Origin: Methylophilus sp.
Lineage (GTDB): Bacteria > Pseudomonadota > Gammaproteobacteria > Burkholderiales > Methylophilaceae
Assembly: GCF_008015755.1 (NCBI RefSeq)
Contig: NZ_SSGF01000015.1
Coordinates: 1 to 64,000, forward strand
Reading direction: 5' to 3'
Length of the DNA stretch: 64,000 bases
In this document: positions 1 to 64,000 of the stretch, one piece after another
Layout of the letters: each line of letters opens with the position of its first letter
Numbering within the stretch: the stretch's first letter is position 1
Notes under the pieces: model-generated
Database searches by the model: none
What the model was told of the DNA's origin: nothing
What the model saw: only the letters and a program-made list of their open reading frames with translations
Made by a program: the position numbers and the translations under genes

Positions 1-21
1 AAAAAACAGATTCTGTTTTTA

Positions 22-420
22 TTCAGTTCGCGAACAGTTGCAGTCGCATGGTGTTCGGGGTCCCCATCTGCAGCGCCGAGCAACGCAGGGTTGGCGGGAG
101 CTTTCTCGGCCATCGGCTGTCCGAATCCCGCAGCAGCTCACGCTTTGTGTGAGATGCCAGGTTGAGTTTCGATGGACGCCCTGCAAGCCGAGTAGCACAG
201 GAATCAAGCGGAAGCTGGGGTGCACTTTCTTTTGGTTACTTGTTCTTTGGGCAAGCAAAGAACAAGTAACTCGCTGAAAAAGCGAAAAGCAACATCACAA
301 ACAACCACAAAACACGCGTGAGCAAAAATGCCCACCCTACAACGACCAGATCCCGCCGAAAAGGCGAAAAGAAACCGTCCAGTCATAGAATAACTTTTTA
401 TTTTAATCTCACCACGCGCG
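22..420. repeat. Non-coding sequence resembling a dispersed proteobacterial repeat
   Basis: This stretch has no convincing gene. Overlapping open frames on both strands give low-complexity, Cys/Arg/Ser-rich peptides without ribosome binding sites. One conceptual peptide contains QGVHRNSTWHLTQSVSCCG and another KEQVTKRKCTPASA. I recall such peptides as frequent spurious annotations in multi-copy intergenic repeats of beta- and gammaproteobacteria, but this is memory, not a search. The block contains a long perfect hairpin at 235-270. The ends of the element are not defined, and whether it is repeated in this genome cannot be seen from one window. Confidence 0.4.
235..270. repeat. 15-bp perfect inverted repeat with 6-nt loop
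   Basis: GTTACTTGTTCTTTG (235-249) is followed by a 6-base loop and its exact reverse complement (256-270). No T-run follows on either side, so it is not an obvious terminator. It lies inside the repeat-like block. Confidence 0.8.
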
Positions 421-445
421 AACTCCACTGCCCCTCTGAAACAAC

Positions 446-480
446 AAAAAAGCCAGCACGCTAAACACGCACCGGCTTTT
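446..480 (-). terminator. Rho-independent terminator of the first PEP-CTERM gene
   Basis: Read on the minus strand, AAAAGCC and GGCTTTT pair around a GC-rich loop and are followed by a run of T (complement of 446-451). It lies about 35 bases after the stop of the minus-strand gene ending at 516. Confidence 0.6.
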
Positions 481-515
481 CAAACTTGACTAGCCTCATC
501 CACTAACAGCACCCA

Positions 516-1163
516 TCAGGCCTTTCTGCGCAACCTTAAGCAAACAGGAATCAGCCCGGCAGCAAACAAAGCCAATGGCTCAGGTTCAGGCACCACGGTT
601 GCCGTGCGGAAAACCACTTCACCCAATCCAGGCTGTGCACCGCCATCGGTGGTCAGAATCTCCATGTGCACATAACGGGTAGAAACATCGCCGAAAGTGA
701 ATGCCTGACCAGGATCTGCCGTTGTGTAATTCGAGCCTAGCGCAGTAAAACCACCCAGCAGGCCGCTGTTGCCATTGCTAAAGTCATTGTCACTATCTGC
801 ATATAAGTTAAAATTCAAAACTGACCCGGTATTGTCGGTCGCCCATAGTCCAATGGAGTCAATATTGTAGACGGCGCCGAGGTCATAGCTAAAGCTGCCA
901 AAAGGGCCGACACTGAAGCCGGAATTTAATGCAGCCAGTCCATCATGTGTGGTGCTGGCGACAAAGCTGTCAAAATCCGTGACGCCTGCGACATAACCAG
1001 CAGATAAGCCTGACTGGTTGATCTGATTGACCAAGGCATACGAGCCACCGAAGTCGGGATGAGAGGCGCTAATCGCCGTTGCCTGCACGATGACGCCGGC
1101 TTGCGCGACCTGACACGAAACTGCTAAAGAGACGGCTGCGAGACACTTCATGTAACTTTGCAT
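516..1163 (-). CDS. PEP-CTERM sorting domain protein
   Basis: This is a secreted protein of about 215 residues. The chosen ATG at 1163 has GGAGAA about 6 bases upstream and opens a signal peptide ending near QVAQA. The C-terminus carries a PEP-CTERM signal: VPEPEPLALF, a hydrophobic segment, then a basic tail (RLRRKA). In this family the tail is recognised by an exosortase that anchors or processes the protein at the cell surface. The middle is Gly/Ser/Asp-rich and resembles F5/8-type or discoidin-like extracellular domains only vaguely, so no function is assigned. A longer frame to 1229 exists but would bury the signal peptide. No exosortase gene lies nearby. Confidence 0.8.
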   Translation of the reverse strand: MQSYMKCLAAVSLAVSCQVAQAGVIVQATAISASHPDFGGSYALVNQINQSGLSAGYVAGVTDFDSFVASTTHDGLAALNSGFSVGPFGSFSYDLGAVYNIDSIGLWATDNTGSVLNFNLYADSDNDFSNGNSGLLGGFTALGSNYTTADPGQAFTFGDVSTRYVHMEILTTDGGAQPGLGEVVFRTATVVPEPEPLALFAAGLIPVCLRLRRKA

Positions 1164-1303
1164 ATGCTTCTCCAATATCAAAAATGTTGTCATCAAAACA
1201 CTTGGACGCCAAACCGCACCGGCGAACAAATATTAAAATATCTTTACAATTATTAGTCAAGTCTTTATTGCGATGCAGGCAGGCGGACGGTCGGTGACAG
1301 ATT

Positions 1304-1350
1304 AAGGAGGCTCTATGATAGAATCATGCGTTATTTTCAGTATGACTTAG
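1304..1350 (+). other. Possible 11-codon leader ORF before yajC
   Basis: A strong Shine-Dalgarno AAGGAGG (1304-1310) stands 4 bases before an ATG (1315) that opens an 11-codon frame ending in TAG at 1348-1350. The stop overlaps the AGGA ribosome binding site of yajC, which would allow coupled translation. The same bases (TATGAT at 1314-1319, TAGAAT at 1319-1324) could instead be a -10 promoter element. Sequence alone does not decide between them. Confidence 0.3.
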
Positions 1351-1358
1351 GAACAGAT

Positions 1359-1673
1359 ATGTTTATCAGCAACGCTTACGCCGCTGCCGCGCCAGCCACC
1401 GACATCATGAGTTTTTTGCCTATGGTGGTAATTTTTGTCTTGTTTTACTTTATGTTGATTCGCCCGCAAATGAAGCAGGCCAAACAACACAAGTCTATGC
1501 TAGAGACATTAAAGGCGGGCGATGAAGTCGCGACCACCGGCGGCATTGTCGGCAAGGTGACCAAAGTCAGTGAACATTTTGTCAGCATTGAAATTGCCGC
1601 CAACACCGTCGTCAATGTGCAAAAACACACGGTACAGACCTTGTTGCCTGCTGGTACATTGAAGTCTATTTAA
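1359..1673 (+). CDS. yajC: Preprotein translocase subunit YajC
   Basis: YajC is a small inner-membrane protein that associates with SecDF and the SecYEG translocon. The 104-residue product has a short N-terminus rich in Ala, one membrane helix (about residues 20-40, MSFLPMVVIFVLFYFMLI), the typical RPQMKQAKQHKSM stretch and a soluble domain with GDEVATTGGI. The ATG at 1359 is chosen over an upstream ATG at 1326 because it has AGGA at a proper distance and gives the usual family length. It starts the yajC-secD-secF operon; a tgt gene, often upstream in other bacteria, is absent here. Confidence 0.95.
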   Translation: MFISNAYAAAAPATDIMSFLPMVVIFVLFYFMLIRPQMKQAKQHKSMLETLKAGDEVATTGGIVGKVTKVSEHFVSIEIAANTVVNVQKHTVQTLLPAGTLKSI

Positions 1674-1718
1674 CCCACACAAGACGCGCCTGTCTTTCAT
1701 TCTGACCAAGAGTTTGTT

Positions 1719-3548
1719 ATGAACCGTTATCCGATATGGAAATTCGTGCTGATTGGCACAGTGTTTATCATTGGCCTGCTGTACACGATCCCCAACTTTT
1801 TTGGGGAATCGCCAGCTGTGCAAATCAGCCCGGCCAAAACTTCATTAAAAGTAGATGAAGGCTTGCTACAAAAAGTGGAGAGCACGCTGCAACTGGCCAA
1901 CATTCCGTTTGACGGTTTGTTTATGGATGCCAGTGGCGTCAAAGTGCGTTTTGCCAATACGGATACGCAATTGCTGGCCAAAGACAAACTGGTCAGCAAC
2001 CTGGGCAAAGACTACACCGTAGCGCTCAATTTGGTACCACAAACGCCAAACTGGCTGCAAAGCATCGGCGCCAAGCCGATGTATTTGGGTCTGGATTTGC
2101 GAGGCGGCGTGCACTTTTTGCTGCAAGTCGACATGAAAGCGGCGCTGGATAAAGCAGCCGAAAGCACCGTGGGTGACTTCCGCATGTCTTTGCGCAAAGA
2201 AAAAATCAATTACTACGGTATTGAGCGCCAAGGCCAGGTAGTGGTGATTAAATTTGAATCAGAAGCCGAAGCGACCAAAGCGCGCAATCTGCTGGCCAAA
2301 GACTTTTCTGACCTGACCTACAAAATTGCAGGCAGTGACAAAGACTTTAACCTCACTGCCAGCATGAGCGTGATGGCGCAAAAACGCATCCAGGAGTTTG
2401 CGCTCAAGCAAAACCTGCAAACCCTGCATAACCGGATTAACGAGCTAGGCGTGGCTGAGCCTATCGTGCAGCAACAAGGCCTGGACCGCATTGTGGTGCA
2501 ATTGCCAGGCGTGCAAGATACGGCAAAAGCCAAAGAGATTCTCGGTCGTACGGCAACGCTGGAAATCCGCATGGTCGATGAAGAAAAATCTGACATGGCC
2601 ACGCTGCAAAAAGCGCAGGCAGGCCAGGTGCCGTTTGGTGACGAGTTATTTTCTGACCGTGAAGGCCGCCCGGTATTAGTGAAAAAGAGCGTGGTGCTGA
2701 CGGGCGACCGTATCACCGACGCGGGCCCTGGCGTCAATGGTCAAAATGGTTCATCCGTGGTCAACGTGACGCTGGATGGCCGCGGTGCAGGCATCTTTAA
2801 AAACGTCACCCGTGAAAACGTCGGCAAACGCATGGCGATTCTGCTGATTGAAAAAGGCAGCACCGAAGTGGTCACTGCGCCGGTGATTAACGAAGAAATT
2901 GGTGGTGGCCGCGTACAGATTTCTGGCATGGCCAATGCGCAAGAAGCGACAGATATTTCACTGCTGCTGCGTGCCGGTGCCCTGGCTGCACCGATGGAAA
3001 TCATCGAAGAACGCACGGTAGGCCCAAGCATGGGTGAAGAAAACATCAAACGCGGCGTGCATTCAACGCTGTGGGGCTTTGCCGCCATTGCGGTGATGAT
3101 GATTGTTTACTACATGGTGTTTGGTGGTGTGTCTGTGATGGCGCTGGGCGTGAACCTGCTATTGCTGGTGGCAATTTTGTCCATGCTGCAAGCGACACTG
3201 ACCTTGCCTGGGCTGGCGGCGATTGCGCTGGCACTGGGCATGGCGATTGATGCCAACGTGCTGATTAACGAGCGTATCCGTGAAGAGCTGCGCAATGGCA
3301 ACACGCCACAAGCCAGTATCCACGCTGGCTATGACCGCGCATTTGATACCATTCTCGACTCCAACGTCACCACCTTGATTGCCGGCCTGGCCTTGTTTAT
3401 GTTTGGCACTGGCCCGATCAAAGGCTTTGCCGTGGTACACGTGCTCGGCATCATGACTTCGATGTTTAGTGCTGTGCTGGTCTCGCGCGCCCTGGTTAAC
3501 TTGCTATACGGCTACCGCCGCAAGATCGAGCATCTGCGGATTGGCTAA
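1719..3548 (+). CDS. secD: Protein translocase subunit SecD
   Basis: SecD and SecF form a proton-driven membrane complex that pulls exported proteins through SecYEG from the periplasmic side. The 609-residue product has an N-terminal membrane helix (about 8-26), a large periplasmic domain containing the family motif GLDLRGGVHFLLQVD (about 124-138), and a C-terminal block of membrane helices (about 445-600) with the conserved AIDANVLINERIREE segment. Length matches the family in betaproteobacteria. It lies 45 bases after yajC and 43 bases before secF. Confidence 0.97.
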   Translation: MNRYPIWKFVLIGTVFIIGLLYTIPNFFGESPAVQISPAKTSLKVDEGLLQKVESTLQLANIPFDGLFMDASGVKVRFANTDTQLLAKDKLVSNLGKDYTVALNLVPQTPNWLQSIGAKPMYLGLDLRGGVHFLLQVDMKAALDKAAESTVGDFRMSLRKEKINYYGIERQGQVVVIKFESEAEATKARNLLAKDFSDLTYKIAGSDKDFNLTASMSVMAQKRIQEFALKQNLQTLHNRINELGVAEPIVQQQGLDRIVVQLPGVQDTAKAKEILGRTATLEIRMVDEEKSDMATLQKAQAGQVPFGDELFSDREGRPVLVKKSVVLTGDRITDAGPGVNGQNGSSVVNVTLDGRGAGIFKNVTRENVGKRMAILLIEKGSTEVVTAPVINEEIGGGRVQISGMANAQEATDISLLLRAGALAAPMEIIEERTVGPSMGEENIKRGVHSTLWGFAAIAVMMIVYYMVFGGVSVMALGVNLLLLVAILSMLQATLTLPGLAAIALALGMAIDANVLINERIREELRNGNTPQASIHAGYDRAFDTILDSNVTTLIAGLALFMFGTGPIKGFAVVHVLGIMTSMFSAVLVSRALVNLLYGYRRKIEHLRIG

Positions 3549-3591
3549 TCGCCGCCTTGCACGCTGACAACGCATACTAAGAGAATAGATT

Positions 3592-4536
3592 ATGGAATTA
3601 TTCAGAATTAAAAAAGATATCCCGTTCATGAGCTACGGGCGTCTCACCACCTCAATTTCGCTGATTACGTTTGTATTGGCGATCCTCTTCCTGCTGCATC
3701 GCGGCTTGAATTACGGCGTGGACTTTACCGGTGGTACGGTGATGGAAGTGCATTATCCGGCTGCAGCCAATATCGAGCAAATACGTCAGGTCATGGATGG
3801 TGTGGGCCTGAAAGACGTGACAGTACAAAACTTTGGCTCTAGCCAGGATGTATTGATCCGCCTGCCGGTCAAGAAAGAACTGTCGATTGCTCAACTCTCT
3901 GAAAAAATCTCCAGCGCGCTGAAAGCAGCTGATGCTGGCGCAGAAATCCGCCGCGTGGAATCTGTGGGTTCACAAGTCGGTGAAGAGTTGTATGAAAACG
4001 GCGCACTGGCTTTGCTGCTGGTGTGTGCAGGCATCATGGGCTACCTGGCTTTGCGCTTTGAGTGGCGCTTTGCGGTGGCGGCGATTATCGCCAACATGCA
4101 TGACGTCATCATCATTCTGGGGTTCTTTGCGTTCTTCCAGTGGGAGTTTAACCTCACGGTGCTAGCAGCGATTCTCGCGGTGTTGGGCTACTCGGTGAAT
4201 GAGTCCGTGGTGGTGTTTGACCGCGTGCGTGAAAACTTCAAAAAAATGCGGAAAGCCAGTGCAGTGCATGTGATCGACAATGCGATTACCCGCACTATGT
4301 CGCGCACCATCATCACTCATATGATGACGCAGACCATGGTGTGCTCGATGTTGTTTTTTGGTGGCGAAACCCTGCACAACTTCTCGCTGGCGCTCACCAT
4401 TGGTATTTTGTTCGGCATTTACTCTTCAGTCTTGGTCGCTTGCCCAATTGCCATGTGGCTGGGTGTGAGCCGCGCCAACCTGATTGGTGACAGCGAGAAA
4501 AAACCGAAAGAAGACGAAGCCGCTGTTGCACCTTAA
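3592..4536 (+). CDS. secF: Protein translocase subunit SecF
   Basis: This is the partner of SecD in the proton-motive-force-driven export complex. The 314-residue product has a first membrane helix near residues 17-36, the motif GVDFTGGT (about 42-49) in the periplasmic domain, and five C-terminal helices including GYSVNESVVVFDRVREN and the TMSRTIITHMMTQ region. A charged Lys/Glu-rich tail ends the protein. It is the last gene of the operon, followed by a strong terminator at 4597-4632. Confidence 0.97.
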   Translation: MELFRIKKDIPFMSYGRLTTSISLITFVLAILFLLHRGLNYGVDFTGGTVMEVHYPAAANIEQIRQVMDGVGLKDVTVQNFGSSQDVLIRLPVKKELSIAQLSEKISSALKAADAGAEIRRVESVGSQVGEELYENGALALLLVCAGIMGYLALRFEWRFAVAAIIANMHDVIIILGFFAFFQWEFNLTVLAAILAVLGYSVNESVVVFDRVRENFKKMRKASAVHVIDNAITRTMSRTIITHMMTQTMVCSMLFFGGETLHNFSLALTIGILFGIYSSVLVACPIAMWLGVSRANLIGDSEKKPKEDEAAVAP

Positions 4537-4596
4537 GCAAGCGTAATAGGGCAATTTAGCTCTACAAGCACTTAGTCTGTCTTTTTCTTGATTTTT

Positions 4597-4632
4597 AGCC
4601 ACTGGTGAGTACACTAGTGGCTTCTTGTTTTT
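4597..4632 (+). terminator. Terminator of the yajC-secD-secF operon
   Basis: GCCACTGGTG and CACTAGTGGC (one G-T pair) form a 10-bp stem with a 4-base loop. It is followed by TTCTTGTTTTT. Confidence 0.85.
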
Positions 4633-4644
4633 AATCCCACTCTT

Positions 4645-5916
4645 TTGGACAACATCCCCTTAAGCTGGCAGATTGGTCTGCTATTGCTACTGCTGTCACT
4701 GACAGCCTTTTTCTCCATTGCCGAAACCAGCCTGATGTCGCTCAACCGTTACCGGATGCGACACATGGCCAAAGAGGGTCATCGCGGCGCCAAGCTGGCC
4801 AGTCGCCTGATTTCACAAACAGATAAAACACTGGGCGCCATCCTGTTAGGCAATACCTTTTGTATCGTCGGCTCCTCCACCTTAGAAGTCGTGATTTCAG
4901 AGCGTCTGTTTGGCGAAGGCGATTATGTGCTGATGTTTGGCTCACTCGCCATCACCTTTGCCATTTTGGTGTTTAGTGAAATCTCGCCCAAAGTCATTGC
5001 TGCTGCACATGCCGAAAAACTGGGGTTTGCCACTAGCTACTTGCTGTATCCGCTCATCTGGTTATTTACACCGGTGGTCTGGTTTGTCAATCTGTTCGTC
5101 AAAGCTTTTCTCAAGCTGCTGGGGGTGCGCGTCAACTTTGACGGCCAGGCACAATCAGTCACCACCGAAGAACTGCGCAGCATTGTCAGCGATGCCGGGC
5201 AATATATCCCGTCGCAAAGTCGCACTATTCTGCTCAATCTGCTAGACCTGGAAGACATTATTGTAGACGATGCGATGACCGCGCATACCATGGTGGAGTT
5301 TATCGACCTGGATCACCCGATAGACCAGATCATGGAACAACTGACATGCAGTCACCACTCACGCCTGCCGGTGCGAGAAGGTGACAACGAAGATATCGTC
5401 GGCATTTTGCATGTGCGTAAAGTCCTGCCCTTGCTGCGCGACTTTCATATCGGCAAGGCGCCATCCAAAGCCTTATTACAAGCGGCCATGAGCCTGCCCT
5501 ACTACATTCCCTCTGGCACCCCGCTTTACACCCAGTTGCAGCAGTTTCAAAAAAGGCATGAGCGGATTGCGTTGGTCGTCGATGAATACGGTGAATTCAA
5601 AGGCTTGCTGACGCTGGAAGATATTCTGGAAGAGGTGGTCGGTGAATTCACCACCCAATCCCCCGAGCACGCCAGCCATTACCATCAACATGAAGACGGC
5701 AGCTGGCTGGTTGACGGCGCCAGCTTATTGCGCGACCTCAACCGTAAATTGAAACTCTCCCTGCCGACTGACGGTCCACGCACATTGAATGGCTTAATTC
5801 TTGAGCATTTTGAAGGCATTCCAGAACCAGACACCAGCTTTAAAATTGGTGAGCACAAACTGGAAATCTTGGATGTTGAGGATCGCGTCGTCAAGCGCGT
5901 CAAAATTTATCTTTAA
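4645..5916 (+). CDS. HlyC/CorC family (CNNM-CBS) membrane transporter
   Basis: This is a probable divalent-cation transporter or efflux protein of the CorC/YfjD type. The 423-residue product has an N-terminal CNNM (DUF21) membrane domain, with the first helix at about 7-27 followed by FFSIAETSLMSLNRYRM, then a pair of CBS domains (about 205-330) and a C-terminal CorC_HlyC domain (VDEYGEFKGLLTLEDILEE, then DGASLLRDLNRKL). The start appears to be TTG at 4645, since no ATG fits the family N-terminus and the next in-frame Met lies inside the domain. No clear ribosome binding site is visible. It stands alone between the Sec operon terminator and clpS. Confidence 0.85.
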   Translation: MDNIPLSWQIGLLLLLLSLTAFFSIAETSLMSLNRYRMRHMAKEGHRGAKLASRLISQTDKTLGAILLGNTFCIVGSSTLEVVISERLFGEGDYVLMFGSLAITFAILVFSEISPKVIAAAHAEKLGFATSYLLYPLIWLFTPVVWFVNLFVKAFLKLLGVRVNFDGQAQSVTTEELRSIVSDAGQYIPSQSRTILLNLLDLEDIIVDDAMTAHTMVEFIDLDHPIDQIMEQLTCSHHSRLPVREGDNEDIVGILHVRKVLPLLRDFHIGKAPSKALLQAAMSLPYYIPSGTPLYTQLQQFQKRHERIALVVDEYGEFKGLLTLEDILEEVVGEFTTQSPEHASHYHQHEDGSWLVDGASLLRDLNRKLKLSLPTDGPRTLNGLILEHFEGIPEPDTSFKIGEHKLEILDVEDRVVKRVKIYL

Positions 5917-6010
5917 TTTATCTTTGAAAAAGCCGGAATTCTCCTGCATCAAGCCCTTGAATTTTTTACTACAAGGCGCAAAATAGGTCCTAAGACAGGT
6001 ATACAAAACT

Positions 6011-6322
6011 ATGGTACGACCCAAGCGTGAAGGTGATTTGGCACTTGAATCCCAAGTGGCCAAACCCAAGCCTCCAGAGTTATATAAGGTGTTGTTGCTG
6101 AACGACGACTACACCCCAATGGAGTTTGTCGTCGCCGTCATTGAACGTTTTTTTAACAAGTCTCGTGAACAAGCGACACAAATCATGCTCCAAGTACATA
6201 CAGAGGGCATGGGCGTCTGTGGCGTGTATCCACAAGATATTGCCGAAACCAAAATGCATCAGGTCTTGGAGTCTGCCCGTGAAGCACAACACCCTTTGCA
6301 ATGTGTGATTGAAGCCGCTTGA
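6011..6322 (+). CDS. clpS: ATP-dependent Clp protease adaptor ClpS
   Basis: ClpS binds the N-terminal domain of ClpA and delivers N-degron substrates to ClpAP. The 103-residue product shows the characteristic [12 protein letters not shown] motif (about 29-40) and the [18 protein letters not shown] segment that forms part of the N-degron pocket. The first 20 residues are the flexible N-terminal extension needed for delivery. It precedes clpA in the usual order, although with an unusually long 291-base gap. Confidence 0.96.
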
Positions 6323-6449
6323 AACGTAATGATGTGAGGCTAAAGGCGTTTGACTCATGGTGGCATCCTGAGAATATCGGGCAAATACACTGACATACTC
6401 GCGGTTCAACTGAGCGTTCACAGTGGTAGCATGGTAATGAGGTGATTCT

Positions 6450-6490
6450 GTCGCGCTTGACTCATATAAACGTGAGCCAAAAGTAGCGAC
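6450..6490 (+). other. Hairpin in the clpS-clpA intergenic region
   Basis: The 291 bases between clpS and clpA contain an interrupted inverted repeat: GTCGC / GCGAC outside and TTGACTCA / TGAGCCAA (one mismatch) inside, with an 8-base loop. No T-run follows directly. A weak promoter-like pair (TTGAAT, 17 bases, GATAAC; about 6497-6525) follows it and could give clpA its own start. Nothing else stands out in this gap. Confidence 0.4.
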
Positions 6491-6613
6491 GGAGCATTGA
6501 ATTTTTTGAAAAAAAGCACGATAACAATAAACGGACAAGTGTTGCCGGATTGCATGGATTGGCATCTGTGAATGAGGCGTTTTTTGTAGTGTAGTGTATT
6601 AAGGAAAGTCATC

Positions 6614-8869
6614 ATGATTGCTCAAGAACTTGAAGTTAGCCTGCACATGGCGTTTATGGACGCGCGACAAAAGCGTCACGAATTGATTACGGTTGAGCAT
6701 CTGTTACTGGCTATGTTGGACAACCCGACTGCCGCAGAAGTCCTGCGTGCCTGCGGTGCCAAGTTTGATACGCTGCGTAATGAACTGACCCAATATATCG
6801 AAGAACACACACCCACCGTGGCCGGGACTGAAGAAGTCGATACGCAGCCAACCCTGGGTTTTCAGCGTGTGATTCAGCGTGCCATGCTGCACGTACAATC
6901 TTCAGGCAAAAAAGAAGTCACCGGCGCCAATGTGTTGGTGGCGATTTATGGCGAAAAAGATTCCCATGCGGTGTTCTTCCTGCATCAGCAAGGCGTGACC
7001 CGTCTAGACGTGGTCAACTTTATTTCGCATGGTGTGGCCAAAATTCAGGAAAGCGAACCTAAAGCCACCGGCACCGAGCAGGAAACGGAAGGCGAAAGCG
7101 TCAGCACCGGCGCGCTGGAGAGCTTTACATTAAATCTCAACGCACAAGTGATTGCTGGCAAGATCGACCCTTTGATTGGCCGTAGCCAGGAGCTAGAGCG
7201 CGTGATCCAGACCTTGTGCCGTCGCCGCAAAAACAACCCCTTGCTGGTTGGCGAAGCCGGTGTGGGTAAAACTGCCATTGCCGAAGGTCTGGCCTCGCGT
7301 ATTGTCAGCAACGACATTCCAGAAGTGCTGGAAAACGCCACCGTTTACTCACTCGACATGGGCGCCCTGCTGGCAGGCACCAAATACCGTGGTGACTTTG
7401 AGCAACGTTTAAAAGCCGTCATGAAACAGCTGGCAGAAAAGCCGGATGCGATTCTGTTTATTGACGAAATCCATACCTTGATCGGCGCGGGTTCTGCCAG
7501 TGGCGGTACGCTGGATGCCAGCAATTTGCTGAAACCAGCGTTATCTAACGGCTCGCTCAAATGCATAGGCGCCACCACTTACCAAGAGTATCGCGGCATC
7601 TTTGAAAAAGACCATGCGTTATCACGCCGCTTCCAGAAAATCGACGTGCAAGAGCCAAGTGTGGCCGAAACCATTGAGATTCTCAAAGGCCTCAAAACCA
7701 AGTTTGAAGAGCATCATAGTGTCAAATACAGTGCCAGCGCACTGACGGTTGCGGCAGAACTGTCCGCCAAGTACATCAACGACCGCCACTTGCCAGACAA
7801 GGCGATTGACGTGATTGATGAAGCCGGTGCTGCGCAACGTATTTTGCCAAAAAGCAAACAGAAGAAAATTATTGGCAATAAAGAGATTGAAGAAATCATT
7901 GCCAAAATTGCGCGTATTCCGCCCAAAAACATTTCCAGTGACGACCGCAATGCGCTCAAAACCCTGGAACGCGACCTCAAAGCCGTGGTCTTCGGTCAGG
8001 ACAAAGCGATTGAAGTGCTGGCTTCTGCCGTCAAAATGGCCCGTAGTGGCTTGGGTAACAGCAGCAAACCGATTGGTAGCTTCTTGTTTGCAGGCCCAAC
8101 CGGGGTTGGTAAAACCGAAGTAGCCAAACAATTGGCTTATGTGCTTGGCATCGAACTGCTGCGTTTTGACATGTCCGAATATATGGAGCGTCATGCGGTT
8201 TCACGCCTGATTGGTGCGCCTCCGGGCTATGTGGGATTTGACCAGGGCGGTCTGCTGACTGAAGCCGTGACTAAACAACCTTACTGCGTATTGCTGCTGG
8301 ACGAAATCGAGAAAGCGCACCCGGATATTTTCAATATCCTGCTGCAAGTGATGGATCATGGCACGTTAACGGACAACAATGGCCGCAAAGCCGATTTCCG
8401 CAACGTGACCATTATCATGACCACCAACGCCGGTGCCGAAAACCTGTCTAAATCCAGCATAGGCTTTACCAACAGTAAAGACAGCACTGACGAAGCCGCA
8501 GATCTCAAACGCTTATTTAGCCCTGAGTTCCGCAACCGTCTGGATGCCACCGTCTCATTCAGCGCCCTCAGCCAGGACGTGATTCTGCGCGTGGTCGACA
8601 AGTTCCTCATGCAGTTGGAAGATCAATTGCACGAGAAAAAAGTCGATGTGACCTTTAGTGACGAACTCAAAGCTTATCTGGGCAGAAAAGGCTTTGACCC
8701 ACTGATGGGCGCACGCCCGATGGCCAGACTAATTCAGGATACTATTCGTAAGGCATTGGCTGATGAACTACTGTTTGGTCGCCTGAACGAAGGTGGTCAT
8801 GTGCATATCGACATCGATGATAAGGATCAGATCAAACTGATTTTTAAAGAAGAAACGATTTCGGCCTAG
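6614..8869 (+). CDS. clpA: ATP-dependent Clp protease ATP-binding subunit ClpA
   Basis: ClpA is an AAA+ unfoldase that feeds substrates into ClpP. The 751-residue product has the N-terminal ClpA repeat domain (1-145), a first AAA+ module with Walker A GEAGVGKT (213-220), and a second with GPTGVGKT (494-501). A ClpP-docking loop IGF (616-618) sits where the E. coli protein has IGL. The start follows AAGGAAAGTCATC. The gene ends with a strong terminator at 8889-8925. Length and motif order are normal for ClpA; ClpX, ClpB and ClpC are excluded by the N-domain and the absence of a zinc-binding or coiled-coil middle domain. Confidence 0.97.
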   Translation: MIAQELEVSLHMAFMDARQKRHELITVEHLLLAMLDNPTAAEVLRACGAKFDTLRNELTQYIEEHTPTVAGTEEVDTQPTLGFQRVIQRAMLHVQSSGKKEVTGANVLVAIYGEKDSHAVFFLHQQGVTRLDVVNFISHGVAKIQESEPKATGTEQETEGESVSTGALESFTLNLNAQVIAGKIDPLIGRSQELERVIQTLCRRRKNNPLLVGEAGVGKTAIAEGLASRIVSNDIPEVLENATVYSLDMGALLAGTKYRGDFEQRLKAVMKQLAEKPDAILFIDEIHTLIGAGSASGGTLDASNLLKPALSNGSLKCIGATTYQEYRGIFEKDHALSRRFQKIDVQEPSVAETIEILKGLKTKFEEHHSVKYSASALTVAAELSAKYINDRHLPDKAIDVIDEAGAAQRILPKSKQKKIIGNKEIEEIIAKIARIPPKNISSDDRNALKTLERDLKAVVFGQDKAIEVLASAVKMARSGLGNSSKPIGSFLFAGPTGVGKTEVAKQLAYVLGIELLRFDMSEYMERHAVSRLIGAPPGYVGFDQGGLLTEAVTKQPYCVLLLDEIEKAHPDIFNILLQVMDHGTLTDNNGRKADFRNVTIIMTTNAGAENLSKSSIGFTNSKDSTDEAADLKRLFSPEFRNRLDATVSFSALSQDVILRVVDKFLMQLEDQLHEKKVDVTFSDELKAYLGRKGFDPLMGARPMARLIQDTIRKALADELLFGRLNEGGHVHIDIDDKDQIKLIFKEETISA

Positions 8870-8888
8870 CCTGGCTCAAACTTTGATC

Positions 8889-8925
8889 CCACAGTGACAT
8901 CTACTATCATGTCACTGTGGTTTTC
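8889..8925 (+). terminator. Terminator after clpA
   Basis: A 12-bp perfect stem, CCACAGTGACAT / ATGTCACTGTGG, with an 8-base loop is followed by TTTTC. Confidence 0.85.
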
Positions 8926-9007
8926 ACGCACCAGTCTGGTGCAAAAAATTCTTATTGTGCGATCAACCCAGCCAATATTGGTCACGGATGATGTTAGAAT
9001 CAATCAC

Positions 9008-9035
9008 TTAGATGTGGTCGCATAGCTGGTATACT
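9008..9035 (+). promoter_or_regulatory. Predicted sigma-70 promoter of the metal-efflux operon
   Basis: An extended -10 (TGG then TATACT at 9030-9035) is preceded by a weak -35-like TTAGAT (9008-9013) at 16 bases. It lies between the clpA terminator and the first gene of the RND operon. Confidence 0.4.
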
Positions 9036-9075
9036 TATTGCTGTAAATAGATTGCCAGACTGATATGATTTTGTA

Positions 9076-9411
9076 ATGCAAAAGATATTTTATTTTCTAC
9101 ATGCGTTGTGTTTGATGTTTGCTTTGCAGACAACCGCTGCCGAACCGGCAGTCACAACTACGCTACTAGAAACCGGTATTTCAGCAACCAGCCTGTCGAA
9201 TGCCATTGATGATAGCTTATCGGCCGACTTTGGCGAAGGATATTGTTGCGTCGACATGCTGGAAATCGCTGAGGTCGATGTCGACAAAATCCTGTTACCA
9301 GGATTTAGTTATCCGCTGCACAAAACCACTCACCTCGCCCCAGAACATCAACCCTCCTCCTACCATCTGCTCCTCAGCTTCTGGCTAGACCGGCCCCCGC
9401 AACGCGCTTAA
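9076..9411 (+). CDS. Small secreted protein at the head of the RND operon (CzcI-like position)
   Basis: The product is 111 residues with a clear signal peptide (about 1-21, ending TTAAEP). The mature part has a CC pair (EGYCCVDM), three histidines in the C-terminal third (LHKTTHLAPEHQ, YHL) and a Pro/Arg-rich end (DRPPQRA). It is the first gene of a heavy-metal RND operon, the place where small periplasmic proteins such as CzcI occur in czc operons. The general build agrees with CzcI, but the similarity seen by eye is weak, so the family call is inference. A role in metal sensing or buffering in the periplasm is plausible and unproven. Confidence 0.6.
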   Translation: MQKIFYFLHALCLMFALQTTAAEPAVTTTLLETGISATSLSNAIDDSLSADFGEGYCCVDMLEIAEVDVDKILLPGFSYPLHKTTHLAPEHQPSSYHLLLSFWLDRPPQRA

Positions 9412-9469
9412 AAAACTGTCCAACGCTATTTGCCATCCAGGCAGACAGCGTCATTTTAATCATAAGTTA

Positions 9470-9504
9470 AGATGACTGTGACATCATGCGATGAACAGTC
9501 ATCT
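9470..9504 (+). other. Long hairpin directly before the outer-membrane factor gene
   Basis: AGATGACTGT (9470-9479) and ACAGTCATCT (9495-9504) pair perfectly. Inside, CATC and GATG can pair around ATGC. The ribosome binding site (AAAGGATCG) follows within 10 bases. There is no T-run, so an operator or a translation/processing element is more likely than a terminator. Confidence 0.55.
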
Positions 9505-9518
9505 GAAAAAGGATCGTT

Positions 9519-10769
9519 ATGTTAAGTCAGACCCGCTGGCGGAAAGCATGCAGGCTCTTGTGGCTATATTGCTGCATCACTCCCGTTGCGTTTGCAGAAA
9601 CCACTTTTGACCTGAAAACCCTGTTGGATAAAGCCGTCGCCGAAAACCCGATGATGGCAGTGAGCAAAGCACAAATTGAGGCCGCTGCGGCAGGCATTAC
9701 TGTCGCCAGGTCGTTTTATAATCCGGATATGGAAGTGATGGCAGGCCCGGCCAGATACCGCGGTGTACCAACACCAGGCGCCACTGAGAGAAACTACGGC
9801 ATCACCATTTCGCAACCGCTTGATTTTCCTGGCACACGGACCTCACGCCGCGAACTGGCTGAACAGCAACTGACTTACGCGGAAAAAGGCATACACACCA
9901 CCAGCTTTGACTTACGCAACCTGATCAAGCAGGCCTATTTAACCGTGCTGTTGCGCCAGCAGATTCTGCAAATGCTGGGTGCCAACTTGAGTATTCTGCA
10001 GGAAATCCAGACCAAAATTAAACGTAAGGTGGATGTCGGCGAAGCCGCCAGATATGAGCTGATCAAGGCCGACACTGAGGTGCTGGCCGCCGAGCGTGAT
10101 TATGCCAGTGCGCAAACTCGTATTGACGAGGCCAAGGCTATTTTGCGCGGCATGATAGGCAATATGCCAGACACGTTTGAGGTTAAATCTGAGCTGCCTG
10201 CAATTTCTACCTTGCCCAGCATTATTGAGTTACGCAAATCTGCCGAAAACAATCCTTACTTACAGCAGCTGATCACCGCAAAAGACAGTGCGGAAGCTAA
10301 GTTAAAGCTGGAGCAAGCTTTGCGTTTTCCCGGCCTCACTTTGAAGTCTGACTTCACCCAAGACCCCGACCTGAACACCTTCAGGGTGGGCGTGGTGGTG
10401 CCATTACCTGTTTGGAACCGTCGTGAAGGCCAGATCGCACAAGCGGCGGCAGGCATTGATGAGGCAGATGCCAATATCAAACTTCAACAACAGATATTGC
10501 GCAAAGAAATCGATAGCGCCTATCAGCGCACAGTGATTGCCAGCAACCAGCTCAAAGTGTTTGAGAATGGCTTGCTGCAACAATCAGAAGCGACTCTGAG
10601 TCGCGCACAAGCCGCCTATAAGTTCGGAGAACGCGGCATCCTGGAATATCTGGATGCACAACGCGTCAATCGTGATGTCAGACGTGACTATCTGATTGCC
10701 AAATTCGATTATTTTTTCAGTGTATTGCAAATCGAACGCTTCATCGGTTCGGATTTGGTTCAACCATAA
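9519..10769 (+). CDS. TolC-family outer membrane factor of a metal RND efflux system (CzcC-like)
   Basis: This is the outer-membrane channel of the tripartite efflux pump. The 416-residue product has a signal peptide (about 1-27, ending AFA). Two outer-membrane-efflux repeats follow: the first around 30-215, with a long helical stretch QAYLTVLLRQQILQM, and the second around 225-410, with GVVVPLPVWNRREGQIAQA. Helices are Gln/Ala-rich, as in TolC relatives. A ribosome binding site (AAAGG) precedes the ATG. It is followed at about 10 bases by the adaptor gene, so the order CzcC-B-A is kept. Confidence 0.9.
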   Translation: MLSQTRWRKACRLLWLYCCITPVAFAETTFDLKTLLDKAVAENPMMAVSKAQIEAAAAGITVARSFYNPDMEVMAGPARYRGVPTPGATERNYGITISQPLDFPGTRTSRRELAEQQLTYAEKGIHTTSFDLRNLIKQAYLTVLLRQQILQMLGANLSILQEIQTKIKRKVDVGEAARYELIKADTEVLAAERDYASAQTRIDEAKAILRGMIGNMPDTFEVKSELPAISTLPSIIELRKSAENNPYLQQLITAKDSAEAKLKLEQALRFPGLTLKSDFTQDPDLNTFRVGVVVPLPVWNRREGQIAQAAAGIDEADANIKLQQQILRKEIDSAYQRTVIASNQLKVFENGLLQQSEATLSRAQAAYKFGERGILEYLDAQRVNRDVRRDYLIAKFDYFFSVLQIERFIGSDLVQP

Positions 10770-10779
10770 GGGGATGGTC

Positions 10780-11931
10780 ATGTCTCGTATTTTATTCTCA
10801 ACTTTGCTGACTGCCGCGCTGGCCGTCATGTCCACCGCGTGTAGCGAAAAACCCGCCCCGGCCGCAGAAACTAAAGAAGTCGTCGACCCCAACTTGGTGA
10901 TGCTGACCAAAGAACTGGAAGCCAATGTCAAAACTGGGCCAGTGACAGAATTTCAGTTTGTCGACACCCTGCGTATCCCTGGCCGTATTCAGGTCGATGA
11001 ACAGTATGAATCCAGAGCCGGTGCATCCATCACAGGACGTATCAGCACGCTGGATGTGAATCTGGGCGACGAAGTGAAAGCAGGCCAGCGTTTGGCAACC
11101 ATTAAAAGTACTGAACTGGCGCAATACCAACTCAGCTATATTAAAGCCAGCCAGCAAATGCAGTTGCAAACCAAAGCCGTCGACCGCGCCAAACAATTAC
11201 TAGAAGCAGACGTGATCAGCCTGGCAGAATTACAGCGCCGCGAAGGTGAGCTCAATGCAGCGAACGCCGAACTCAACGCCGCCCGCGATCAGTTACTGGT
11301 ATTAGGCATGGCACCGGCCAGCATCTCGCAACTAGGCTTGCACAACAGTGGCATGTCTACCAGCCAGGTCAACTCTAAAATCACCGGCACCGTCATTGCG
11401 CGTAAAGCCCGGCTGGGCCAAGTGGTGGCGCCGGCAGAAGAGCTGTTTGTGATTGCTGATTTGTCACACGTGTGGGCCGTGGCAGAAATCCCTGAGCAGC
11501 AAATTGCACATATTAAAGAAGGCCAGTCGCTGGATATTGAAGTCCCCGCCCTCGACGATGCAGAACTGACCGGCACGCTGGCCTTTGTCGGTGACATTGT
11601 GAATCCGGCCACGCGTACCGTGATGGCACGCGCCAACATCAGCAATGACAAAATGCTGCTCAAGCCTGACATGCTGATCACCATTTTGCTCGAAGCCAAA
11701 CCGGAAAAAGTGATTGCCATCCCCTCCACCGCGGTGGTACGTGAAAACAATGCCGACCATGTATTTGTACAAACCTTAAAACCGACGCAGTATAAATTGC
11801 TGCCAGTGACCCTGGGCCGTACTTATCAGGACAAGAGAGAAGTGCTGCAAGGCCTGCAGCCTGGCGATCAAATCGTGCTCGATGGCGCGTTTCATGTGAA
11901 CAATGAACGCAAGCGCAAAGAAATGGAGTAA
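10780..11931 (+). CDS. Periplasmic adaptor lipoprotein of metal RND efflux (CzcB-like)
   Basis: This membrane-fusion protein bridges the RND pump and the outer-membrane factor. The 383-residue product starts at the ATG at 10780, which has AAGGGG 6 bases upstream. An ATG at 10774 is too close to that site, and the upstream in-frame start at 10696 lies inside the previous gene. The signal peptide ends in a lipobox-like STAC (Cys at about 18), so it is probably a lipoprotein. Next come a lipoyl-like half motif (GRISTLDVNLGDEVKAGQRLATI), a helical hairpin with Gln/Ala repeats, the second lipoyl half (TGTVIARKARLGQVVAPAEEL) and a beta-barrel region. It overlaps nothing and ends 3 bases before the pump gene. 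Confidence 0.92.
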   Translation: MSRILFSTLLTAALAVMSTACSEKPAPAAETKEVVDPNLVMLTKELEANVKTGPVTEFQFVDTLRIPGRIQVDEQYESRAGASITGRISTLDVNLGDEVKAGQRLATIKSTELAQYQLSYIKASQQMQLQTKAVDRAKQLLEADVISLAELQRREGELNAANAELNAARDQLLVLGMAPASISQLGLHNSGMSTSQVNSKITGTVIARKARLGQVVAPAEELFVIADLSHVWAVAEIPEQQIAHIKEGQSLDIEVPALDDAELTGTLAFVGDIVNPATRTVMARANISNDKMLLKPDMLITILLEAKPEKVIAIPSTAVVRENNADHVFVQTLKPTQYKLLPVTLGRTYQDKREVLQGLQPGDQIVLDGAFHVNNERKRKEME

Positions 11932-11934
11932 AGC

Positions 11935-14900
11935 ATGATTGAATCGCTAATTAGAGGCGCGCTGAAGCAGCGCCTGATTGTGTTGGTCCTGGCTGTCGGT
12001 TTTATTCTTGCAGGCTTGTTTGCAGTCAAAAAATTGTCTGTCGATGCGTTTCCTGATGTCACCAACGTGCAGGTGATGATTGCCACACAAGCCACCGGTA
12101 AATCACCGGAAGAAGTCGAACGCTTTATCACCGTGCCGCTCGAAATCGCCATGACCGGCTTGCCCGGCCTGACTGAAATGCGCTCGGTGAATAAAAATGC
12201 GTTGTCGCTGATCACCTTGGTCTTTACCGATAGCACCGACGTCTATTTTGCCCGCCAACTGGTGATGGAACGCTTGATGGAAGTGATGGAACGCATGCCG
12301 CAAGGCGTGACGCCCATCCTCGGACCGGTCTCGACCGGTTTGGGTGAGGTCTATCAGTTCACGCTGGATAAACCCGATGACGGTAAAAAAGCGCTGACGC
12401 AAGCCGACCTGACAGAACGTCGCGCCATCCAGGACTGGGTAGTGCGCCCCTTGCTGCGCGGCATCCCCGGCGTGGCTGAAATCAACTCGCAAGGCGGCTA
12501 CGTTAAGCAATATCAGGTGCTGGTCAACCCGGACCGCATGACGCATTTTTCAATCAAACTCAAAGATGTATATGAAGCGCTAGCGCGCAACAATGCCAAC
12601 AGCGGCGGTGGCATTTTGCCGCATTATGCCGAACAGTACCTGATTCGTGGCGTCGGCCTGGTGCAAAACCTGGACGACATCCGCAACATGGTGCTCAAGG
12701 AAGAAAACGGCATTCCGGTCTATATCCGCGATGTGGCGGAAGTGACCATTGGCCATGAAGTGCGGGTAGGCGTCGTGCTTAAAAACGGTGACACCGAATC
12801 CGTCGGCGGCATTGTGATTATGATGCGTGGTGGCAACGCCAAAGAAGTGGTCAGCCGTATCAAAGCGCGCGTTGAAGAAATCAACAGCAAAGGCATGTTG
12901 CCACACGGCTTGCAAATTGTGCCCTACTATGACCGTAGTGAGCTGGTCGATGCCGCGCTGCATACGGTGACCAAGGTGCTGATTGAAGGCATTATCCTGG
13001 TGATTGTGATTTTGTTCCTGTTTTTGGGCGATGTACGCTCCAGCCTGATAGTGGTCGGCACCTTGGTCCTGACACCGCTGATTACATTCATGGTCATGAA
13101 TCACTATGGGATTTCTGCCAACCTGATGTCACTGGGCGGGCTGGCGATTGCCATTGGCCTGATGGTCGATGGCTCGGTGGTGGTGGTTGAAAATACCTTT
13201 CACCACCTGGGTCATCGCAAAGACGAAAGTCGCATTCGGGTAGCGCTAGAGGCGGCGACTGAAGTGGCGACGCCGGTACTGTTTGGCGTCGGCATCATTA
13301 TTCTGGTGTTCTTGCCACTGATGACGCTGGAAGGCATGGAAGGCAAAATGTTTGCCCCCTTGGCTTACACCATCGCCATTGCGCTGTTTGTGTCACTGGT
13401 CTTGTCGCTGACCCTAACACCTGCCTTGTGCTCGTACGTTCTCAAAGGTGGTAGCGGTGACGATACCAAACTGATACAAGCCATCAAGCGGCCCTATTTA
13501 TCAGCGCTAAACTGGGTACTCGACAACGAGAAAAAAACCATTTTAGCCTCGGCGTTGGTGTTTGTCGGTACGATTGCGCTGTTTCCGTTTCTGGGCACCT
13601 CATTTATCCCAGAAATGAAAGAGGGCTCTATTGTGCCCGGCATTAACCGCGTGCCGAATATCTCGCTCGAAGAATCCATGAAAATGGAAAACAAGGCGAT
13701 GAAGCTCATTATGGAGCAAGTGCCAGGGGTCAAATCAGCGATCTCCGGCCTGGGCCGTGGTGAAAGCCCGGCCGATGCGCAGGCACAAAACGAATCTACG
13801 CCGATTATCAGCCTCAAACCACGTGACCAGTGGCCTTCAGGCTGGACCCAGGATGACATTGCCGAGAAAATGCGCGCCGTGCTGGAAAAATACATTCCTG
13901 GCGTGCAAATCATCATGGCGCAGCCGATCTCTGACCGCGTCGATGAGTTGCTAACTGGCGTGCGTGCGGATGTGGCGGTGAAGATTTTTGGTGAAGACCT
14001 CGATACACTCAAGCAAAAGGCGGACGAAATCGCCAAGATTGCCGGCTCGGTGACTGGCGCGACCGAAATCAAGGTCGAAAAAGTATCGGGGCAACAATAC
14101 CTGAATATCACCATCGACCGTCAGGCGATTGCCCGGCATGGCATCAATGCGTCGGATGTGCATGACGTGATTGAAACCGCAATTGGCGGCAAGATTGCCA
14201 CCGAGATTTTTGAAGGCCAGCGTCGTTTCTCAGCCGCCGTGCGTTATCCGGAATCGTTCCGCAATAATGAAGAAGCGATCCGCAATATCATGCTCACCTC
14301 GCCCAATGGCTCACGCGTGGCGCTGGAGGACCTGGCAGACATTGAAATCAAGGATGGTCCGGCGCAAATCAGCCGCGAGCTAGCCAAACGTCGCATCGTG
14401 ATTGGCGTCAACGTCAAAGACCGTGACCTCGGTGGGTTTGTGGCTGAGCTTCAGCAAGTGTTAGGACAAAAACTGCAGTTACCGGATGGCTATTATCTGG
14501 AGTACGGTGGCCAGTTTCAGAACATGGAACGCGCCATGGGCCACCTGATGATTATTATCCCAGTCACGATTGCGGCGATTTTCTTCTTGCTGTTCCTGCT
14601 GTTCCAGTCATTGCGGTTTGCCACCATGATTATTCTGGTGCTGCCATTTGCTTCGATTGGCGGCGTGATCGCCTTGTTTGTCACCGGCGAGTATTTGTCA
14701 GTGCCAGCATCAGTCGGCTTTATTGCCTTGTGGGGCATTGCCGTGTTGAATGCGGTGGTGTTGGTCTCGTATATCCGCACACTGCGTGAAGAAGGTCTGA
14801 GCCAGCTAGAAGCCATTCGCAAAGGCTGCGCCCAGCGCTTTAGACCGGTGATGATGACGGCGACCGTGGCCATGCTGGGCCTGGTGCCTTTCCTGTTTGC

Positions 14901-15036
14901 GACAGGGCCGGGGGCCGAGGTACAACGGCCATTGGCGATTGTGGTGATCGGCGGCCTGATTACCTCAACGCTGCTCACCCTGATTGTGGTACCCACACTC
15001 TATCGTAAGTTTGAAGAAAGCAAGATAGAGGCATAA
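11935..15036 (+). CDS. CusA/CzcA-family heavy-metal efflux RND transporter
   Basis: This is the proton-driven inner-membrane pump of the tripartite system. The 1033-residue product has the RND layout: helix 1 (about 12-30), a large periplasmic loop, helices 2-6 (about 335-480), a second periplasmic loop and the final helix block (about 865-1025). Helix 4 contains AIGLMVDGSVVVVEN with Asp412, which matches the HME-RND proton-relay signature. It differs from the DFG...DGAV form of classic Zn/Co pumps and from the AIGAMVDAAI form of Cu/Ag pumps. The metal specificity is therefore open. Translation is likely coupled to the adaptor gene (GGAG overlaps its end). Confidence 0.95.
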   Translation: MIESLIRGALKQRLIVLVLAVGFILAGLFAVKKLSVDAFPDVTNVQVMIATQATGKSPEEVERFITVPLEIAMTGLPGLTEMRSVNKNALSLITLVFTDSTDVYFARQLVMERLMEVMERMPQGVTPILGPVSTGLGEVYQFTLDKPDDGKKALTQADLTERRAIQDWVVRPLLRGIPGVAEINSQGGYVKQYQVLVNPDRMTHFSIKLKDVYEALARNNANSGGGILPHYAEQYLIRGVGLVQNLDDIRNMVLKEENGIPVYIRDVAEVTIGHEVRVGVVLKNGDTESVGGIVIMMRGGNAKEVVSRIKARVEEINSKGMLPHGLQIVPYYDRSELVDAALHTVTKVLIEGIILVIVILFLFLGDVRSSLIVVGTLVLTPLITFMVMNHYGISANLMSLGGLAIAIGLMVDGSVVVVENTFHHLGHRKDESRIRVALEAATEVATPVLFGVGIIILVFLPLMTLEGMEGKMFAPLAYTIAIALFVSLVLSLTLTPALCSYVLKGGSGDDTKLIQAIKRPYLSALNWVLDNEKKTILASALVFVGTIALFPFLGTSFIPEMKEGSIVPGINRVPNISLEESMKMENKAMKLIMEQVPGVKSAISGLGRGESPADAQAQNESTPIISLKPRDQWPSGWTQDDIAEKMRAVLEKYIPGVQIIMAQPISDRVDELLTGVRADVAVKIFGEDLDTLKQKADEIAKIAGSVTGATEIKVEKVSGQQYLNITIDRQAIARHGINASDVHDVIETAIGGKIATEIFEGQRRFSAAVRYPESFRNNEEAIRNIMLTSPNGSRVALEDLADIEIKDGPAQISRELAKRRIVIGVNVKDRDLGGFVAELQQVLGQKLQLPDGYYLEYGGQFQNMERAMGHLMIIIPVTIAAIFFLLFLLFQSLRFATMIILVLPFASIGGVIALFVTGEYLSVPASVGFIALWGIAVLNAVVLVSYIRTLREEGLSQLEAIRKGCAQRFRPVMMTATVAMLGLVPFLFATGPGAEVQRPLAIVVIGGLITSTLLTLIVVPTLYRKFEESKIEA

Positions 15037-15074
15037 TGCCGACCCAGTGAGTCTATGCACAAAAGGATACTTTT

Positions 15075-15407
15075 ATGAAAGAAATCAAAGCAGTCATACA
15101 ACCGTCGCGATTGCCTAAGATACGTTCCGCACTGCGTAATATCAAAGGCTTTCCCGGCATGTCGGTCAACAAAATGGAAGGGTGCGGCCCCCACTTGCAA
15201 AAGCCGAGTGTGGGTGTACGCGAGGAGCTGACCGACTACAGCCCCAAAATGTATTTGTATATGGTGGTGCCGGATGAACTGGTCGAAGGCGTCTTGCAGA
15301 CCATTGTTGAAGTGGCACATACTGGCAATGTCGGTGATGGCATCGTCTGGGTGACGCCGGTGGAACGCATGATCCGTTTATCAGAACAGATTATGGTGCT
15401 GGATTAA
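15075..15407 (+). CDS. PII-like protein linked to metal RND efflux
   Basis: The 110-residue product starts like GlnB/GlnK (MKEIKAVIQPSRLPKIRSAL) and ends with the PII-type GDGIVWVTPVERMIRLSE. The central loop (about residues 33-57) is short and differs from the classical T-loop: it contains CGPHLQKPSVGVREEL and lacks the uridylylated GRQKGHTELYRG motif. This fits the diverged PII group found beside heavy-metal RND operons. The family is known to form trimers that bind small ligands at the subunit clefts. Here a regulator or metal/nucleotide sensor of the pump is inferred from position, 38 bases after the pump gene. Confidence 0.85.
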   Translation: MKEIKAVIQPSRLPKIRSALRNIKGFPGMSVNKMEGCGPHLQKPSVGVREELTDYSPKMYLYMVVPDELVEGVLQTIVEVAHTGNVGDGIVWVTPVERMIRLSEQIMVLD

Positions 15408-15428
15408 ATAGCACTGGATTAAATGCGC

Positions 15429-16196
15429 TTATAAACAACGCCAGTCCAGCCCCATGTGCTGGCTGGCAATTTGTACCCAGTCCTCGCTGCAATTCAACAC
15501 CCCACTCAACGCCTGCTGTGCTAACGCAGGCGTATTATTTTTTTCACTTAAATGTGCCGCCACCAGGTGCTTCAGTTTACTGTTATCCAGTTGGGCAAGG
15601 AGCTGCGCACTGGACTGATTATCCAGGTGCCCCAGCCAGCCGCCCACACGCTTTTTCAATGAGTGGGCATACGGGCCGCTACGCAACATCTCCAGGTCAT
15701 GATTGCACTCCAGCAGCAATCCATCACACGCTTGCAACATCGTCACAATATGCGGCGTTACGCTGCCGACATCGGTCAATACACCGAATTTACGCACGCC
15801 GTCAGCAAACACAAATTGCGCCGGTTCACGCGCATCGTGCGGCACTGGATACGGCTGTACCTCGATTTCTTGCAACGCAAAAGTCGTATGAGCATCGATG
15901 ATGTTAATGGTCACAGATTGTGTGGGCAGGTAGCGCTGGCACATGCTGTAAGTGCCATGCGTGAGCCAGACCGGGATTTGGTAACGGGCGGCAAGTTTGA
16001 ACACCCCGCGCGCATGATCGTCATGCTCATGCGTGACCAGAATGCCTGAAAGTTGTTCAGGTTGCAGCGACAGGCGCGCTAAACGTTGTACGGTTTCTTT
16101 GACGCTAAAACCGCAGTCAAGCAAAAGCCGGGTTTCCCCGGCCTCTACCACAGTGGCATTCCCTGCACTGCCACTGCCTAATGATGCAAATCGCAC
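15429..16196 (-). CDS. MBL-fold metallo-hydrolase (YycJ/WalJ-like)
   Basis: The 255-residue product is a metallo-beta-lactamase-fold hydrolase. The metal-binding motif THEHDDH provides His56, His58, Asp60 and His61. Further family positions are visible at PVPHDA, LTDVG and AAHLSEKNNTP near the C-terminus. The N-terminus MRFASLGSGSAGNATVVE is typical of the YycJ-like group, of which some members are 5'-3' exonucleases. The gene lies 12 bases downstream of bamC on the same strand, completing a dapA-bamC-MBL order common in betaproteobacteria. The substrate is not known from sequence. Confidence 0.9.
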   Translation of the reverse strand: MRFASLGSGSAGNATVVEAGETRLLLDCGFSVKETVQRLARLSLQPEQLSGILVTHEHDDHARGVFKLAARYQIPVWLTHGTYSMCQRYLPTQSVTINIIDAHTTFALQEIEVQPYPVPHDAREPAQFVFADGVRKFGVLTDVGSVTPHIVTMLQACDGLLLECNHDLEMLRSGPYAHSLKKRVGGWLGHLDNQSSAQLLAQLDNSKLKHLVAAHLSEKNNTPALAQQALSGVLNCSEDWVQIASQHMGLDWRCL

Positions 16197-16208
16197 GCGC
16201 TGCCTCGG

Positions 16209-17474
16209 TTACTTCAATTGCTCATATAGCAGTGAAATAATGCGGTTAGCCGTCGTCGACGTATTACGTTTGTTATCCACAGTGAGCACATAGACATCGG
16301 TCGTGTCATCCGCGTTTTCCAGCACCTGAATACGATATTGCTTACTGGATTTGTCACCGTCTGAGGTACCTTTCCAGAATCTGGTTTTATCGCCGGGTTT
16401 CACTTCTGCCGGTGCTGGCGCTTTTTCGTCTTCATCGCTGCCCCAGAATTTCAGGCGCTCCAGCAACCCTTTTTTCTGCTTGATTGGGTCTTCAGCATCA
16501 GTATCTGCATAACGCACATAGAAAATGCCTTCAGAACGATTTTTGTCTTCGGTGACAAACCCAATACGATCCAGTGCCAAACCTACACGACGCCAGGCGC
16601 GGTCAAACGGCTCATTGAGTTTTAACGTCACACTCTGATCAGGCTCTTTAATCACATCTGCGCGCTTGTCAGAAGCCACTTGCGTCATCACATGATCTGC
16701 TTTTTGCTCATCCAGACCCAACTTGACCATCATGCGGCGCAACAACTCAGCATCAAGGTCTGCATCAAACTCCTGACCAGCGTTGTTTTTATTGTCAGCC
16801 GCATTGACACGATAACCCGTATCAATCCTGCCCAACTGCGTGTTGACATAGTTTTTGCCATCATCCGGCGCACCCGCCACCGTACGATGCGTCATATAGA
16901 TTTCGGTGGTGCCTTCTTTTTCACCGCGCTCCAGCCGGGTGCGGAATTTGCGTCTGTCAGCAAAGCCGGATAACTTGTCCAGCCAGGCATCAAACTTTTC
17001 ACCGTAACCACGGTTATCTTCTTTTGGTTTAATCACATCTGACTGCAACCACTCGGTTTCAATCACACCCAGTTCAGGATTTTCTACCTTGACCGCGAAG
17101 CCCTGGTCTAACCAGAAATCACGCACAATCGGCCAGATTTTTTCAGCCGGGGCATTCACCACCAGCCAGCGTTGTTGTCCGGCTTTGACCATGCGCACAT
17201 TTTTCATGTCGGCCAACACAGGTTGCGGGCCATTTTGCTCCTGCGCATCCTGATTCTGGCTATAAGCAGAATAACTGGTACTACCCGGCACGTTGTAGGT
17301 GCTGCTGGTGCGTACAGAGGTCAGGTCAGGAGGCACTTCCAACGGCTTGGAGCGCCCTGCGCCCTTGTAGTCTGAGCTGTTATTCATAAACGGGATAGAA
17401 TCACAAGCAGCCAGCACTGTGACCAGGCTGACCAACACCGCCCGTTGTAACCAAACATGATTCATGTATTTCAC
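16209..17474 (-). CDS. bamC: Outer membrane protein assembly factor BamC
   Basis: BamC is a lipoprotein of the BAM complex, which folds beta-barrel proteins into the outer membrane. The 421-residue product has a lipoprotein signal with the lipobox LAAC (Cys24), an unstructured N-terminal stretch with SKPLEVPPDLTS (the family's BamD-binding region), and two helix-grip domains (about 90-230 and 265-410). The first start, GTG at 17474, has AGGG about 8 bases upstream. An ATG nine bases further in (17465) is an alternative giving 418 residues. The gene lies between dapA and the MBL-hydrolase gene. Confidence 0.9.
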   Translation of the reverse strand: MKYMNHVWLQRAVLVSLVTVLAACDSIPFMNNSSDYKGAGRSKPLEVPPDLTSVRTSSTYNVPGSTSYSAYSQNQDAQEQNGPQPVLADMKNVRMVKAGQQRWLVVNAPAEKIWPIVRDFWLDQGFAVKVENPELGVIETEWLQSDVIKPKEDNRGYGEKFDAWLDKLSGFADRRKFRTRLERGEKEGTTEIYMTHRTVAGAPDDGKNYVNTQLGRIDTGYRVNAADNKNNAGQEFDADLDAELLRRMMVKLGLDEQKADHVMTQVASDKRADVIKEPDQSVTLKLNEPFDRAWRRVGLALDRIGFVTEDKNRSEGIFYVRYADTDAEDPIKQKKGLLERLKFWGSDEDEKAPAPAEVKPGDKTRFWKGTSDGDKSSKQYRIQVLENADDTTDVYVLTVDNKRNTSTTANRIISLLYEQLK

Positions 17475-17495
17475 TTATTTCACCCTAAATTAGTC

Positions 17496-18395
17496 TTAGC
17501 CCACTGAAGCGGCAATCTCGGCCTGCTGCATGGCGCTGCGTAATACTGCATGATATTGGCTGGACAAATTGACCAGCGGCAAACGAATGCCGGTCGCAAT
17601 CAAGCCCATTTGCTGTAATACCCATTTCACTGGAATCGGATTTGCCTCGACAAATAATTTTTGATGCAGGGCAAACAATTTGGTGTTGGCAGCTTTGGCG
17701 GCAGCAACGTCGCCCTTCAAGGCATGCACACACATCTCGTGCATCAATTTTGGTGCCACATTGGCGGTGACTGAAATCACGCCTTTACCGCCTAGCAACA
17801 TCAAGGCCAGTGAAGTAGCATCATCGCCGCTGTAAACAGCGAATTCGGCAGGCACACGCAACAATAAATCGGTGCCGCGCTCAATGCCGCCGGTGGCGTC
17901 TTTAATGCCCACAATATTCGGCACCTGGGCCAAACGCACCACTGTATCGTTGGTTAAATCGCAGCCAGTACGGCCAGGCACATTGTATAAAATTTGTGGA
18001 ATGGCAACCGCCTCGGCGACGGCTTTAAAATGTTGATACAAGCCCTCTTGTGAAGGCTTGTTGTAGTAAGGCGCGACCAACAGGCAGGCATCGGCACCCA
18101 GGCTTTTCGCTTTTGCTGTCAGTTCAATCGCCTCGGCGGTCGAGTTAGCGCCGGTACCAGCAATCACCGGCACCCGCTTGGCCACATGCTCAACCGTGGT
18201 TTTAATCAGCAAACAATGTTCGTCCACATTGACGGTGGGCGACTCGCCGGTGGTGCCGACGATGACGATGCCATCGGTGCCAGCATCGACATGAAAATCG
18301 ATCAGCTTTTTGAGCGCGTCCAGATCCAAACGACCATCTTCAAACATCGGGGTCACGATTGCGACCAAACTGCCCGTAAACATACCTAGCGCCAT
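17496..18395 (-). CDS. dapA: 4-hydroxy-tetrahydrodipicolinate synthase
   Basis: DapA condenses pyruvate with aspartate semialdehyde in lysine and diaminopimelate synthesis (cytoplasm). The product is a TIM barrel with the Schiff-base lysine in VGIKDATGG (Lys165), the catalytic tyrosine in LYNVPGRTG (Tyr137) and the arginine of the same motif (Arg142). GTTGES (47-52) binds pyruvate. The frame starts at 18395 (299 residues). The family N-terminus normally begins MFTGS, so the ATG at 18383 (295 residues) may be the true start; neither has a strong ribosome binding site. It heads the dapA-bamC-MBL operon. Confidence 0.95.
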
Positions 18396-18500
18396 TCAAT
18401 AATAAAGCGAATATTTTAACTGATTATGCGCCTGAACGCCAAAGAAGCCGTCTACCCAGCCAGCGTGGCCTGTCAAGCCATCGTCAAACAGGCTTTCAGT

Positions 18501-18506
18501 TATAAT
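18501..18506 (+). promoter_or_regulatory. Perfect -10 element upstream of rsxB
   Basis: TATAAT lies 47 bases before the rsxB start in the dapA/rsxB divergent gap. No good -35 is visible at 16-18 bases. It may drive the whole rsxB-nth-DUF1841 run and possibly the genes beyond. Confidence 0.35.
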
Positions 18507-18552
18507 GACAGCCTTTGCAACAGGGATTGAATAGCGTTTTTGCCAGGGTAAT

Positions 18553-19215
18553 ATGCAGACGACACGCCGACTCACGCAGGAGACATTGATTGCGCAGATT
18601 GATGCCCTGCTGCCGCAAACACAGTGCCGCCAGTGTGGCTATGACGGCTGTAAACCCTATGCGACGGCTATCGCCAATAGTGAAGCAGACATCAATCAAT
18701 GCCCGCCAGGCGGCGATGCAGGGATACACGCATTGGCCGCCTTACTGCAACGCCCCTACCAGCCGTTAAATCTCGCCCATGGCGTGACCAAACCCAAAGC
18801 CGTCGCGGTGATTGACGAGGCCACATGCATTGGTTGCACCCTCTGCATCAGCGCCTGCCCGGTCGATGCCATCCTCGGCGCCGCCAAATTCATGCATACC
18901 GTGATTAGCCAGGAATGTACCGGTTGTGAACTGTGCCTGCCGCCCTGCCCGGTCGATTGCATCAGCATGCACACGGTGACCGGCCGTGAATTGGCAATGA
19001 ATACTGAGGAGGCAACCCTGGCGCGACGCCGCCACGAGCAGCGAAACCAGAGGCAGGCGCTTGAAAAACACCACAAAGCCCAAACCTATCACAAGCCAGC
19101 CACTGCACATACTGACCATGCAGCAGCTGAGACCACAAACACCAACGCAGAAGCGCTTAAAAAAGCAGCGATCGCCGCCGCGATGGCCCGAGTAAAAGCA
19201 CAAAAAGCAGGTTAA
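18553..19215 (+). CDS. rsxB: RnfB/RsxB-type iron-sulfur protein
   Basis: The 220-residue product carries three predicted [4Fe-4S] sites: Cys25, 28, 33 and 50 (the Rnf/Fe-S domain), and two ferredoxin motifs at Cys92/95/98 with Cys132 and Cys122/125/128 with Cys102. A Lys/Ala/His-rich tail follows (about 165-220). It lacks the N-terminal membrane helix of RnfB in complete Rnf complexes, and no other rnf/rsx gene is nearby. It is therefore probably a soluble electron carrier of the stand-alone betaproteobacterial type. It is followed by nth, an Fe-S enzyme, 28 bases downstream. Confidence 0.85.
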
Positions 19216-19243
19216 GCCTGGCTTTAATCAACGAATTTTTGAT

Positions 19244-19903
19244 ATGAATGCCCAAAAAAGACTGGCGATTTTCGAGAGACTATCACAAGCCATCCCTAAC
19301 CCCACCACAGAGCTGGAGCATGACTCTACCTTTGAATTACTGATTGCGGTGATTTTGTCGGCGCAAGCAACTGACAAAGGCGTAAACATTGCCACACGCA
19401 AACTGTTCAAAGTTGCCAACACACCTCAAGCCATTCTCGACCTCGGTCTGGAAGGCCTGGAGAGCTATATTAAAACCATAGGCCTGTACCATGCCAAAGC
19501 CAATCATGTGCTCAAATGCTGCCAGCAATTGCTGGAGTTGCATGGCGGCGAAGTGCCAGATACCCGCGCGGCGCTTGAGGCGCTGGCCGGGGTCGGTCGC
19601 AAAACAGCCAATGTCATTCTCAACACCGCTTTTGGCCAACCAACGATTGCTGTCGATACACATTTGTTTAGGGTCGGCAATCGCACCAAACTGGCGCCAG
19701 GAAAAAATGTGCTTGAGGTCGAGCAGCGCTTTTTAAACACTACCCCCAAGCCATTTTTAAAAGACGCGCATCATTTGTTAATCTTGCATGGTCGCTACAC
19801 CTGCACGGCGCGCAGCCCCAAGTGTGGCGAATGCTGCATCGCCGACTTATGTGAATTTCAAGACAAGCAAATACAACCGGTTAAACCACCGGCAGAGAGT
19901 TAA
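19244..19903 (+). CDS. nth: Endonuclease III
   Basis: This base-excision-repair glycosylase/AP lyase removes oxidised pyrimidines. The 219-residue product has the helix-hairpin-helix LAGVGRKTA with the catalytic Lys120 and the catalytic Asp138 in AVDTH. The C-terminal [4Fe-4S] loop has Cys187, 194, 197 and 203 in the normal C-x6-C-x2-C-x5-C spacing. It lies between rsxB and the DUF1841 gene, separated from the latter by 2 bases. Confidence 0.97.
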   Translation: MNAQKRLAIFERLSQAIPNPTTELEHDSTFELLIAVILSAQATDKGVNIATRKLFKVANTPQAILDLGLEGLESYIKTIGLYHAKANHVLKCCQQLLELHGGEVPDTRAALEALAGVGRKTANVILNTAFGQPTIAVDTHLFRVGNRTKLAPGKNVLEVEQRFLNTTPKPFLKDAHHLLILHGRYTCTARSPKCGECCIADLCEFQDKQIQPVKPPAES

Positions 19904-19905
19904 CC

Positions 19906-20355
19906 ATGGCCTTATTCAACCCCAGCCGCGATGAAGTCCGCCAATTTTTCTTTGACGCCTGGTCAAAATTTAAGCAACAAAACACACTGACTGACCTTGA
20001 AAAAATGGCGGTGAGCATTATGCATATGCATCCGGAATACCACGCGATTCTGGACAATCCCGAGCACTACCTGGCGCAAGCCTATTACCCGGAAATGGGT
20101 GAAACCAACCCGTTTTTGCACATGAGTTTGCATTTGTCGATCCAGGAGCAAATCAGCATTAATCAGCCGATCGGTATTACCCAAGCCTACGGCAAACTAT
20201 GCACGCGCTTTCAGCAAGAACATGACGCGCAACACGTGTTACTCGAATGCCTGGCCGAAACCATCTGGCTGGCGCAGCGCAACCAGACCGGACTGGATGC
20301 CGCGCATTACCTGAACCTGATCGAGCAGCGCGCCGGCATTGCTCCGTCGGCCTAA
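19906..20355 (+). CDS. DUF1841 family protein
   Basis: The 149-residue soluble protein has no signal peptide. It has the DUF1841 pattern: FNPSRDEVRQFFFDAW at the start, HPEYHAILDNPE (about 44-55), GETNPFLHMSLHLSIQEQ in the middle and a conserved ALIE/CLAETIWLAQ helix near the end. The function of the family is unknown. It follows nth by 2 bases, a linkage common in betaproteobacteria, and precedes the sigma factor by 20 bases. Confidence 0.88.
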   Translation: MALFNPSRDEVRQFFFDAWSKFKQQNTLTDLEKMAVSIMHMHPEYHAILDNPEHYLAQAYYPEMGETNPFLHMSLHLSIQEQISINQPIGITQAYGKLCTRFQQEHDAQHVLLECLAETIWLAQRNQTGLDAAHYLNLIEQRAGIAPSA

Positions 20356-20375
20356 ACTATGCTTCAATAGCCGGC

Positions 20376-20918
20376 ATGACCTCTAACTCGCACGACTGGC
20401 TTAATGAACATGGTGACTATTTATACCGTTTTGCGCTGACACGGCTGCGCGACCCGCATCAGGCGGAGGATGTGGTACAGGAAACCCTGCTGGCGGCGAT
20501 CAAAAATCCTAGCTTTGCACAACAATCCAGTCCGCGCACCTGGTTAACTGGCATCCTTAAGCACAAAATCATTGATTGCATGCGCAAGCAGGTGCGCGAA
20601 ATCCCTGCCTCGACTCTGATGTCTGAGGAAGACGCCAATATGGATGAGTTTTTTGACGACACCGGGCATTGGGCAGAAAAACCGCAAGCGTGGGATGTGC
20701 CGCAAGATGCCTTGCAGCAAAAACAATTTTTGCAGGTCTTACAGCAATGTATGGACCGTTTGCCACAAAAACTGGCTGCTATTTTTTCCATGCGCGACGT
20801 CGATGACATGGACAACGAGGAAATCTGTAAGGCGCTGGAGATTACCGCGACCAATGCTTGGGTGATGTTATATCGGGCCAGAATGGGGCTAAGAAAATGT
20901 CTGGAAATGCATTGGTAA
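20376..20918 (+). CDS. ECF-type RNA polymerase sigma factor
   Basis: The 180-residue product has a sigma region 2 (about 14-75: DYLYRFALTRLRDPHQAEDVVQETLLA) and a region 4 helix-turn-helix (about 120-175: RLPQKLAAIFSMRDVDDMDNEEICKAL, then TATNAWVMLYRARMGLRKCL). The ATG at 20376 is chosen because it begins just before region 2; an upstream in-frame start would overlap the DUF1841 gene. It is followed 16 bases later by a zinc-finger anti-sigma gene and then by the metal-binding-peptide cluster, which is its likely target. The spacing to DUF1841 (20 bases) leaves little room for its own promoter. Confidence 0.92.
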   Translation: MTSNSHDWLNEHGDYLYRFALTRLRDPHQAEDVVQETLLAAIKNPSFAQQSSPRTWLTGILKHKIIDCMRKQVREIPASTLMSEEDANMDEFFDDTGHWAEKPQAWDVPQDALQQKQFLQVLQQCMDRLPQKLAAIFSMRDVDDMDNEEICKALEITATNAWVMLYRARMGLRKCLEMHW

Positions 20919-20934
20919 ATACGGTGGAGTGAAT

Positions 20935-21183
20935 ATGTTGAGTTGCAAACAAGCCAGCCTGCTGGTCTCACAATCACTAGACCGCCGGCTGCGCTGGCGC
21001 GAAAGAATGTCGGTGCGCATGCATCTGTGGATATGCGTCTATTGCCGACGCTTTACACAACAGCTCGCCTTGATTCGTCGCATGATGCACGCCTGGCAAG
21101 ATCAAGCGACAGATCAAAGTGAAGTGGCGTTATCCCAAGCCGCACGCGAGCGAATTGCACAACAACTGGACAAGTTTTACTGA
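20935..21183 (+). CDS. Zinc-finger anti-sigma factor
   Basis: The 82-residue soluble product has a ZAS-type motif, His30-x3-Cys34-x2-Cys37, preceded by Cys4, as in zinc-binding anti-sigma factors of the zf-HC2/ChrR kind. There is no membrane helix, so signal perception would be cytoplasmic, for example through zinc loss or thiol modification. The ATG at 20935 is chosen over a GTG at 20929 because GGTGGAG stands 5 bases before it. It most likely binds and inhibits the sigma factor encoded just upstream. Confidence 0.85.
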   Translation: MLSCKQASLLVSQSLDRRLRWRERMSVRMHLWICVYCRRFTQQLALIRRMMHAWQDQATDQSEVALSQAARERIAQQLDKFY

Positions 21184-21220
21184 TGTCCGACTTTAACCCC
21201 TGTTTTAAAAAGGAATCGAG

Positions 21221-21535
21221 ATGACAACACCTAAAATAGCTGTTATGACTGGCGCAGTTGCGTTATCGATTGCAGCGGCGACGGCCCATGCAGACATTAA
21301 TCCATTTGAGGTTAAAGCATTAAACCAAGGCTACCAGGTAGCCGATGCCACTGATAGCAAAGCCAAAGAGGGCAAATGCAGTAGCGGCAAATGCGGCGCC
21401 GAGAAGAAAAAAATGAAAGAAGGCAGCTGTCATCATGACAAAGCCAAAGAAGGGAGTTGCTCTGCGGACAAGATGAAAGAAGGCAGTTGTTCGGCTGAAA
21501 AAATGAAAGAAGGCGCTTGTCACGCAACTAAATAA
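21221..21535 (+). CDS. hvfA: HvfA-type Cys-repeat precursor peptide (putative copper-binding RiPP)
   Basis: The 104-residue product has a signal peptide (cleavage likely after AHA, about residue 25) and a linker with the family-like NPFEVKALNQGYQV. The core contains six cysteines at 53, 58, 70, 80, 90 and 100. Five are in EG-x-C motifs: EGKC once, EGSC three times and EGAC once. The last four belong to a strict 10-residue unit, KEGSC-x4-(M/A). HvfA peptides in other bacteria carry EGKC repeats whose cysteines are converted to oxazolone-thioamide copper ligands by HvfB and HvfC. This copy has mainly Ser in place of Lys. The ribosome binding site AAGGAATCGAG precedes the ATG. It could also be a plain thiol buffer if it is not modified. 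Confidence 0.88.
   Translation: MTTPKIAVMTGAVALSIAAATAHADINPFEVKALNQGYQVADATDSKAKEGKCSSGKCGAEKKKMKEGSCHHDKAKEGSCSADKMKEGSCSAEKMKEGACHATK
21416..21532 (+). repeat. 30-bp in-frame tandem repeat encoding the core peptide
   Basis: Three full 30-base units (21416-21445, 21446-21475, 21476-21505) and one of 27 bases encode KEGSCHHDKA, KEGSCSADKM, KEGSCSAEKM and KEGACHATK. Units are similar but not identical in DNA, so the repeat is not a recent duplication. Confidence 0.85.
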
Positions 21536-21565
21536 TTCGCAACGTGATTAGCGGCGCGTAAACGC

Positions 21566-22444
21566 ATGGCAGAACTATCAGAGATTCGGGGGGCAGGCCT
21601 GGGACTTAAGCGCGAGCTCCTTCCGCAGCTGATGCAACAACATGGGCAGCCCTTGCTCAGCCAGTTGCAGTTTGTAGAAATTGCGCCCGAAAACTGGATA
21701 GAGGCCGGTGGTAAATATGCCGCCGAGCTAGACTGGTTTGCCCAGCGCTATCCAATCGCATGTCATGGTTTATGCTTGTCACTGGGTGGGCCGGACCCAC
21801 TCAGCGTTAAATTTCTCAAACAGATCAAACAATTTTTAACTGATTTTGAAATCCCGCTTTACACCGAGCATTTAAGCTATTGCACTGATACCAGCAATGG
21901 CTACATTTACGACCTGTTACCTATCCCGTTTACTGAAGAAGCCGTGCAGTATGTGGCGCAACGCATCCGGCAAACACAGGAGATTCTGCAACGCCGGATT
22001 GCCGTAGAAAATACTTCTTTTTATGTGGATTCGCCGATCTCGGAAATGGATGAGATCAGCTTTATCAACGCTGTATTGACTGAAGCCGACTGCGATTTAC
22101 ACCTGGATATCAATAATGTCTATGTGAATAGCGTCAATTTCGGCTTTGATGCGTATGCTTTTCTGGATCAAATCCCCGCGCAGCGCATTGTATATGGGCA
22201 TCTGGCCGGGCATTTACAGGTAGCGCCCGACTTACTGGTGGATACGCATGGCGAAGCGATTATTGAGCCGGTGTGGCATCTGCTCAAATACGCCTATAAC
22301 AAGCTTGGCGTGTTTCCAACCCTACTGGAACGCGATAGCCATATTCCCCCCTTGCCTGTGCTAATGACCGAGGTCAACCGTATCGCTGCACTGCAACAGC
22401 CGACACGTCCTAGCCATACGCACCCCTTGCAGCAAGTCGCCTGA
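21566..22444 (+). CDS. hvfB: MNIO (DUF692) family multinuclear iron oxidase, HvfB-like
   Basis: The 292-residue product is a TIM-barrel DUF692/MNIO protein. Candidate iron ligands are spread as in MbnB and its relatives: His67 (ACHGLCLSLGG), His102 (TEHLSYC), Glu148 (VENTSF), Asp181/Asn183 (LHLDINNVYVN), His212 (VYGHLAGH), Asp226/His228 (DTHGE) and Glu255 (LERDSHIPPL). In the family these bind two or three irons and use oxygen to convert cysteines of a peptide substrate to oxazolone/thioamide or related groups. The substrate is probably the peptide encoded 30 bases upstream. It overlaps the next gene by one base (TGATG). Confidence 0.93.
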   Translation: MAELSEIRGAGLGLKRELLPQLMQQHGQPLLSQLQFVEIAPENWIEAGGKYAAELDWFAQRYPIACHGLCLSLGGPDPLSVKFLKQIKQFLTDFEIPLYTEHLSYCTDTSNGYIYDLLPIPFTEEAVQYVAQRIRQTQEILQRRIAVENTSFYVDSPISEMDEISFINAVLTEADCDLHLDINNVYVNSVNFGFDAYAFLDQIPAQRIVYGHLAGHLQVAPDLLVDTHGEAIIEPVWHLLKYAYNKLGVFPTLLERDSHIPPLPVLMTEVNRIAALQQPTRPSHTHPLQQVA

Positions 22445-23205
22445 TGAAAGCGTTTCAAGCCTACCAAACAGCCTTTACCACGCACTTGCGACAGCCTGCC
22501 CTGCATGCCAAACCAGCGGGATTGAGCGATAAACGCATGCGGATTTATCGTGAAATCGTCTTTAATCATTTTTTAGCCAGTATTCGCGCCTGCTTTCCGG
22601 TACTGCACGAGATTCTCGGCAAACGGCGCTTTAGCACACTGGTGCGTCAATGTTTCTACTCACAGCACTTTAACAGCCCCTTGTTTAGAGATATTCCCGG
22701 CAGTTTCGTGACCTTTTTACAAACACAAACAGTGGCCGACCTGCCAGCCTACACCGCGCAACTTGCGCATTACGAATGGATAGAGCTGCACCTTAGCCAG
22801 CAACTTGAGACCACATCGGCGGCGTTCTCCAGCGTGCCAGAGACTAGCGAGAAGGCATTGCTGCAGCGCGTTGTGAGGCTATGCGAGGTGCACCGATTAT
22901 TGCATTACGACTATGCAGTGCATCAGCTATCTAAAAAACACAAAACGGCTGCCCCCATCGCCACCTTTTTATTGGTCTATCGCACGCCAGCATTCAAGGT
23001 GTGCTTTATCCAGTTAAATGCAATCACTTATCAACTCTTGCAACAACTGCACACACAAACCGCGACCGCACATCAGCACCTGCTGCAGTTAGCGCAGTCG
23101 ATGCCGCATTTGCCGGTTGAGACTGTCATCCAATTTGGCCTGCAAACGTTATATACGCTTTATCAGCAACTGGCCATCACAGCCGATGGACAGTTGGCAA
23201 AATAA
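22444..23205 (+). CDS. hvfC: DUF2063-like partner protein of the MNIO enzyme (HvfC-like)
   Basis: The 253-residue soluble product has the DUF2063 N-terminal helical domain (FQAYQTAFTTHLR, KRMRIYREIVFNHFLASIRACFPVLHEILG, about 1-60), often labelled 'putative DNA-binding'. The C-terminal half is less conserved (VYRTPAFKVCFIQLN about 180-194). In MNIO systems such partners (HvfC, MbnC, BufC) form a complex with the enzyme and present the leader of the peptide substrate. Translation is coupled to hvfB through the overlapping TGATG. It is the last gene of the run; no clear terminator follows, only a 12-bp palindrome at 23219-23230. Confidence 0.85.
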   Translation: MKAFQAYQTAFTTHLRQPALHAKPAGLSDKRMRIYREIVFNHFLASIRACFPVLHEILGKRRFSTLVRQCFYSQHFNSPLFRDIPGSFVTFLQTQTVADLPAYTAQLAHYEWIELHLSQQLETTSAAFSSVPETSEKALLQRVVRLCEVHRLLHYDYAVHQLSKKHKTAAPIATFLLVYRTPAFKVCFIQLNAITYQLLQQLHTQTATAHQHLLQLAQSMPHLPVETVIQFGLQTLYTLYQQLAITADGQLAK

Positions 23206-23218
23206 GCCTCATTTCAGA

Positions 23219-23230
23219 CAGACCGGTCTG
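23219..23230. promoter_or_regulatory. 12-bp perfect palindrome
   Basis: CAGACCGGTCTG lies 14 bases after hvfC and about 155 bases before the MarR gene. It has the size of a dimeric repressor half-site pair. No T-run follows, so it is not a terminator. Its owner is unknown. Confidence 0.4.
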
Positions 23231-23383
23231 GCAAAACAGCTGATCGGTTGTGATTAAAAACGACTTTTTTGTCTAAAATCACTGAATATCCCGGGAATTT
23301 TTATCGCGCGAAACATCGAGAATTCATGTTATCTAGAGGAAACTGGTAAAATGAACATATAAAATATTTACATTAAATTAATC

Positions 23384-23851
23384 ATGCAAAACTCACTCGC
23401 CAAAGACGCTTTAAAACAATTTCGAATTATTTTCGGTACAGTCAGACAACATTTTAGAGAAATTGAAGCGTCCTGCGGCATCTCCGGTTCACAACTGTGG
23501 CTGTTACATGAAATCGCCAGCCATCCTGAACTCGGCGTCTCACGTTTGGCAGAAAACTTGGCCATCCACCAATCCACCTGTAGCCTGCTCGTTGAAAAAC
23601 TGGTTAAAAAACAGCTGGTCGAAAAACAGCGCCTGAGCCAAGACCAACGCAAGGTCGGGCTGATTGTCACCGAAAAAGGGCATGCCGTGCTGGCCAAAGC
23701 GCCTGAGCCCGTTGATGGAATTTTGCCGCAAGTCTTGGCCACGCTAGATGCAGAGGCTCTCGAAACGCTGAATATCTCCCTCAAAATGGTGATCGGTAAA
23801 CTCGATGCACAAGCAAACGCGCTGTCCAATCAGCCACTGGCTGACATGTAA
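23384..23851 (+). CDS. MarR-family transcriptional regulator
   Basis: The 155-residue product has the MarR winged helix-turn-helix: GISGSQLWLLHEIASHP (about 31-47), LGVSRLAENLAIHQSTCSLLVEKLVKKQLVEKQ (recognition helix about 61-78) and the wing QDQRKVGLIVTEKG (about 86-99). Two cysteines (Cys30 and Cys65) could make it redox- or metal-responsive, which is speculation. It is monocistronic, with an AT-rich 178-base upstream region and a bidirectional terminator behind it. Its position after the hvf cluster may be chance. Confidence 0.9.
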   Translation: MQNSLAKDALKQFRIIFGTVRQHFREIEASCGISGSQLWLLHEIASHPELGVSRLAENLAIHQSTCSLLVEKLVKKQLVEKQRLSQDQRKVGLIVTEKGHAVLAKAPEPVDGILPQVLATLDAEALETLNISLKMVIGKLDAQANALSNQPLADM

Positions 23852-23871
23852 TTAGCGCCACCCCGCATATC

Positions 23872-23898
23872 AAAAAAGCCGGCGATTGCCGGCTTTTT
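23872..23898. terminator. Bidirectional terminator between the MarR and DUF1289 genes
   Basis: AAAAAAGCCGGC, GATT and GCCGGCTTTTT form a short GC stem with A- and T-runs on the two sides. It serves the plus-strand marR-type gene and the minus-strand DUF1289/secA run. Confidence 0.85.
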
Positions 23899-23947
23899 AC
23901 TTTGTCATATGAAACGGAGTGATGTAAAACGGATATTGATTTGCCGT

Positions 23948-24133
23948 TTATTCCCCAAATACAGCAGATTCACGCGCATTGGCAAGCTTGATCACTTCGG
24001 CTTTCCCGGCGTGATCAAGGTCCCACCACTGGCGGATTTCTTCTATGGTTCTAAAACAGCCCTGGCAAAAACCGTTACTGTCATCAATACTGCACACCCC
24101 GACACATGGGGATGGGATTTCCTGTTCAGACAT
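23948..24133 (-). CDS. DUF1289 domain-containing protein
   Basis: The 61-residue protein has the DUF1289 signature: PCVGVC (about 9-14), a short Asp-rich linker, GFCQGCFRTIEEIRQWW and a C-terminal helix. Four cysteines in two pairs suggest a bound metal or Fe-S cluster. The function is unknown. The ATG at 24133 has AAGGAG 7 bases upstream; an upstream TTG is less likely. It lies 22 bases after secA on the same strand. Confidence 0.88.
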   Translation of the reverse strand: MSEQEIPSPCVGVCSIDDSNGFCQGCFRTIEEIRQWWDLDHAGKAEVIKLANARESAVFGE

Positions 24134-24155
24134 ATTCAAGCTCCTTGTGTATTGA

Positions 24156-26888
24156 TTAGCTCAATGCGCCATGGCAGTTTTTAAAACGTTTACCAGAACC
24201 ACATGGGCAAGGGTCGTTACGACCAACGCGCACACCTTCTGGCAAGCCCGGTGCAGACTCAGTTGCATCTCCACTATTGGTCAAGGCTGAGTCATAGTCG
24301 GTGTGCTGATACTGCAAATTACCCACATCAGTGGCACGCATCGCCTCTTCAGCACGACGCTCTTCTTCTTCAAGTTCTTCGCGCGAGCGCACTTGCACCT
24401 GCATGGTGACCTTGGTGACTTCACTCTTGACCGTGTTCAGCAAAGACTCAAATAGCTCAAACGCCTCACGTTTGTATTCCTGCTTAGGATTCTTTTGCGC
24501 ATAAGAGCGTAAGTGGATCCCTTGACGCAAATGATCCAGCGCTGCCAGGTGCTCACGCCAGTGATTGTCCAGGCTTTGCAACATGACTGCGCGCTCAAAA
24601 TTGCGCATATTGTCATTGCCCGCCATTGACTCTTTTCCGGCATAGCTCTCATTCGCCGCATCCATGATGCGCTCACGCAAGGTTTCTTCGTGCAAGTCTG
24701 GGTTGTTCTCCAGCCATTCGCCAACCGGCAAGCGGATACTCAACTCGTCTTGCAACGCCTGCTCCAGCGCAGGCACATCCCATTGCTCTTCCACGCTGCC
24801 TGGTGGCACATAGGTATTAAACAGACTGTTAATCACATCTTCACGCATGGCGCGGATGGTCTGGCCCACATCAACGGATTCCAGCAACTCATTACGTTGC
24901 TCGTAAATCACCTTGCGTTGATCGTTAGACACATCATCATATTCCAGCAACTGCTTGCGGATATCAAAGTTACGGCCCTCAACCTTGCGCTGTGCATTTT
25001 CAATCGCACGCGTCACCATGGCATGCTCAATGGCTTCGCCCTCTGGCATATTGAGGCGAGTCATGATCGCCGCCACGCGCTCACCAGAGAAAATACGCAG
25101 CAATTGATCTTCAAGTGACAAATAGAAACGGCTGGAGCCCGGGTCACCCTGACGGCCGGAACGGCCACGCAACTGGTTGTCAACACGACGCGATTCGTGG
25201 CGCTCGGTACCGATAATATGCAAGCCACCCGCTGTCAGCACGGCATCGTGGCGTTGTTGCCACTCGGCTTTGAGCTGGGCAATTTTGCTTTCTTTGTCAG
25301 CCTCGCTCAAACTGGCGTCATTGCGAATCGCGTGAATTTCACCTTCTGAGTTACCGCCCAAGACAATGTCGGTGCCGCGACCGGCCATATTGGTCGCAAT
25401 CGTGATCATGCCTGGACGGCCTGCTTCAGCGACGATGGTCGCTTCGCGCTCATGCTGCTTGGCGTTTAAGACCTGATGTTCCAGCTTGGCTTGCGTCAGC
25501 AATTGCGAAATCAATTCGGAGTTTTCAATCGACGTCGTCCCGACCAATACCGGTTGCCCTTTGGCCTGACATTGCTTGATATCTTCAATCACCGCCTTGT
25601 ATTTTTCCATGCCGGTGCGATAGACCTTGTCCATCGCATCCTGGCGTTGTACCGGTCTGTGGGTTGGAATCACCACCGTTTCCAGCGCATAGATCTGGTT
25701 AAACTCGTAGGCTTCAGTATCTGCTGTACCGGTCATGCCGCTGAGCTTTTGATACATGCGGAAGTAGTTCTGGAACGTAATCGACGCCAGGGTCTGGTTT
25801 TCTTTTTGTATCGCCACGCCTTCTTTGGCTTCCACCGCCTGATGCAAACCATCAGACCAGCGGCGACCTGGCATCATACGGCCAGAAAACTCATCCACAA
25901 TGACGATTTCATTATTACGCACGACGTAGTGCTGATCGCGGTGATAGAGGTTTTGCGCGCGCAACGAGGCATACAAGTGGTGCACCAGCGTAATATTGGC
26001 TGGCTCGTACAGGCTGGAACCAGCTGTCAACAAGCCGGTTTGCTCCAGCAGTTGCTCGGCATGCTCGTGACCGATTTCACTCATGGTCACGCTTTGCGCT
26101 TTTTCATCGACCCAGAAATCGCCCTCACCGTCTTCAACTTGCTGGCGCACCAATTGCTTGGCGACTTCGTTAATCGCGCCATACAAATCAACACTGTGCT
26201 CGGCCTGGCCAGAAATAATCAGCGGTGTGCGCGCCTCATCAATCAAAATAGAGTCGACTTCATCCACCAGCGCATAATGCAAAGGACGCTGGACGCGCTC
26301 TTCTTTGCTAAACACCATGTTGTCACGCAGGTAATCAAAACCAAATTCGTTATTGGTTCCGTAAGTGATATCTGCGGCATACGCCTGCTGCTTGGCGTCA
26401 TGCGTCATTTGCGACAGGTTGATGCCAACGCTCAACCCCAAAAAGTTGTAGAGTTGCCCCATCCATTCCGCGTCGCGTTTGGCCAAGTAATCGTTTACCG
26501 TCACCACATGCACACCTTTGCCGGTGAGCGCATTCAAATAGGTTGGCAGGGTCGCTACCAGGGTTTTACCTTCACCGGTACGCATTTCGGCAATTTTGCC
26601 TGCATTTAGCACCATGCCGCCGATCAGCTGCACGTCGAAATGGCGCATGCCTAAGGCACGCTTACTGCCTTCACGCACCACCGCAAACGCCTCTGGCAAC
26701 AATTTTTCCAGAGACTCGCCATTGCTGTAACGCTGTTTAAACTCTTCAGTTTTTGCACGCAATTGCTCGTCGCTCAAGGCTTGAATCTCGGGCTCTAACG
26801 CATTGATTTGTTTGACGGTTTGCTGATACTGTTTGACCAGTCGATCATTACGACTGCCAAAGACTTTTTTAAACAACGAGGCTAACAT
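24156..26888 (-). CDS. secA: Protein translocase ATPase SecA
   Basis: SecA drives post-translational export through SecYEG with ATP. The 910-residue product has Walker A in MRTGEGKT (about 102-109), the [16 protein letters not shown] segment, the [10 protein letters not shown] motif and RSGRQGDPG of the second ATPase domain. The C-terminal SEC-C zinc motif ([14 protein letters not shown]) contacts SecB. The start [16 protein letters not shown] is the normal family N-terminus. A promoter-like sequence lies at 26938-26969. The neighbouring M23 peptidase and dciA genes are a common context in betaproteobacteria. Confidence 0.98.
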
Positions 26889-26937
26889 GAGTCACACCGA
26901 TTTCCGCATACGCGGCATTAAATTGGAATAAAGCGAG

Positions 26938-26969
26938 ATTGTATAAGATATAGAGGGCGGTTGTCTCAA
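26938..26969 (-). promoter_or_regulatory. Predicted secA promoter
   Basis: On the minus strand TTGAGA (complement of 26964-26969) is followed at 18 bases by TATACA (complement of 26940-26945), which overlaps TACAAT. It lies about 50 bases before the secA start. Confidence 0.4.
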
Positions 26970-26996
26970 TTATTGCATGTCACTGCCGGAATTCCC

Positions 26997-27929
26997 TCAG
27001 GAATGGTTCCTGAGATATTCACGCGGATCCAGCGGGTTACCATTGAGTCGAATTTCGTAGTGCAAATGCGGGCCCGTTGAGCGACCTGTGCTACCGATCA
27101 AGGCAATTTTCTGCCCTTTCATCACGCGGTCACCCGATTTCACCAGTAACTTGGAATTGTGCGCATAACGCGTTTCCAGGCCTGATCCGTGATCAATCTT
27201 GAGCAGGTTACCGTAGTCTGGCGTTTGCACAGCGGTGATCACGATACCATCTGCCGCGGCATAGACCGGCATACCGACAGAGGCGGGAAAATCCAAGCCC
27301 TCATGAAAAGCGCGATGACCATTCAACGGGTCAATTCGCCAGCCGTAACTGGATGAACTATACGCCGCCGCGACCGGGCTGCTGTTAGGCAGCATTTCGC
27401 GCAGTACACTCTTTTGCAACAGTTTTGCTTCAATTTTGCCCTGATACTCATCCCTAAAATCGAGATCAGCGGACATTTGCTCAATCGTCGCTTTCAAGTC
27501 TTCTTCGCTTAATGGTGAATCCTTCACCAACGGGCCGCCCTGCCCTAATGACTCACTGATTGGCGGCTCGCCAACCGGCAGTTCATTGACCGTCGTTCTT
27601 TCGTTAATCGGCTCCGCGGTCGATTTAACGCCAGCCAATTTGGACAAACGCTGGTTCTGCGCATCCAGGCGCAAAATACGCGCCTGTAGCTCGCCAATTT
27701 GCTTGGCATAGGCATCGAGGTGGTTTTGGGTAGACAGCATGGCGCCGCGCAAATGCGGCGGCAACATGGCTTTCACGCCCTGTGATTTGATCACTTGCTG
27801 TGGCGTAATAAATAGTAGGGTTAACACAACTGGCACCAGGATCAACGCCAGCAGCAGGCCAAGGCTCTCAAACACGCCCAGTGTTTTCGGCTTGGCCATT
27901 TTTTCTGAAACAATAATGATATTTATCAT
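26997..27929 (-). CDS. M23-family metallopeptidase (LytM/NlpD-like), membrane anchored
   Basis: This is a probable murein endopeptidase or amidase activator. The 310-residue product has one N-terminal membrane helix (about 24-44), a coiled-coil-like region (about 70-100 and 145-175) and a C-terminal LytM domain. The zinc motif is complete: HEGLDFPA (His and Asp), a central HGSGLETRYAHNS and GPHLHYEI (HxH). The N-terminus MINIIIVSEKMAKPKTL matches the family form found beside secA in betaproteobacteria, so the first ATG is kept. It diverges from dciA. Confidence 0.9.
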   Translation of the reverse strand: MINIIIVSEKMAKPKTLGVFESLGLLLALILVPVVLTLLFITPQQVIKSQGVKAMLPPHLRGAMLSTQNHLDAYAKQIGELQARILRLDAQNQRLSKLAGVKSTAEPINERTTVNELPVGEPPISESLGQGGPLVKDSPLSEEDLKATIEQMSADLDFRDEYQGKIEAKLLQKSVLREMLPNSSPVAAAYSSSSYGWRIDPLNGHRAFHEGLDFPASVGMPVYAAADGIVITAVQTPDYGNLLKIDHGSGLETRYAHNSKLLVKSGDRVMKGQKIALIGSTGRSTGPHLHYEIRLNGNPLDPREYLRNHS

Positions 27930-28037
27930 GCTAAGAACTCTCGCTATTCACCGGCACGCAATGATGACCCAACGGGTTAACCAACGCTTTCTGGCCTGGT
28001 GGTGTACAATATTCATGCATTCTGTGGACAACCCGCC

Positions 28038-28484
28038 ATGTTCAAAATCAATCAGATTTTCAAGCATCATCACGATCTCAAGCCGCTATTACAAGAAGCG
28101 GATGATAGGCAGCAATTACAGCAATGCTGGTCAGCAGTTGCCCCGGAATTTTCCAGATTTTCGCATGTGCTGGCACTGCATGATGGCGCTCTGACGATTG
28201 CGGTGCAATCAGGCGCGGCGGCCAGCAGAATCAAGTTAATGGAAACCCAACTGTTGCAAAAAATCCGGGATTTTTGTCAAAATTCCAGGAAAATCAAAGG
28301 CTTAAACCTTAACGCAATTAAGGTCAAAGTGCAAGTAAAATCTCGCCCGCAAAGCAAGCATAAACGTATCAAAGCCCCTTCAAATCGCGCTTTAAATACG
28401 CTGGAGACCTATGCTAATGAGGCCAATAATCCAGCACTTGAAGCCGCTTTACGTCATTTTATTGACCAGCAACGCCACGACTGA
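28038..28484 (+). CDS. DciA-like (DUF721) protein
   Basis: The 148-residue product belongs to the DUF721 family. It has LQQCWSAVAPEFSRFSHVLALHDGALTIAVQSGAAASRIKLMETQLLQKI, followed by a beta strand with KVQVK and a charged, disordered C-terminal part. DUF721 proteins include DciA, which loads the replicative helicase in bacteria lacking DnaC. Short versions such as this are usually placed near secA. The ATG at 28038 is chosen since the upstream in-frame start would add residues unlike the family. A TACAAT -10-like element is at 28005-28010. Confidence 0.75.
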   Translation: MFKINQIFKHHHDLKPLLQEADDRQQLQQCWSAVAPEFSRFSHVLALHDGALTIAVQSGAAASRIKLMETQLLQKIRDFCQNSRKIKGLNLNAIKVKVQVKSRPQSKHKRIKAPSNRALNTLETYANEANNPALEAALRHFIDQQRHD

Positions 28485-28645
28485 GTGAGTCTTTTCCGGC
28501 TTAAAAACCGCCCTGAAAACCCGCTTGTAGACGCACTTTAATAGTGCAATAATGGCCCAACCTGTTACATTTTATTTACAACTAAAATAGCAGGGGATCA
28601 GCAGTCATTACGTTTAACGCAGTCTCATCAGGAACAGGAGAAGTC

Positions 28646-30676
28646 ATGTCAGTCGCATTAATGTTAGCGCTCGGTGCTGCAGTGTTGGCGGTGCTCTATG
28701 GCGTAGTAATGAGCAAGTGGATTTCAGGGTTACCCGCTGGCAATGCCCGCATGCAGGAGATTGCGGGTGCCATTCAACAAGGGGCAGCAGCCTATTTGTC
28801 CAGGCAATACAAGGCGATCGCGCTGGTCGGTATCATCCTCGCCATTTTGATCGGCGTCTTTTTGAGTCTACAAACAGCCATTGGCTTTATCGTCGGCGCA
28901 ACATTATCTGGGGCCTGTGGTTTTATTGGCATGAACGTGTCAGTCAAAGCCAATGTGCGCACCGCACAGGCCGCGACCAATGGCATCGGCGCGGCGCTGG
29001 ATGTCGCGTTTAAAGGTGGCGCCATTACCGGCATGCTGGTGGTTGGACTTGGCCTACTCGGTGTGGCAGGCTTTTATATCTACCTGGGCGCAGAGCAAGC
29101 CACCGACTTAAATCCACTGATAGGCCTGGCGTTTGGCTCGTCATTAATTTCTATCTTTGCCCGGCTGGGTGGCGGTATTTTCACCAAAGGCGCTGATGTC
29201 GGCGCTGATCTGGTCGGTAAGGTAGAAGCAGGCATCCCCGAAGATGACCCGCGCAATCCGGCCGTGATTGCCGATAACGTCGGTGACAACGTTGGCGACT
29301 GTGCGGGGATGGCAGCCGACCTGTTTGAAACTTATGCAGTGACCTTAATCGCTACCATGGTATTGGGTGGCCTGATGGCGGCAGAAGCAGGTGCCAACGG
29401 CGTGATTTATCCCTTGCTGCTGGGTGCGGTTTCGATTGTGGCCTCGATTATTGGCTGTTTTTTTGTGAAAGCCTCCCCCGGCATGAAAAACGTCATGCCC
29501 GCGCTTTATAAAGGCCTGGCCGTGGCTGGTGTGTTATCCCTGATCGCATTTTACTTCGTCACACAATATGTGTTTCCGCAAGGCTACACACATGGTGAAG
29601 TGACAGTCACCAGCCAGGCCCTGTTTGGCGCCTGTGCGGTCGGCCTGGTATTAACTGCAGCGCTGGTGTGGATCACCGAATATTACACCGGCACCGACTA
29701 CGCCCCCGTCAAACACGTGGCGCAAGCCTCGACCACTGGCCACGCCACCAACATCATTGCTGGTATAGGCGTTTCAATGAAATCGACCGCCCTGCCCGTA
29801 CTGTCGGTCTGCCTCGCGATTTATGTCGCGTTTCACCTGGCAGGCTTGTATGGGGTAGCGATTGCCGCCATGGCCATGTTGAGCATGGCCGGTATTGTGG
29901 TCGCGCTGGATGCCTACGGACCAATTACCGATAACGCAGGCGGCATCGCCGAAATGGCCGAATTACCTAGCAGCGTGCGCGACGTGACTGATCCGCTGGA
30001 TGCGGTAGGCAATACGACCAAAGCGGTCACTAAAGGGTATGCCATTGGCTCCGCGGGCCTGGCATCGCTGGTGCTGTTTGCCGACTACACACACAAACTG
30101 GAAAGTGCAGGCATCACTGCCAGCTTTGATTTAAGCGACCCTCAGGTGATTATCGGCTTGTTTATTGGCGGCCTGATTCCTTTCCTGTTTGCCGCCATGG
30201 CAATGGAAGCGGTAGGCCGCGCCGCGGGCAGTGTGGTGGAAGAGGTGCGCCGCCAGTTCCGCGAAATCAAAGGGATTATGGAAGGCACCGCCAAACCTGA
30301 ATATGGCAAAGCGGTAGACATGCTCACCAGCGCAGCGATCAAGGAGATGATGCTGCCGTCCTTATTACCAGTCGCCGCGCCTATCCTGGTCGGATTATTC
30401 TTGGGCCCAGTGGCATTGGGTGGTTTACTCATGGGCACGATTGTGACTGGTCTGTTTGTGGCGATTTCGATGTGTACGGGTGGTGGCGCCTGGGATAACG
30501 CCAAAAAATACATTGAAGACGGCCATCATGGCGGCAAAGGCTCGGATGCGCACAAAGCGGCTGTCACAGGTGATACAGTCGGGGACCCTTACAAGGATAC
30601 CGCCGGCCCGGCAGTGAACCCGTTGATTAAAATCATCAATATTGTGGCACTGCTGATCGTTCCGCTGTTGCATTAA
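28646..30676 (+). CDS. hppA: Membrane-bound proton-translocating pyrophosphatase
   Basis: The enzyme couples pyrophosphate hydrolysis to proton export across the inner membrane. The 676-residue product has about 16 membrane helices. The substrate motifs are [11 protein letters not shown] with the following [23 protein letters not shown] (about 190-225), and near the C-terminus [17 protein letters not shown]. The loop reads GNTTKA with Lys459. In this family Lys at that place marks the potassium-independent proton pump, whereas Ala marks the potassium-dependent type. The gene stands alone with a strong shared terminator behind it and faces the soluble pyrophosphatase gene. Confidence 0.96.
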
Positions 30677-30692
30677 CCTGTCGCACAAGCAA

Positions 30693-30722
30693 TAAAAAAG
30701 TCGGCCTAGGCCGACTTTTTTG
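30693..30722. terminator. Bidirectional terminator between hppA and ppa
   Basis: AAAAAAGTCGGCC / GGCCGACTTTTTT is nearly a perfect palindrome with a 2-base centre. It can terminate both convergent genes. Confidence 0.9.
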
Positions 30723-30738
30723 TCACACGTCATACAGA

Positions 30739-31287
30739 TTAAAACGCGGGCTTCACTTCTAACGCGTTGTAACGTTCAACGCCGCCTAGGATTTCAGCAT
30801 GGGCAGACTCAATGCCTTCCCAACCTTCGATTTTCACCCATTTACCTTTGTCCAAATCTTTATAGTGCTCAAAGAAGTGGGCAATCATGTCCAAACGCCA
30901 TGGGGACACATCGCTCAATGTTTTTTGATAAGCATACAAACCGCACACTTTTTCAATTGGCACCGCCAGCACTTTGGCATCGCCACCGGCTTCGTCAGTC
31001 ATTTTCAGCATGCCCAATGCGCGGCAACGTACTACCACACCCGGCAACAATGGCACTGGTGTAATCACCAACACATCCACCGGGTCTCCGTCGTCACCCA
31101 AGGTGTGTGGAATGTAACCGTAGTTACATGGATATTGCATGGAGGTACCCATGAAGCGATCCACAAACAGCGCGCCACTTTCTTTGTCGACTTCATATTT
31201 AACCGGGTCGCCGTTGGCCGGAATTTCGATAATGACGTTAAAGTCGTGCGGCAAATCTTTGCCGCTAGGCACCAAATTCAAAGACAT
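30739..31287 (-). CDS. ppa: Soluble inorganic pyrophosphatase (family I)
   Basis: This cytoplasmic enzyme hydrolyses pyrophosphate to phosphate with Mg. The 182-residue product has the family I signature [10 protein letters not shown] (three catalytic Asp), preceded by YNYGYIPHT-like [11 protein letters not shown] and the conserved Glu/Lys/Tyr of the active site ([25 protein letters not shown]). Length is usual for bacteria. It is convergent with hppA, so the cell has both a pump that stores pyrophosphate energy and an enzyme that dissipates it. Confidence 0.96.
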
Positions 31288-31359
31288 CTTCTTAAACCCA
31301 TTTCAACAAAAAAGCGCCATTATAGGCGAATAATATGAACATTTGACTGACAAACAGCA

Positions 31360-31656
31360 CTATTTTTGATCTTGCGCAACACGTATGGTATCGCGGCAGG
31401 CTTGCCGCACCGCGACCGGCGTCAGCTTCAATGCCAGGTAAAGCAGCAGTGGAATAATCACCAATTCATCCAGTTGGCCAATCACCGGAATAAAGTCAGG
31501 GATCAGGTCAAACGGCAACACCAGGTAAGCCAATGCCAGCCACAACAAGGCCTTGGCCAGCCAGGGCGTTTGCGGATGCGCATGCAAGGCACGGTAAAAA
31601 ACCACCTCTTGTTTAAAGCGGCTAGCCAAGGCCGCCAGTTGCGCGCGCAAACCCAT
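31360..31656 (-). CDS. DUF1232 (YkvA-like) membrane protein
   Basis: The 98-residue product has the DUF1232 core: PQTPWLAKALLWLALAYLVLPFDLIPDFIPVIGQLDELVIIPLLLYL, with the signature PFDLIPDFIP flanked by two hydrophobic helices (about 33-48 and 62-78). The function is unknown. It lies 6 bases downstream of purC and is probably cotranscribed. Confidence 0.85.
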   Translation of the reverse strand: MGLRAQLAALASRFKQEVVFYRALHAHPQTPWLAKALLWLALAYLVLPFDLIPDFIPVIGQLDELVIIPLLLYLALKLTPVAVRQACRDTIRVAQDQK

Positions 31657-31662
31657 GTGTGA

Positions 31663-32562
31663 TTAATCCACCTGCAAGGTACGACCGGTCAGCTTGGCAA
31701 ACGCTTCCATATACTTATCAGAAGTCCGTTGTGCGACATCGGCGGGCAATTCAGGGCCAGGGGCAACCTTATTCCAGCCGCAACTTTCCAGCCAGTCGCG
31801 CACGTATTGCTTGTCATAACTCGGTGGATTACTGCCAATCTGGTATTGGTCGGCCGGCCAAAAGCGTGAAGAATCCGGCGTTAACGCTTCATCCATCACA
31901 TGTAACACGCCGTGCTCGTCAACGCCAAATTCAAACTTGGTGTCGGCAATAATAATGCCCTTGGTGCGCGCATATTCCGCCGCACGCGTGTACAAAGCAA
32001 TGGCGGCTTTTTCCACCTGGGCAGTCATGTCTTTGCCAATTAAGGCTTCGACGTGCGCCACACTGATATTTTCATCGTGCTCGCCAACCGCAGCCTTGCT
32101 TGAAGGCGTAAATAACGGTTTAGGTAATTGTTGTGCCAATTGCAGTCCGGCGGGCAATCCGATCTCGCACACGGTGCCCTTGGCTTGATATTCTTTCCAG
32201 CCACTACCCACCAGATAACCACGCACAATCGCTTCCAGTGGCAAGGCTTTGAGCTTTTTCACCACCACCGCGCGCCCTTTAACCTGCTCAACTTCGTCAG
32301 GGGCAACGACAGATTCAGGGGCAATCCCGGTGAGATGGTTAGGCACCACATCCTGCAATTGCTCAAACCAGAAATTGGCCATTTGCGTCAGCATGGCGCC
32401 TTTGTTGGCAATGCCCGTCGGCAAAATCACATCAAACGCACTGAGGCGATCAGTGCTGACCAGTAACATTGTGTGCGCATCAATATCGTAAATATCACGC
32501 ACCTTGCCCTGGTGCAGTTTTTTCAGGCTTTTGATGGAAGTTTCGAGCAAAGGCGCACGCAT
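31663..32562 (-). CDS. purC: Phosphoribosylaminoimidazole-succinocarboxamide synthase
   Basis: PurC joins CAIR with aspartate using ATP in purine synthesis. The product begins with the ATP-binding GKVRDIYDID and has the signatures LPLEAIVRGYLVGSGWKEY, DTKFEFGVDE and DEALTPDSSRFWPADQY, ending with KQYVRDWLE. The ATG at 32562 (299 residues) is preferred to a GTG 12 bases upstream (32574); neither has a good ribosome binding site. The length matches the large bacterial form. Confidence 0.95.
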   Translation of the reverse strand: MRAPLLETSIKSLKKLHQGKVRDIYDIDAHTMLLVSTDRLSAFDVILPTGIANKGAMLTQMANFWFEQLQDVVPNHLTGIAPESVVAPDEVEQVKGRAVVVKKLKALPLEAIVRGYLVGSGWKEYQAKGTVCEIGLPAGLQLAQQLPKPLFTPSSKAAVGEHDENISVAHVEALIGKDMTAQVEKAAIALYTRAAEYARTKGIIIADTKFEFGVDEHGVLHVMDEALTPDSSRFWPADQYQIGSNPPSYDKQYVRDWLESCGWNKVAPGPELPADVAQRTSDKYMEAFAKLTGRTLQVD

Positions 32563-32639
32563 AATGTCTATCACACAAGTAAAAACAGCATTATAAATGC
32601 GTGACGCGATTGCTGGCGAATAAATTGAAGTGCAACCAA

Positions 32640-33701
32640 TTAGGCCGCGACCGCTTCGTCGTCTTCAACCGCAGGCAGGTTGGCCATGGATAATTTGGCA
32701 TATGCCACATAGCGCGTTAAGCGCAACAGGTTGCAGGTATAGCCGTATTCATTGTCATACCAGCCGATCAATTTAACAAACGTGGGGTCGAGCATAATGC
32801 CTGCACCGGCATCAAACACACTGGCCGCCGAAAACCCGCGAAAATCGCTGGAAACCACAGCGTCTTCGGTGTAACCAAGCACGCCTTTTAAATCGCGTTC
32901 TGCCGCGTACTTCATCACGGCACAAATCTCTTCGTAACTGGTTTTTTGCTGTAACTCAACGGTTAAATCAACCACTGACACATCGGCCGACGGAATGCGC
33001 ATCGCCATACCCGTGAGTTTTTTATTGAGCGCCGGAATCACCTTGCCCACTGCTTTGGCCGCGCCAGTACTGGAAGGAATAATGTTTTCAAATACACCGC
33101 GTCCGCCGCGCCAGTCTTTATTGGAGGTGCCATCGACTGTTTTTTGCGTGGCCGTGGCTGCATGAATGGTGGTCATCAGGCCGCGTTTGACGCCAAAATG
33201 GTCATGCAGCACTTTGACAATAGGCGCCAAGCCATTGGTGGTGCAAGAGGCCGCCGAGACAATATCTTCACCGTGGTAATGATAGTGATTAACGCCATAG
33301 ACATACATGGGTGTATCGTCTTTGCCGGGCGCAGACTGCACCACGATACGCGCGCCACCGGCAATATGCGCCGCACAGGTTTCCTGGGTCAGAAAAACAC
33401 CAGTACATTCGATCACCACATCCACCGCTTCCGCTTTCCAGTCGATGTCTGCCGGTTTGCTGTGCGCAGTCAGGCGGATTTTTTTGCCATCCACCACTAA
33501 AAAATCGCCCTCTAAGCGTGCATCCTGCGCCAGCCTGCCGTGCACAGAGTCATATTTGAGCATATACAACATATGGTCGGGGGCTTCGATGCCGTTAATG
33601 GCCACTACCTCCATATCTTTAAACTCAACCTGATTTAATGCGGCCCGCAACACCATACGACCAATCCGGCCAAAGCCGTTAATGCCAACCCGAATACCCA
33701 T
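32640..33701 (-). CDS. gap: Glyceraldehyde-3-phosphate dehydrogenase, paralogue with C-terminal tail
   Basis: It oxidises glyceraldehyde-3-phosphate to 1,3-bisphosphoglycerate. The 353-residue product has the Rossmann motif NGFGRIGRM, the catalytic SCTTNG Cys (about 155) and the [22 protein letters not shown] segment. Position 37, Asp in NAD-specific enzymes, is Gly (VVAINGIEA), and the Pro of the DGPS loop is Thr (DGTS). Both changes are those that widen cofactor use to NADP. Compared with the second copy it has about 20 extra C-terminal residues ([20 protein letters not shown]). AAAGGAG precedes the ATG at 33701; the frame upstream of it is not coding. Confidence 0.94.
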
Positions 33702-33847
33702 TTTTGACTCCTTTGTCACTGGATAAGGTAAGAACAAGCAATTTTGATGCTAATGTTCAATATTTAGCATTAGACAGGCGCGATAGCCTTGAATAGAATA
33801 GTATTGAATCTTTTGAATGTTGCAAGCCACTGACCATCGGATATTTT

Positions 33848-34837
33848 GTGAACATTGCAGAGCAATTACTGAGTGGTATCCTGGACACATTACCCCTGCA
33901 AATTGCAGTGATTGATGAGACCAGCAGCATTATTTACGTGAACCAAGCCTGGCGAAAATTTGGGCTGCTTTACGGCCTGGATCTGGAAACAGACTGGTTT
34001 GGCATCGCTTATCTTGATGTTTGCCGCGCCAACGAAGACACCAACCAACCTTTGTTAGTCGACGGCATTGAGCGTGTACTCAGCGGCTCTATAGCACTTT
34101 TCACGACTGACTATTTGTGTCACACGCCGACCCAGGAACCCACCTGGCTGACCCTCAGTTTACAGCCCATGCAAACCACGCTGGCAGACGGCAAACTATT
34201 TCTGCTGTCACTCACCAATATTACACACCACAAACAGACGGAAGATCGCATCTCGGCCCTCACTTTAACCGACCCGCTGACCGGGCTGGCCAATCGCCGT
34301 CGGCTGGAGCAGTTTATGCGTGACGAGTGGTCACGCGCCATCCGTCATCAATCCAGCCTGAGCGTGATGATGGTGGATGCCGACCACTTTAAACAGCTGA
34401 ACGACAGTATGGGGCATGGTGCGGGGGATGAGTGCTTGCGCCAGTTGGCGGGCATCTTAAAACGCTACAGCAACCGCCCGGGAGACCTGGCAGCGCGTTT
34501 TGGCGGTGAGGAGTTTGTCCTGGTGCTTAGCCAAACCACGCAGCAAGAAGCCGCTAAAATTGCCGAACGTATCCGCCAAAAAGTCATGGCATTGGATATA
34601 CGCTTTGCTGGTCACCGCCTGATGACCGTGAGCATCGGCGTAGCCTCATTGGGCATACAGCAGTCACAGTCACACAAAGAGCAGCATGCGCGCAACCAGT
34701 GGCTCAACTTCAGCGAAGACGGTAATTTATTGATAGAACAGGCTGACAAAGCCTTGTATGTGGCCAAAAAACAGGGCCGCAACCGGGTAGAAGTCTACGA
34801 TAAACACCACAGGCTGACGGTGCCGCTCTCCGTGTAG
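33848..34837 (+). CDS. PAS-GGDEF diguanylate cyclase
   Basis: This is a probable cyclic-di-GMP synthase. The 329-residue product has an N-terminal PAS-like sensor domain (about 5-125: LPLQIAVIDETSSIIYVNQAWRKFG) and a C-terminal GGDEF domain. The active site is GGEEF (219-223). An inhibitory RxxD site (Arg210-Asp213) lies five residues before it, so the enzyme looks active and feedback-controlled. There are no membrane helices. The start is GTG at 33848 with no strong ribosome binding site. It lies between two GAPDH genes and is convergent with pgk, whose end is only 25 bases away. Confidence 0.93.
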   Translation: MNIAEQLLSGILDTLPLQIAVIDETSSIIYVNQAWRKFGLLYGLDLETDWFGIAYLDVCRANEDTNQPLLVDGIERVLSGSIALFTTDYLCHTPTQEPTWLTLSLQPMQTTLADGKLFLLSLTNITHHKQTEDRISALTLTDPLTGLANRRRLEQFMRDEWSRAIRHQSSLSVMMVDADHFKQLNDSMGHGAGDECLRQLAGILKRYSNRPGDLAARFGGEEFVLVLSQTTQQEAAKIAERIRQKVMALDIRFAGHRLMTVSIGVASLGIQQSQSHKEQHARNQWLNFSEDGNLLIEQADKALYVAKKQGRNRVEVYDKHHRLTVPLSV

Positions 34838-34862
34838 CGACACGCATCAGCCCATAGACATC

Positions 34863-36056
34863 TTAAGCTGCGCGCGCTTCCAGAATCGCGACTGCTGGCA
34901 AGGTTTTACCTTCCAGGAACTCAAGAAAAGCACCACCGGCGGTTGAGATATAAGACACTTTGTCATAAATATCATACTTCTGGATCGCGGCAATGGTGTC
35001 GCCACCACCCGCCAGTGTAAAGGCCTTGGTTTCAGCAATCGCCTTGGCAATGGTTTTGGTGCCCTCACCAAACTGGTCAAACTCAAACACGCCAACCGGG
35101 CCGTTCCACACCACGGTGCCTGCTTTCATGATGATCTCCACGAGCTCAGCGGCTGATTGCGTGCCGATGTCAAAAATCATCTCATCGGCCGCGACTTCTG
35201 TGGCCGATTTTTTCACTGCAGGTTCATTGGCATCAAATTGCTTGCCGACCACCACATCTTTGGCAATTGGTACGCAGGCGCCACGCGCAGACATTTTGTC
35301 CATCAGGCATTTCGCGGTGCCAATCAAGTCATCCTCACACAAAGATTTGCCGACTTCCTGGCCAGAGGCTTTGAGGAAGGTGTTAGCGATACCGCCACCG
35401 ACCACCAGTTGGTCGACTTTATCGGACAAGCTCTCGAGCACGGTCAATTTGGTAGACACTTTGGAACCACCGACAATTGCTACCAGTGGCCGCGCAGGGG
35501 CCAGCAAGGCTTTACTTAACGCATCTAGCTCTTGCGTCAACAAAATACCGGCACAGGCGACTGGCGCAAACTTGGCAATACCATGCGTAGAGGCTTCGGC
35601 ACGGTGTGCGGTACCAAACGCATCCATCACAAATACATCACATAAGGCGGCGTACTTCTTGGCCAGCTCATCATTGTTTTTCTTTTCGCCGACGTTAAAG
35701 CGGCAATTTTCCAGCAAAATCAGCTGACCATCTTCGGTGGTCAAACTGTCTTCTGGCGCATTAGGTGCCAACCAGTTTTTCACCAGGCGCACCGGCTGCC
35801 CCAACAACTTGCTCATCACATCAGCCACTGGCTGCAATGAGTTTTCTTCGCTATATACCCCTTCTTCCGGGCGACCCAGATGCGAAGTCACCATCACTTT
35901 GGCACCAGCCTTGAGGGCAAACTCAATGGTAGGCATGCTGGCCACAATTCTGGCATCGCTGGTCACCACGCCGTCTTTCACTGGCACGTTGAGGTCGGCA
36001 CGAATAAACACCCGCTTGCCACGCAAGTCTAGGTCGGTCATTTTGATGAATTTCAT
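34863..36056 (-). CDS. pgk: Phosphoglycerate kinase
   Basis: It transfers phosphate between 1,3-bisphosphoglycerate and ADP. The 397-residue product begins [29 protein letters not shown] and carries [10 protein letters not shown], the GGSKVSTKL hinge and the C-terminal nucleotide-binding [13 protein letters not shown]. The ATG at 36056 has AAGGGAGAG upstream; a longer frame would run into the previous gene's tail. It follows the gap gene in the same direction with a hairpin between them (36121-36150). Confidence 0.97.
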
Positions 36057-36120
36057 GAAGCTCTCCCTTGAGCGGTCGCCGCCGCTTGAATATAAACTGG
36101 TCAGGATAAGAATATCACTG

Positions 36121-36150
36121 AAAAAACAAACGGGGCATAAAGCCCCGTGC
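36121..36150 (-). terminator. Hairpin/attenuator between gap and pgk
   Basis: On the minus strand CGGGGC, TTTAT and GCCCCG form a stem followed by TTTGTTTTTT. It lies in the 98-base gap after the gap stop and may reduce read-through into pgk. Confidence 0.75.
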
Positions 36151-36154
36151 ATGA

Positions 36155-37156
36155 TTAAGCAATGTGTTGAACCAGGCGCAGAAGGTTACAGGTATAGCCG
36201 TATTCGTTGTCGTACCAGCCCACCACTTTGACAAAAGTTGGGTCCAGCATAATGCCTGCATCGGCATCAAACACACTGGCCGCCGCACTGCTACGGAAGT
36301 CGCTGGAAACCACTTTTTCATTGGTAAACTCTAGCACGCCTTTTAACGCACCATCAGCCGCTTGTTGCATGGCGGCACAAATCGCTTCATAGGTGGTTTC
36401 AGTGTTGAGTTCTACGGTCAAATCCACTACAGACACATCGGCGGACGGCACACGCATCGCCATGCCGGTGAGTTTTTTATTGAGGGATGGAATCACCTTG
36501 CCAACGGCCTTGGCCGCACCAGTGCTCGAAGGAATAATGTTTTCAAACACACTGCGGCCACCGCGCCAGTCTTTTTTCGAGGTGCCGTCGACCGTCAATT
36601 GTGAAGCTGTCGCCGCATGTATCGTCGTCATCAAACCACGTTTGATCCCAAAGCTGTCATGCAGCACTTTGGCTAAGGGCGCCAGGCCATTAGTGGTACA
36701 GGAAGCCGCAGAAATAATTGCCTGGCCAGCATATTCAGTATGGTTTACACCATATACAAACATCGGCGTGTCATCTTTGCCAGGGGCAGATTGCACGACT
36801 TTTTTAGCGCCGCCGCTAATATGCGGGTGGCAGTTGTCTTGGGTCAAAAAGGCACCGGTAGATTCAATGATGATATCTGCACCACCAATACGCCAGTCAA
36901 TGTTGCTAGGATCACGCTCTGCGGTTAAGTGTATACGTTGACCATTTACCACCAGCGCACCATTGTCAGCTTCCACCTTGGCATTAAAGCGACCATGTAC
37001 CGAGTCATACTTGAGCAAATACATCATGTATTCAACATCATACGAACTATTAATGGCTACCACTTCGATATTGCTGAACTCTGCTTGCTCAATCGCCGCA
37101 CGCAACGCCATACGGCCGATGCGCCCAAACCCGTTAATGCCTACCTTCACTGACAT
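36155..37156 (-). CDS. gap: Glyceraldehyde-3-phosphate dehydrogenase, copy linked to pgk
   Basis: The 333-residue product has the usual length and motifs: NGFGRIGRM at the N-terminus, the catalytic SCTTNG Cys (about 155), [24 protein letters not shown] and [15 protein letters not shown] at the end. Position 37 is Ser (VVAINSSYD) rather than Asp, and the DGPS Pro is Thr, as in the other paralogue. GGGGAG precedes the ATG at 37156. With pgk it forms the usual gap-pgk operon, so it is probably the main glycolytic or gluconeogenic enzyme. Confidence 0.96.
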
Positions 37157-37273
37157 ATGCTCCCCAACATTGCTTAGAACTAAAGCTCAGTATTTTAACC
37201 TAAACCACCTATACTGGACAGATTGTAAGTATTTGATTTGATACACGACAAAGCATAAAAATCATACAAACAC

Positions 37274-37295
37274 GGCTTCATGCCTGCATGAAGCC
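37274..37295 (+). other. 9-bp perfect hairpin in the msrA leader
   Basis: GGCTTCATG, CCTG and CATGAAGCC form a perfect stem-loop, 25 bases before the msrA start. An alternative msrA ATG (37288) lies inside the stem, which argues against its use. Confidence 0.6.
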
Positions 37296-37320
37296 TAATA
37301 ACGAACAGAAAGATTACCTG

Positions 37321-37836
37321 ATGCAAGACACGATTATTTTGGCTGGCGGCTGCTTTTGGGGAATGCAAGATCTGTTTAGGCGCCTGCCTGGCGTCATCCA
37401 TACGCGCGTGGGCTATACCGGCGGCGAGATTGCGCACGCCACTTATCGCAATCATGGCAACCATGCAGAAGCGATAGAAGTCGAATTTGATGCGTCACAG
37501 ATCAGCCTGCGGCAATTGCTGGTGTTCTTTTTCCAGATTCATGACCCAACGACCTTAAACCGTCAGGGCAACGATCTGGGGCCGTCTTACCGTTCTGCGA
37601 TTTACTATGCGAACGCCGCACAACAAGCCGAGGCAGAGCAACTGATTGCCGAGATGAATGCAACCCGCATCTGGCCAGGCAAAGTAGTCACAGAAGTCAC
37701 CGCTGCGAGTGAGTTCTGGCTGGCCGAGCCCGAGCATCAGGATTATTTAGTGAAATATCCACACGGTTACACCTGCCATGGCTTGCGGCCAGATTGGATA
37801 TTGCCGCAAGACCGCAGCGCGGCTGTCTGGCTATAG
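37321..37836 (+). CDS. msrA: Peptide-methionine (S)-S-oxide reductase MsrA
   Basis: MsrA repairs methionine sulfoxide in proteins. The 171-residue product contains the catalytic GCFWG motif (Cys at about 11), [15 protein letters not shown] and the [27 protein letters not shown] stretch. The ATG at 37321 places GCFWG at the usual distance from the N-terminus; an in-frame ATG at 37288 is embedded in a hairpin. It is convergent with rppH, with one base between the stops. Confidence 0.95.
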
Positions 37837-37837
37837 A

Positions 37838-38371
37838 TTACTCAGGTGTGACAATCGGCGGCACAGGCTTACGTGGCTTGCCCCCGCTGCGCCTGCCAGA
37901 ATGGTGCAAAAATGTCGCCAGCTCGTTGAGGGCGAGTTGATAGACTTCGCGCTTGAATTCAATCACATCTTCTAATGGCACCCAGTATTCACTCCAGCGC
38001 CAGGCATCAAACTCGGGATGCTCAGTCGCACGCAGCGAGACATCAGAGTCGCGGCCGGTGAGGCGCAATAAAAACCAAATTTGCTTTTGACCTTTATAGC
38101 TGCCGCGCCACTCGCGCTTGATCCAGCTGGTCGGCACCTCGTAGCGCAACCAGTCACGCGTACGGCCCAAAATCTGGACGTGCTCAGGCTTGAGGCCTAC
38201 CTCTTCCATCAGCTCACGATACATGGCTTGTTCCGGCGTTTCACCATATTTGATGCCGCCTTGCGGAAACTGCCACGCATGCTCTCTGATACGCTTGCCC
38301 CAAAACACCTGATTGTGCGCATTGCATAACACAATCCCGACGTTTGGACGGTATCCATCACGATCTAACAT
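37838..38371 (-). CDS. rppH: RNA pyrophosphohydrolase RppH
   Basis: RppH removes pyrophosphate from the 5' end of mRNA and so starts decay by RNase E. The 177-residue product has a full Nudix box ([23 protein letters not shown], about 38-60) and the family N-terminus [31 protein letters not shown] near the C-terminus is also typical. A short basic tail ([11 protein letters not shown]) may bind RNA. Confidence 0.95.
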
Positions 38372-38472
38372 AAAAAACTGCCTTCAATATTTGCTGCAAT
38401 TTTTTCACACTTTGCCCTTTAATGAAAGGACAACCATCATCCGGCTGCCATAAAAGTATGTGTGTTTTGCGC

Positions 38473-38505
38473 AAAAAAAAAGCTCACTATGCGTGAGCTT
38501 TTTTT
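38473..38505. terminator. Bidirectional-looking terminator after the second PEP-CTERM gene
   Basis: AGCTCAC, TATGC and GTGAGCT form a stem flanked by A- and T-runs of at least 7 bases. It lies about 20 bases after the PEP-CTERM stop (minus strand). Confidence 0.85.
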
Positions 38506-38522
38506 AATTGTCACCTGAAGTA

Positions 38523-39245
38523 TCAGGATTTCATGCGACGAGTAGCCAAGCCACCCATCAATAACAAGCCTGCAAACATCATGGCAGTTGTATCTGCTTC
38601 TGGCACAGGAATCACTGTCATGCTAACAAATGTGTAGTCAGACTGATTGTCACATTTATGGCATGTAGAGTTAGGGTAGCCTTTAACCGCGGTAAATACG
38701 ATGCTGTCTACTGAGCGGAAGCCAAATGGATTATTCAACTGCCATGCACCTGTACCACCATCGACTGCACCACTGCCGATAGACACTGCTGAACCTTCAC
38801 CAGTCCAAGCAGCAGAGTGTACGCCAGTCGCTGTCAGGTAATAAACGCCTGTACCGCCATCCGCAAAACTCACCAGCATTTTAGCGACTTCTTTCACGTC
38901 GTTATATTCCGGGCCATCAAACAGCAATGCCAGATTGATCGAAGACACGATCACTTCTTTGGAGAAGGTGCCAGTCAATGTTTCACCAATATCAATTTCG
39001 CCATCAGTTCTACCACCGGCGATACCCACACCAGTGATCCCTGCCTGGCTTTTTTGTTTGAATGCACTACTACCAACAAAAGTAGCAGTGGTACCATCTG
39101 CAAATGTTGTGCCATAGCTGGTTTGACCGTTGACAAAATTACTACCAACAACCGTGCCTGTGGTCAGCGCGAAAGCCGATTGTGCTGTGACCAGCATAGA
39201 CAACGACAGCAGCAACTTAAGGCCAGTATCCAATACTTTTTTCAT
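38523..39245 (-). CDS. PEP-CTERM sorting domain protein
   Basis: The 240-residue exported protein has a signal peptide (about 1-26, ending AFA), a Gly/Ser/Thr-rich beta-type middle and a C-terminal sorting signal: VPEADTTAMMFAGLLLMGGLATRRMKS. A Cys pair in STCHKCDNQ (about 195-203) may form a disulfide or bind a metal. The family is surface-exposed and processed by exosortase. It is unrelated by eye to the first PEP-CTERM protein (516-1163). The function is unknown. Confidence 0.8.
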   Translation of the reverse strand: MKKVLDTGLKLLLSLSMLVTAQSAFALTTGTVVGSNFVNGQTSYGTTFADGTTATFVGSSAFKQKSQAGITGVGIAGGRTDGEIDIGETLTGTFSKEVIVSSINLALLFDGPEYNDVKEVAKMLVSFADGGTGVYYLTATGVHSAAWTGEGSAVSIGSGAVDGGTGAWQLNNPFGFRSVDSIVFTAVKGYPNSTCHKCDNQSDYTFVSMTVIPVPEADTTAMMFAGLLLMGGLATRRMKS

Positions 39246-39467
39246 TGTGGTTCCCTTGATTTAGTTTAAAAGTGTAAAGCAAATTAATTTTTCAGCCTTA
39301 TTTTATGTCAAGGTAGTGAATGTATAAAATAGTCCGTTAGGGTCGGAGGCGAAAATCTTGTTTCTTTTCATACCTTTGCAAATAAATTGCCAAATCCCCA
39401 CAACACATTTATGGTTATATAATCAATCACGCTGTCAACCCGACGCGCTCACAACCGTTTGACACAT

Positions 39468-40457
39468 ATGCTCCTGTTTTTCATGCTCATCACCCAGCCA
39501 TTCAAACCACTACAAGCACGGCTAAGCGGATTGCTATTATTGGCGTGCAGCCTGCACGCTGTTGCAGGCAACCTGGCCTATATCACCAACCAAGGCAGCG
39601 ACACGGTCTCGGTGCTGGATACGCAAACACTCCAGATCATACAGACCATCGCCGTTGGCAAAGCGCCGGTGGGCGTGGCCATCGCCGCCAAACAGCAGCG
39701 CGTGTATATAAGCAATGCCAATAGCCAAAGCGTGTCGGTCATCAACAGTAACACCCAGCAAAAAATAGAAGACATCCCGGTGCATGTGCAAGCCGTGGGG
39801 ATCGCCCTGAGTCGAGACGAAAACACCTTATATGTCGCTGATTGGGGTGGCGAGCAAGTGGTTGCTATCGACACGGCACACCCTGACAGGCAAAAAACCT
39901 TCAAGGCTGGCAAAACGCCCTCAGGCCTACTCGTGAGTGCAGACAACAAAAAACTATTTATTGCCAACCGCGACAGCAACGATGTGACCGTGGTGGATAC
40001 CAAAACACTGAAAACCTTGGCACAAATCCCGGTCGGGCTGCATCCGTTTGCACTTTCGCTAAGCCCTGATGGCCACACACTGTTTGTGGTCAACGTCGTC
40101 AGCAACACCCTCACCTTGCTAAACGTCGACACTTACCAATCGAGCACTCTCAAAACTGGACAACACCCTTATGGCGTGGCCATTAGCCCGGATAGTCGCT
40201 GGGCGTATGTCAGCAACAACCACGCAGAAAACGTTTCGCTGATTGACCTAAGCAATGGCAAAACCGTCAAAACGATCGCCGTCGGCGAATTTCCAGAAGG
40301 CATTGAGTATGACAAAACGACCAATCAAATTATCGTTGCCAACTGGGGCTCAGACACCGTGTCAGTAATTGACGCACGCACCAACCAGGTCACACACACC
40401 ATCGCCAGCCCCAAACTGTGCCGATCATTTGGGCAATTTATACTTCAGGCCAAATAA
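39468..40457 (+). CDS. YVTN-type beta-propeller protein, exported
   Basis: The 329-residue product has a hydrophobic N-terminal signal (about 1-33) and then about seven repeats of a 40-residue beta-propeller blade with the pattern AYITNQGSDTVSVLDTQT, YISNANSQSVSVINS, LYVADWGGEQVVAID and so on. A C-terminal Cys (LCRSFGQF) follows. Such YVTN propellers occur in the periplasm beside PQQ-dependent dehydrogenases and in c-type systems; the next gene is MxaD-like, which fits that context. The first ATG (39468) is chosen over a TTG at 39459; no ribosome binding site is evident. A TATAAT stands at 39418-39423. Confidence 0.8.
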   Translation: MLLFFMLITQPFKPLQARLSGLLLLACSLHAVAGNLAYITNQGSDTVSVLDTQTLQIIQTIAVGKAPVGVAIAAKQQRVYISNANSQSVSVINSNTQQKIEDIPVHVQAVGIALSRDENTLYVADWGGEQVVAIDTAHPDRQKTFKAGKTPSGLLVSADNKKLFIANRDSNDVTVVDTKTLKTLAQIPVGLHPFALSLSPDGHTLFVVNVVSNTLTLLNVDTYQSSTLKTGQHPYGVAISPDSRWAYVSNNHAENVSLIDLSNGKTVKTIAVGEFPEGIEYDKTTNQIIVANWGSDTVSVIDARTNQVTHTIASPKLCRSFGQFILQAK

Positions 40458-40615
40458 AATATGTTTTTTTCACGGGATGACCAACGAATTAGTCGCAAAG
40501 AAGCTTTTTTTTAGGTAAAGTCACGGGTTGTTTTTAAAACTCAAAGACAGCCTGCTTTCATCAAGCGCCGCTTTACCTTTAGTTTTGAAAGTCTGTAAAT
40601 ATCAGGAGAAATGTA

Positions 40616-41161
40616 ATGAAAAAAATTCTTGGCATTATTGCTGTTTCTTTATTGCCGTTGATTCCTCTGACTGCTGGCGCACACGGTGCAGCTGCGTTGC
40701 GTTTTGAAAAAACCGTGACCATCAAGGCAGCCCCGGCAAAAGTATGGGCCTTGCTCAAAGACTTTGGCAATGTGCAAGCATGGCACGCAGGGGTGGAATC
40801 GACCACGGTTGAGCAGAAAAAAGACGAAAACGGCGATGACGCAACTTATCGTACCGTTAAACTGAAAAACGGCGGCGTGATGTACGAAAAACTACGCTCA
40901 GCTGACGATGCAGGCATGCGTTTGAAATATGAATACGTGCTTGAGAAGAGCACCTTGCAAGTCGCCAACTTCTACCCAAGCATCACCGTGACTGGTAGCG
41001 GCAACGAAGCAGTGGTCACCGTTAAAGGTAGCTATACCCGCGCTGACTCTTCAAACATCCCTAAACCTGAACAAAATGACGACGCTGCCACTAAAGCAGT
41101 CAACGACTATTTTGACGCTGGTCTGGAAAGCCTGAAAAAGGTCGCCGAATCGGGAAAGTAA
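40616..41161 (+). CDS. MxaD-like SRPBCC periplasmic protein
   Basis: The 181-residue product has a signal peptide (about 1-21, ending AGA) and an SRPBCC fold: EKTVTIKAAPAKVWALLKDFGNVQAWHAGVES, like MxaD, which supports electron transfer from methanol dehydrogenase to its cytochrome. The ribosome binding site CAGGAG precedes the ATG. It follows a beta-propeller gene by 158 bases. No mxaF, xoxF or cytochrome gene is in the window, so the role in methanol oxidation is inferred. Confidence 0.8.
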   Translation: MKKILGIIAVSLLPLIPLTAGAHGAAALRFEKTVTIKAAPAKVWALLKDFGNVQAWHAGVESTTVEQKKDENGDDATYRTVKLKNGGVMYEKLRSADDAGMRLKYEYVLEKSTLQVANFYPSITVTGSGNEAVVTVKGSYTRADSSNIPKPEQNDDAATKAVNDYFDAGLESLKKVAESGK

Positions 41162-41326
41162 TTAGCCAGGGTTCTGGAAAGCGCACGCAAGGCAACAGTA
41201 AACCCTGGTGGAAGTTCTGGTAAGTCTTACGTTGTAAACAACAGTTTTTTGCAAATGCAGTGTTTGGTCAAAAGCGAAACACTGACACCAAATAAAGGGA
41301 TTGTGTACCACACAATCCCTTTTTTG
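41162..41326 (+). ncRNA. Possible structured RNA or 3'-UTR after the mxaD-like gene
   Basis: The first 165 bases after the mxaD-like gene hold several perfect inverted repeats: CCAGGGTT / AACCCTGG (41166-41173 with 41201-41208), CAGTGTTT / AAACACTG (41258-41265 with 41277-41284) and a terminator hairpin at 41294-41326. No open frame with a ribosome binding site fits. This could be a 3'-UTR-derived small RNA or only a long structured 3' end. The rest of the 456-base gap, 41327-41617, is AT-rich and contains the pilin promoter. Confidence 0.3.
41294..41326 (+). terminator. Terminator at the end of the mxaD-like transcript
   Basis: AAAGGGATTGTGT, ACC and ACACAATCCCTTTTTT form a 13-bp stem ending in a T-run. 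Confidence 0.9.
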
Positions 41327-41518
41327 CATTCTGCACCGCCAACCATCGCCTGACCAAAAACATCACCTGCATTGCCAAAATTTGACGAATGCTGTCATTT
41401 TACGTCATGCCCAGCTTTGCCGACCCAGCCAAAAAATCTTGAATTCAAATCGAAGAAATAAAGCATAAAAACATTTTAATTCATATTTTTCAATAAGTTA
41501 TTGACATCAATACACAGC

Positions 41519-41534
41519 TGGCACAGCTGTTGCT
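41519..41534 (+). promoter_or_regulatory. Sigma-54 (RpoN) promoter of the pilin genes
   Basis: TGGCAC, five bases, then TTGCT (41519-41534) matches the -24/-12 consensus, with GG and GC exactly 12 bases apart. It lies about 95 bases before the first pilin start. Type IV pilin genes are classically RpoN/PilR-dependent. Confidence 0.8.
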
Positions 41535-41617
41535 TTAGGGTTTAGCGAACACTGTTGGAAAAGCAGTGAATGAAACAGAAGATGTTCACTTTAAACTTGA
41601 CTCAAAAGGAAAACATG

Positions 41618-41944
41618 ATGAAAAAACACGTACAACAAGGTTTTACCCTGATTGAATTGATGATCGTTGTTGCCATTATCGGTATTTTGGCTTCTGTAGC
41701 GATTCCAGCTTATCAAGATTACACCAGAGATGCAGCAGATAATGCATGTGCAGTTCAAACCAAGGGCTTCACAAATAATTATGTTCTCGCACAGCAAACT
41801 GGTAGAACATTGCCGACCAGTACCGCTGGCGCTTGTGCTGCCGCAGCAACGATTTCTGGCACAGATATTTCAGCTACTGCGAAAACACCTGGCAGCAAAA
41901 CCACTACTTGCGTTCTAGCAACTGGCGTTTGCACATCTGCGTAA
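41618..41944 (+). CDS. Type IV pilin-like protein, copy 1
   Basis: The 108-residue prepilin has a short basic leader (MKKHVQQG) cut by prepilin peptidase before [28 protein letters not shown], with Glu5 of the mature form present. The globular part is short (about 80 residues) with Cys in NAC, GAC, TTC and GVC, the last pair probably forming the C-terminal disulfide loop. The ATG at 41618 has AAAGGA 7 bases upstream; the ATG immediately before it (41615) is possible. It is shorter than PilA of Neisseria or Pseudomonas (about 150), so a minor or specialised pilin cannot be excluded. Confidence 0.9.
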
Positions 41945-41956
41945 TTAACCAATCTA

Positions 41957-41986
41957 CCTTAAATGCCTTTTACAGGGCATTTAAGG
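41957..41986 (+). promoter_or_regulatory. 11-bp hairpin covering the ribosome binding site of pilin copy 2
   Basis: CCTTAAATGCC (41957-41967) and GGCATTTAAGG (41976-41986) pair perfectly. The second arm contains the AAGG of the Shine-Dalgarno AAGGAG (41983-41988). No T-run follows, so translational masking or RNA processing is more likely than termination. Confidence 0.7.
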
Positions 41987-41999
41987 AGATTTGAATATT

Positions 42000-42332
42000 A
42001 TGAGGAAACAACAATTGAAGAATATTCATCGAGGCTTTACCCTCATTGAATTAATGATTGTGGTTGCAATCATAGGCGTGCTCGCTTCAATTGCTATTCC
42101 GGCATACCAAGATTACACAAAAGATACTGCAGACAACTCATGCGCAATTCAGACTAAGGAGTTTACAAACAATTATATCCTGGCCGACAAAACCGGCAGG
42201 TTGCTTCCAATAAGTACAAGTGGGGCCTGCAACGCAGCTGCAACAATCACCGCGACCACCATCTCGGCAACAGCCAAATTACCGGGAACGAAAACTACAA
42301 CTTGCATCTTGGCAACTGCGGTCTGTTCTTGA
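42000..42332 (+). CDS. Type IV pilin-like protein, copy 2
   Basis: The 110-residue prepilin has a longer leader ([12 protein letters not shown]) and [28 protein letters not shown]. It is a close paralogue of copy 1 throughout, with the same four Cys and the same C-terminal TTTC-x6-C loop ([12 protein letters not shown]). The ATG at 42000 is chosen; a TTG at 41991 lies too close to the AAGGAG site. Expression may depend on read-through from the sigma-54 promoter of copy 1 and on the hairpin that covers its ribosome binding site. Confidence 0.88.
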
Positions 42333-42421
42333 TTAATACCGTTTACATTTTAAATTTTCTTTTCTCTTTCAGTGACCCTATCTTAGACATTACAATTTCG
42401 CTCCCAGATTAGGAGTGAAAA

Positions 42422-43087
42422 ATGTTGGCGTCTAATATTGAAAAAATTGAGATTAATGCTTTAAGTCAGAACGATGCCTGCATCATTTGGCTACACGGCC
42501 TAGGCGCCGACGGTCACGACTTTGAGCCCGTGGTTCAAATGCTCAATCTGCCACATATCAAATTTATCCTGCCGCATGCGCCTTATCGCCCGGTGACATT
42601 GAACAACGGTTACGAGATGCGTGCCTGGTATGACATTTTTGGGCTGCAATCAGATAGCCAGCAAGACGAGGCTGGCATCAACGGCATGCAAGCGACCATT
42701 AATGCCATGATTGAAGCAGAAATAGCTAACGGCATTCCTTCGCAACGTATTTTGCTGGCGGGCTTTTCACAAGGCGGCGCGATGGCATTACATACCGCAA
42801 CGCGATTTGGTCAACCGCTAGCGGGCGTATTAGCGCTATCCACTTACCTACCCTTGAAGCAGCAATTGCTACAGGCACAACACCCAGCCAACCTGCACTG
42901 TCCGATCTGGATGGCGCATGGGCGACACGATAGCGTAATTACGCTGCCGACTGCACAATCCTCCAGGCAATCACTAGAAGCGGCAGGTTACGCGGTGGAA
43001 TGGCATGAGTACGACATGGCACATAGTGTGTGTGAAGCCGAAATTGACGATATTCGTCAATTTTTACTGCGGGTTTTACCTGCCTGA
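42422..43087 (+). CDS. Alpha/beta-hydrolase, carboxylesterase/phospholipase family
   Basis: The 221-residue product is a serine hydrolase of the small carboxylesterase (YpfH/EstB-like) type. LHGLGADGHDFEP gives the oxyanion region, GFSQGGA the nucleophile Ser (about 116), HGRHDSV the Asp and DMAHSV the His. No signal peptide is seen, so it is cytoplasmic. The substrate is not predictable. Confidence 0.9.
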   Translation: MLASNIEKIEINALSQNDACIIWLHGLGADGHDFEPVVQMLNLPHIKFILPHAPYRPVTLNNGYEMRAWYDIFGLQSDSQQDEAGINGMQATINAMIEAEIANGIPSQRILLAGFSQGGAMALHTATRFGQPLAGVLALSTYLPLKQQLLQAQHPANLHCPIWMAHGRHDSVITLPTAQSSRQSLEAAGYAVEWHEYDMAHSVCEAEIDDIRQFLLRVLPA

Positions 43088-43136
43088 GCCTGATGGACTG
43101 AGTTGAGAATAATCCCGCAAGCCGGGGGAGTTTTGT

Positions 43137-43142
43137 TAAAAT
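43137..43142 (+). promoter_or_regulatory. Extended -10 element of the xseB-ispA-dxs operon
   Basis: TGT-TAAAAT (extended -10 form, 43134-43142) stands about 28 bases before xseB. The -35 region is weak. Confidence 0.35.
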
Positions 43143-43169
43143 AGCTGGCGTTTTAACAGGCCTATTTTC

Positions 43170-43415
43170 ATGAGTGCTTCCAAAAAGTCACCGACCACGG
43201 TGAATGATCAACAAAGTTTTGCCGAACGGTTGGCAGCGTTGGAGTCCATTGTCAAAAATATGGAGTCAGGTGAACTGCCGCTGGAGGCCGCATTAACGGC
43301 TTACACCGAAGGCATGCAATTACTGCAAGCGTGCCAGACATCGCTACAGCAAGCCGAGCAGACCGTGATGATATTGAACCAGCAGCAACAGCTGATCCCT
43401 TTTGAGGCCAATTAA
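43170..43415 (+). CDS. xseB: Exodeoxyribonuclease VII small subunit
   Basis: XseB is the small subunit of exonuclease VII. The 81-residue product has the family pattern SFAERLAALESIVKNMESGELPLEAALTAYTEGMQLLQACQTSLQQAEQTV, a helical hairpin that binds XseA. It is the first gene of the run with ispA and dxs, a common betaproteobacterial linkage. Confidence 0.95.
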   Translation: MSASKKSPTTVNDQQSFAERLAALESIVKNMESGELPLEAALTAYTEGMQLLQACQTSLQQAEQTVMILNQQQQLIPFEAN

Positions 43416-43441
43416 CGCGCCTGCCCCTTCTGCTTTTATTC

Positions 43442-44332
43442 ATGACCAACCCTGCATTTGTTTTTGACCATTGGGCCAGCGCACATCAGCAACGCGTTGA
43501 GGCGGTGCTTGCACGCACGCTGCCCGATGCGCACGTGCTGCCAGCGCGCTTGCATGAGGCCATGCGCTACGCGGTGCTCGGGGGCGGCAAGCGTGTACGT
43601 GCGCTGTTAAGTTATGCCGCAGCAGAGCTGGCGGGCGCAACCCCAAATGCGGCAGATGCAGCCGCTGCCGCCGTGGAGTTGATTCACGCATTTTCGCTGG
43701 TACACGATGATATGCCATGCATGGATGATGATGACTTGCGCCGCGGCAAACTGAGTTGCCACAAGCAATATGATGATGCGACCGCTTTGCTGGTGGGCGA
43801 TGCCTTGCAAAGCCAGGCCTTTGAATACCTGGCGAGCACGAATGCTGCGCAAGCGTTAAAACAAGTGCAGGTATTGGCAAAAGCCACTGGCTCGCGCGGC
43901 ATGTGTGGCGGCCAGAGCATAGACTTACAAAGCACCGGCAAATTGTTGTCGCGCGAGGCACTGGAAACCATGCACCAATACAAAACCGGCGCGCTGATTG
44001 AAGCAGCCGCGCTGTTAGGCGCTTATGCGGCAGAAAATACGGCGCAACCTCTGATCGACACCTTGACCCACTATAGTCAATACATGGGGCTGGCATTTCA
44101 GGTGGTTGACGATATTCTGGATGCCACCGCAGACACACAAACGCTGGGCAAAACGGCGGGCAAAGATGCATTGCAGGAGAAATCCACTTATGTCAGCTTG
44201 CTGGGGTTGGAAGATGCCAAAACACTGGTCAACAACTTGTATGCGCAAACCTTAGAGCGACTGGCTGGCTTTGGACCACAAGCGGATCCACTGCGTGGCA
44301 TTGCCAAATTTATTTGTGAGCGCCCATTTTAA
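43442..44332 (+). CDS. ispA: Farnesyl diphosphate synthase
   Basis: It adds two isopentenyl units to dimethylallyl diphosphate to make farnesyl diphosphate. The 296-residue product has both Asp-rich motifs: [17 protein letters not shown] (first) and FQVVDDILD (second), plus [10 protein letters not shown] and [10 protein letters not shown]. It lies between xseB and dxs; 2 bases separate it from dxs. Quinone side chains and other isoprenoids draw on its product. Confidence 0.96.
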
Positions 44333-44334
44333 TC

Positions 44335-46179
44335 ATGACATCGCTGCTCTCCCGCATTGATTCCCCGACCGACCTGCGCACGCTGGAGCGCTCGCAGCTC
44401 AAAGTGCTTGCGGCAGAATTACGTACATTTCTGATTCAAAGCGTATCGCAAACCGGCGGGCACTTGGCCTCTAATCTGGGCGTCGTTGAACTCACCATCG
44501 CACTGCACTACATCTACAACACGCCGGACGACCGCCTGGTGTGGGATGTTGGCCACCAAACCTACCCGCACAAAATTTTAACTGGCCGCCGCGAAGCCAT
44601 GGCTAATTTACGCAAAGCTGGGGGCATTGCGGGCTTTCCCAAGCGCGATGAGAGTGAGTACGATACCTTTGGCACCGGCCATTCCAGCACCTCGATTTCG
44701 GCCGCATTAGGCATGGCCGTGGCGGCAAAAGCGCAAGGCTCCAACCGCCGCAGCGTCGCAATTATCGGCGATGGCGCCATGACTGCAGGCATGGCATTTG
44801 AAGCCTTGAATAACGCCGGCGACATGGACACCAACATCTTGGTGATCCTCAACGATAACGACATGAGCATCTCTAACAATGTGGGGGCGCTCAACAATTA
44901 CCTTGCCCGTTTAATGTCCGGCAAGCTGTATGACAGCGTACGTCGTAGTGGAAAAAAAGTGCTAGATATCATGCCGCCGGTCAAAGAATTCGCGCGCCGC
45001 GCCGAAGAACATGCCAAAGGCATGGTGACGCCGGGCACTCTGTTTGAGGAATTCGGTTTTAATTACATCGGCCCGATTGATGGCCATGATATCGACACGC
45101 TGATGGATACGCTGGGCAATATCCGCCAGTTGCAAGGCCCGCAGTTTTTGCATGTGGTGACACAAAAAGGCAAAGGCTACAGCCCTGCCGAAGACAACCC
45201 GAACAAATACCACGGCGTCAGCAAATTTGACCCACAAAACGGCCATAGCTTGAGCCACAACGAGCGCCCGACTTACACGCAGATTTTTGGCGACTGGCTG
45301 GTCGATATGGCCGCCGCGGACGACAAACTGGTTGGCATCACGCCTGCCATGTGTGATGGCTCTGGCCTTAACCTGTTTGCCGAGGCCTATCCGCAACGCT
45401 ATTTTGACGTCGGCATTGCCGAGCAGCATGCGCTCACCTTTGCCGCAGGCATGGCCTGCGATGGCCTGAAGCCGGTGGTGGCGATTTACTCCACCTTTTT
45501 GCAGCGCGCTTATGACCAGTTGGTTCATGATATTGCCTTGCAAGACCTGGATGTCTTGCTGGCGATAGACCGCGCGGGCCTGGTTGGTGCCGACGGCCCA
45601 ACGCATGCGGGCAGCTTTGATTTAAGCTTTTTGCGTTGCATCCCGAACATTGTCATCATGGCACCTAGCGATGAAAACGAATGTCGTCAGATGCTAACTA
45701 CTGGCTACCATTTCCCCGGCACAGCTGCCGTACGTTACCCACGCGGTAGCGGCATTGGCGCCAGCATTTCACCAACATTAGAATCACTACCTATTGGCAA
45801 AGCCCAGTTGGTGCGTCAAGGCAAGAAAATCGCCATTCTGGCCTTTGGCAGTATGTTGCAACCAGCGCTGCAAGCCGCAGACACCTGTGATGCTACCGTG
45901 ATTAATATGCGTTTTATCAAGCCGCTGGATGAAGCCATGGTGCTGGAGATGGCCCGTACGCACGACTATCTGCTCACCGTAGAAGAAAACGCCATCATGG
46001 GCGGTGCCGGTGCGGCCGTGATGGAATGCCTGCAAGCGCATGGCCTGGTGAAGCCTATCCGTTGCCTGGGCTTGCCTGATCAGTTTATTGAGCATGGCAA
46101 CCACGAAACTATGCTGGCTGCGTGTGGTCTAGATAAAGACGGAATTAACGCTGCTATTGAGAAATTAATTTCCGAGTAG
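44335..46179 (+). CDS. dxs: 1-deoxy-D-xylulose-5-phosphate synthase
   Basis: Dxs uses thiamine diphosphate to join pyruvate and glyceraldehyde-3-phosphate, the first step of the MEP isoprenoid pathway. The 614-residue product has [30 protein letters not shown], the thiamine-binding [18 protein letters not shown] (then [12 protein letters not shown]), and the transketolase-type [13 protein letters not shown]. Length is typical. It follows ispA in the same operon. Confidence 0.97.
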
Positions 46180-46228
46180 TAAACTCAACTATTAATTAAC
46201 AGGCGGGAAAGCCCGCGATGGAACCCTG

Positions 46229-47035
46229 ATGAATCAACCTGTGATCCCAACAACGATTGAAGATGTGCAGAATACGCCGGACGTGCGTAGACTGGACATC
46301 AACAAAGTCGGTATCAAATCTATTCGCCACCCGGTGATTGTCAAAGACAAAACGGGCGGTGAGCAACATACGGTTGCCATGTTTGATATGTATGTGCATT
46401 TGCCGCACAACTTTAAAGGCACGCACATGTCTCGTTTTGTCGAGATTTTAAACATGAACGAGCACGCCATTTCTATCGACTCCTTCGAAACCATTCTGCG
46501 TCAGATGGTAGAACGCCTTGAAGCAGAATCCGGCTACGTCGAAATGCGTTTTCCGTACTTTATCAACAAGGCAGCGCCAGTTTCAGGCGTGAAAAGCCTG
46601 CTGGATTATGAAGTCACCTTTATTGGTGAAATCAAAAACGGCCAGTTTGAAATCACCGTCCAAGTGATGGTGCCAGTGACCAGCCTGTGCCCATGCAGCA
46701 AAAAGATTTCAGACTACGGCGCGCACAACCAGCGCTCACATGTGACTGTGACAGCCCTGCTCAATGAGTTTATGTGGCTGGAAGACCTGATTACGCTGAT
46801 TGAAGATCAGGCCTCTTGCCAGTTGTATGGCTTACTCAAACGCCCGGACGAAAAATTTGTGACCGAGCGCGCGTATGATAATCCAAAATTTGTCGAAGAC
46901 ATGGTGCGCGACGTGGCGGCGCAACTTAACGATGAAAAACGTATTGTGAAATATGTGGTTGAGTCAGAAAACTTTGAGTCTATCCATAACCACAGCGCTT
47001 ATGCATTGATTGAACGCGATAAACGCGTCAATTAA
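46229..47035 (+). CDS. folE2: GTP cyclohydrolase FolE2 (type IB)
   Basis: FolE2 opens GTP to dihydroneopterin triphosphate, the first step of folate synthesis, using metals other than zinc. The 268-residue product has the type IB signature [20 protein letters not shown] (catalytic Cys about 150) and the conserved [12 protein letters not shown] and [12 protein letters not shown] small hairpin (GCGGG / CCCGC, 46203-46216) lies in the 49-base leader after dxs. FolE2 often serves under zinc limitation; here it may be the only copy, which the window cannot show. Confidence 0.95.
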
Positions 47036-47054
47036 TTCAGCGATGTAATGCCAT

Positions 47055-47084
47055 AAAAAATAGCCCGCATGCGGGCTATTTTTT
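47055..47084. terminator. Bidirectional terminator between folE2 and the MFS gene
   Basis: AAAAAATAGCCCGC / GCGGGCTATTTTTT is palindromic, with runs of A and T on the two sides. Confidence 0.9.
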
Positions 47085-47095
47085 ATGGGTCAATC

Positions 47096-48268
47096 TTAAT
47101 GACTAAACATGCCCTGACGTGCGTAAGGCTGCGACAAACGCAAGCCCAGTGCGACCACAATCGCCCCCAATAACGGGAACAACGCCGCCAGCGTAAACGT
47201 GAGCTGCCCGCCTAAATACTCCAGGGCAAAGCCGCCTAGCAAACCACCCAATGCACCGCCAACGCCATACGCCACACTGTTATAAATCGCCTGTCCTTTG
47301 GCTTGGTGACGGCCATTAAAGTATTGCGTGACCACCTCAACCGAAGCGGCATGAAAACTGCCAAAGGTAAACGCATGCATGGTTTGCGCCAGCAATAACA
47401 GCCACAGCTGGTCCGGCACCTGACCCATCATGATAAAGCGCACCACGCCTATCAGCAGGCTGGTCAGCAAAATAGTTTTGAGCTTAAGGCGCGCCATGAT
47501 CCACGGCATTTTCATAAAAATACCGATTTCGCAAATCACGCCCAGCCCCCACAACCAACCTATCATGCCTTTGCTGTAACCATGCTCAGCCAAGTAGATA
47601 GAATAGAAGTTATACATGAGGCCATGTGCGGTGACCATCATGGCGCAGCCGATGAGCAACGACAGTACTGCCGGTTGTTTTAAGATTTGCCAGACTGAAA
47701 AATCATCATGTGCATGTGGCGGCACGTGGGCTTCCGGTAGTTTCCAGGTCAGGCCAAACAAGGTGCATTGCACTAGCAAGATAAACCACAGCAGACTGCC
47801 AATGCCAAACCAATCGGTTAAATAGCCTAACAGCACCGAGGCGACAATAAACCCCCATGAACCCCACAAGCGGATTTTGCTGTAATGGCCATTGGTGCTG
47901 GCCAGATGTGCGAGTACCAAAGACTCGGAAAGCGGCAAGGTCGAGCTGGTAAACAGGCTGAGGGCGATCATCACCACAAACATAGTGGTAAAGTCGTGCG
48001 CCCAGAAAATAGCAATAAAGCCTAGCAAACCGAGAAAAGCAGTCGTGCGTATCCAGCGCACGCGTTGCCGCGTATGGTCTGCCAGCCAGCCCCACAAATT
48101 GGGCGCAATAATACGGCTGAGTTGAAACAGCGACATCAGGATGCCAATATCGGCCGGGGAAAACGATTCAGACGTCAGGTATAAGCCCCAGTAAGGGACA
48201 AATGCACCGACAAAAAAGTAGTAAATAAAATAGAAACGCGAGAGATTGAAGTGTAAGGCGTGACTCAT
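47096..48268 (-). CDS. MFS transporter, MFS_1-like (HcaT/LacY-related)
   Basis: The 390-residue product has about 12 membrane helices. The N-terminus LSRFYFIYYFFVGAFVPYWGLYL and the loop WLADHTRQRVRW are as in the HcaT-like (phenylpropionate/nucleoside-type) group of small MFS permeases. The substrate is unknown. The ATG at 48268 has GAG 8 bases upstream. It follows aroC with 57 bases, where a long hairpin (48290-48319) lies. Confidence 0.85.
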   Translation of the reverse strand: MSHALHFNLSRFYFIYYFFVGAFVPYWGLYLTSESFSPADIGILMSLFQLSRIIAPNLWGWLADHTRQRVRWIRTTAFLGLLGFIAIFWAHDFTTMFVVMIALSLFTSSTLPLSESLVLAHLASTNGHYSKIRLWGSWGFIVASVLLGYLTDWFGIGSLLWFILLVQCTLFGLTWKLPEAHVPPHAHDDFSVWQILKQPAVLSLLIGCAMMVTAHGLMYNFYSIYLAEHGYSKGMIGWLWGLGVICEIGIFMKMPWIMARLKLKTILLTSLLIGVVRFIMMGQVPDQLWLLLLAQTMHAFTFGSFHAASVEVVTQYFNGRHQAKGQAIYNSVAYGVGGALGGLLGGFALEYLGGQLTFTLAALFPLLGAIVVALGLRLSQPYARQGMFSH

Positions 48269-48289
48269 AAAATACTCGCGCTTGGATGA

Positions 48290-48319
48290 CCATCGCCCAA
48301 GGGTGAACTTGGGCGATGG
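48290..48319 (-). other. 12-bp perfect hairpin between aroC and the MFS gene
   Basis: CCATCGCCCAAG and CTTGGGCGATGG pair perfectly with a 6-base loop. No T-run follows on the minus strand, so it may be an mRNA stabiliser or processing site, limiting or separating expression of the downstream transporter. Confidence 0.7.
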
Positions 48320-48325
48320 AGGCAA

Positions 48326-49417
48326 TTACAGTGTTGGCACCTTGGAATGCACGTCTGCATTCTGGCCACGGTTGCGCAATGCATGATCCATCAACACCAG
48401 CGCCAGCATGGCTTCGACAATCGGCGTCGCACGGATGCCCACACATGGGTCGTGACGGCCTGTGGTTTGCATCATCACAGACTCACCAGCCTGATTAATA
48501 GAATGACGTGGTTGCGGAATGCTGGAAGTTGGCTTGAATGCAACATTGACCACAATATCCTGGCCGCTAGAAATACCGCCCAAAATGCCACCGGCATGGT
48601 TGGTGGCAAAGCCTTCTGGCGTCAACTCGTCGCTGTGTACGCTGCCGCGCTGTGCCACGGAGGCAAACCCGGCGCCAATCTCCACACCTTTGACCGCATT
48701 GATGCCCATCATGGCATGCGCAATATCCGCATCCAGGCGATCAAATACTGGCTCACCCAAGCCCACCGGTACTTTCTCAGCCACCACGGTAATCTGCGCG
48801 CCAACCGAGTCACGCTCGCTGCGAATCTGGTCCATATAGGCTTCCAGCTGCGGCAGAATCTCTACATTGGGTGAAAAGAAGGCGTTACCTTCTTGTGACA
48901 AGGCATCCCAGCTCACAAACGGCACTTTAATGTCGCCGATCTGGCTTAAGTAGCCACGGATCTGCACGCCGTATTGCTGCTTGAGCCATTTTTTAGCAAT
49001 GGCGCCAGCGGCCACTCGCACCGCGGTTTCACGTGCGCTGGAGCGGCCACCGCCGCGGTAGTCGCGAATGCCGTACTTTTGCGTATAGGTGTAGTCCGCA
49101 TGACCAGGACGGAAAGTCTCCATGATCTTGCTGTAATCCTGTGAGCGCTGATCTGTGTTGCGGATCAGCAAACCAATGGGCGTGCCTGTGGTTTTACCTT
49201 CAAACACGCCAGACAAAATCTCCACTTCATCGGCTTCGGCGCGCTGGGTCACATGGCGCGAGGTCCCCGGTTTACGGCGGTCGAGATCGACTTGTAAGTC
49301 AGCCGCGCTGAGTTCCAGGCCTGGTGGGCAGCCATCCACAATGCCGCCAATCCCAGGGCCATGTGACTCGCCAAACGAGGTCAAGGTAAACAAGGTGCCG
49401 ATGGTATTGCCAGACAT
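48326..49417 (-). CDS. aroC: Chorismate synthase
   Basis: AroC makes chorismate from EPSP using reduced FMN, the last step of the shikimate pathway. The 363-residue product has [16 protein letters not shown] at the start, [24 protein letters not shown] and [17 protein letters not shown]. The ATG at 49417 is chosen; a TTG 18 bases upstream is unlikely. It is divergent from corA. Confidence 0.97.
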
Positions 49418-49538
49418 GCGTTTTATCCCACTCAATAATTTTCTTTATTTTAGCATAGACTGGCCAGCCACCTGTCTGTGGGTTGATTTCCAGCCAGTGA
49501 ACGCTTATGCTGGAGCGGCATTTTTAGCTGGGATGACC

Positions 49539-50630
49539 ATGGCCAAACGTAAACACAGCCACCGCAAGCACAGATTGCTGGGGGCCGACAACACGACATC
49601 TGTCGAGACAACTGCAGGCCAAGATTTACCTGCGGCCTGTATTCACAAGATTTGCTACAACGTAGAAGATATCGTGTCGCAACAACTCACCATGCAGGAG
49701 ATCGTCAACTGGCAACCACCCGCCGGGCACGTGGCCTGGATTAATGTGCATGGCGTGCTGGACATCCCCTTACTACAAGCCGTGGCTCGCCGTTTCAAAC
49801 TGCACCCGCTGGTGCTGGATGATATTTTAAATACCGAACAGCGGCCTAAGCTTGATACTTACCCGGATTATCTGTTTCTTGAAACGCGCTTGTTTTACTA
49901 CGATACAGAAAATCTTAGTGTCAGTTCAGAACAAATCAGTATGGCATTGGGACGTGAGTGGCTGCTTACTTTTCAGGAGCGCCCCTCTGGCAGCTTTGAG
50001 CCGGTGCGCGAACGACTACGCCAGGGCCAGGTCTTGCTTCGCCAAAGCGGCCCTGACTATTTATGCTACGCCCTGCTAGATAGCTTGATGGAACGCTATT
50101 TTCAGGTGCTAGAGGCGATTAATGACGATGCCGAGCAACTGGAAAATCATCTATTGGATCGCCCCAGCCCGGAAGACTTGCAGAATATTCACCGACTCAA
50201 GCATGTCACCATACAACTGCGGCGTGCTGTCTGGCCGTTGCGCGAAGTATTGAACAGCTTGATTCGGAATGAACACGGATTCTTCAGCCCGCAAACTGTG
50301 CCTTATTTGCGTGACCTATACGACCACACAGTGCATTTCACCGAATCCCTTGAGGCCATTCGCGACACTTTAAGTGGCTTGATGGATATTTACATGACTA
50401 GCCTCAGTCAGCGCGTGAACCTCGAGGTGCGCGCGCTGACAGTGGTCGCCATGCTGTTTATGCCTGCCACGCTGATTGCCGGGATTTTTGGTATGAATTT
50501 TAACGAAATGCCATGGCTAAAAGACCCGGATGGATTTTGGTGGGCCATCGGCATGATGCTATTGATCGCGATAGCGATGTTGCTGGTGTTTTGGCGACGA
50601 CAATGGCTAAGTAGCCGCCGTGAATCTTAA
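49539..50630 (+). CDS. corA: CorA-family magnesium/cobalt transporter
   Basis: CorA is a pentameric Mg/Co channel. The 363-residue product ends with two membrane helices and the signature GMNFNEMPW (about 312). The cytoplasmic N-terminal funnel has VAWINVHGVLD, HPLVLDDILNTEQRPK and a long helix. A basic, disordered start (MAKRKHSHRKHR) is present. The ATG at 49539 is chosen because it follows GGGAT; the open frame upstream overlaps aroC on the other strand. Confidence 0.94.
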   Translation: MAKRKHSHRKHRLLGADNTTSVETTAGQDLPAACIHKICYNVEDIVSQQLTMQEIVNWQPPAGHVAWINVHGVLDIPLLQAVARRFKLHPLVLDDILNTEQRPKLDTYPDYLFLETRLFYYDTENLSVSSEQISMALGREWLLTFQERPSGSFEPVRERLRQGQVLLRQSGPDYLCYALLDSLMERYFQVLEAINDDAEQLENHLLDRPSPEDLQNIHRLKHVTIQLRRAVWPLREVLNSLIRNEHGFFSPQTVPYLRDLYDHTVHFTESLEAIRDTLSGLMDIYMTSLSQRVNLEVRALTVVAMLFMPATLIAGIFGMNFNEMPWLKDPDGFWWAIGMMLLIAIAMLLVFWRRQWLSSRRES

Positions 50631-50633
50631 TGA

Positions 50634-51425
50634 CTACGCGGCCAGCAGTTCAGCACGCGGTAATTGCTTGCTCACATCCTGCAACTCGTAGAATAACGCC
50701 ATATAGTCTTGCGCAGCTGCGCTGTCGGCGTCATATTCAAACACATGCTGACCCATACGCGCACTCTCCGTCAAGGCAGCATGTTCATAGATTTTGCTCA
50801 TCAATACTTCGTTGCCAAACAGGCGGCGCATCTCCTGCTCCACCTCAGCCGTCATTGCCTTGCGTTTATCCGCCCGCGTCAGCAAATAGCGGCGCTGTAT
50901 TTTTTGCTTTAAGACCGGCTGCAAGGCATTGAGTGCTTTATCCATTTTGACTGCAGAGTGGATGGATAAATAATCGGTTGAGACCGGAATCAGCACCAGG
51001 TCGCTGGCAAACACTGCACTTAATGAAATCACACCAAGATACGGGCAGCAATCCATCAACACCTGTAATGATGGTTGCGCCGCTGCGAGTGTCGCAAGCC
51101 CTTGCCCTAATTTATTCAAGGTGGCTGGGCCACGACCAAATTGCGAATCGACCTTCATTAGTTCAGCGCTGGCAGCAATCAACTGCAAGCCATTGCGCAA
51201 AGGTTGGCACAAGCTATCCAGCGGTGTCGCATCTTGATAAAACTTGAATAAATGCTGCTGCGTATCAAGGCCGGTATGCTTGTAAATCTCGGTGAGCCTG
51301 GCTTGCGGATCCATATCCAGTAAGGCCACCTGACGTTTTTTACGTTGAATAGCAGCGGCCAGATTGAGTGCAGTGGTGGTAGACCCCACGCCTGCTTTCT
51401 GATTAAAAATTGCGATTTTCAACAT
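50634..51425 (-). CDS. ParA-like protein with altered Walker A motif
   Basis: The 263-residue product resembles ParA/MinD ATPases: IAIFNQKAGVGSTTTALNLAAAI at the start, LLDMDPQARLTEI (switch region), LMDCCPYLG (Walker B) and LIPVSTDYLSIHS. The deviant Walker A normally reads KGGVGKTT. Here it is KAGVGSTT, so the signature lysine (Lys10) is kept but the P-loop lysine is Ser15, encoded by TCT. ATP hydrolysis may be weak or lost. No parB follows, so a chromosome- or protein-positioning role in cells is open. Confidence 0.8.
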   Translation of the reverse strand: MLKIAIFNQKAGVGSTTTALNLAAAIQRKKRQVALLDMDPQARLTEIYKHTGLDTQQHLFKFYQDATPLDSLCQPLRNGLQLIAASAELMKVDSQFGRGPATLNKLGQGLATLAAAQPSLQVLMDCCPYLGVISLSAVFASDLVLIPVSTDYLSIHSAVKMDKALNALQPVLKQKIQRRYLLTRADKRKAMTAEVEQEMRRLFGNEVLMSKIYEHAALTESARMGQHVFEYDADSAAAQDYMALFYELQDVSKQLPRAELLAA

Positions 51426-51550
51426 GATGGTGTTTGCTCAGACCTGGTGTTAAACATCAAATACGGCATAAGATGCGTGTCATCATAAACGATGTTGCCA
51501 ACAGAGGCCACCCCGCCAAAGACAGCATGGGTAGTAAAAGCATCGGTAGA

Positions 51551-51576
51551 AAAAAAGAAACCCGCTATTGCGGGTT
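51551..51576 (-). terminator. Terminator-like hairpin on the minus strand
   Basis: AACCCGC, AATA and GCGGGTT read on the minus strand are followed by TCTTTTTTTC. It lies in the gap after dnaJ and could be a second stop for its transcript. Confidence 0.55.
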
Positions 51577-51605
51577 AAAAGGGGGTTTGGATCAGGAGGA
51601 AATCA

Positions 51606-51719
51606 ATGCTAGTTGTTGAAAATCAACTAAACCAGCCATCAAACAAAACATTTTGTGTTTCGTTTAAAGATGAGTTCAGTATAGGGAGGAGTTATTGCAG
51701 CAATTTGACCAAGCTGTAA
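51606..51719 (+). CDS. Candidate 37-residue small ORF
   Basis: A small frame, starting MLVVENQLNQPSNKTF and ending SYCSNLTKL, is preceded by a strong ribosome binding site (AGGAGG, 6 bases before the ATG). It has no signal peptide or recognised domain. It lies in the 452-base gap between the ParA-like gene and dnaJ, on the opposite strand to both. It could be a real small protein or chance. The rest of this gap (51426-51550 and 51720-51800) is AT-rich, and I see no other gene there. Confidence 0.35.
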   Translation: MLVVENQLNQPSNKTFCVSFKDEFSIGRSYCSNLTKL

Positions 51720-51805
51720 CTGAATTGTAAAAGGCTAAATTCAATTGTTATCAAATTGTAACCTTAATAAAAACAACAACTTGCAGACACTGTTTAATAA
51801 AAACA

Positions 51806-51859
51806 GTAAAAAAACAAACGACTGATAGTCTAGCAGAATCCTGCTTGCCAGACGATCAG
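51806..51859 (-). terminator. Terminator after dnaJ
   Basis: On the minus strand CTGATCGTCT pairs with AGACTATCAG (one mismatch), with an inner AGCAG / CTGCT stem, followed by TCGTTTGTTTTTTT. It begins about 20 bases after the dnaJ stop. Confidence 0.8.
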
Positions 51860-51877
51860 CCGTGAGATTACAAAAAA

Positions 51878-53005
51878 CTAACTGAAAAAGTCGCGCGCTT
51901 TATCAACCCAGCTTTTATTCTTGGGGCTGTGTTTACCAGCATCGGCTTGCGTGCTGCTTTCAAATTCGCGCAGCAGGTCTTTCTGCTTCTCGGTTAAGCG
52001 CACCGGCGTTTCAACCACCACATGCACCATCAAGTCACCATGCTCACTTGAGCGTAAAGGCTTGATGCCTTTACCACGCAAGCGGAACACGCTGCCGGTT
52101 TGCGTTTCAGCTGGGATTTTCATCTTGGCGGCGCCATCCAGCGTAGGCACTTCGATTTCGCCCCCCAACGCTGCCGTGCTAAAACTGATCGGCATTTCGC
52201 AATGCAGATTGGCACCATCACGTTGAAAAATCGGGTGCTCTTTGAGATGCACAACAACATACAAATCACCGGTTGGCCCGCCATTGACGCCGGCTTCGCC
52301 TTCACCGCTCAAGCGGATACGATCGCCTTCGTCGACACCCGATGGAATCTTCACATTGAGGGTTTTGTTTTGCTTGACGCGACCACCGCCATGGCAAGTC
52401 GGACAAGGCTCTTTCACCATCTTGCCAGTGCCATGGCATTTGGGGCAGGTTTGCTGCACAGAGAAAAAGCCCTGCTGCATACGCACCTGGCCGTGGCCAT
52501 TACACGTCGTACACGTCACTGGTGAAGTACCTGGGCGCGCGCCCGAACCATGACAGGTTTCGCAGCTGGTTTGCACCGGGATGCGAATCTTGGTCTCTGT
52601 CCCCTTGGCGGCATCTTCGAGCGAAATTTCCAGGTTGTAACGTAAGTCAGCACCGCGATAGACATTGGAGCGCTGATTGCGGGCACCCCCAAAAATATCC
52701 CCAAAAATATCGCCGAAAGCGTCACTGAAATTGCCGGAGTTAAAGCCACCAAAACCGCCGCCACCCATGCTGGGGTCTACCCCGGCGTGACCATACTGGT
52801 CATAGGCGGCACGCTTCTGGTCGTCGCTCAGCATTTCATAAGCCTCTTTGGCTTCTTTAAAGCTTTCTTCGGCTTTCGGGTTATCCGGGTTGCGGTCCGG
52901 GTGAAACTTCATGGCCAGCTTTTTAAAGGCTTTTTTAATTTCCTCTTCGCTGGCGTCGCGGTTCACACCTAACACTTCGTAATAATCTTTTTTTGCAGCT
53001 GCCAT
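51878..53005 (-). CDS. dnaJ: Chaperone protein DnaJ
   Basis: DnaJ delivers unfolded proteins to DnaK and stimulates its ATPase. The 375-residue product has the J domain with HPD ([10 protein letters not shown]), a Gly/Phe-rich linker, four CxxCxGxG zinc repeats ([32 protein letters not shown]) and the C-terminal substrate-binding domains. It follows dnaK with 116 bases, which contain a hairpin. Confidence 0.98.
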
Positions 53006-53039
53006 AGTTTTTCCGTTTAACGCGCTTGCGTCATAAAGA

Positions 53040-53071
53040 CAAACACACCCGCGATGCGCGTAGTGTGTTTG
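53040..53071 (-). other. Hairpin between dnaK and dnaJ
   Basis: CAAACACAC (53040-53048) and GTGTGTTTG (53063-53071) pair perfectly, and CGCG / CGCG can pair inside. On the minus strand it is followed by TCTTTATG, so it may be a weak attenuator that lowers dnaJ relative to dnaK. Confidence 0.6.
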
Positions 53072-53121
53072 CCGACATCATTGAAAAAGGGCGAGTATCT
53101 GCATACCCGCCGTTTTCACGC

Positions 53122-55044
53122 TTAGTCTTTTTTAACTTCTTCAAACTCGGCATCCACCACATCGCCTTCAACCGTTTTTTCACCTTCAGGTTGTTGTGCG
53201 CTCTCGGTGTTGGCCTGCGCTTGTTGCTCGGCGTAGACTTTCTCACCCAGTTTTTGTGAGGCTTCCATCAAGGCATTGGTTTTGGCTTCGATCACTTCTT
53301 TGTCATCGCCATCTTTGGCCACGGCTTCGAGGTCTTTGATCGCGTCTTCGATCTTGGCTTTTTCGTCTGCCTCAATCTTGTCGCCATGCTCAGCCAGTGA
53401 TTTTTTCACGCTGTGCAACACACTGTCAGCCTGGTTACGGGCATCGACCAGTTCACGCAGTTTTTTGTCTTCATCAGCATATTTCGCCGCATCCTCTTCC
53501 ATGCGCTGAATTTCTTCTTCAGACAAACCGGAGTTCGCCTTGATGGTGATTTTGTTTTCTTTGCCGGTGGCTTTGTCTTTGGCAGACACATGCAAAATAC
53601 CGTTGGCATCGATGTCAAACGTCACTTCAATTTGCGGCATGCCACGTGGGGATGGTGGAATGTCGCTCAGGTTAAACTGGCCCAGGCTCTTGTTGCCAGA
53701 GGCCATTTCACGCTCGCCTTGCAGCACGTGAATGGTCACGGCGTTCTGGTTATCTTCGGCAGTCGAGAACACTTGTGATGCCTTGGTCGGAATCGTCGTG
53801 TTTTTCTTGATCAGCTTGGTCATCACGCTGCCCAACGTCTCAATCCCCAGTGACAACGGTGTCACGTCCAGCAGTAACACGTCTTTGACGTCGCCTTTCA
53901 ATACGCCACCCTGAATCGCAGCACCTACCGCTACGGCTTCATCCGGGTTCACGTCTTTACGTGGCTCTTTGCCAAAAATCTCTTTCACTTTTTCTTGCAC
54001 TTTTGGCATACGGCTTTGACCACCAACCAAAATCACGTCAGAAATATCAGACGGAGACACACCCGCATCTTTCAAGGCAGTTTTACAAGGTGCAATCGTG
54101 CGCTCGATCAACTCTTCCACCAGTGATTCCAGTTTGGCACGGGTGATTTTCACCACCAAGTGCTTAGGACCGCTGGCATCTGCCGTGATGTAAGGCAAGT
54201 TCACTTCAGTTTGCTGTGCGCCAGACAATTCGATCTTGGCTTTTTCAGCAGCTTCTTTCAAACGCTGCTTGGCCAGCAAGTCGTTGCGCAGGTCCAGGCC
54301 GTTTTCTTTTTTGAACTCATCCGCCAAAAAGTCGATGATGCGGTTATCGAAGTCTTCACCACCCAAGAACGTGTCACCGTTGGTAGACAACACTTCAAAC
54401 TGGTGTTCGCCGTCGATTTCAGTAATTTCGATAATCGAAATATCAAACGTACCGCCTCCCAAGTCATACACCGCAATTTTGCGGTCGCCTTCTTGTTTGT
54501 CCATACCGAACGCCAACGCAGCTGCGGTTGGTTCGTTAATGATCCGTTTCACATCCAGGCCAGCAATACGGCCTGCATCTTTAGTTGCCTGACGCTGGCT
54601 GTCGTTAAAGTAAGCAGGCACAGTAATCACGGCCTCGGTCACTTCTTCGCCCAGGTAGTCTTCAGCGGTTTTCTTCATTTTGCGCAAGACTTCGGCAGAA
54701 ATTTGCGGTGGCGCTTGTTTGTTGCCACGCACTTCTACCCAAGCATCGCCATTGTCGGCTTTGGCAATGGTGTAAGGCATCAGGTCGATGTCTTTTTGCA
54801 CTTCTTTTTCGTCAAAACGGCGACCGATCAAACGCTTCACCGCAAACAAGGTGTTTTTCGGGTTGGTCACGGCCTGGCGTTTTGCCGGTGCGCCGACCAG
54901 AATCTCGCCATCTTCCTGATAAGCGATGATAGAAGGCGTAGTACGTGCGCCTTCAGCGTTTTCAATCACACGTGGCTTGCCGCCTTCCATGACAGCAACG
55001 CAAGAGTTGGTCGTCCCCAAGTCAATACCGATAATTTTTGCCAT
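53122..55044 (-). CDS. dnaK: Chaperone protein DnaK
   Basis: This is the Hsp70 chaperone. The 640-residue product has [14 protein letters not shown] (ATP phosphate), [12 protein letters not shown] and the interdomain linker [14 protein letters not shown], a substrate-binding domain and a helical lid. The C-terminus ends in the acidic [14 protein letters not shown], as usual. It is preceded by its own heat-shock promoter (55093-55120). Confidence 0.99.
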
Positions 55045-55092
55045 ATTGTATGTTCCTTAAATTCGTTAATCTTTAATCTACTGATGCAGTGA

Positions 55093-55120
55093 ACATTGGG
55101 ATGCTGAGACAGATTTCAAG
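55093..55120 (-). promoter_or_regulatory. Predicted heat-shock (sigma-32) promoter of dnaK
   Basis: On the minus strand CTTGAAA (complement of 55114-55120), a 13-base spacer and CCCAATGT (complement of 55093-55100). Both elements and the spacing agree with the sigma-32 pattern, and the sequence shares CTTGAAATC and GCATCCCAA with the grpE promoter. Confidence 0.65.
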
Positions 55121-55147
55121 CCCCTGTTCATTAAATGGTCTTTAGGC

Positions 55148-55681
55148 CTACTTGGCCTGAATCACGGTCACCAATGCCGGACGCAATACGCGCTCATTCA
55201 GGCTGTAGCCTTTTTGCAACACGCTCAACACGGTATTTGGCTCACCTTCGGCAGGCACCATGCTGATGGCCTGATGTTTGTTCGGGTCAAACTTTTCACC
55301 CAGCGGGTTAATCTCGGCAATATTGAACTTCTCAAATACGCTCAACAATTGCTTGGCGGTCAGCTCCACGCCGTTTTTATAGCTGGCGACTTCGTTGCTT
55401 TCTACTGCCAAAGCCGCATCCAGGCTATCTTTGACTGCCAGCAGTTCACCACTGAATTTTTCCAGCGCAAACTTGCGGGCCTTATCAATATCATCAGACG
55501 CGCGACGACGAATATTTTCGCCTTCCGCTTTCACATACAGTACTTGTGCCTTGGCTTCTTCGAGCGCGGCTTCCAGCGCAGCAATGCGTGCTTCTTGAGT
55601 ATCAGCCGGGCTGGCCTGTGCCGCCTCATTCAAGGCGGATTCGTCGGTGTTCACCTCGGTAGGTGTATTTGCTTCTTGCAT
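55148..55681 (-). CDS. grpE: Nucleotide exchange factor GrpE
   Basis: GrpE releases ADP from DnaK. The 177-residue product has an acidic, disordered N-terminus, a long coiled coil (about 40-100: [29 protein letters not shown]) and the C-terminal beta domain with [27 protein letters not shown]. The ATG at 55681 has AAAGGGGAG upstream. It is the first gene of grpE-dnaK-dnaJ. Confidence 0.97.
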
Positions 55682-55713
55682 GCAGCTCCCCTTTTTGTTC
55701 AACACTGTTCACC

Positions 55714-55740
55714 TGAAACAGTTTTATGCAGACTGTTTCA
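55714..55740 (-). promoter_or_regulatory. 9-9-9 inverted repeat in the grpE leader
   Basis: TGAAACAGT, nine bases, ACTGTTTCA: a perfect inverted repeat between the predicted promoter and the grpE ribosome binding site. The geometry equals the HrcA operator CIRCE (9-9-9), but the sequence differs (CIRCE is TTAGCACTC-N9-GAGTGCTAA). Confidence 0.6.
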
Positions 55741-55751
55741 ATATTTCTACA

Positions 55752-55779
55752 ATGTTGGGATGCCCCTACTGATTTCAAG
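55752..55779 (-). promoter_or_regulatory. Predicted heat-shock (sigma-32) promoter of grpE
   Basis: On the minus strand CTTGAAA (complement of 55773-55779), a 13-base spacer and CCCAACAT (complement of 55752-55759). It lies about 70 bases before the grpE start. Confidence 0.65.
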
Positions 55780-55807
55780 GGTAAAGCATGCATTTGTGCA
55801 TGATTTT

Positions 55808-56779
55808 TTAGAAATGGCTGGAAACTGCACTCACCATGGTGGACACCTCTGCGACGACTGCCGCAACGGATGGCACTTGCCCCTTACCACCGAGATTGAC
55901 CGCAGGCGCCACGCGGCCGCCTGCCACCCCGGTAAACGCCGGTTCGGTATCGGTATACAAGGCAACAATGGGGATATCCAGCGCGGCGGCCAGATGTGAT
56001 AAACCGGTATCCACGCCCACGGCAAAGCGTACCTGCGGCATTTGGCTAGCCAGTTGTTGCAGCGTCAGTTTAGGCAGCACTAACGCTTGCGGCACGTGCG
56101 CTGCAATCCGTTCCGCACGCGCTTTTTCGCTGTCACTGGCCCAAGGCAACCACATATGCAACCCTTGCGCAGCATAATGCTGCCCCAAGGCGACCCAATG
56201 CGCTTCCGGCCATAGTTTGCTATCGCGACTGGTGGCATGCAGCGCTAAAAAAGCCTCGACTGGCGTGTGACGCCCCAAACCCACTAGCCCATAAGCTGGC
56301 TTGTTTTGTGGCACCGCATAACCGAGCGCCAGCGCCGCCAGTGTGCGCATACGCACCACCGCGTGCTGGCGATAACTAATGGCGTATTGATGCTGGTAAA
56401 AACGGCTGGCCAGTGGTTCGCGAATCGAGTGCTTGTCGTAGCCATGGCGCGGCGCGTGCGCCCACGTCGCCATGACCGCGCTTTTCACCAAGCCTTGTAA
56501 ATCCAGCACCAGATCATAAGGGTGTGCTGCCACAGCCTGCTTCACGGCAGCGATTTCACGCCAGGTCTGGCAACGCCACCATTGCTTGCGCCAGCGGCGA
56601 ACGGCCACCGTAAACACTTGCTGCACCCGCGGATGCAGGCGGGGAATATCGGCAAAACTTTCTTCTACCAGCCAGTCGATCTGCGCATCAGGACAGTATT
56701 GCAGGATATCCTCCACAACAGGCAGGGCATGGACCACGTCGCCCATGGAGGTGGTTTTGACAATCAGGATGCGTTTCAT
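55808..56779 (-). CDS. waaC: Lipopolysaccharide heptosyltransferase I
   Basis: WaaC adds the first heptose to the Kdo of the LPS inner core (family 9). The 323-residue product begins MKRILIVKTTSMGDVVHALPVVEDI, has WLVEESFADIPRLHP and ends with the donor-binding GVDTGLSHLAAALDIPIVALYTDT. The ATG at 56779 is the family start; the frame upstream is not coding. It diverges from the next glycosyltransferase gene, with only 30 bases between their starts. Confidence 0.94.
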   Translation of the reverse strand: MKRILIVKTTSMGDVVHALPVVEDILQYCPDAQIDWLVEESFADIPRLHPRVQQVFTVAVRRWRKQWWRCQTWREIAAVKQAVAAHPYDLVLDLQGLVKSAVMATWAHAPRHGYDKHSIREPLASRFYQHQYAISYRQHAVVRMRTLAALALGYAVPQNKPAYGLVGLGRHTPVEAFLALHATSRDSKLWPEAHWVALGQHYAAQGLHMWLPWASDSEKARAERIAAHVPQALVLPKLTLQQLASQMPQVRFAVGVDTGLSHLAAALDIPIVALYTDTEPAFTGVAGGRVAPAVNLGGKGQVPSVAAVVAEVSTMVSAVSSHF

Positions 56780-56809
56780 GGCCGCTATTTTCGCATACAA
56801 TGCCATCGC

Positions 56810-57943
56810 ATGAAGTTTGCGTTTCTCATATTCAAATACTTTCCTTACGGCGGTGTGCAGCGCGATATGCTGCGCATTGCCAGAGACTGCGTCGCCCTCG
56901 GCCATGAGGTCACGATTTTCACTGGCGAATGGCGCGGTGCGCTGCCACAGGACATCAGCGTCCATCTGTTAAAAGCCAGCGGCTGGCTCAATCACCATAG
57001 ACACCAATCGCTGATCAAGCAAATGCAGCAGGCGGTACAACAGCAAGGGTTTGACCGCGTGGTGGGTTTTAACCGTATGCCCGGGCTCAATGTGTATTTT
57101 GCCGCCGACCCTTGCTACGCCGAGCGCATGTCGCACGAACCCTGGTACAAAAAACTGTCTGGCCGCTATCGTTTCTTTTCGGCCATGGAACACGCCGTCT
57201 TCGGCAAACAGGCGTCGACGCAGATATTGCTGCTGAACCAGCATGACCAGGCGATGTTCCAGCGCTGGTATGGCACAGACGCTGCGCGTTTCCACCTGAT
57301 TCCGCCCAATATTCCGCTACAACGGTTCAACGACCTTGCAGCGCAAGATCATCGCGCCTATGTACGCAGCAGCTTTAATCTGCCTGACGATGCCATTGTC
57401 TTGCTGACGGTGGGCTCGGCGTTTGTGCGCAAAGGCGTAGACCGGGCGATAGAGGCCTTAAGCAGCTTGCAAGAAGACCTTAAACAACGCTGTTGGTTAT
57501 TGGCGGTGGGCGAATTTGAATCCAGCAGCAATATGCAGGCCTATGCCGAACAACGCGGGATTGCCGACCGCTGCATAGAAGCAGGCGGCCGCCCGGATAT
57601 TCCGGCACTGATGTTAGGCTGTGATCTGCTGATTCATGCGGCACGCTCGGAACTGGCGGGTATTGTGCTGATTGAAGCCATGACGGCGGGCCTGCCGCAA
57701 ATGGTGACCGGCGTCTGTGGTTATGCGGGCTATATTAGTGCGGCGCAGGCTGGCCTGGTGTTAGCAGAGCCGTTTGATCAGGCAGCCATGAATCGGGCCC
57801 TGGTTGAGATGCTGCGCCAATTATCAACCCAAGCCTGGTCAGACAATGCCAAGGCGTTTGTGCAGCGCATGGCGGCTTCGCAACTGGCCCACCCTGAAGC
57901 CAATATCATTGCGTCGCCACCTTCTGGCGAACAAGCGCCTTAA
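56810..57943 (+). CDS. waaG: GT4 glycosyltransferase, LPS core (WaaG-like)
   Basis: The 377-residue product is like WaaG, which adds glucose to heptose II of the LPS outer core. The start MKFAFLIFKYFPYGGVQRDMLRIA matches the family. The later motifs are typical of GT-B family 4: VGSAFVRKGVDRAIEAL and the EAMTAGLPQMVTGVCGY region with Glu in the donor site. The stop overlaps that of the convergent rhomboid gene (CTTAAG). The specific sugar is inferred. Confidence 0.85.
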   Translation: MKFAFLIFKYFPYGGVQRDMLRIARDCVALGHEVTIFTGEWRGALPQDISVHLLKASGWLNHHRHQSLIKQMQQAVQQQGFDRVVGFNRMPGLNVYFAADPCYAERMSHEPWYKKLSGRYRFFSAMEHAVFGKQASTQILLLNQHDQAMFQRWYGTDAARFHLIPPNIPLQRFNDLAAQDHRAYVRSSFNLPDDAIVLLTVGSAFVRKGVDRAIEALSSLQEDLKQRCWLLAVGEFESSSNMQAYAEQRGIADRCIEAGGRPDIPALMLGCDLLIHAARSELAGIVLIEAMTAGLPQMVTGVCGYAGYISAAQAGLVLAEPFDQAAMNRALVEMLRQLSTQAWSDNAKAFVQRMAASQLAHPEANIIASPPSGEQAP

Positions 57944-58992
57944 GGGCTTGCCGGTTTGCCCGGCATAAATGGCACATTGCGTAACTTGTCTGCCGCCGCT
58001 TTGCTGGCTTCGCTGCGTTGCAAGGCATAAGCTTTCGCCTGTTCTAATAAGGCCGCAGAAGGCAAGTTAGGATCTTCCGGCAACGCTGACAGTTTCTCAA
58101 AACTCTGCTCATAAGGTGTCGCGACCTGGGCATCAATCTGCGCCGCTAACTCATCAAAACTGACACTGCCTTCACGGCCTTCGAGCATAATCTGCCGCCA
58201 CTTTTGCTGTGCCTGCTGGTCAATCTGATTGAGCTTTTGCACCTGCTTTTGTATCGCGATTTCTTGTTGCCAGCGATATTTTGGCGCAGGCAAATGGGTC
58301 ACCAAGACAAACAGCGCTACCACCCATGATATGGCCGCCAGCCATTGCGTCAGCGTTAATTGTTTGCTGGGCACAATCGTGGTCGGTAACAACAGCGCCG
58401 CCATCACCATGCCAGTGGCAAAGCCGCCAATATGCGCCGAATTATCAATGCCGGGAATGATGTAGCCCATGGCAATGGTGAGGGCAGAAAACAGCAGCGC
58501 GCCCCAAAACAGCCAGCGGAACTCCTGCACTTGCATCTGGCGCCGACCAAACCAGACATACACCAGCAGCGCACCATAAATCCCAAAAATGGCCCCGGAG
58601 GCCCCGCCAGATACCGCATCATTGCCTTGGATCACCAACGACAACAGATTGCCACCGACGCCACTGATCAAGTAAATCACCACAAAACGCACGGCGCCGA
58701 ACATGCGCTCGACCAGTTTGCCGCCATCCCACAGGGCCAGCATATTCATGCCCAAGTGCAAGGCGCCAAAGTGCAGAAACATCGCACTTGCCAGTCGCCA
58801 CCATTGGCCATCGGCAGTGGCCGGGGCAAAATTGGCGCCCCAGGTCAGCTGCACGGTATTGGGCGAATGCCAAAAACCAGCGCCGCCAAACAACATGACC
58901 ACAAACACCAGCACATTCAGCATGATCAGCAGCCGCGTCATCGGCGGCACCGGCGCGCGTAACTCAATGCGGTTGAGCAGTGACTGATCCAT
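57940..58992 (-). CDS. Rhomboid-family intramembrane serine protease
   Basis: The 350-residue product has about six membrane helices. The catalytic pair is Ser132 in GGASGAIFG and His187 in NSAHIGGFATG; Asn83 (HLGMNM) and the WR motif (GQWWRL, 63-68) are also present. A C-terminal soluble extension of about 120 residues follows (helical, Gln-rich). It begins with the ATG that overlaps the bioD stop (TAATG), so it is translationally coupled to the biotin operon. The substrate is unknown. Confidence 0.88.
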   Translation of the reverse strand: MDQSLLNRIELRAPVPPMTRLLIMLNVLVFVVMLFGGAGFWHSPNTVQLTWGANFAPATADGQWWRLASAMFLHFGALHLGMNMLALWDGGKLVERMFGAVRFVVIYLISGVGGNLLSLVIQGNDAVSGGASGAIFGIYGALLVYVWFGRRQMQVQEFRWLFWGALLFSALTIAMGYIIPGIDNSAHIGGFATGMVMAALLLPTTIVPSKQLTLTQWLAAISWVVALFVLVTHLPAPKYRWQQEIAIQKQVQKLNQIDQQAQQKWRQIMLEGREGSVSFDELAAQIDAQVATPYEQSFEKLSALPEDPNLPSAALLEQAKAYALQRSEASKAAADKLRNVPFMPGKPASP

Positions 58993-59636
58993 TAGCTGAG
59001 CGATGCCTGAAATGGGACTTGCAGCACCGGGGGCTGTTGCAAGCCTGTGATCAGGCTCTGCAAGTTTTCTTGTGGCACGGACATCTGCGGGTCTATGTTG
59101 TTCGCCACCCAGCCACAACAATCGATATTCCGTTGCTTGAGCACCTGTGCCGTGAGCAGCGCATGATTAATACACCCCAGTCGCATGCCCACCACCAGCA
59201 ATGCCGGGAGCTGTAATGCCTGAATTAAATCAGCGATGGTTTGGCTGCCATTGAGCGGCACCAGCAAGCCGCCTGCCCCCTCGACAATCACGACATCGGC
59301 CATGCTCGCCAATTGCGCATAGGCCGCTTGAATGACGTGAAAGTCGATCGTCACGCCCGCCTGGGCCGCTGCGATATGCGGCGCAATAGCCGGTTCAAAA
59401 CAATAGGGGTTAATGAGCTCGGGCGGCGCACTCACATTAGACGCAGCGGTTAATTGCAACACATCGTCATTTTGCCAGCGGCCATCCACCCATGCACACC
59501 CGGACGCAATTGGTTTCATGCCGATCACGGTCAAGCCTTGCGCGATCAGTTGCTGCATCAGGCGCACGGTAACCGTTGTTTTACCAACCCCGGTATCCGT
59601 GCCAGTGACAAAAAAATGACGTGGCAAGCTGTGCAT
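58992..59636 (-). CDS. bioD: Dethiobiotin synthetase
   Basis: BioD closes the ureido ring of dethiobiotin with CO2 and ATP. The 214-residue product has Walker A GTDTGVGKTTV (about 12-22), KPIASGC, and VEGAGGLLVPLN. It follows bioC by 2 bases and overlaps the rhomboid gene by one base. Confidence 0.96.
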   Translation of the reverse strand: MHSLPRHFFVTGTDTGVGKTTVTVRLMQQLIAQGLTVIGMKPIASGCAWVDGRWQNDDVLQLTAASNVSAPPELINPYCFEPAIAPHIAAAQAGVTIDFHVIQAAYAQLASMADVVIVEGAGGLLVPLNGSQTIADLIQALQLPALLVVGMRLGCINHALLTAQVLKQRNIDCCGWVANNIDPQMSVPQENLQSLITGLQQPPVLQVPFQASLS

Positions 59637-59638
59637 GA

Positions 59639-60514
59639 TTACTCTGCATGCGCCGCTTTGCGCGGCATAAACTGTACCGGACTGCTACCCGGCGCGGTGT
59701 AAGGTTGACTGCCCGTCCAGGCATGCACAAACACCACTTCATAGGTGGCTGGCAGTTTACCTTCGTGGCGAAACGCCTCATAGCCTTGACGCAGCTGCTG
59801 TAAAAAGCCTTTGCCGCTCAAGCCCTTGGCACGACCAGCGGTGGCGTTGTGCGCACCAATCGCCTTGAGGTCGCGCATCAAAGATTCCACCGTGTCATAG
59901 GTTAAGGTGTAATGCATCACATCCAGCACCGGCGCGCTGAAACCCGCGCGCGTCAGCGCATCGCCAATATCATGCATATCAATAAACCGGCTGACATGGG
60001 TATGGTCTGCGCCAGACGCGGCGCGTAACTCTTTGAGCGTATCCGGGCCCAGGGTAGCAAACATCAGCAGGCCGTTCGGGCGCAATACGCGGCGCCATTC
60101 TTGCAAGGCGGCATCGAGATCGTTACACCATTGCACAGCGAGGTTGGACCACACCATATCGACACTGGCGGTCGCTAGCGGCAGCGACTCGATATCGGCA
60201 CAGACAAAACGTGGTTTGGCCTGCCAGAACCGATACCTGGGAAATAAGGCACGACTGCGTGCCAGCATGCCTTCGGCAATATCCAGCGCAATGCCCTGTG
60301 CGCTTTTAAAGTGTTTGAGCAAGGCATGCAAGCCATGGCCGGTGCCGCAACCGGCATCCAGAATCACGGCGGGTTCGAGTTTAACCACATCCAAGCGACT
60401 GAGCATTTCTTTACGCACCTGGCGCTGCAAAATGGCGGCGGCATCATACTTTTTGGCGGCGCGGTGAAACGACTGCCGCATGCGCGACTTGTCGATCTGG
60501 TAAACATCCTGCAT
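59639..60514 (-). CDS. bioC: Malonyl-ACP O-methyltransferase BioC
   Basis: BioC methylates the free carboxyl of malonyl-ACP so that it can be elongated to pimeloyl-ACP methyl ester. The 291-residue product has the SAM motif ILDAGCGTGHGLHAL (about 51-65), the following VCADIESLPLATASVDMVWSNLAVQWC and RVLRPNGLLMFATLG. The start overlaps the stop of bioH by one base. Confidence 0.94.
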   Translation of the reverse strand: MQDVYQIDKSRMRQSFHRAAKKYDAAAILQRQVRKEMLSRLDVVKLEPAVILDAGCGTGHGLHALLKHFKSAQGIALDIAEGMLARSRALFPRYRFWQAKPRFVCADIESLPLATASVDMVWSNLAVQWCNDLDAALQEWRRVLRPNGLLMFATLGPDTLKELRAASGADHTHVSRFIDMHDIGDALTRAGFSAPVLDVMHYTLTYDTVESLMRDLKAIGAHNATAGRAKGLSGKGFLQQLRQGYEAFRHEGKLPATYEVVFVHAWTGSQPYTAPGSSPVQFMPRKAAHAE

Positions 60515-61305
60515 TAGCTGCTCACTTGCTGTGTGGCCTGGTCATCGGCCATAAATGCTTCAACAGTCTCGCAGAAAGCATCCGCATGTGACAAGAATGG
60601 CGCATGCGCCGCCCCGGCCATCACGCGTAACTGCGCGCGCTGTAAATGCATGGCCAACCAATGTGCGGCGGCCACCGGCGCGAGTGTGTCGCGGTCACCA
60701 TGTATCAGCAAGGTCGGCTGAAATATCCGACCCACCTCTTCACGCAAATCGGTTTGCAGCAAAATATCCAGCGCCTGGTTGAGGTTGTCTTGCGTCGGTG
60801 TTGGTTTGGCCGCGAAGGCAGTGCGCAACTGACGCACGGTCGCGCGGGCATCTTTGGCGTGCATGCATTGCAGGGTTAAAAAATTCAGCAATGTCGCGTT
60901 AAAGTCCTGCTCAAAGCGCTGATTAAACTGCTCAAAATGTCTGGCGGCAATACCGTTTGGCCAATCCGGCTTGCTGACAAAACAAGGGTTGGTCCCGACC
61001 AGAATTAACTTCTCGACGCGGTCAGGTTGGTTCAGCGCAATCTGTTGCGCCACCAGGCCGCCTAATGACCAGCCTAGAATCGTCGACACGCCAGGAATCT
61101 CTTCGGCCACCGCTTCAGCCAGGCTATGCAAATGGTAAGGGTACACCGGGCGGCTTTGGCCCATGCCAGGCAAATCCACCAGAAATAAACGGTAGCTAGC
61201 CGACAGACGCTTGACCACGCGCTCCCAGACCGCACTGTTCATCGCCCAACCATGTAGCAACACGAGCGGCTTGCCCTGCCCCATGATTTCGATAAAACAA
61301 CTCAT
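60514..61305 (-). CDS. bioH: Pimeloyl-ACP methyl ester esterase BioH
   Basis: BioH removes the methyl group from pimeloyl-ACP methyl ester. The 263-residue alpha/beta hydrolase has the oxyanion LLHGWAMN, nucleophile Ser80 in GWSLGG, Asp in IHGDRDTLAP and His in GAAHAPFLSH. It overlaps bioF by 4 bases (ATGA). Confidence 0.94.
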   Translation of the reverse strand: MSCFIEIMGQGKPLVLLHGWAMNSAVWERVVKRLSASYRLFLVDLPGMGQSRPVYPYHLHSLAEAVAEEIPGVSTILGWSLGGLVAQQIALNQPDRVEKLILVGTNPCFVSKPDWPNGIAARHFEQFNQRFEQDFNATLLNFLTLQCMHAKDARATVRQLRTAFAAKPTPTQDNLNQALDILLQTDLREEVGRIFQPTLLIHGDRDTLAPVAAAHWLAMHLQRAQLRVMAGAAHAPFLSHADAFCETVEAFMADDQATQQVSS

Positions 61306-62486
61306 GCCTGCGTCCCGGCCGGAATCTCAAGCTCGGCGGCATGCAGGGCCGCAATCAATGTACGCACGTTCGCCTCGCTGTGCGCAGCCGAGAGTGAAAT
61401 ACGCAAACGCGAGGTATTGGCAGGCACGGTGGGCGGACGAATCGCTGGCACCAGAATGCCACGTGCCTGCAGATATTGACTCAACGCCAGCGCCTCGTGC
61501 GTGTCACCAACGACCAAGGGCTGAATCGCTGTTTCAGAGGGCAGCAGGTGCCAGCGTGACAGTGATAGCTCACTTTTGAGCAAGGTAATCATGTCAAACA
61601 ATTGTTTTCTGCGCGCATCGCCCTGCTCTATTTCTTTGACCGAGGCCAGCAAGGCGGCTGACAACGGTGGCGGCGCCGGGGTGGTGTAAATATAGCTATT
61701 GGCGTATTGAATCAGGTAGTCGATGACAATTTTCCCGCCAGCGACAAAGGCGCCAGCCACGCCCGCGGCCTTGCCCAGTGTGCCCATCATGATTAAACGT
61801 GGCGACTGCAAACCCAGGTGCTTGAGCGAACCGCGACCTTGTGGCCCCAGTACACCAAAGCCATGGGCATCATCTACGTACAGATAGGCATCGTAGCGCT
61901 CACACAGCTCGAGGTAAGCGGCCAAGGGCGCCAGATCGCCATCCATGCTGAACACCGCATCGGCCGTCACCAGTTTGTGGCGTGCCGTGCTGGCTTGCAA
62001 CAATTTTTCAAGCGCAGCCACATCATTGTGCGCAAAGCGGTGATGCGTGGCCCGTGACAAAAAGGCGCCATCATTGAGGCAAGCATGGTTGAGCTTATCG
62101 GAAAACACGGCATCGTCACGCCCCATCAAGGCACTGATGACGCCAATATTGGCCATATAGCCAGTCGAAAACAGCAAGGCCGCCGGTTGGCCGACAAACG
62201 TCGCCAAGACCTGCTCCAACTGGTCATGATAACGGTGGTGGCCAGTGATTAAATTGGAGGCACCACTGCCGACGCCAGCTTCGGCCGCCGCGGTTTGCAG
62301 TGCGGTCACCAGCGCAGCATCATTGGCCAGGCCCAGGTAGTCATTACTGCAAAACGACAGAAATGGCTGGCCATTGGCCGTAATATGCTCGGCTTGCGGC
62401 GAGTCCAGCAAACGGCGCTGGCGCATCAGGCCCAGGGTTTGCCGCTTGTCGAGGTCGGCGCGTAAAGACTCCAGCAAATCGCTCAT
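61302..62486 (-). CDS. bioF: 8-amino-7-oxononanoate synthase
   Basis: BioF condenses pimeloyl-ACP with alanine (PLP enzyme). The 394-residue product has FCSNDYLGLAN, the PLP site GTLGKAAGVAGAFVAG (Lys in GTLGKA) and DDAHGFGVLGPQGRG. The start overlaps the bioB stop by one base (TAATG). Confidence 0.96.
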   Translation of the reverse strand: MSDLLESLRADLDKRQTLGLMRQRRLLDSPQAEHITANGQPFLSFCSNDYLGLANDAALVTALQTAAAEAGVGSGASNLITGHHRYHDQLEQVLATFVGQPAALLFSTGYMANIGVISALMGRDDAVFSDKLNHACLNDGAFLSRATHHRFAHNDVAALEKLLQASTARHKLVTADAVFSMDGDLAPLAAYLELCERYDAYLYVDDAHGFGVLGPQGRGSLKHLGLQSPRLIMMGTLGKAAGVAGAFVAGGKIVIDYLIQYANSYIYTTPAPPPLSAALLASVKEIEQGDARRKQLFDMITLLKSELSLSRWHLLPSETAIQPLVVGDTHEALALSQYLQARGILVPAIRPPTVPANTSRLRISLSAAHSEANVRTLIAALHAAELEIPAGTQA

Positions 62487-63526
62487 TAGATTTTCTTCAG
62501 GCCCAACTTGGCGAATAACACGTTATCTGACTCGACTTCAGGATTACCAGTCGTCAGTAATTTTTCACCGTAGAAAATACTATTGGCACCGGCATGGAAG
62601 CATAGCGCCTGCACGGCCTCGCCCATGCTCTGGCGGCCTGCGGACAAACGCACAAAGCTGGTTGGCATGGTGATACGCGCAATCGCGATGGTGCGTACAA
62701 ATTCCAGCGGATCGAGTGGCTCGGTGCCATGCAATGGCGTGCCTTCCACTTGGGTCAGCAAGTTAATCGGTACGCTCTCTGGTGGCTGCTCCATATTGGC
62801 CAGCTGCGCCACCAAGCCTGCACGTTGGGCACGGGTTTCACCCATGCCAATAATGCCGCCACTACACACATTGATATTCATGCTGCGTACACGGTCCAGC
62901 GTATCCAGGCGGTCCTGGTAAGTACGGGTGGTGATCACATCCCCATAAAACTCTGGTGCGGTGTCGAGGTTATGGTTGTAGTAATCCAGCCCAGCCTCTT
63001 TCAATTGCTCGGCTTGGCCATCTTTGAGCATACCCAACGTGGCGCAGGTTTGCAGCCCCATGGCCTTCACTTCAGAAATCATTTTTAACACTGGCTCGAG
63101 GTCACGTTGCTTGGGGCCGCGCCAGGCAGCGCCCATGCAAAAACGGCTGGCGCCACTGTCTTTGGCGGCTTTGGCCGCCGCCAATACCTCATCCAGTTTC
63201 ATCAACGGCTCATTTTCAACCTCGGTGTGGTAACGCGCCGCTTGCGGGCAATAGCCACAGTCTTCAGAGCAGCCGCCAGTTTTAATCGACAGCAAGGTAC
63301 TCACTTGCACCGCATTCGGGTCGAAGTGTTCTCTGTGCACGGTGTGTGCCCGATCTAGCAAGTCATTGAATGGCAACTCAAACAGTGCCATGATGTCTGC
63401 TACCTGCCAGCGCTCTACCGTAGGGTGGCAGACAGACGACGGTTTTAAGCCATCGAGGTTAATAACGGAGGTTTGCATTTCGCTGTGACAACCAGCCGCA
63501 GAAGTTTGTTGTTCCATAAACACCAT
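62486..63526 (-). CDS. bioB: Biotin synthase
   Basis: BioB inserts sulfur into dethiobiotin (radical-SAM). The 346-residue frame has CSEDCGYC for the [4Fe-4S] cluster, [26 protein letters not shown] and the second-cluster residues toward RLSAGRQSM. Start choice is open: ATGs at 63526, 63517 and 63478 are in frame, and none has a strong ribosome binding site. The first is used. It is the first gene of the bioBFHCD operon; bioA is not in the window. Confidence 0.96.
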
Positions 63527-63557
63527 GCCATAAAAATTGTATGAATAACTCGAGCGA

Positions 63558-63586
63558 ATTATATGTTGTTTAAAATATCACGTGAA
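63558..63586 (-). promoter_or_regulatory. Promoter of the biotin operon
   Basis: On the minus strand TATAAT (complement of 63558-63563) is preceded at 17 bases by TTCACG (complement of 63581-63586). The -35 overlaps the first codon of the divergent comF gene. No BirA-type operator can be recognised with confidence. Confidence 0.5.
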
Positions 63587-64000
63587 AAATTTTTACAATA
63601 GATTAAAATTTAATCACATTAAGGTTTACCAGCAGCTACAGCAATGGCTGGGGACCAGCTTGCCGTGCGTGCTGTGTGATGCGCCAGCCACGGCGCCTAA
63701 TCACGCACACTTGGCACTTTGCGCCCATTGCATCGATGTATTACCTTGGTATCACGCACCACGTTGCCCGCAATGTGCCCTGCCCACCGTCTCAGGCACA
63801 CTATGCGGCATCTGCCTGCAACACGCCCCGGCCTTTGACCACACACTGACGCCATTCCGTTATGCCTATCCACTCGACAGGCTGCTGCATCAATTCAAAT
63901 ACCATCAACAGCTGTCGTTAGGCCATTTGCTGGCTAACAGCCTGCTCAGCCCATTATCAACCCTGACAGAAAACGCACGGCCAGAGGTCGTGATGGCCAT
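63582..64000 (+). CDS. comF: ComF-family protein, partial (cut by window end)
   Basis: ComF-like proteins are phosphoribosyltransferase-fold proteins linked to DNA uptake or nucleotide metabolism. The visible 140 residues start at GTG 63582 (MKNFYNRLKFNHIKVYQQL). Four CxxC pairs (PCVLCDAP, CAHCID, CPQCAL, CGICLQ) form the N-terminal double zinc ribbon, followed by PFRYAYPLDRLLHQFKYH. No ATG fits the frame. The phosphoribosyltransferase motif lies beyond the window. It is divergent from bioB, a common betaproteobacterial arrangement. Confidence 0.85.
   Translation, partial: MKNFYNRLKFNHIKVYQQLQQWLGTSLPCVLCDAPATAPNHAHLALCAHCIDVLPWYHAPRCPQCALPTVSGTLCGICLQHAPAFDHTLTPFRYAYPLDRLLHQFKYHQQLSLGHLLANSLLSPLSTLTENARPEVVMA

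Follow-up and report, generated by a model that had tools for sequence, protein, structure and literature searches.

A Methylophilus gene cluster that probably makes a peptide metallophore, with its substrate motif and enzyme site altered

What does Methylophilus, a methanol-using bacterium, make with a cluster that combines a sigma/anti-sigma pair with a peptide-modifying enzyme, and which cysteines of the peptide does that enzyme reach? What decides the choice of cysteine is a general question for MNIO enzymes, a family of tens of thousands of clusters according to the available text of PMC12668002. The genes lie at 20376-23205 of the window, by which we mean the whole stretch of DNA analysed (64,000 nucleotides; Methylophilus sp., GCF_008015755.1, NZ_SSGF01000015.1, positions 1-64,000, forward strand). 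The cluster belongs to a known type and probably makes an exported copper-binding peptide. Our favoured reading, held with moderate confidence, is that Methylophilus has here a peptide-metallophore cluster of the MNIO-PME1 (captophorin/oxazolin) type in which both the substrate and the enzyme site are altered.

Table. Features of the locus, in window coordinates
Feature	Position	Strand	Remarks
DUF1841 gene	19906..20355	+	PF08897 189.4 bits; conserved upstream neighbour, candidate extra cluster member
TGCTTCAAT + seven bases immediately 5' of sigma ATG	20360..20375	+	might be a leaderless transcript's extended -10; alternatively a tiny ORF (ATG CTT CAA TAG)
ECF sigma factor	20376..20918	+	TIGR02943 208.1 bits, cut-off 162.2; Sigma70_r2 and r4
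ZAS (zinc-finger) anti-sigma factor	20935..21183	+	NF052368 74.8 bits, cut-off 50; zf-HC2 31.9, cut-off 22.2
Precursor peptide gene, 104 aa	21221..21535	+	position, signal peptide, NPF..L..GY leader; under HvfA cut-off
Signal peptide, residues 1-24	21221..21292	+	hydrophobic stretch, A-x-A before D25 (AHA/D; crude hydrophobicity measure)
Core repeats	21368..21523	+	EGKCS, SGKCG, then EGSCH, EGSCS, EGSCS, EGACH at ten-residue spacing
MNIO enzyme, HvfB-type	21566..22444	+	NF003818 (HvfB family) 388.8 bits, cut-off 360; PF05114 336.2 bits
Lys15 codon (FonB Arg15)	21608..21610	+	Lys in 61/61 family loci, Arg in 102/105 others
Ser258 codon (maps to FonB Phe250)	22337..22339	+	Phe in 0/61 family loci, 94/105 others
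Partner protein, DUF2063 + RRE-type domain (HvfC-type)	22444..23205	+	NF050145 (HvfC family) 214.6 bits, cut-off 142

A sequence-only reading had described five genes here as an HvfABC-type cluster (an MNIO enzyme with a DUF2063/RRE partner) adjoining an ECF/ZAS pair, and this description is confirmed by family models and by conservation in Methylophilaceae: all five genes are present in place and strand, and the last step does show a coupled stop and start, base 22444 belonging to both the MNIO and the partner gene. The enzyme scores above the HvfB-family cut-off and the partner is of the PME1 kind (NF050145, PF09836 and PF22106 all above cut-off); phmmer matches it weakly to 3DEE (E 0.00096). 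The candidate iron ligands, which that reading had called a complete set, are invariant in all 61 family enzymes, the Asp-x-His pair 226/228 included. The sigma factor passes its model with regions 2 and 4 found, and the anti-sigma is a ZAS protein of the RsrA/MseR type with Cys4, His30, Cys34 and Cys37 counted from the ATG at 20935 (an alternative upstream GTG start at 20929 is also open); across 57 rows these ligands are kept in 56, 57, 57 and 56, respectively. Comparison of gene order in other Methylophilaceae, which the same reading had called for, recovered DUF1841-ECF-ZAS-precursor-MNIO-DUF2063 in 60 fetched family loci, bar some losses and insertions (60 of the 113 Methylophilaceae genomes with a match were fetched; family counts are mostly over 61 loci). 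Thus, the arrangement is more than chance. A literature search for Methylophilaceae with an MNIO found no paper, and two PHROGs searches were uninformative.

The precursor has six cysteines (53, 58, 70, 80, 90 and 100), all past the signal region and four of them in EG[SA]C[SH] decapeptides, and its leader motif NPF..L..GY recurs in 61 of 61 family precursors. Such a Cys-rich precursor with a predicted Sec signal peptide (by crude hydrophobicity only) adjoining the enzyme is, like the enzyme and partner families, a feature of MNIO-PME1 captophorin/oxazolin clusters. Its signal peptide and EG-x-C repeats had been recognised, and its repeat cysteines number six, but it is not a standard EGKCG peptide: none of the six cysteines stands in an exact EGKCG, the HvfA model reaches 29.3 bits against a cut-off of 95 and the domain model 13.5 against 19.5. 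It is therefore not filed with the HvfA/Buf_EGKCG precursors, only as working alike. The enzyme and partner scores, the invariant ligands and the universal leader motif count for the metallophore reading.

The closest described relatives share most of these parts. The Neisseria rpoE-mseR operon (NMB2140-NMB2145; NGO1948-NGO1943), which is autoregulated and yields gonophorin, likewise links an ECF sigma, a ZAS protein with Cys4/His30/Cys34/Cys37, an MNIO, a DUF2063 partner and an EGKCG-type precursor in the available texts of PMC2893595 and PMC12668002. It differs in the precursor motif, in having sigma and anti-sigma last instead of first, in a DoxX-like gene that the Methylophilus run lacks, in enzyme residues 15 and 258, and in a promoter consensus that we did not find at the Methylophilus cluster. 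HvfABC/oxazolin of Haemophilus influenzae and fontiphorin (fonABC) resemble our locus in their HvfB/HvfC families, above cut-off here, and in a signal-peptide repeat precursor, whereas Methylophilus has no exact EGKCG, does not pass the HvfA model, carries Ser258 and Lys15 instead of Phe and Arg, and adds the sigma/anti-sigma genes. The Caulobacter sigF-nrsF/bufferin 1 clusters also have an ECF sigma, which controls DUF692 and DUF2063 genes under heavy-metal stress in the available text of PMC3511200; their precursor, however, is a DUF2282 protein and their anti-sigma (DUF1109) sits in the membrane, where Methylophilus has EGxC repeats and a ZAS protein that is soluble. Their promoter consensus, GTAACC-N16-CGAA, lies outside the patterns that we tried on the Methylophilus loci.

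By analogy with these systems, we envision that the partner's RRE domain would grip the precursor leader, that the di-iron enzyme, together with the partner, would oxidise the cysteines of the repeats, forming 5-thiooxazoles, that Sec export would follow, and that the exported peptide may bind and buffer Cu(I) in the periplasm, with the sigma/anti-sigma pair a likely stress switch, as in Neisseria. Relatives do make Cu-binding 5-thiooxazole peptides (available text of PMC12668002), and, if the Methylophilus product resembles theirs, a copper buffer, as already suggested from the sequence, is the reading that fits best. The oxazolone-thioamide ligands invoked at the time are outdated: oxazolin has been revised to 5-thiooxazole, with 4 H lost (-4 Da) per Cys, in the parts of PMC12668002 and PMC13419390 available, so the mass test then proposed ('+O2/-H') would seek the wrong shift.

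The locus departs from most of the other bacteria in the comparison at two points, the motif that the peptide repeats and the enzyme residue presumed to recognise it. The earlier reading had missed this shift and the link to DUF1841 treated below. Position 258 is S, T, N, I, L or V in Methylophilaceae and Phe in none of 61 loci. Beside the 78 Phe enzymes, Gly or Ala follows the cysteine in 499 of 500 cases; the family loci (n=61) have Ser, His, Asn, Lys or Gln at 170 of 300 such positions, their precursors ranging from pure EGKCG to mostly EGSC[SH]. These counts cover [EDQS][GAS]xC motifs only. They leave out the 18 of 105 outside loci without a detected repeat precursor, as well as L125 and L130, whose sites L223 and L222 already represent, and retain L039 and L163 (identical precursors) and L041 and L043 (nearly so). 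On the tree, all 13 inferred changes of the Cys+1 state fall on branches without Phe, and these account for 41% of its length. This relaxation without Phe counts for the variant metallophore reading. Set against most other Pseudomonadota in the comparison, the enzyme has no Phe beside the proposed catalytic Asp and its substrate has drifted from EGKCG to EG[SA]C[SH] decapeptides, so it probably tolerates a polar residue following the cysteine.

How much of this is function and how much descent? That the link mostly reflects one family's shared ancestry is a possibility that we take seriously while leaning against it. We do not use the raw Fisher test (1/78 Phe loci vs 48/70 others, p 1.5e-20) as a measure of strength, since a single clade supplies 61 of the 70 rows that lack Phe; residue 15 is altered in that same clade, Lys for Arg. 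Phe was lost six times on the tree, with relaxed precursors in only three of those clades, and the independent-pairs test is not significant (4 supported pairs, on average 1.3 the same way and 0 the other). Ser258 as sole cause of the relaxation is rejected, since 14 of the 26 family loci that have it keep Gly after every counted Cys. The three-in-six clades, these all-Gly loci and the pairs test count against our favoured explanation as well, and so does the selectivity of FonBC given below. Ancestry by itself nevertheless sits poorly with the 13 changes, repeated ones inside the family included, and with the sole exception beside 78 Phe enzymes being a non-repeat motif (SSLCR, L209; included in the Cys+1 counts, excluded from the pairs test). 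A rather unlikely alternative confines modification to the pair of cysteines nearest the leader (EGKCS, SGKCG); the other four, in EG[SA]C[SH], would stay free, and the peptide would mainly be a metallothionein-like thiol/imidazole binder. Lys before Cys is kept in EGKCS and SGKCG only, and in the available text of PMC12668002 FonBC refuses most Cys+1 residues besides Gly and Ala, rejecting variants in which anything but Ala replaced Gly. However, the exact ten-residue repeat retains E-G ahead of each cysteine, and relaxation beside Phe-less enzymes only suggests that the enzyme meets those cysteines. In the same text one natural motif with Tyr after Cys was modified once by FonBC, so that Phe250 alone need not decide, and the FonB F250D variant was assayed for position 3 and not for the Cys+1 residue.

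Does the sigma factor control the peptide genes? The claim that it switches them on found no support, and no known type of ECF promoter was recognised. The loosened Neisseria consensus GTMAGBWTT-N12/13-CGTCTAAH had no match in the 150 bases before DUF1841 (60 loci), sigma (58) or precursor (61), and other promoter sequences are possible; a loosened Neisseria pattern did match ahead of the cluster in L188 and L189, both f44 loci, and a single time elsewhere, in L164, and a GGAAC-type pattern matched once (L101, before the precursor). In 7 of 61 family loci the sigma gene is missing or disrupted while the peptide genes persist, and one genome (G075) is the reverse case, with sigma and anti-sigma but without this MNIO. 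The empty promoter search and the sigma losses also count against our favoured explanation, and all three observations would fit a separate stress regulator that stands by chance beside peptide genes using other promoters. We judge this unlikely, given that the genes adjoin in the rest of the family and, at the level of the order, in 17 of the 28 loci (L126-L154) for which short flanks were read, and given the autoregulation of the homologous Neisseria operon. The pair may sense zinc or thiols; transcript levels for the meningococcal homologue MseR were unchanged after peroxide, diamide or singlet oxygen (available text of PMC2893595). A TGCTTCAAT-type pattern stands at -14 to -16 in 23 of the 58 family loci with sigma, including all 18 of the same genus. 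TGMTTSAATN7ATG has 4 matches in the genome itself against 0 for a reversed control (chance estimate about 1.3); no regulon is claimed from it, the three non-sigma matches having no ORF of at least 50 aa from their ATG. When dyads were sought in the sequence ahead of DUF1841, sigma and precursor, the most widely shared pairs reached 7, 5 and 4 genera, respectively; a single shuffle gave 2 to 3. None was accepted as a promoter, and those before DUF1841 and sigma read as conserved coding sequence.

The gene upstream of sigma deserves attention of its own. In 27 of 51 genomes (16 families), this one among them, DUF1841 precedes an HvfB-type MNIO on the same strand and at most 3 kb away; 150 of the 218 DUF1841 genomes were used. 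It has invariant His, Glu and Cys and is a concrete candidate for another cluster component; a full-text search of the literature available found no paper on it. Read-through into the cluster, as once supposed, is possible from DUF1841 here, where the gap to sigma is 20 bp, but it is not general, the gap being 836-1503 bp in six other loci of the genus; the four of these that were read hold an opposite-strand gene in three cases and a same-strand gene in one.

What is new here is the comparison of precursor motif, enzyme residue, DUF1841 linkage and sigma control, the cluster type itself being known from the same parts in Neisseria. Methylophilaceae offer a natural series of enzyme sites beside graded precursor motifs, suited to swap tests, and their sigma losses with peptide genes kept, together with the one reverse case, make sigma control a testable question. 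A bolder scenario, which we offer as tentative, is that the FonB Phe250 gatekeeper was lost in the Methylophilaceae ancestor, that the resulting permissive enzyme let EGKCG become EG[SA]C[SH], and that DUF1841 is a further unrecognised member of such clusters across the class. If so, His or Ser beside each thiooxazole would provide mixed sulfur/nitrogen ligands with another metal preference, and the peptide would be a new kind of metallophore.

All five genes that the sequence-only reading had called an HvfABC-type metal-peptide cluster with its own ECF sigma and zinc-finger anti-sigma (ZAS) were recovered by gene calls in the window at the positions it had claimed. In profile searches the sigma, the anti-sigma, the MNIO and the partner passed curated cut-offs. 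The precursor scored 29.3 bits with the HvfA model, under the cut-off of 95, and gave a sub-threshold match to the Pfam decapeptide model (21.4 vs a cut-off of 45) because its last four cysteines are spaced by ten residues; its identification rests on position, signal region and leader. The MNIO of this 2.75-Mb genome (G000) shares 85, 84 and 82% identity with its counterparts in three named Methylophilus sp. genomes, on which basis we regard G000 as a Methylophilus.

The run resembles systems described in Neisseria. The meningococcal NMB2140-NMB2145 genes are reported as a single autoregulated operon that encodes a DoxX-like protein, three proteins unknown at the time, an ECF sigma and the ZAS anti-sigma MseR, of which Cys34 is essential and Cys4 and Cys37 are important (PMC2893595). 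MseR Cys4, His30, Cys34 and Cys37 all have exact counterparts in the window anti-sigma. The gonococcal cluster is described as an MNIO-PME1 cluster, with a 5-thiooxazole peptide as its product; the oxazolin structure was revised to the same 5-thiooxazole, and Cu binding is reported (PMC12668002). A study of HvfB also uses the revised structure and finds N175, D242 and H244 to be required (PMC13419390); through a 3BWW alignment we map the latter two to putative counterparts D226 and H228 of the window MNIO, invariant in 61/61 family loci. A survey counts about 2,000 EGKCG precursors, with precursor, MNIO, DUF2063 and DoxX as core genes, and names sigma and NrsF genes in its Buf1 group (PMC12452194).

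Coordinates of the features discussed
Feature	Location	Remarks
Five-gene cluster	window 20376-23205	
DUF1841 cluster link	window 19906-20355	class-level loci L155-L183, L206, L219
Three-codon ORF ATG CTT CAA TAG	window 20363-20374	abuts sigma ATG
MarR-type regulator	window 23384-23851	same strand, 3' of cluster; likewise in same-genus loci L050-L061
Second MNIO locus (L001)	G000:C20:21504-25289	

The gene order, which the earlier reading had singled out for comparison across the Methylophilaceae, recurs, losses and insertions aside, in the 60 HvfB-type loci that we fetched from the family; the underlying MNIO search (E <= 1e-40) matched 113 of 187 genomes, a second, more distant MNIO type included. 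The sigma is missing in three loci (L061, L099, L101) and broken in four (L068, L076, L091, L106); errors in draft assemblies may play a part, but more than one fragment and more than one stop can be read there. MNIO and precursor are retained in all seven. In L106 we looked for an anti-sigma and found none, and those of L076 and L091 each lack one ligand residue. In the same-genus genome G075 (L111, L124; G075:C12), a 76% identical sigma is followed by an anti-sigma and then by a gene that, read by eye, appears secA-like; a genome search at E <= 1e-40 found no HvfB-type MNIO there. Outside the family, compared with 1.5-kb flanks, the ECF-ZAS pair lies immediately 5' of the precursor in 17 of 28 order-level loci (L126-L154 minus L130). 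Among L184-L203 (n=20) it precedes the precursor in two and follows the partner in seven. Six of these seven belong to group f44, which in gene order and promoter-like motif resembles Neisseria, a label we infer.

The sigma ATG is directly preceded by TGCTTCAAT plus seven bases, and a scan pattern (TG, any base, TT, C or G, A, A or G, T) occurs at -14 to -16 before the sigma in 23/58 loci, including those with genes between DUF1841 and sigma. This element may either serve a leaderless transcript as its extended -10 or be a tiny ORF; comparable short frames lie 5' of the sigma in other loci. Before the cluster genes, scanning for ECF promoter types gave none, except one GGAAC-type match in L101, and therefore sigma control of the cluster rests on analogy. 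The MarR-type gene could encode a further regulator.

DUF1841 accompanies the cluster well beyond the family. A class-level draw of 369 genomes gave an HvfB-type MNIO over the cut-off in 117 and DUF1841 in 218 (150 places listed), with 51 genomes on both lists. Among the matches listed, both genes share a contig in 33/51 genomes, and in 27/51, from 16 families, DUF1841 precedes the MNIO in the same orientation by no more than 3 kb; in 19 of these 27 listed cases the gap to the MNIO is 580-817 bases, which fits one precursor gene. In group g18, DUF1841 overlaps or abuts the sigma start in many loci. Of 16 DUF1841 copies from other families, all have H42, E44, H72, H76, H110 and C115, and 15 have each of E81, H106 and E118, a candidate metal site. 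It is also possible that the linkage is an old nth-DUF1841 neighbourhood retained for other reasons. Between Nth and DUF1841, seven loci (L062, L064, L069, L070, L075, L078, L096) carry a gene of ~354-400 aa, presumably for a FIST-domain protein, and between DUF1841 and sigma, L053, L054 and L055 (opposite strand) and L058 (same strand) carry what we take to be AI-2E-type membrane and MOSC-domain proteins. A full-text literature search for DUF1841 by name found no paper.

The enzyme and its substrate form an unusual variant. In a model of FonB, Arg15, Arg16 and Phe250 contact the substrate, and Asp249, next to Phe250, is the proposed catalytic base; after the Cys of its own repeat FonBC tolerates no substitute for Gly other than Ala, although it once modified a natural motif carrying Tyr at that position, and F250D broadens the choice before Cys (PMC12668002). 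From ERDF in 3BWW, together with EWDD in the second MNIO of G000 (below), we infer that Phe250 is matched by the residue that follows Asp in E-R-D, which is Ser258 in the window MNIO. Among 105 outside loci (8 from one search, 97 from others) Phe occupies the site in 94, and Arg occupies position 15 in 102; the 61 family loci have Ser 26, Asn 15, Thr 13, Ile 4, Leu 2 and Val 1 at the site and Lys15 throughout. The second MNIO of G000, beside a small CK-containing precursor and a DoxX-like gene, has EWDD, matching the published report on that group. The 547-aa protein encoded at this locus reads as a fusion of an MNIO with a DUF2063-like portion; nine further same-genus genomes have 548-583-aa frames at the corresponding match, the G000 copy alone having been read in sequence.

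The residue after the repeat Cys varies together with this site. It is Gly in 487, Ala in 12 and Arg in 1 of 500 motifs from 78 Phe loci; the 300 family motifs (61 loci) have Ser 133, Gly 124, His 29, Ala 6, Asn 5, Lys 2 and Gln 1, and 47 motifs from nine other non-Phe loci have Gly 31, Ala 10, Ser 4, Met 1 and Val 1. On a quick tree built without the enzyme columns of interest, Phe was lost six times, and all 13 changes at the motif position fell on Phe-less branches, 41% of tree length (p = 9e-6 if changes fall randomly by branch length); an independent-pairs test had too few pairs for a verdict. Some family loci combine Ser258 with pure EGKCG precursors, and therefore Ser alone does not force the motif change; an order of enzyme first, substrate later fits this combination. 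The window cluster is a known type with an unusual substrate and enzyme variant, for which, by analogy, copper buffering would be the likeliest role.
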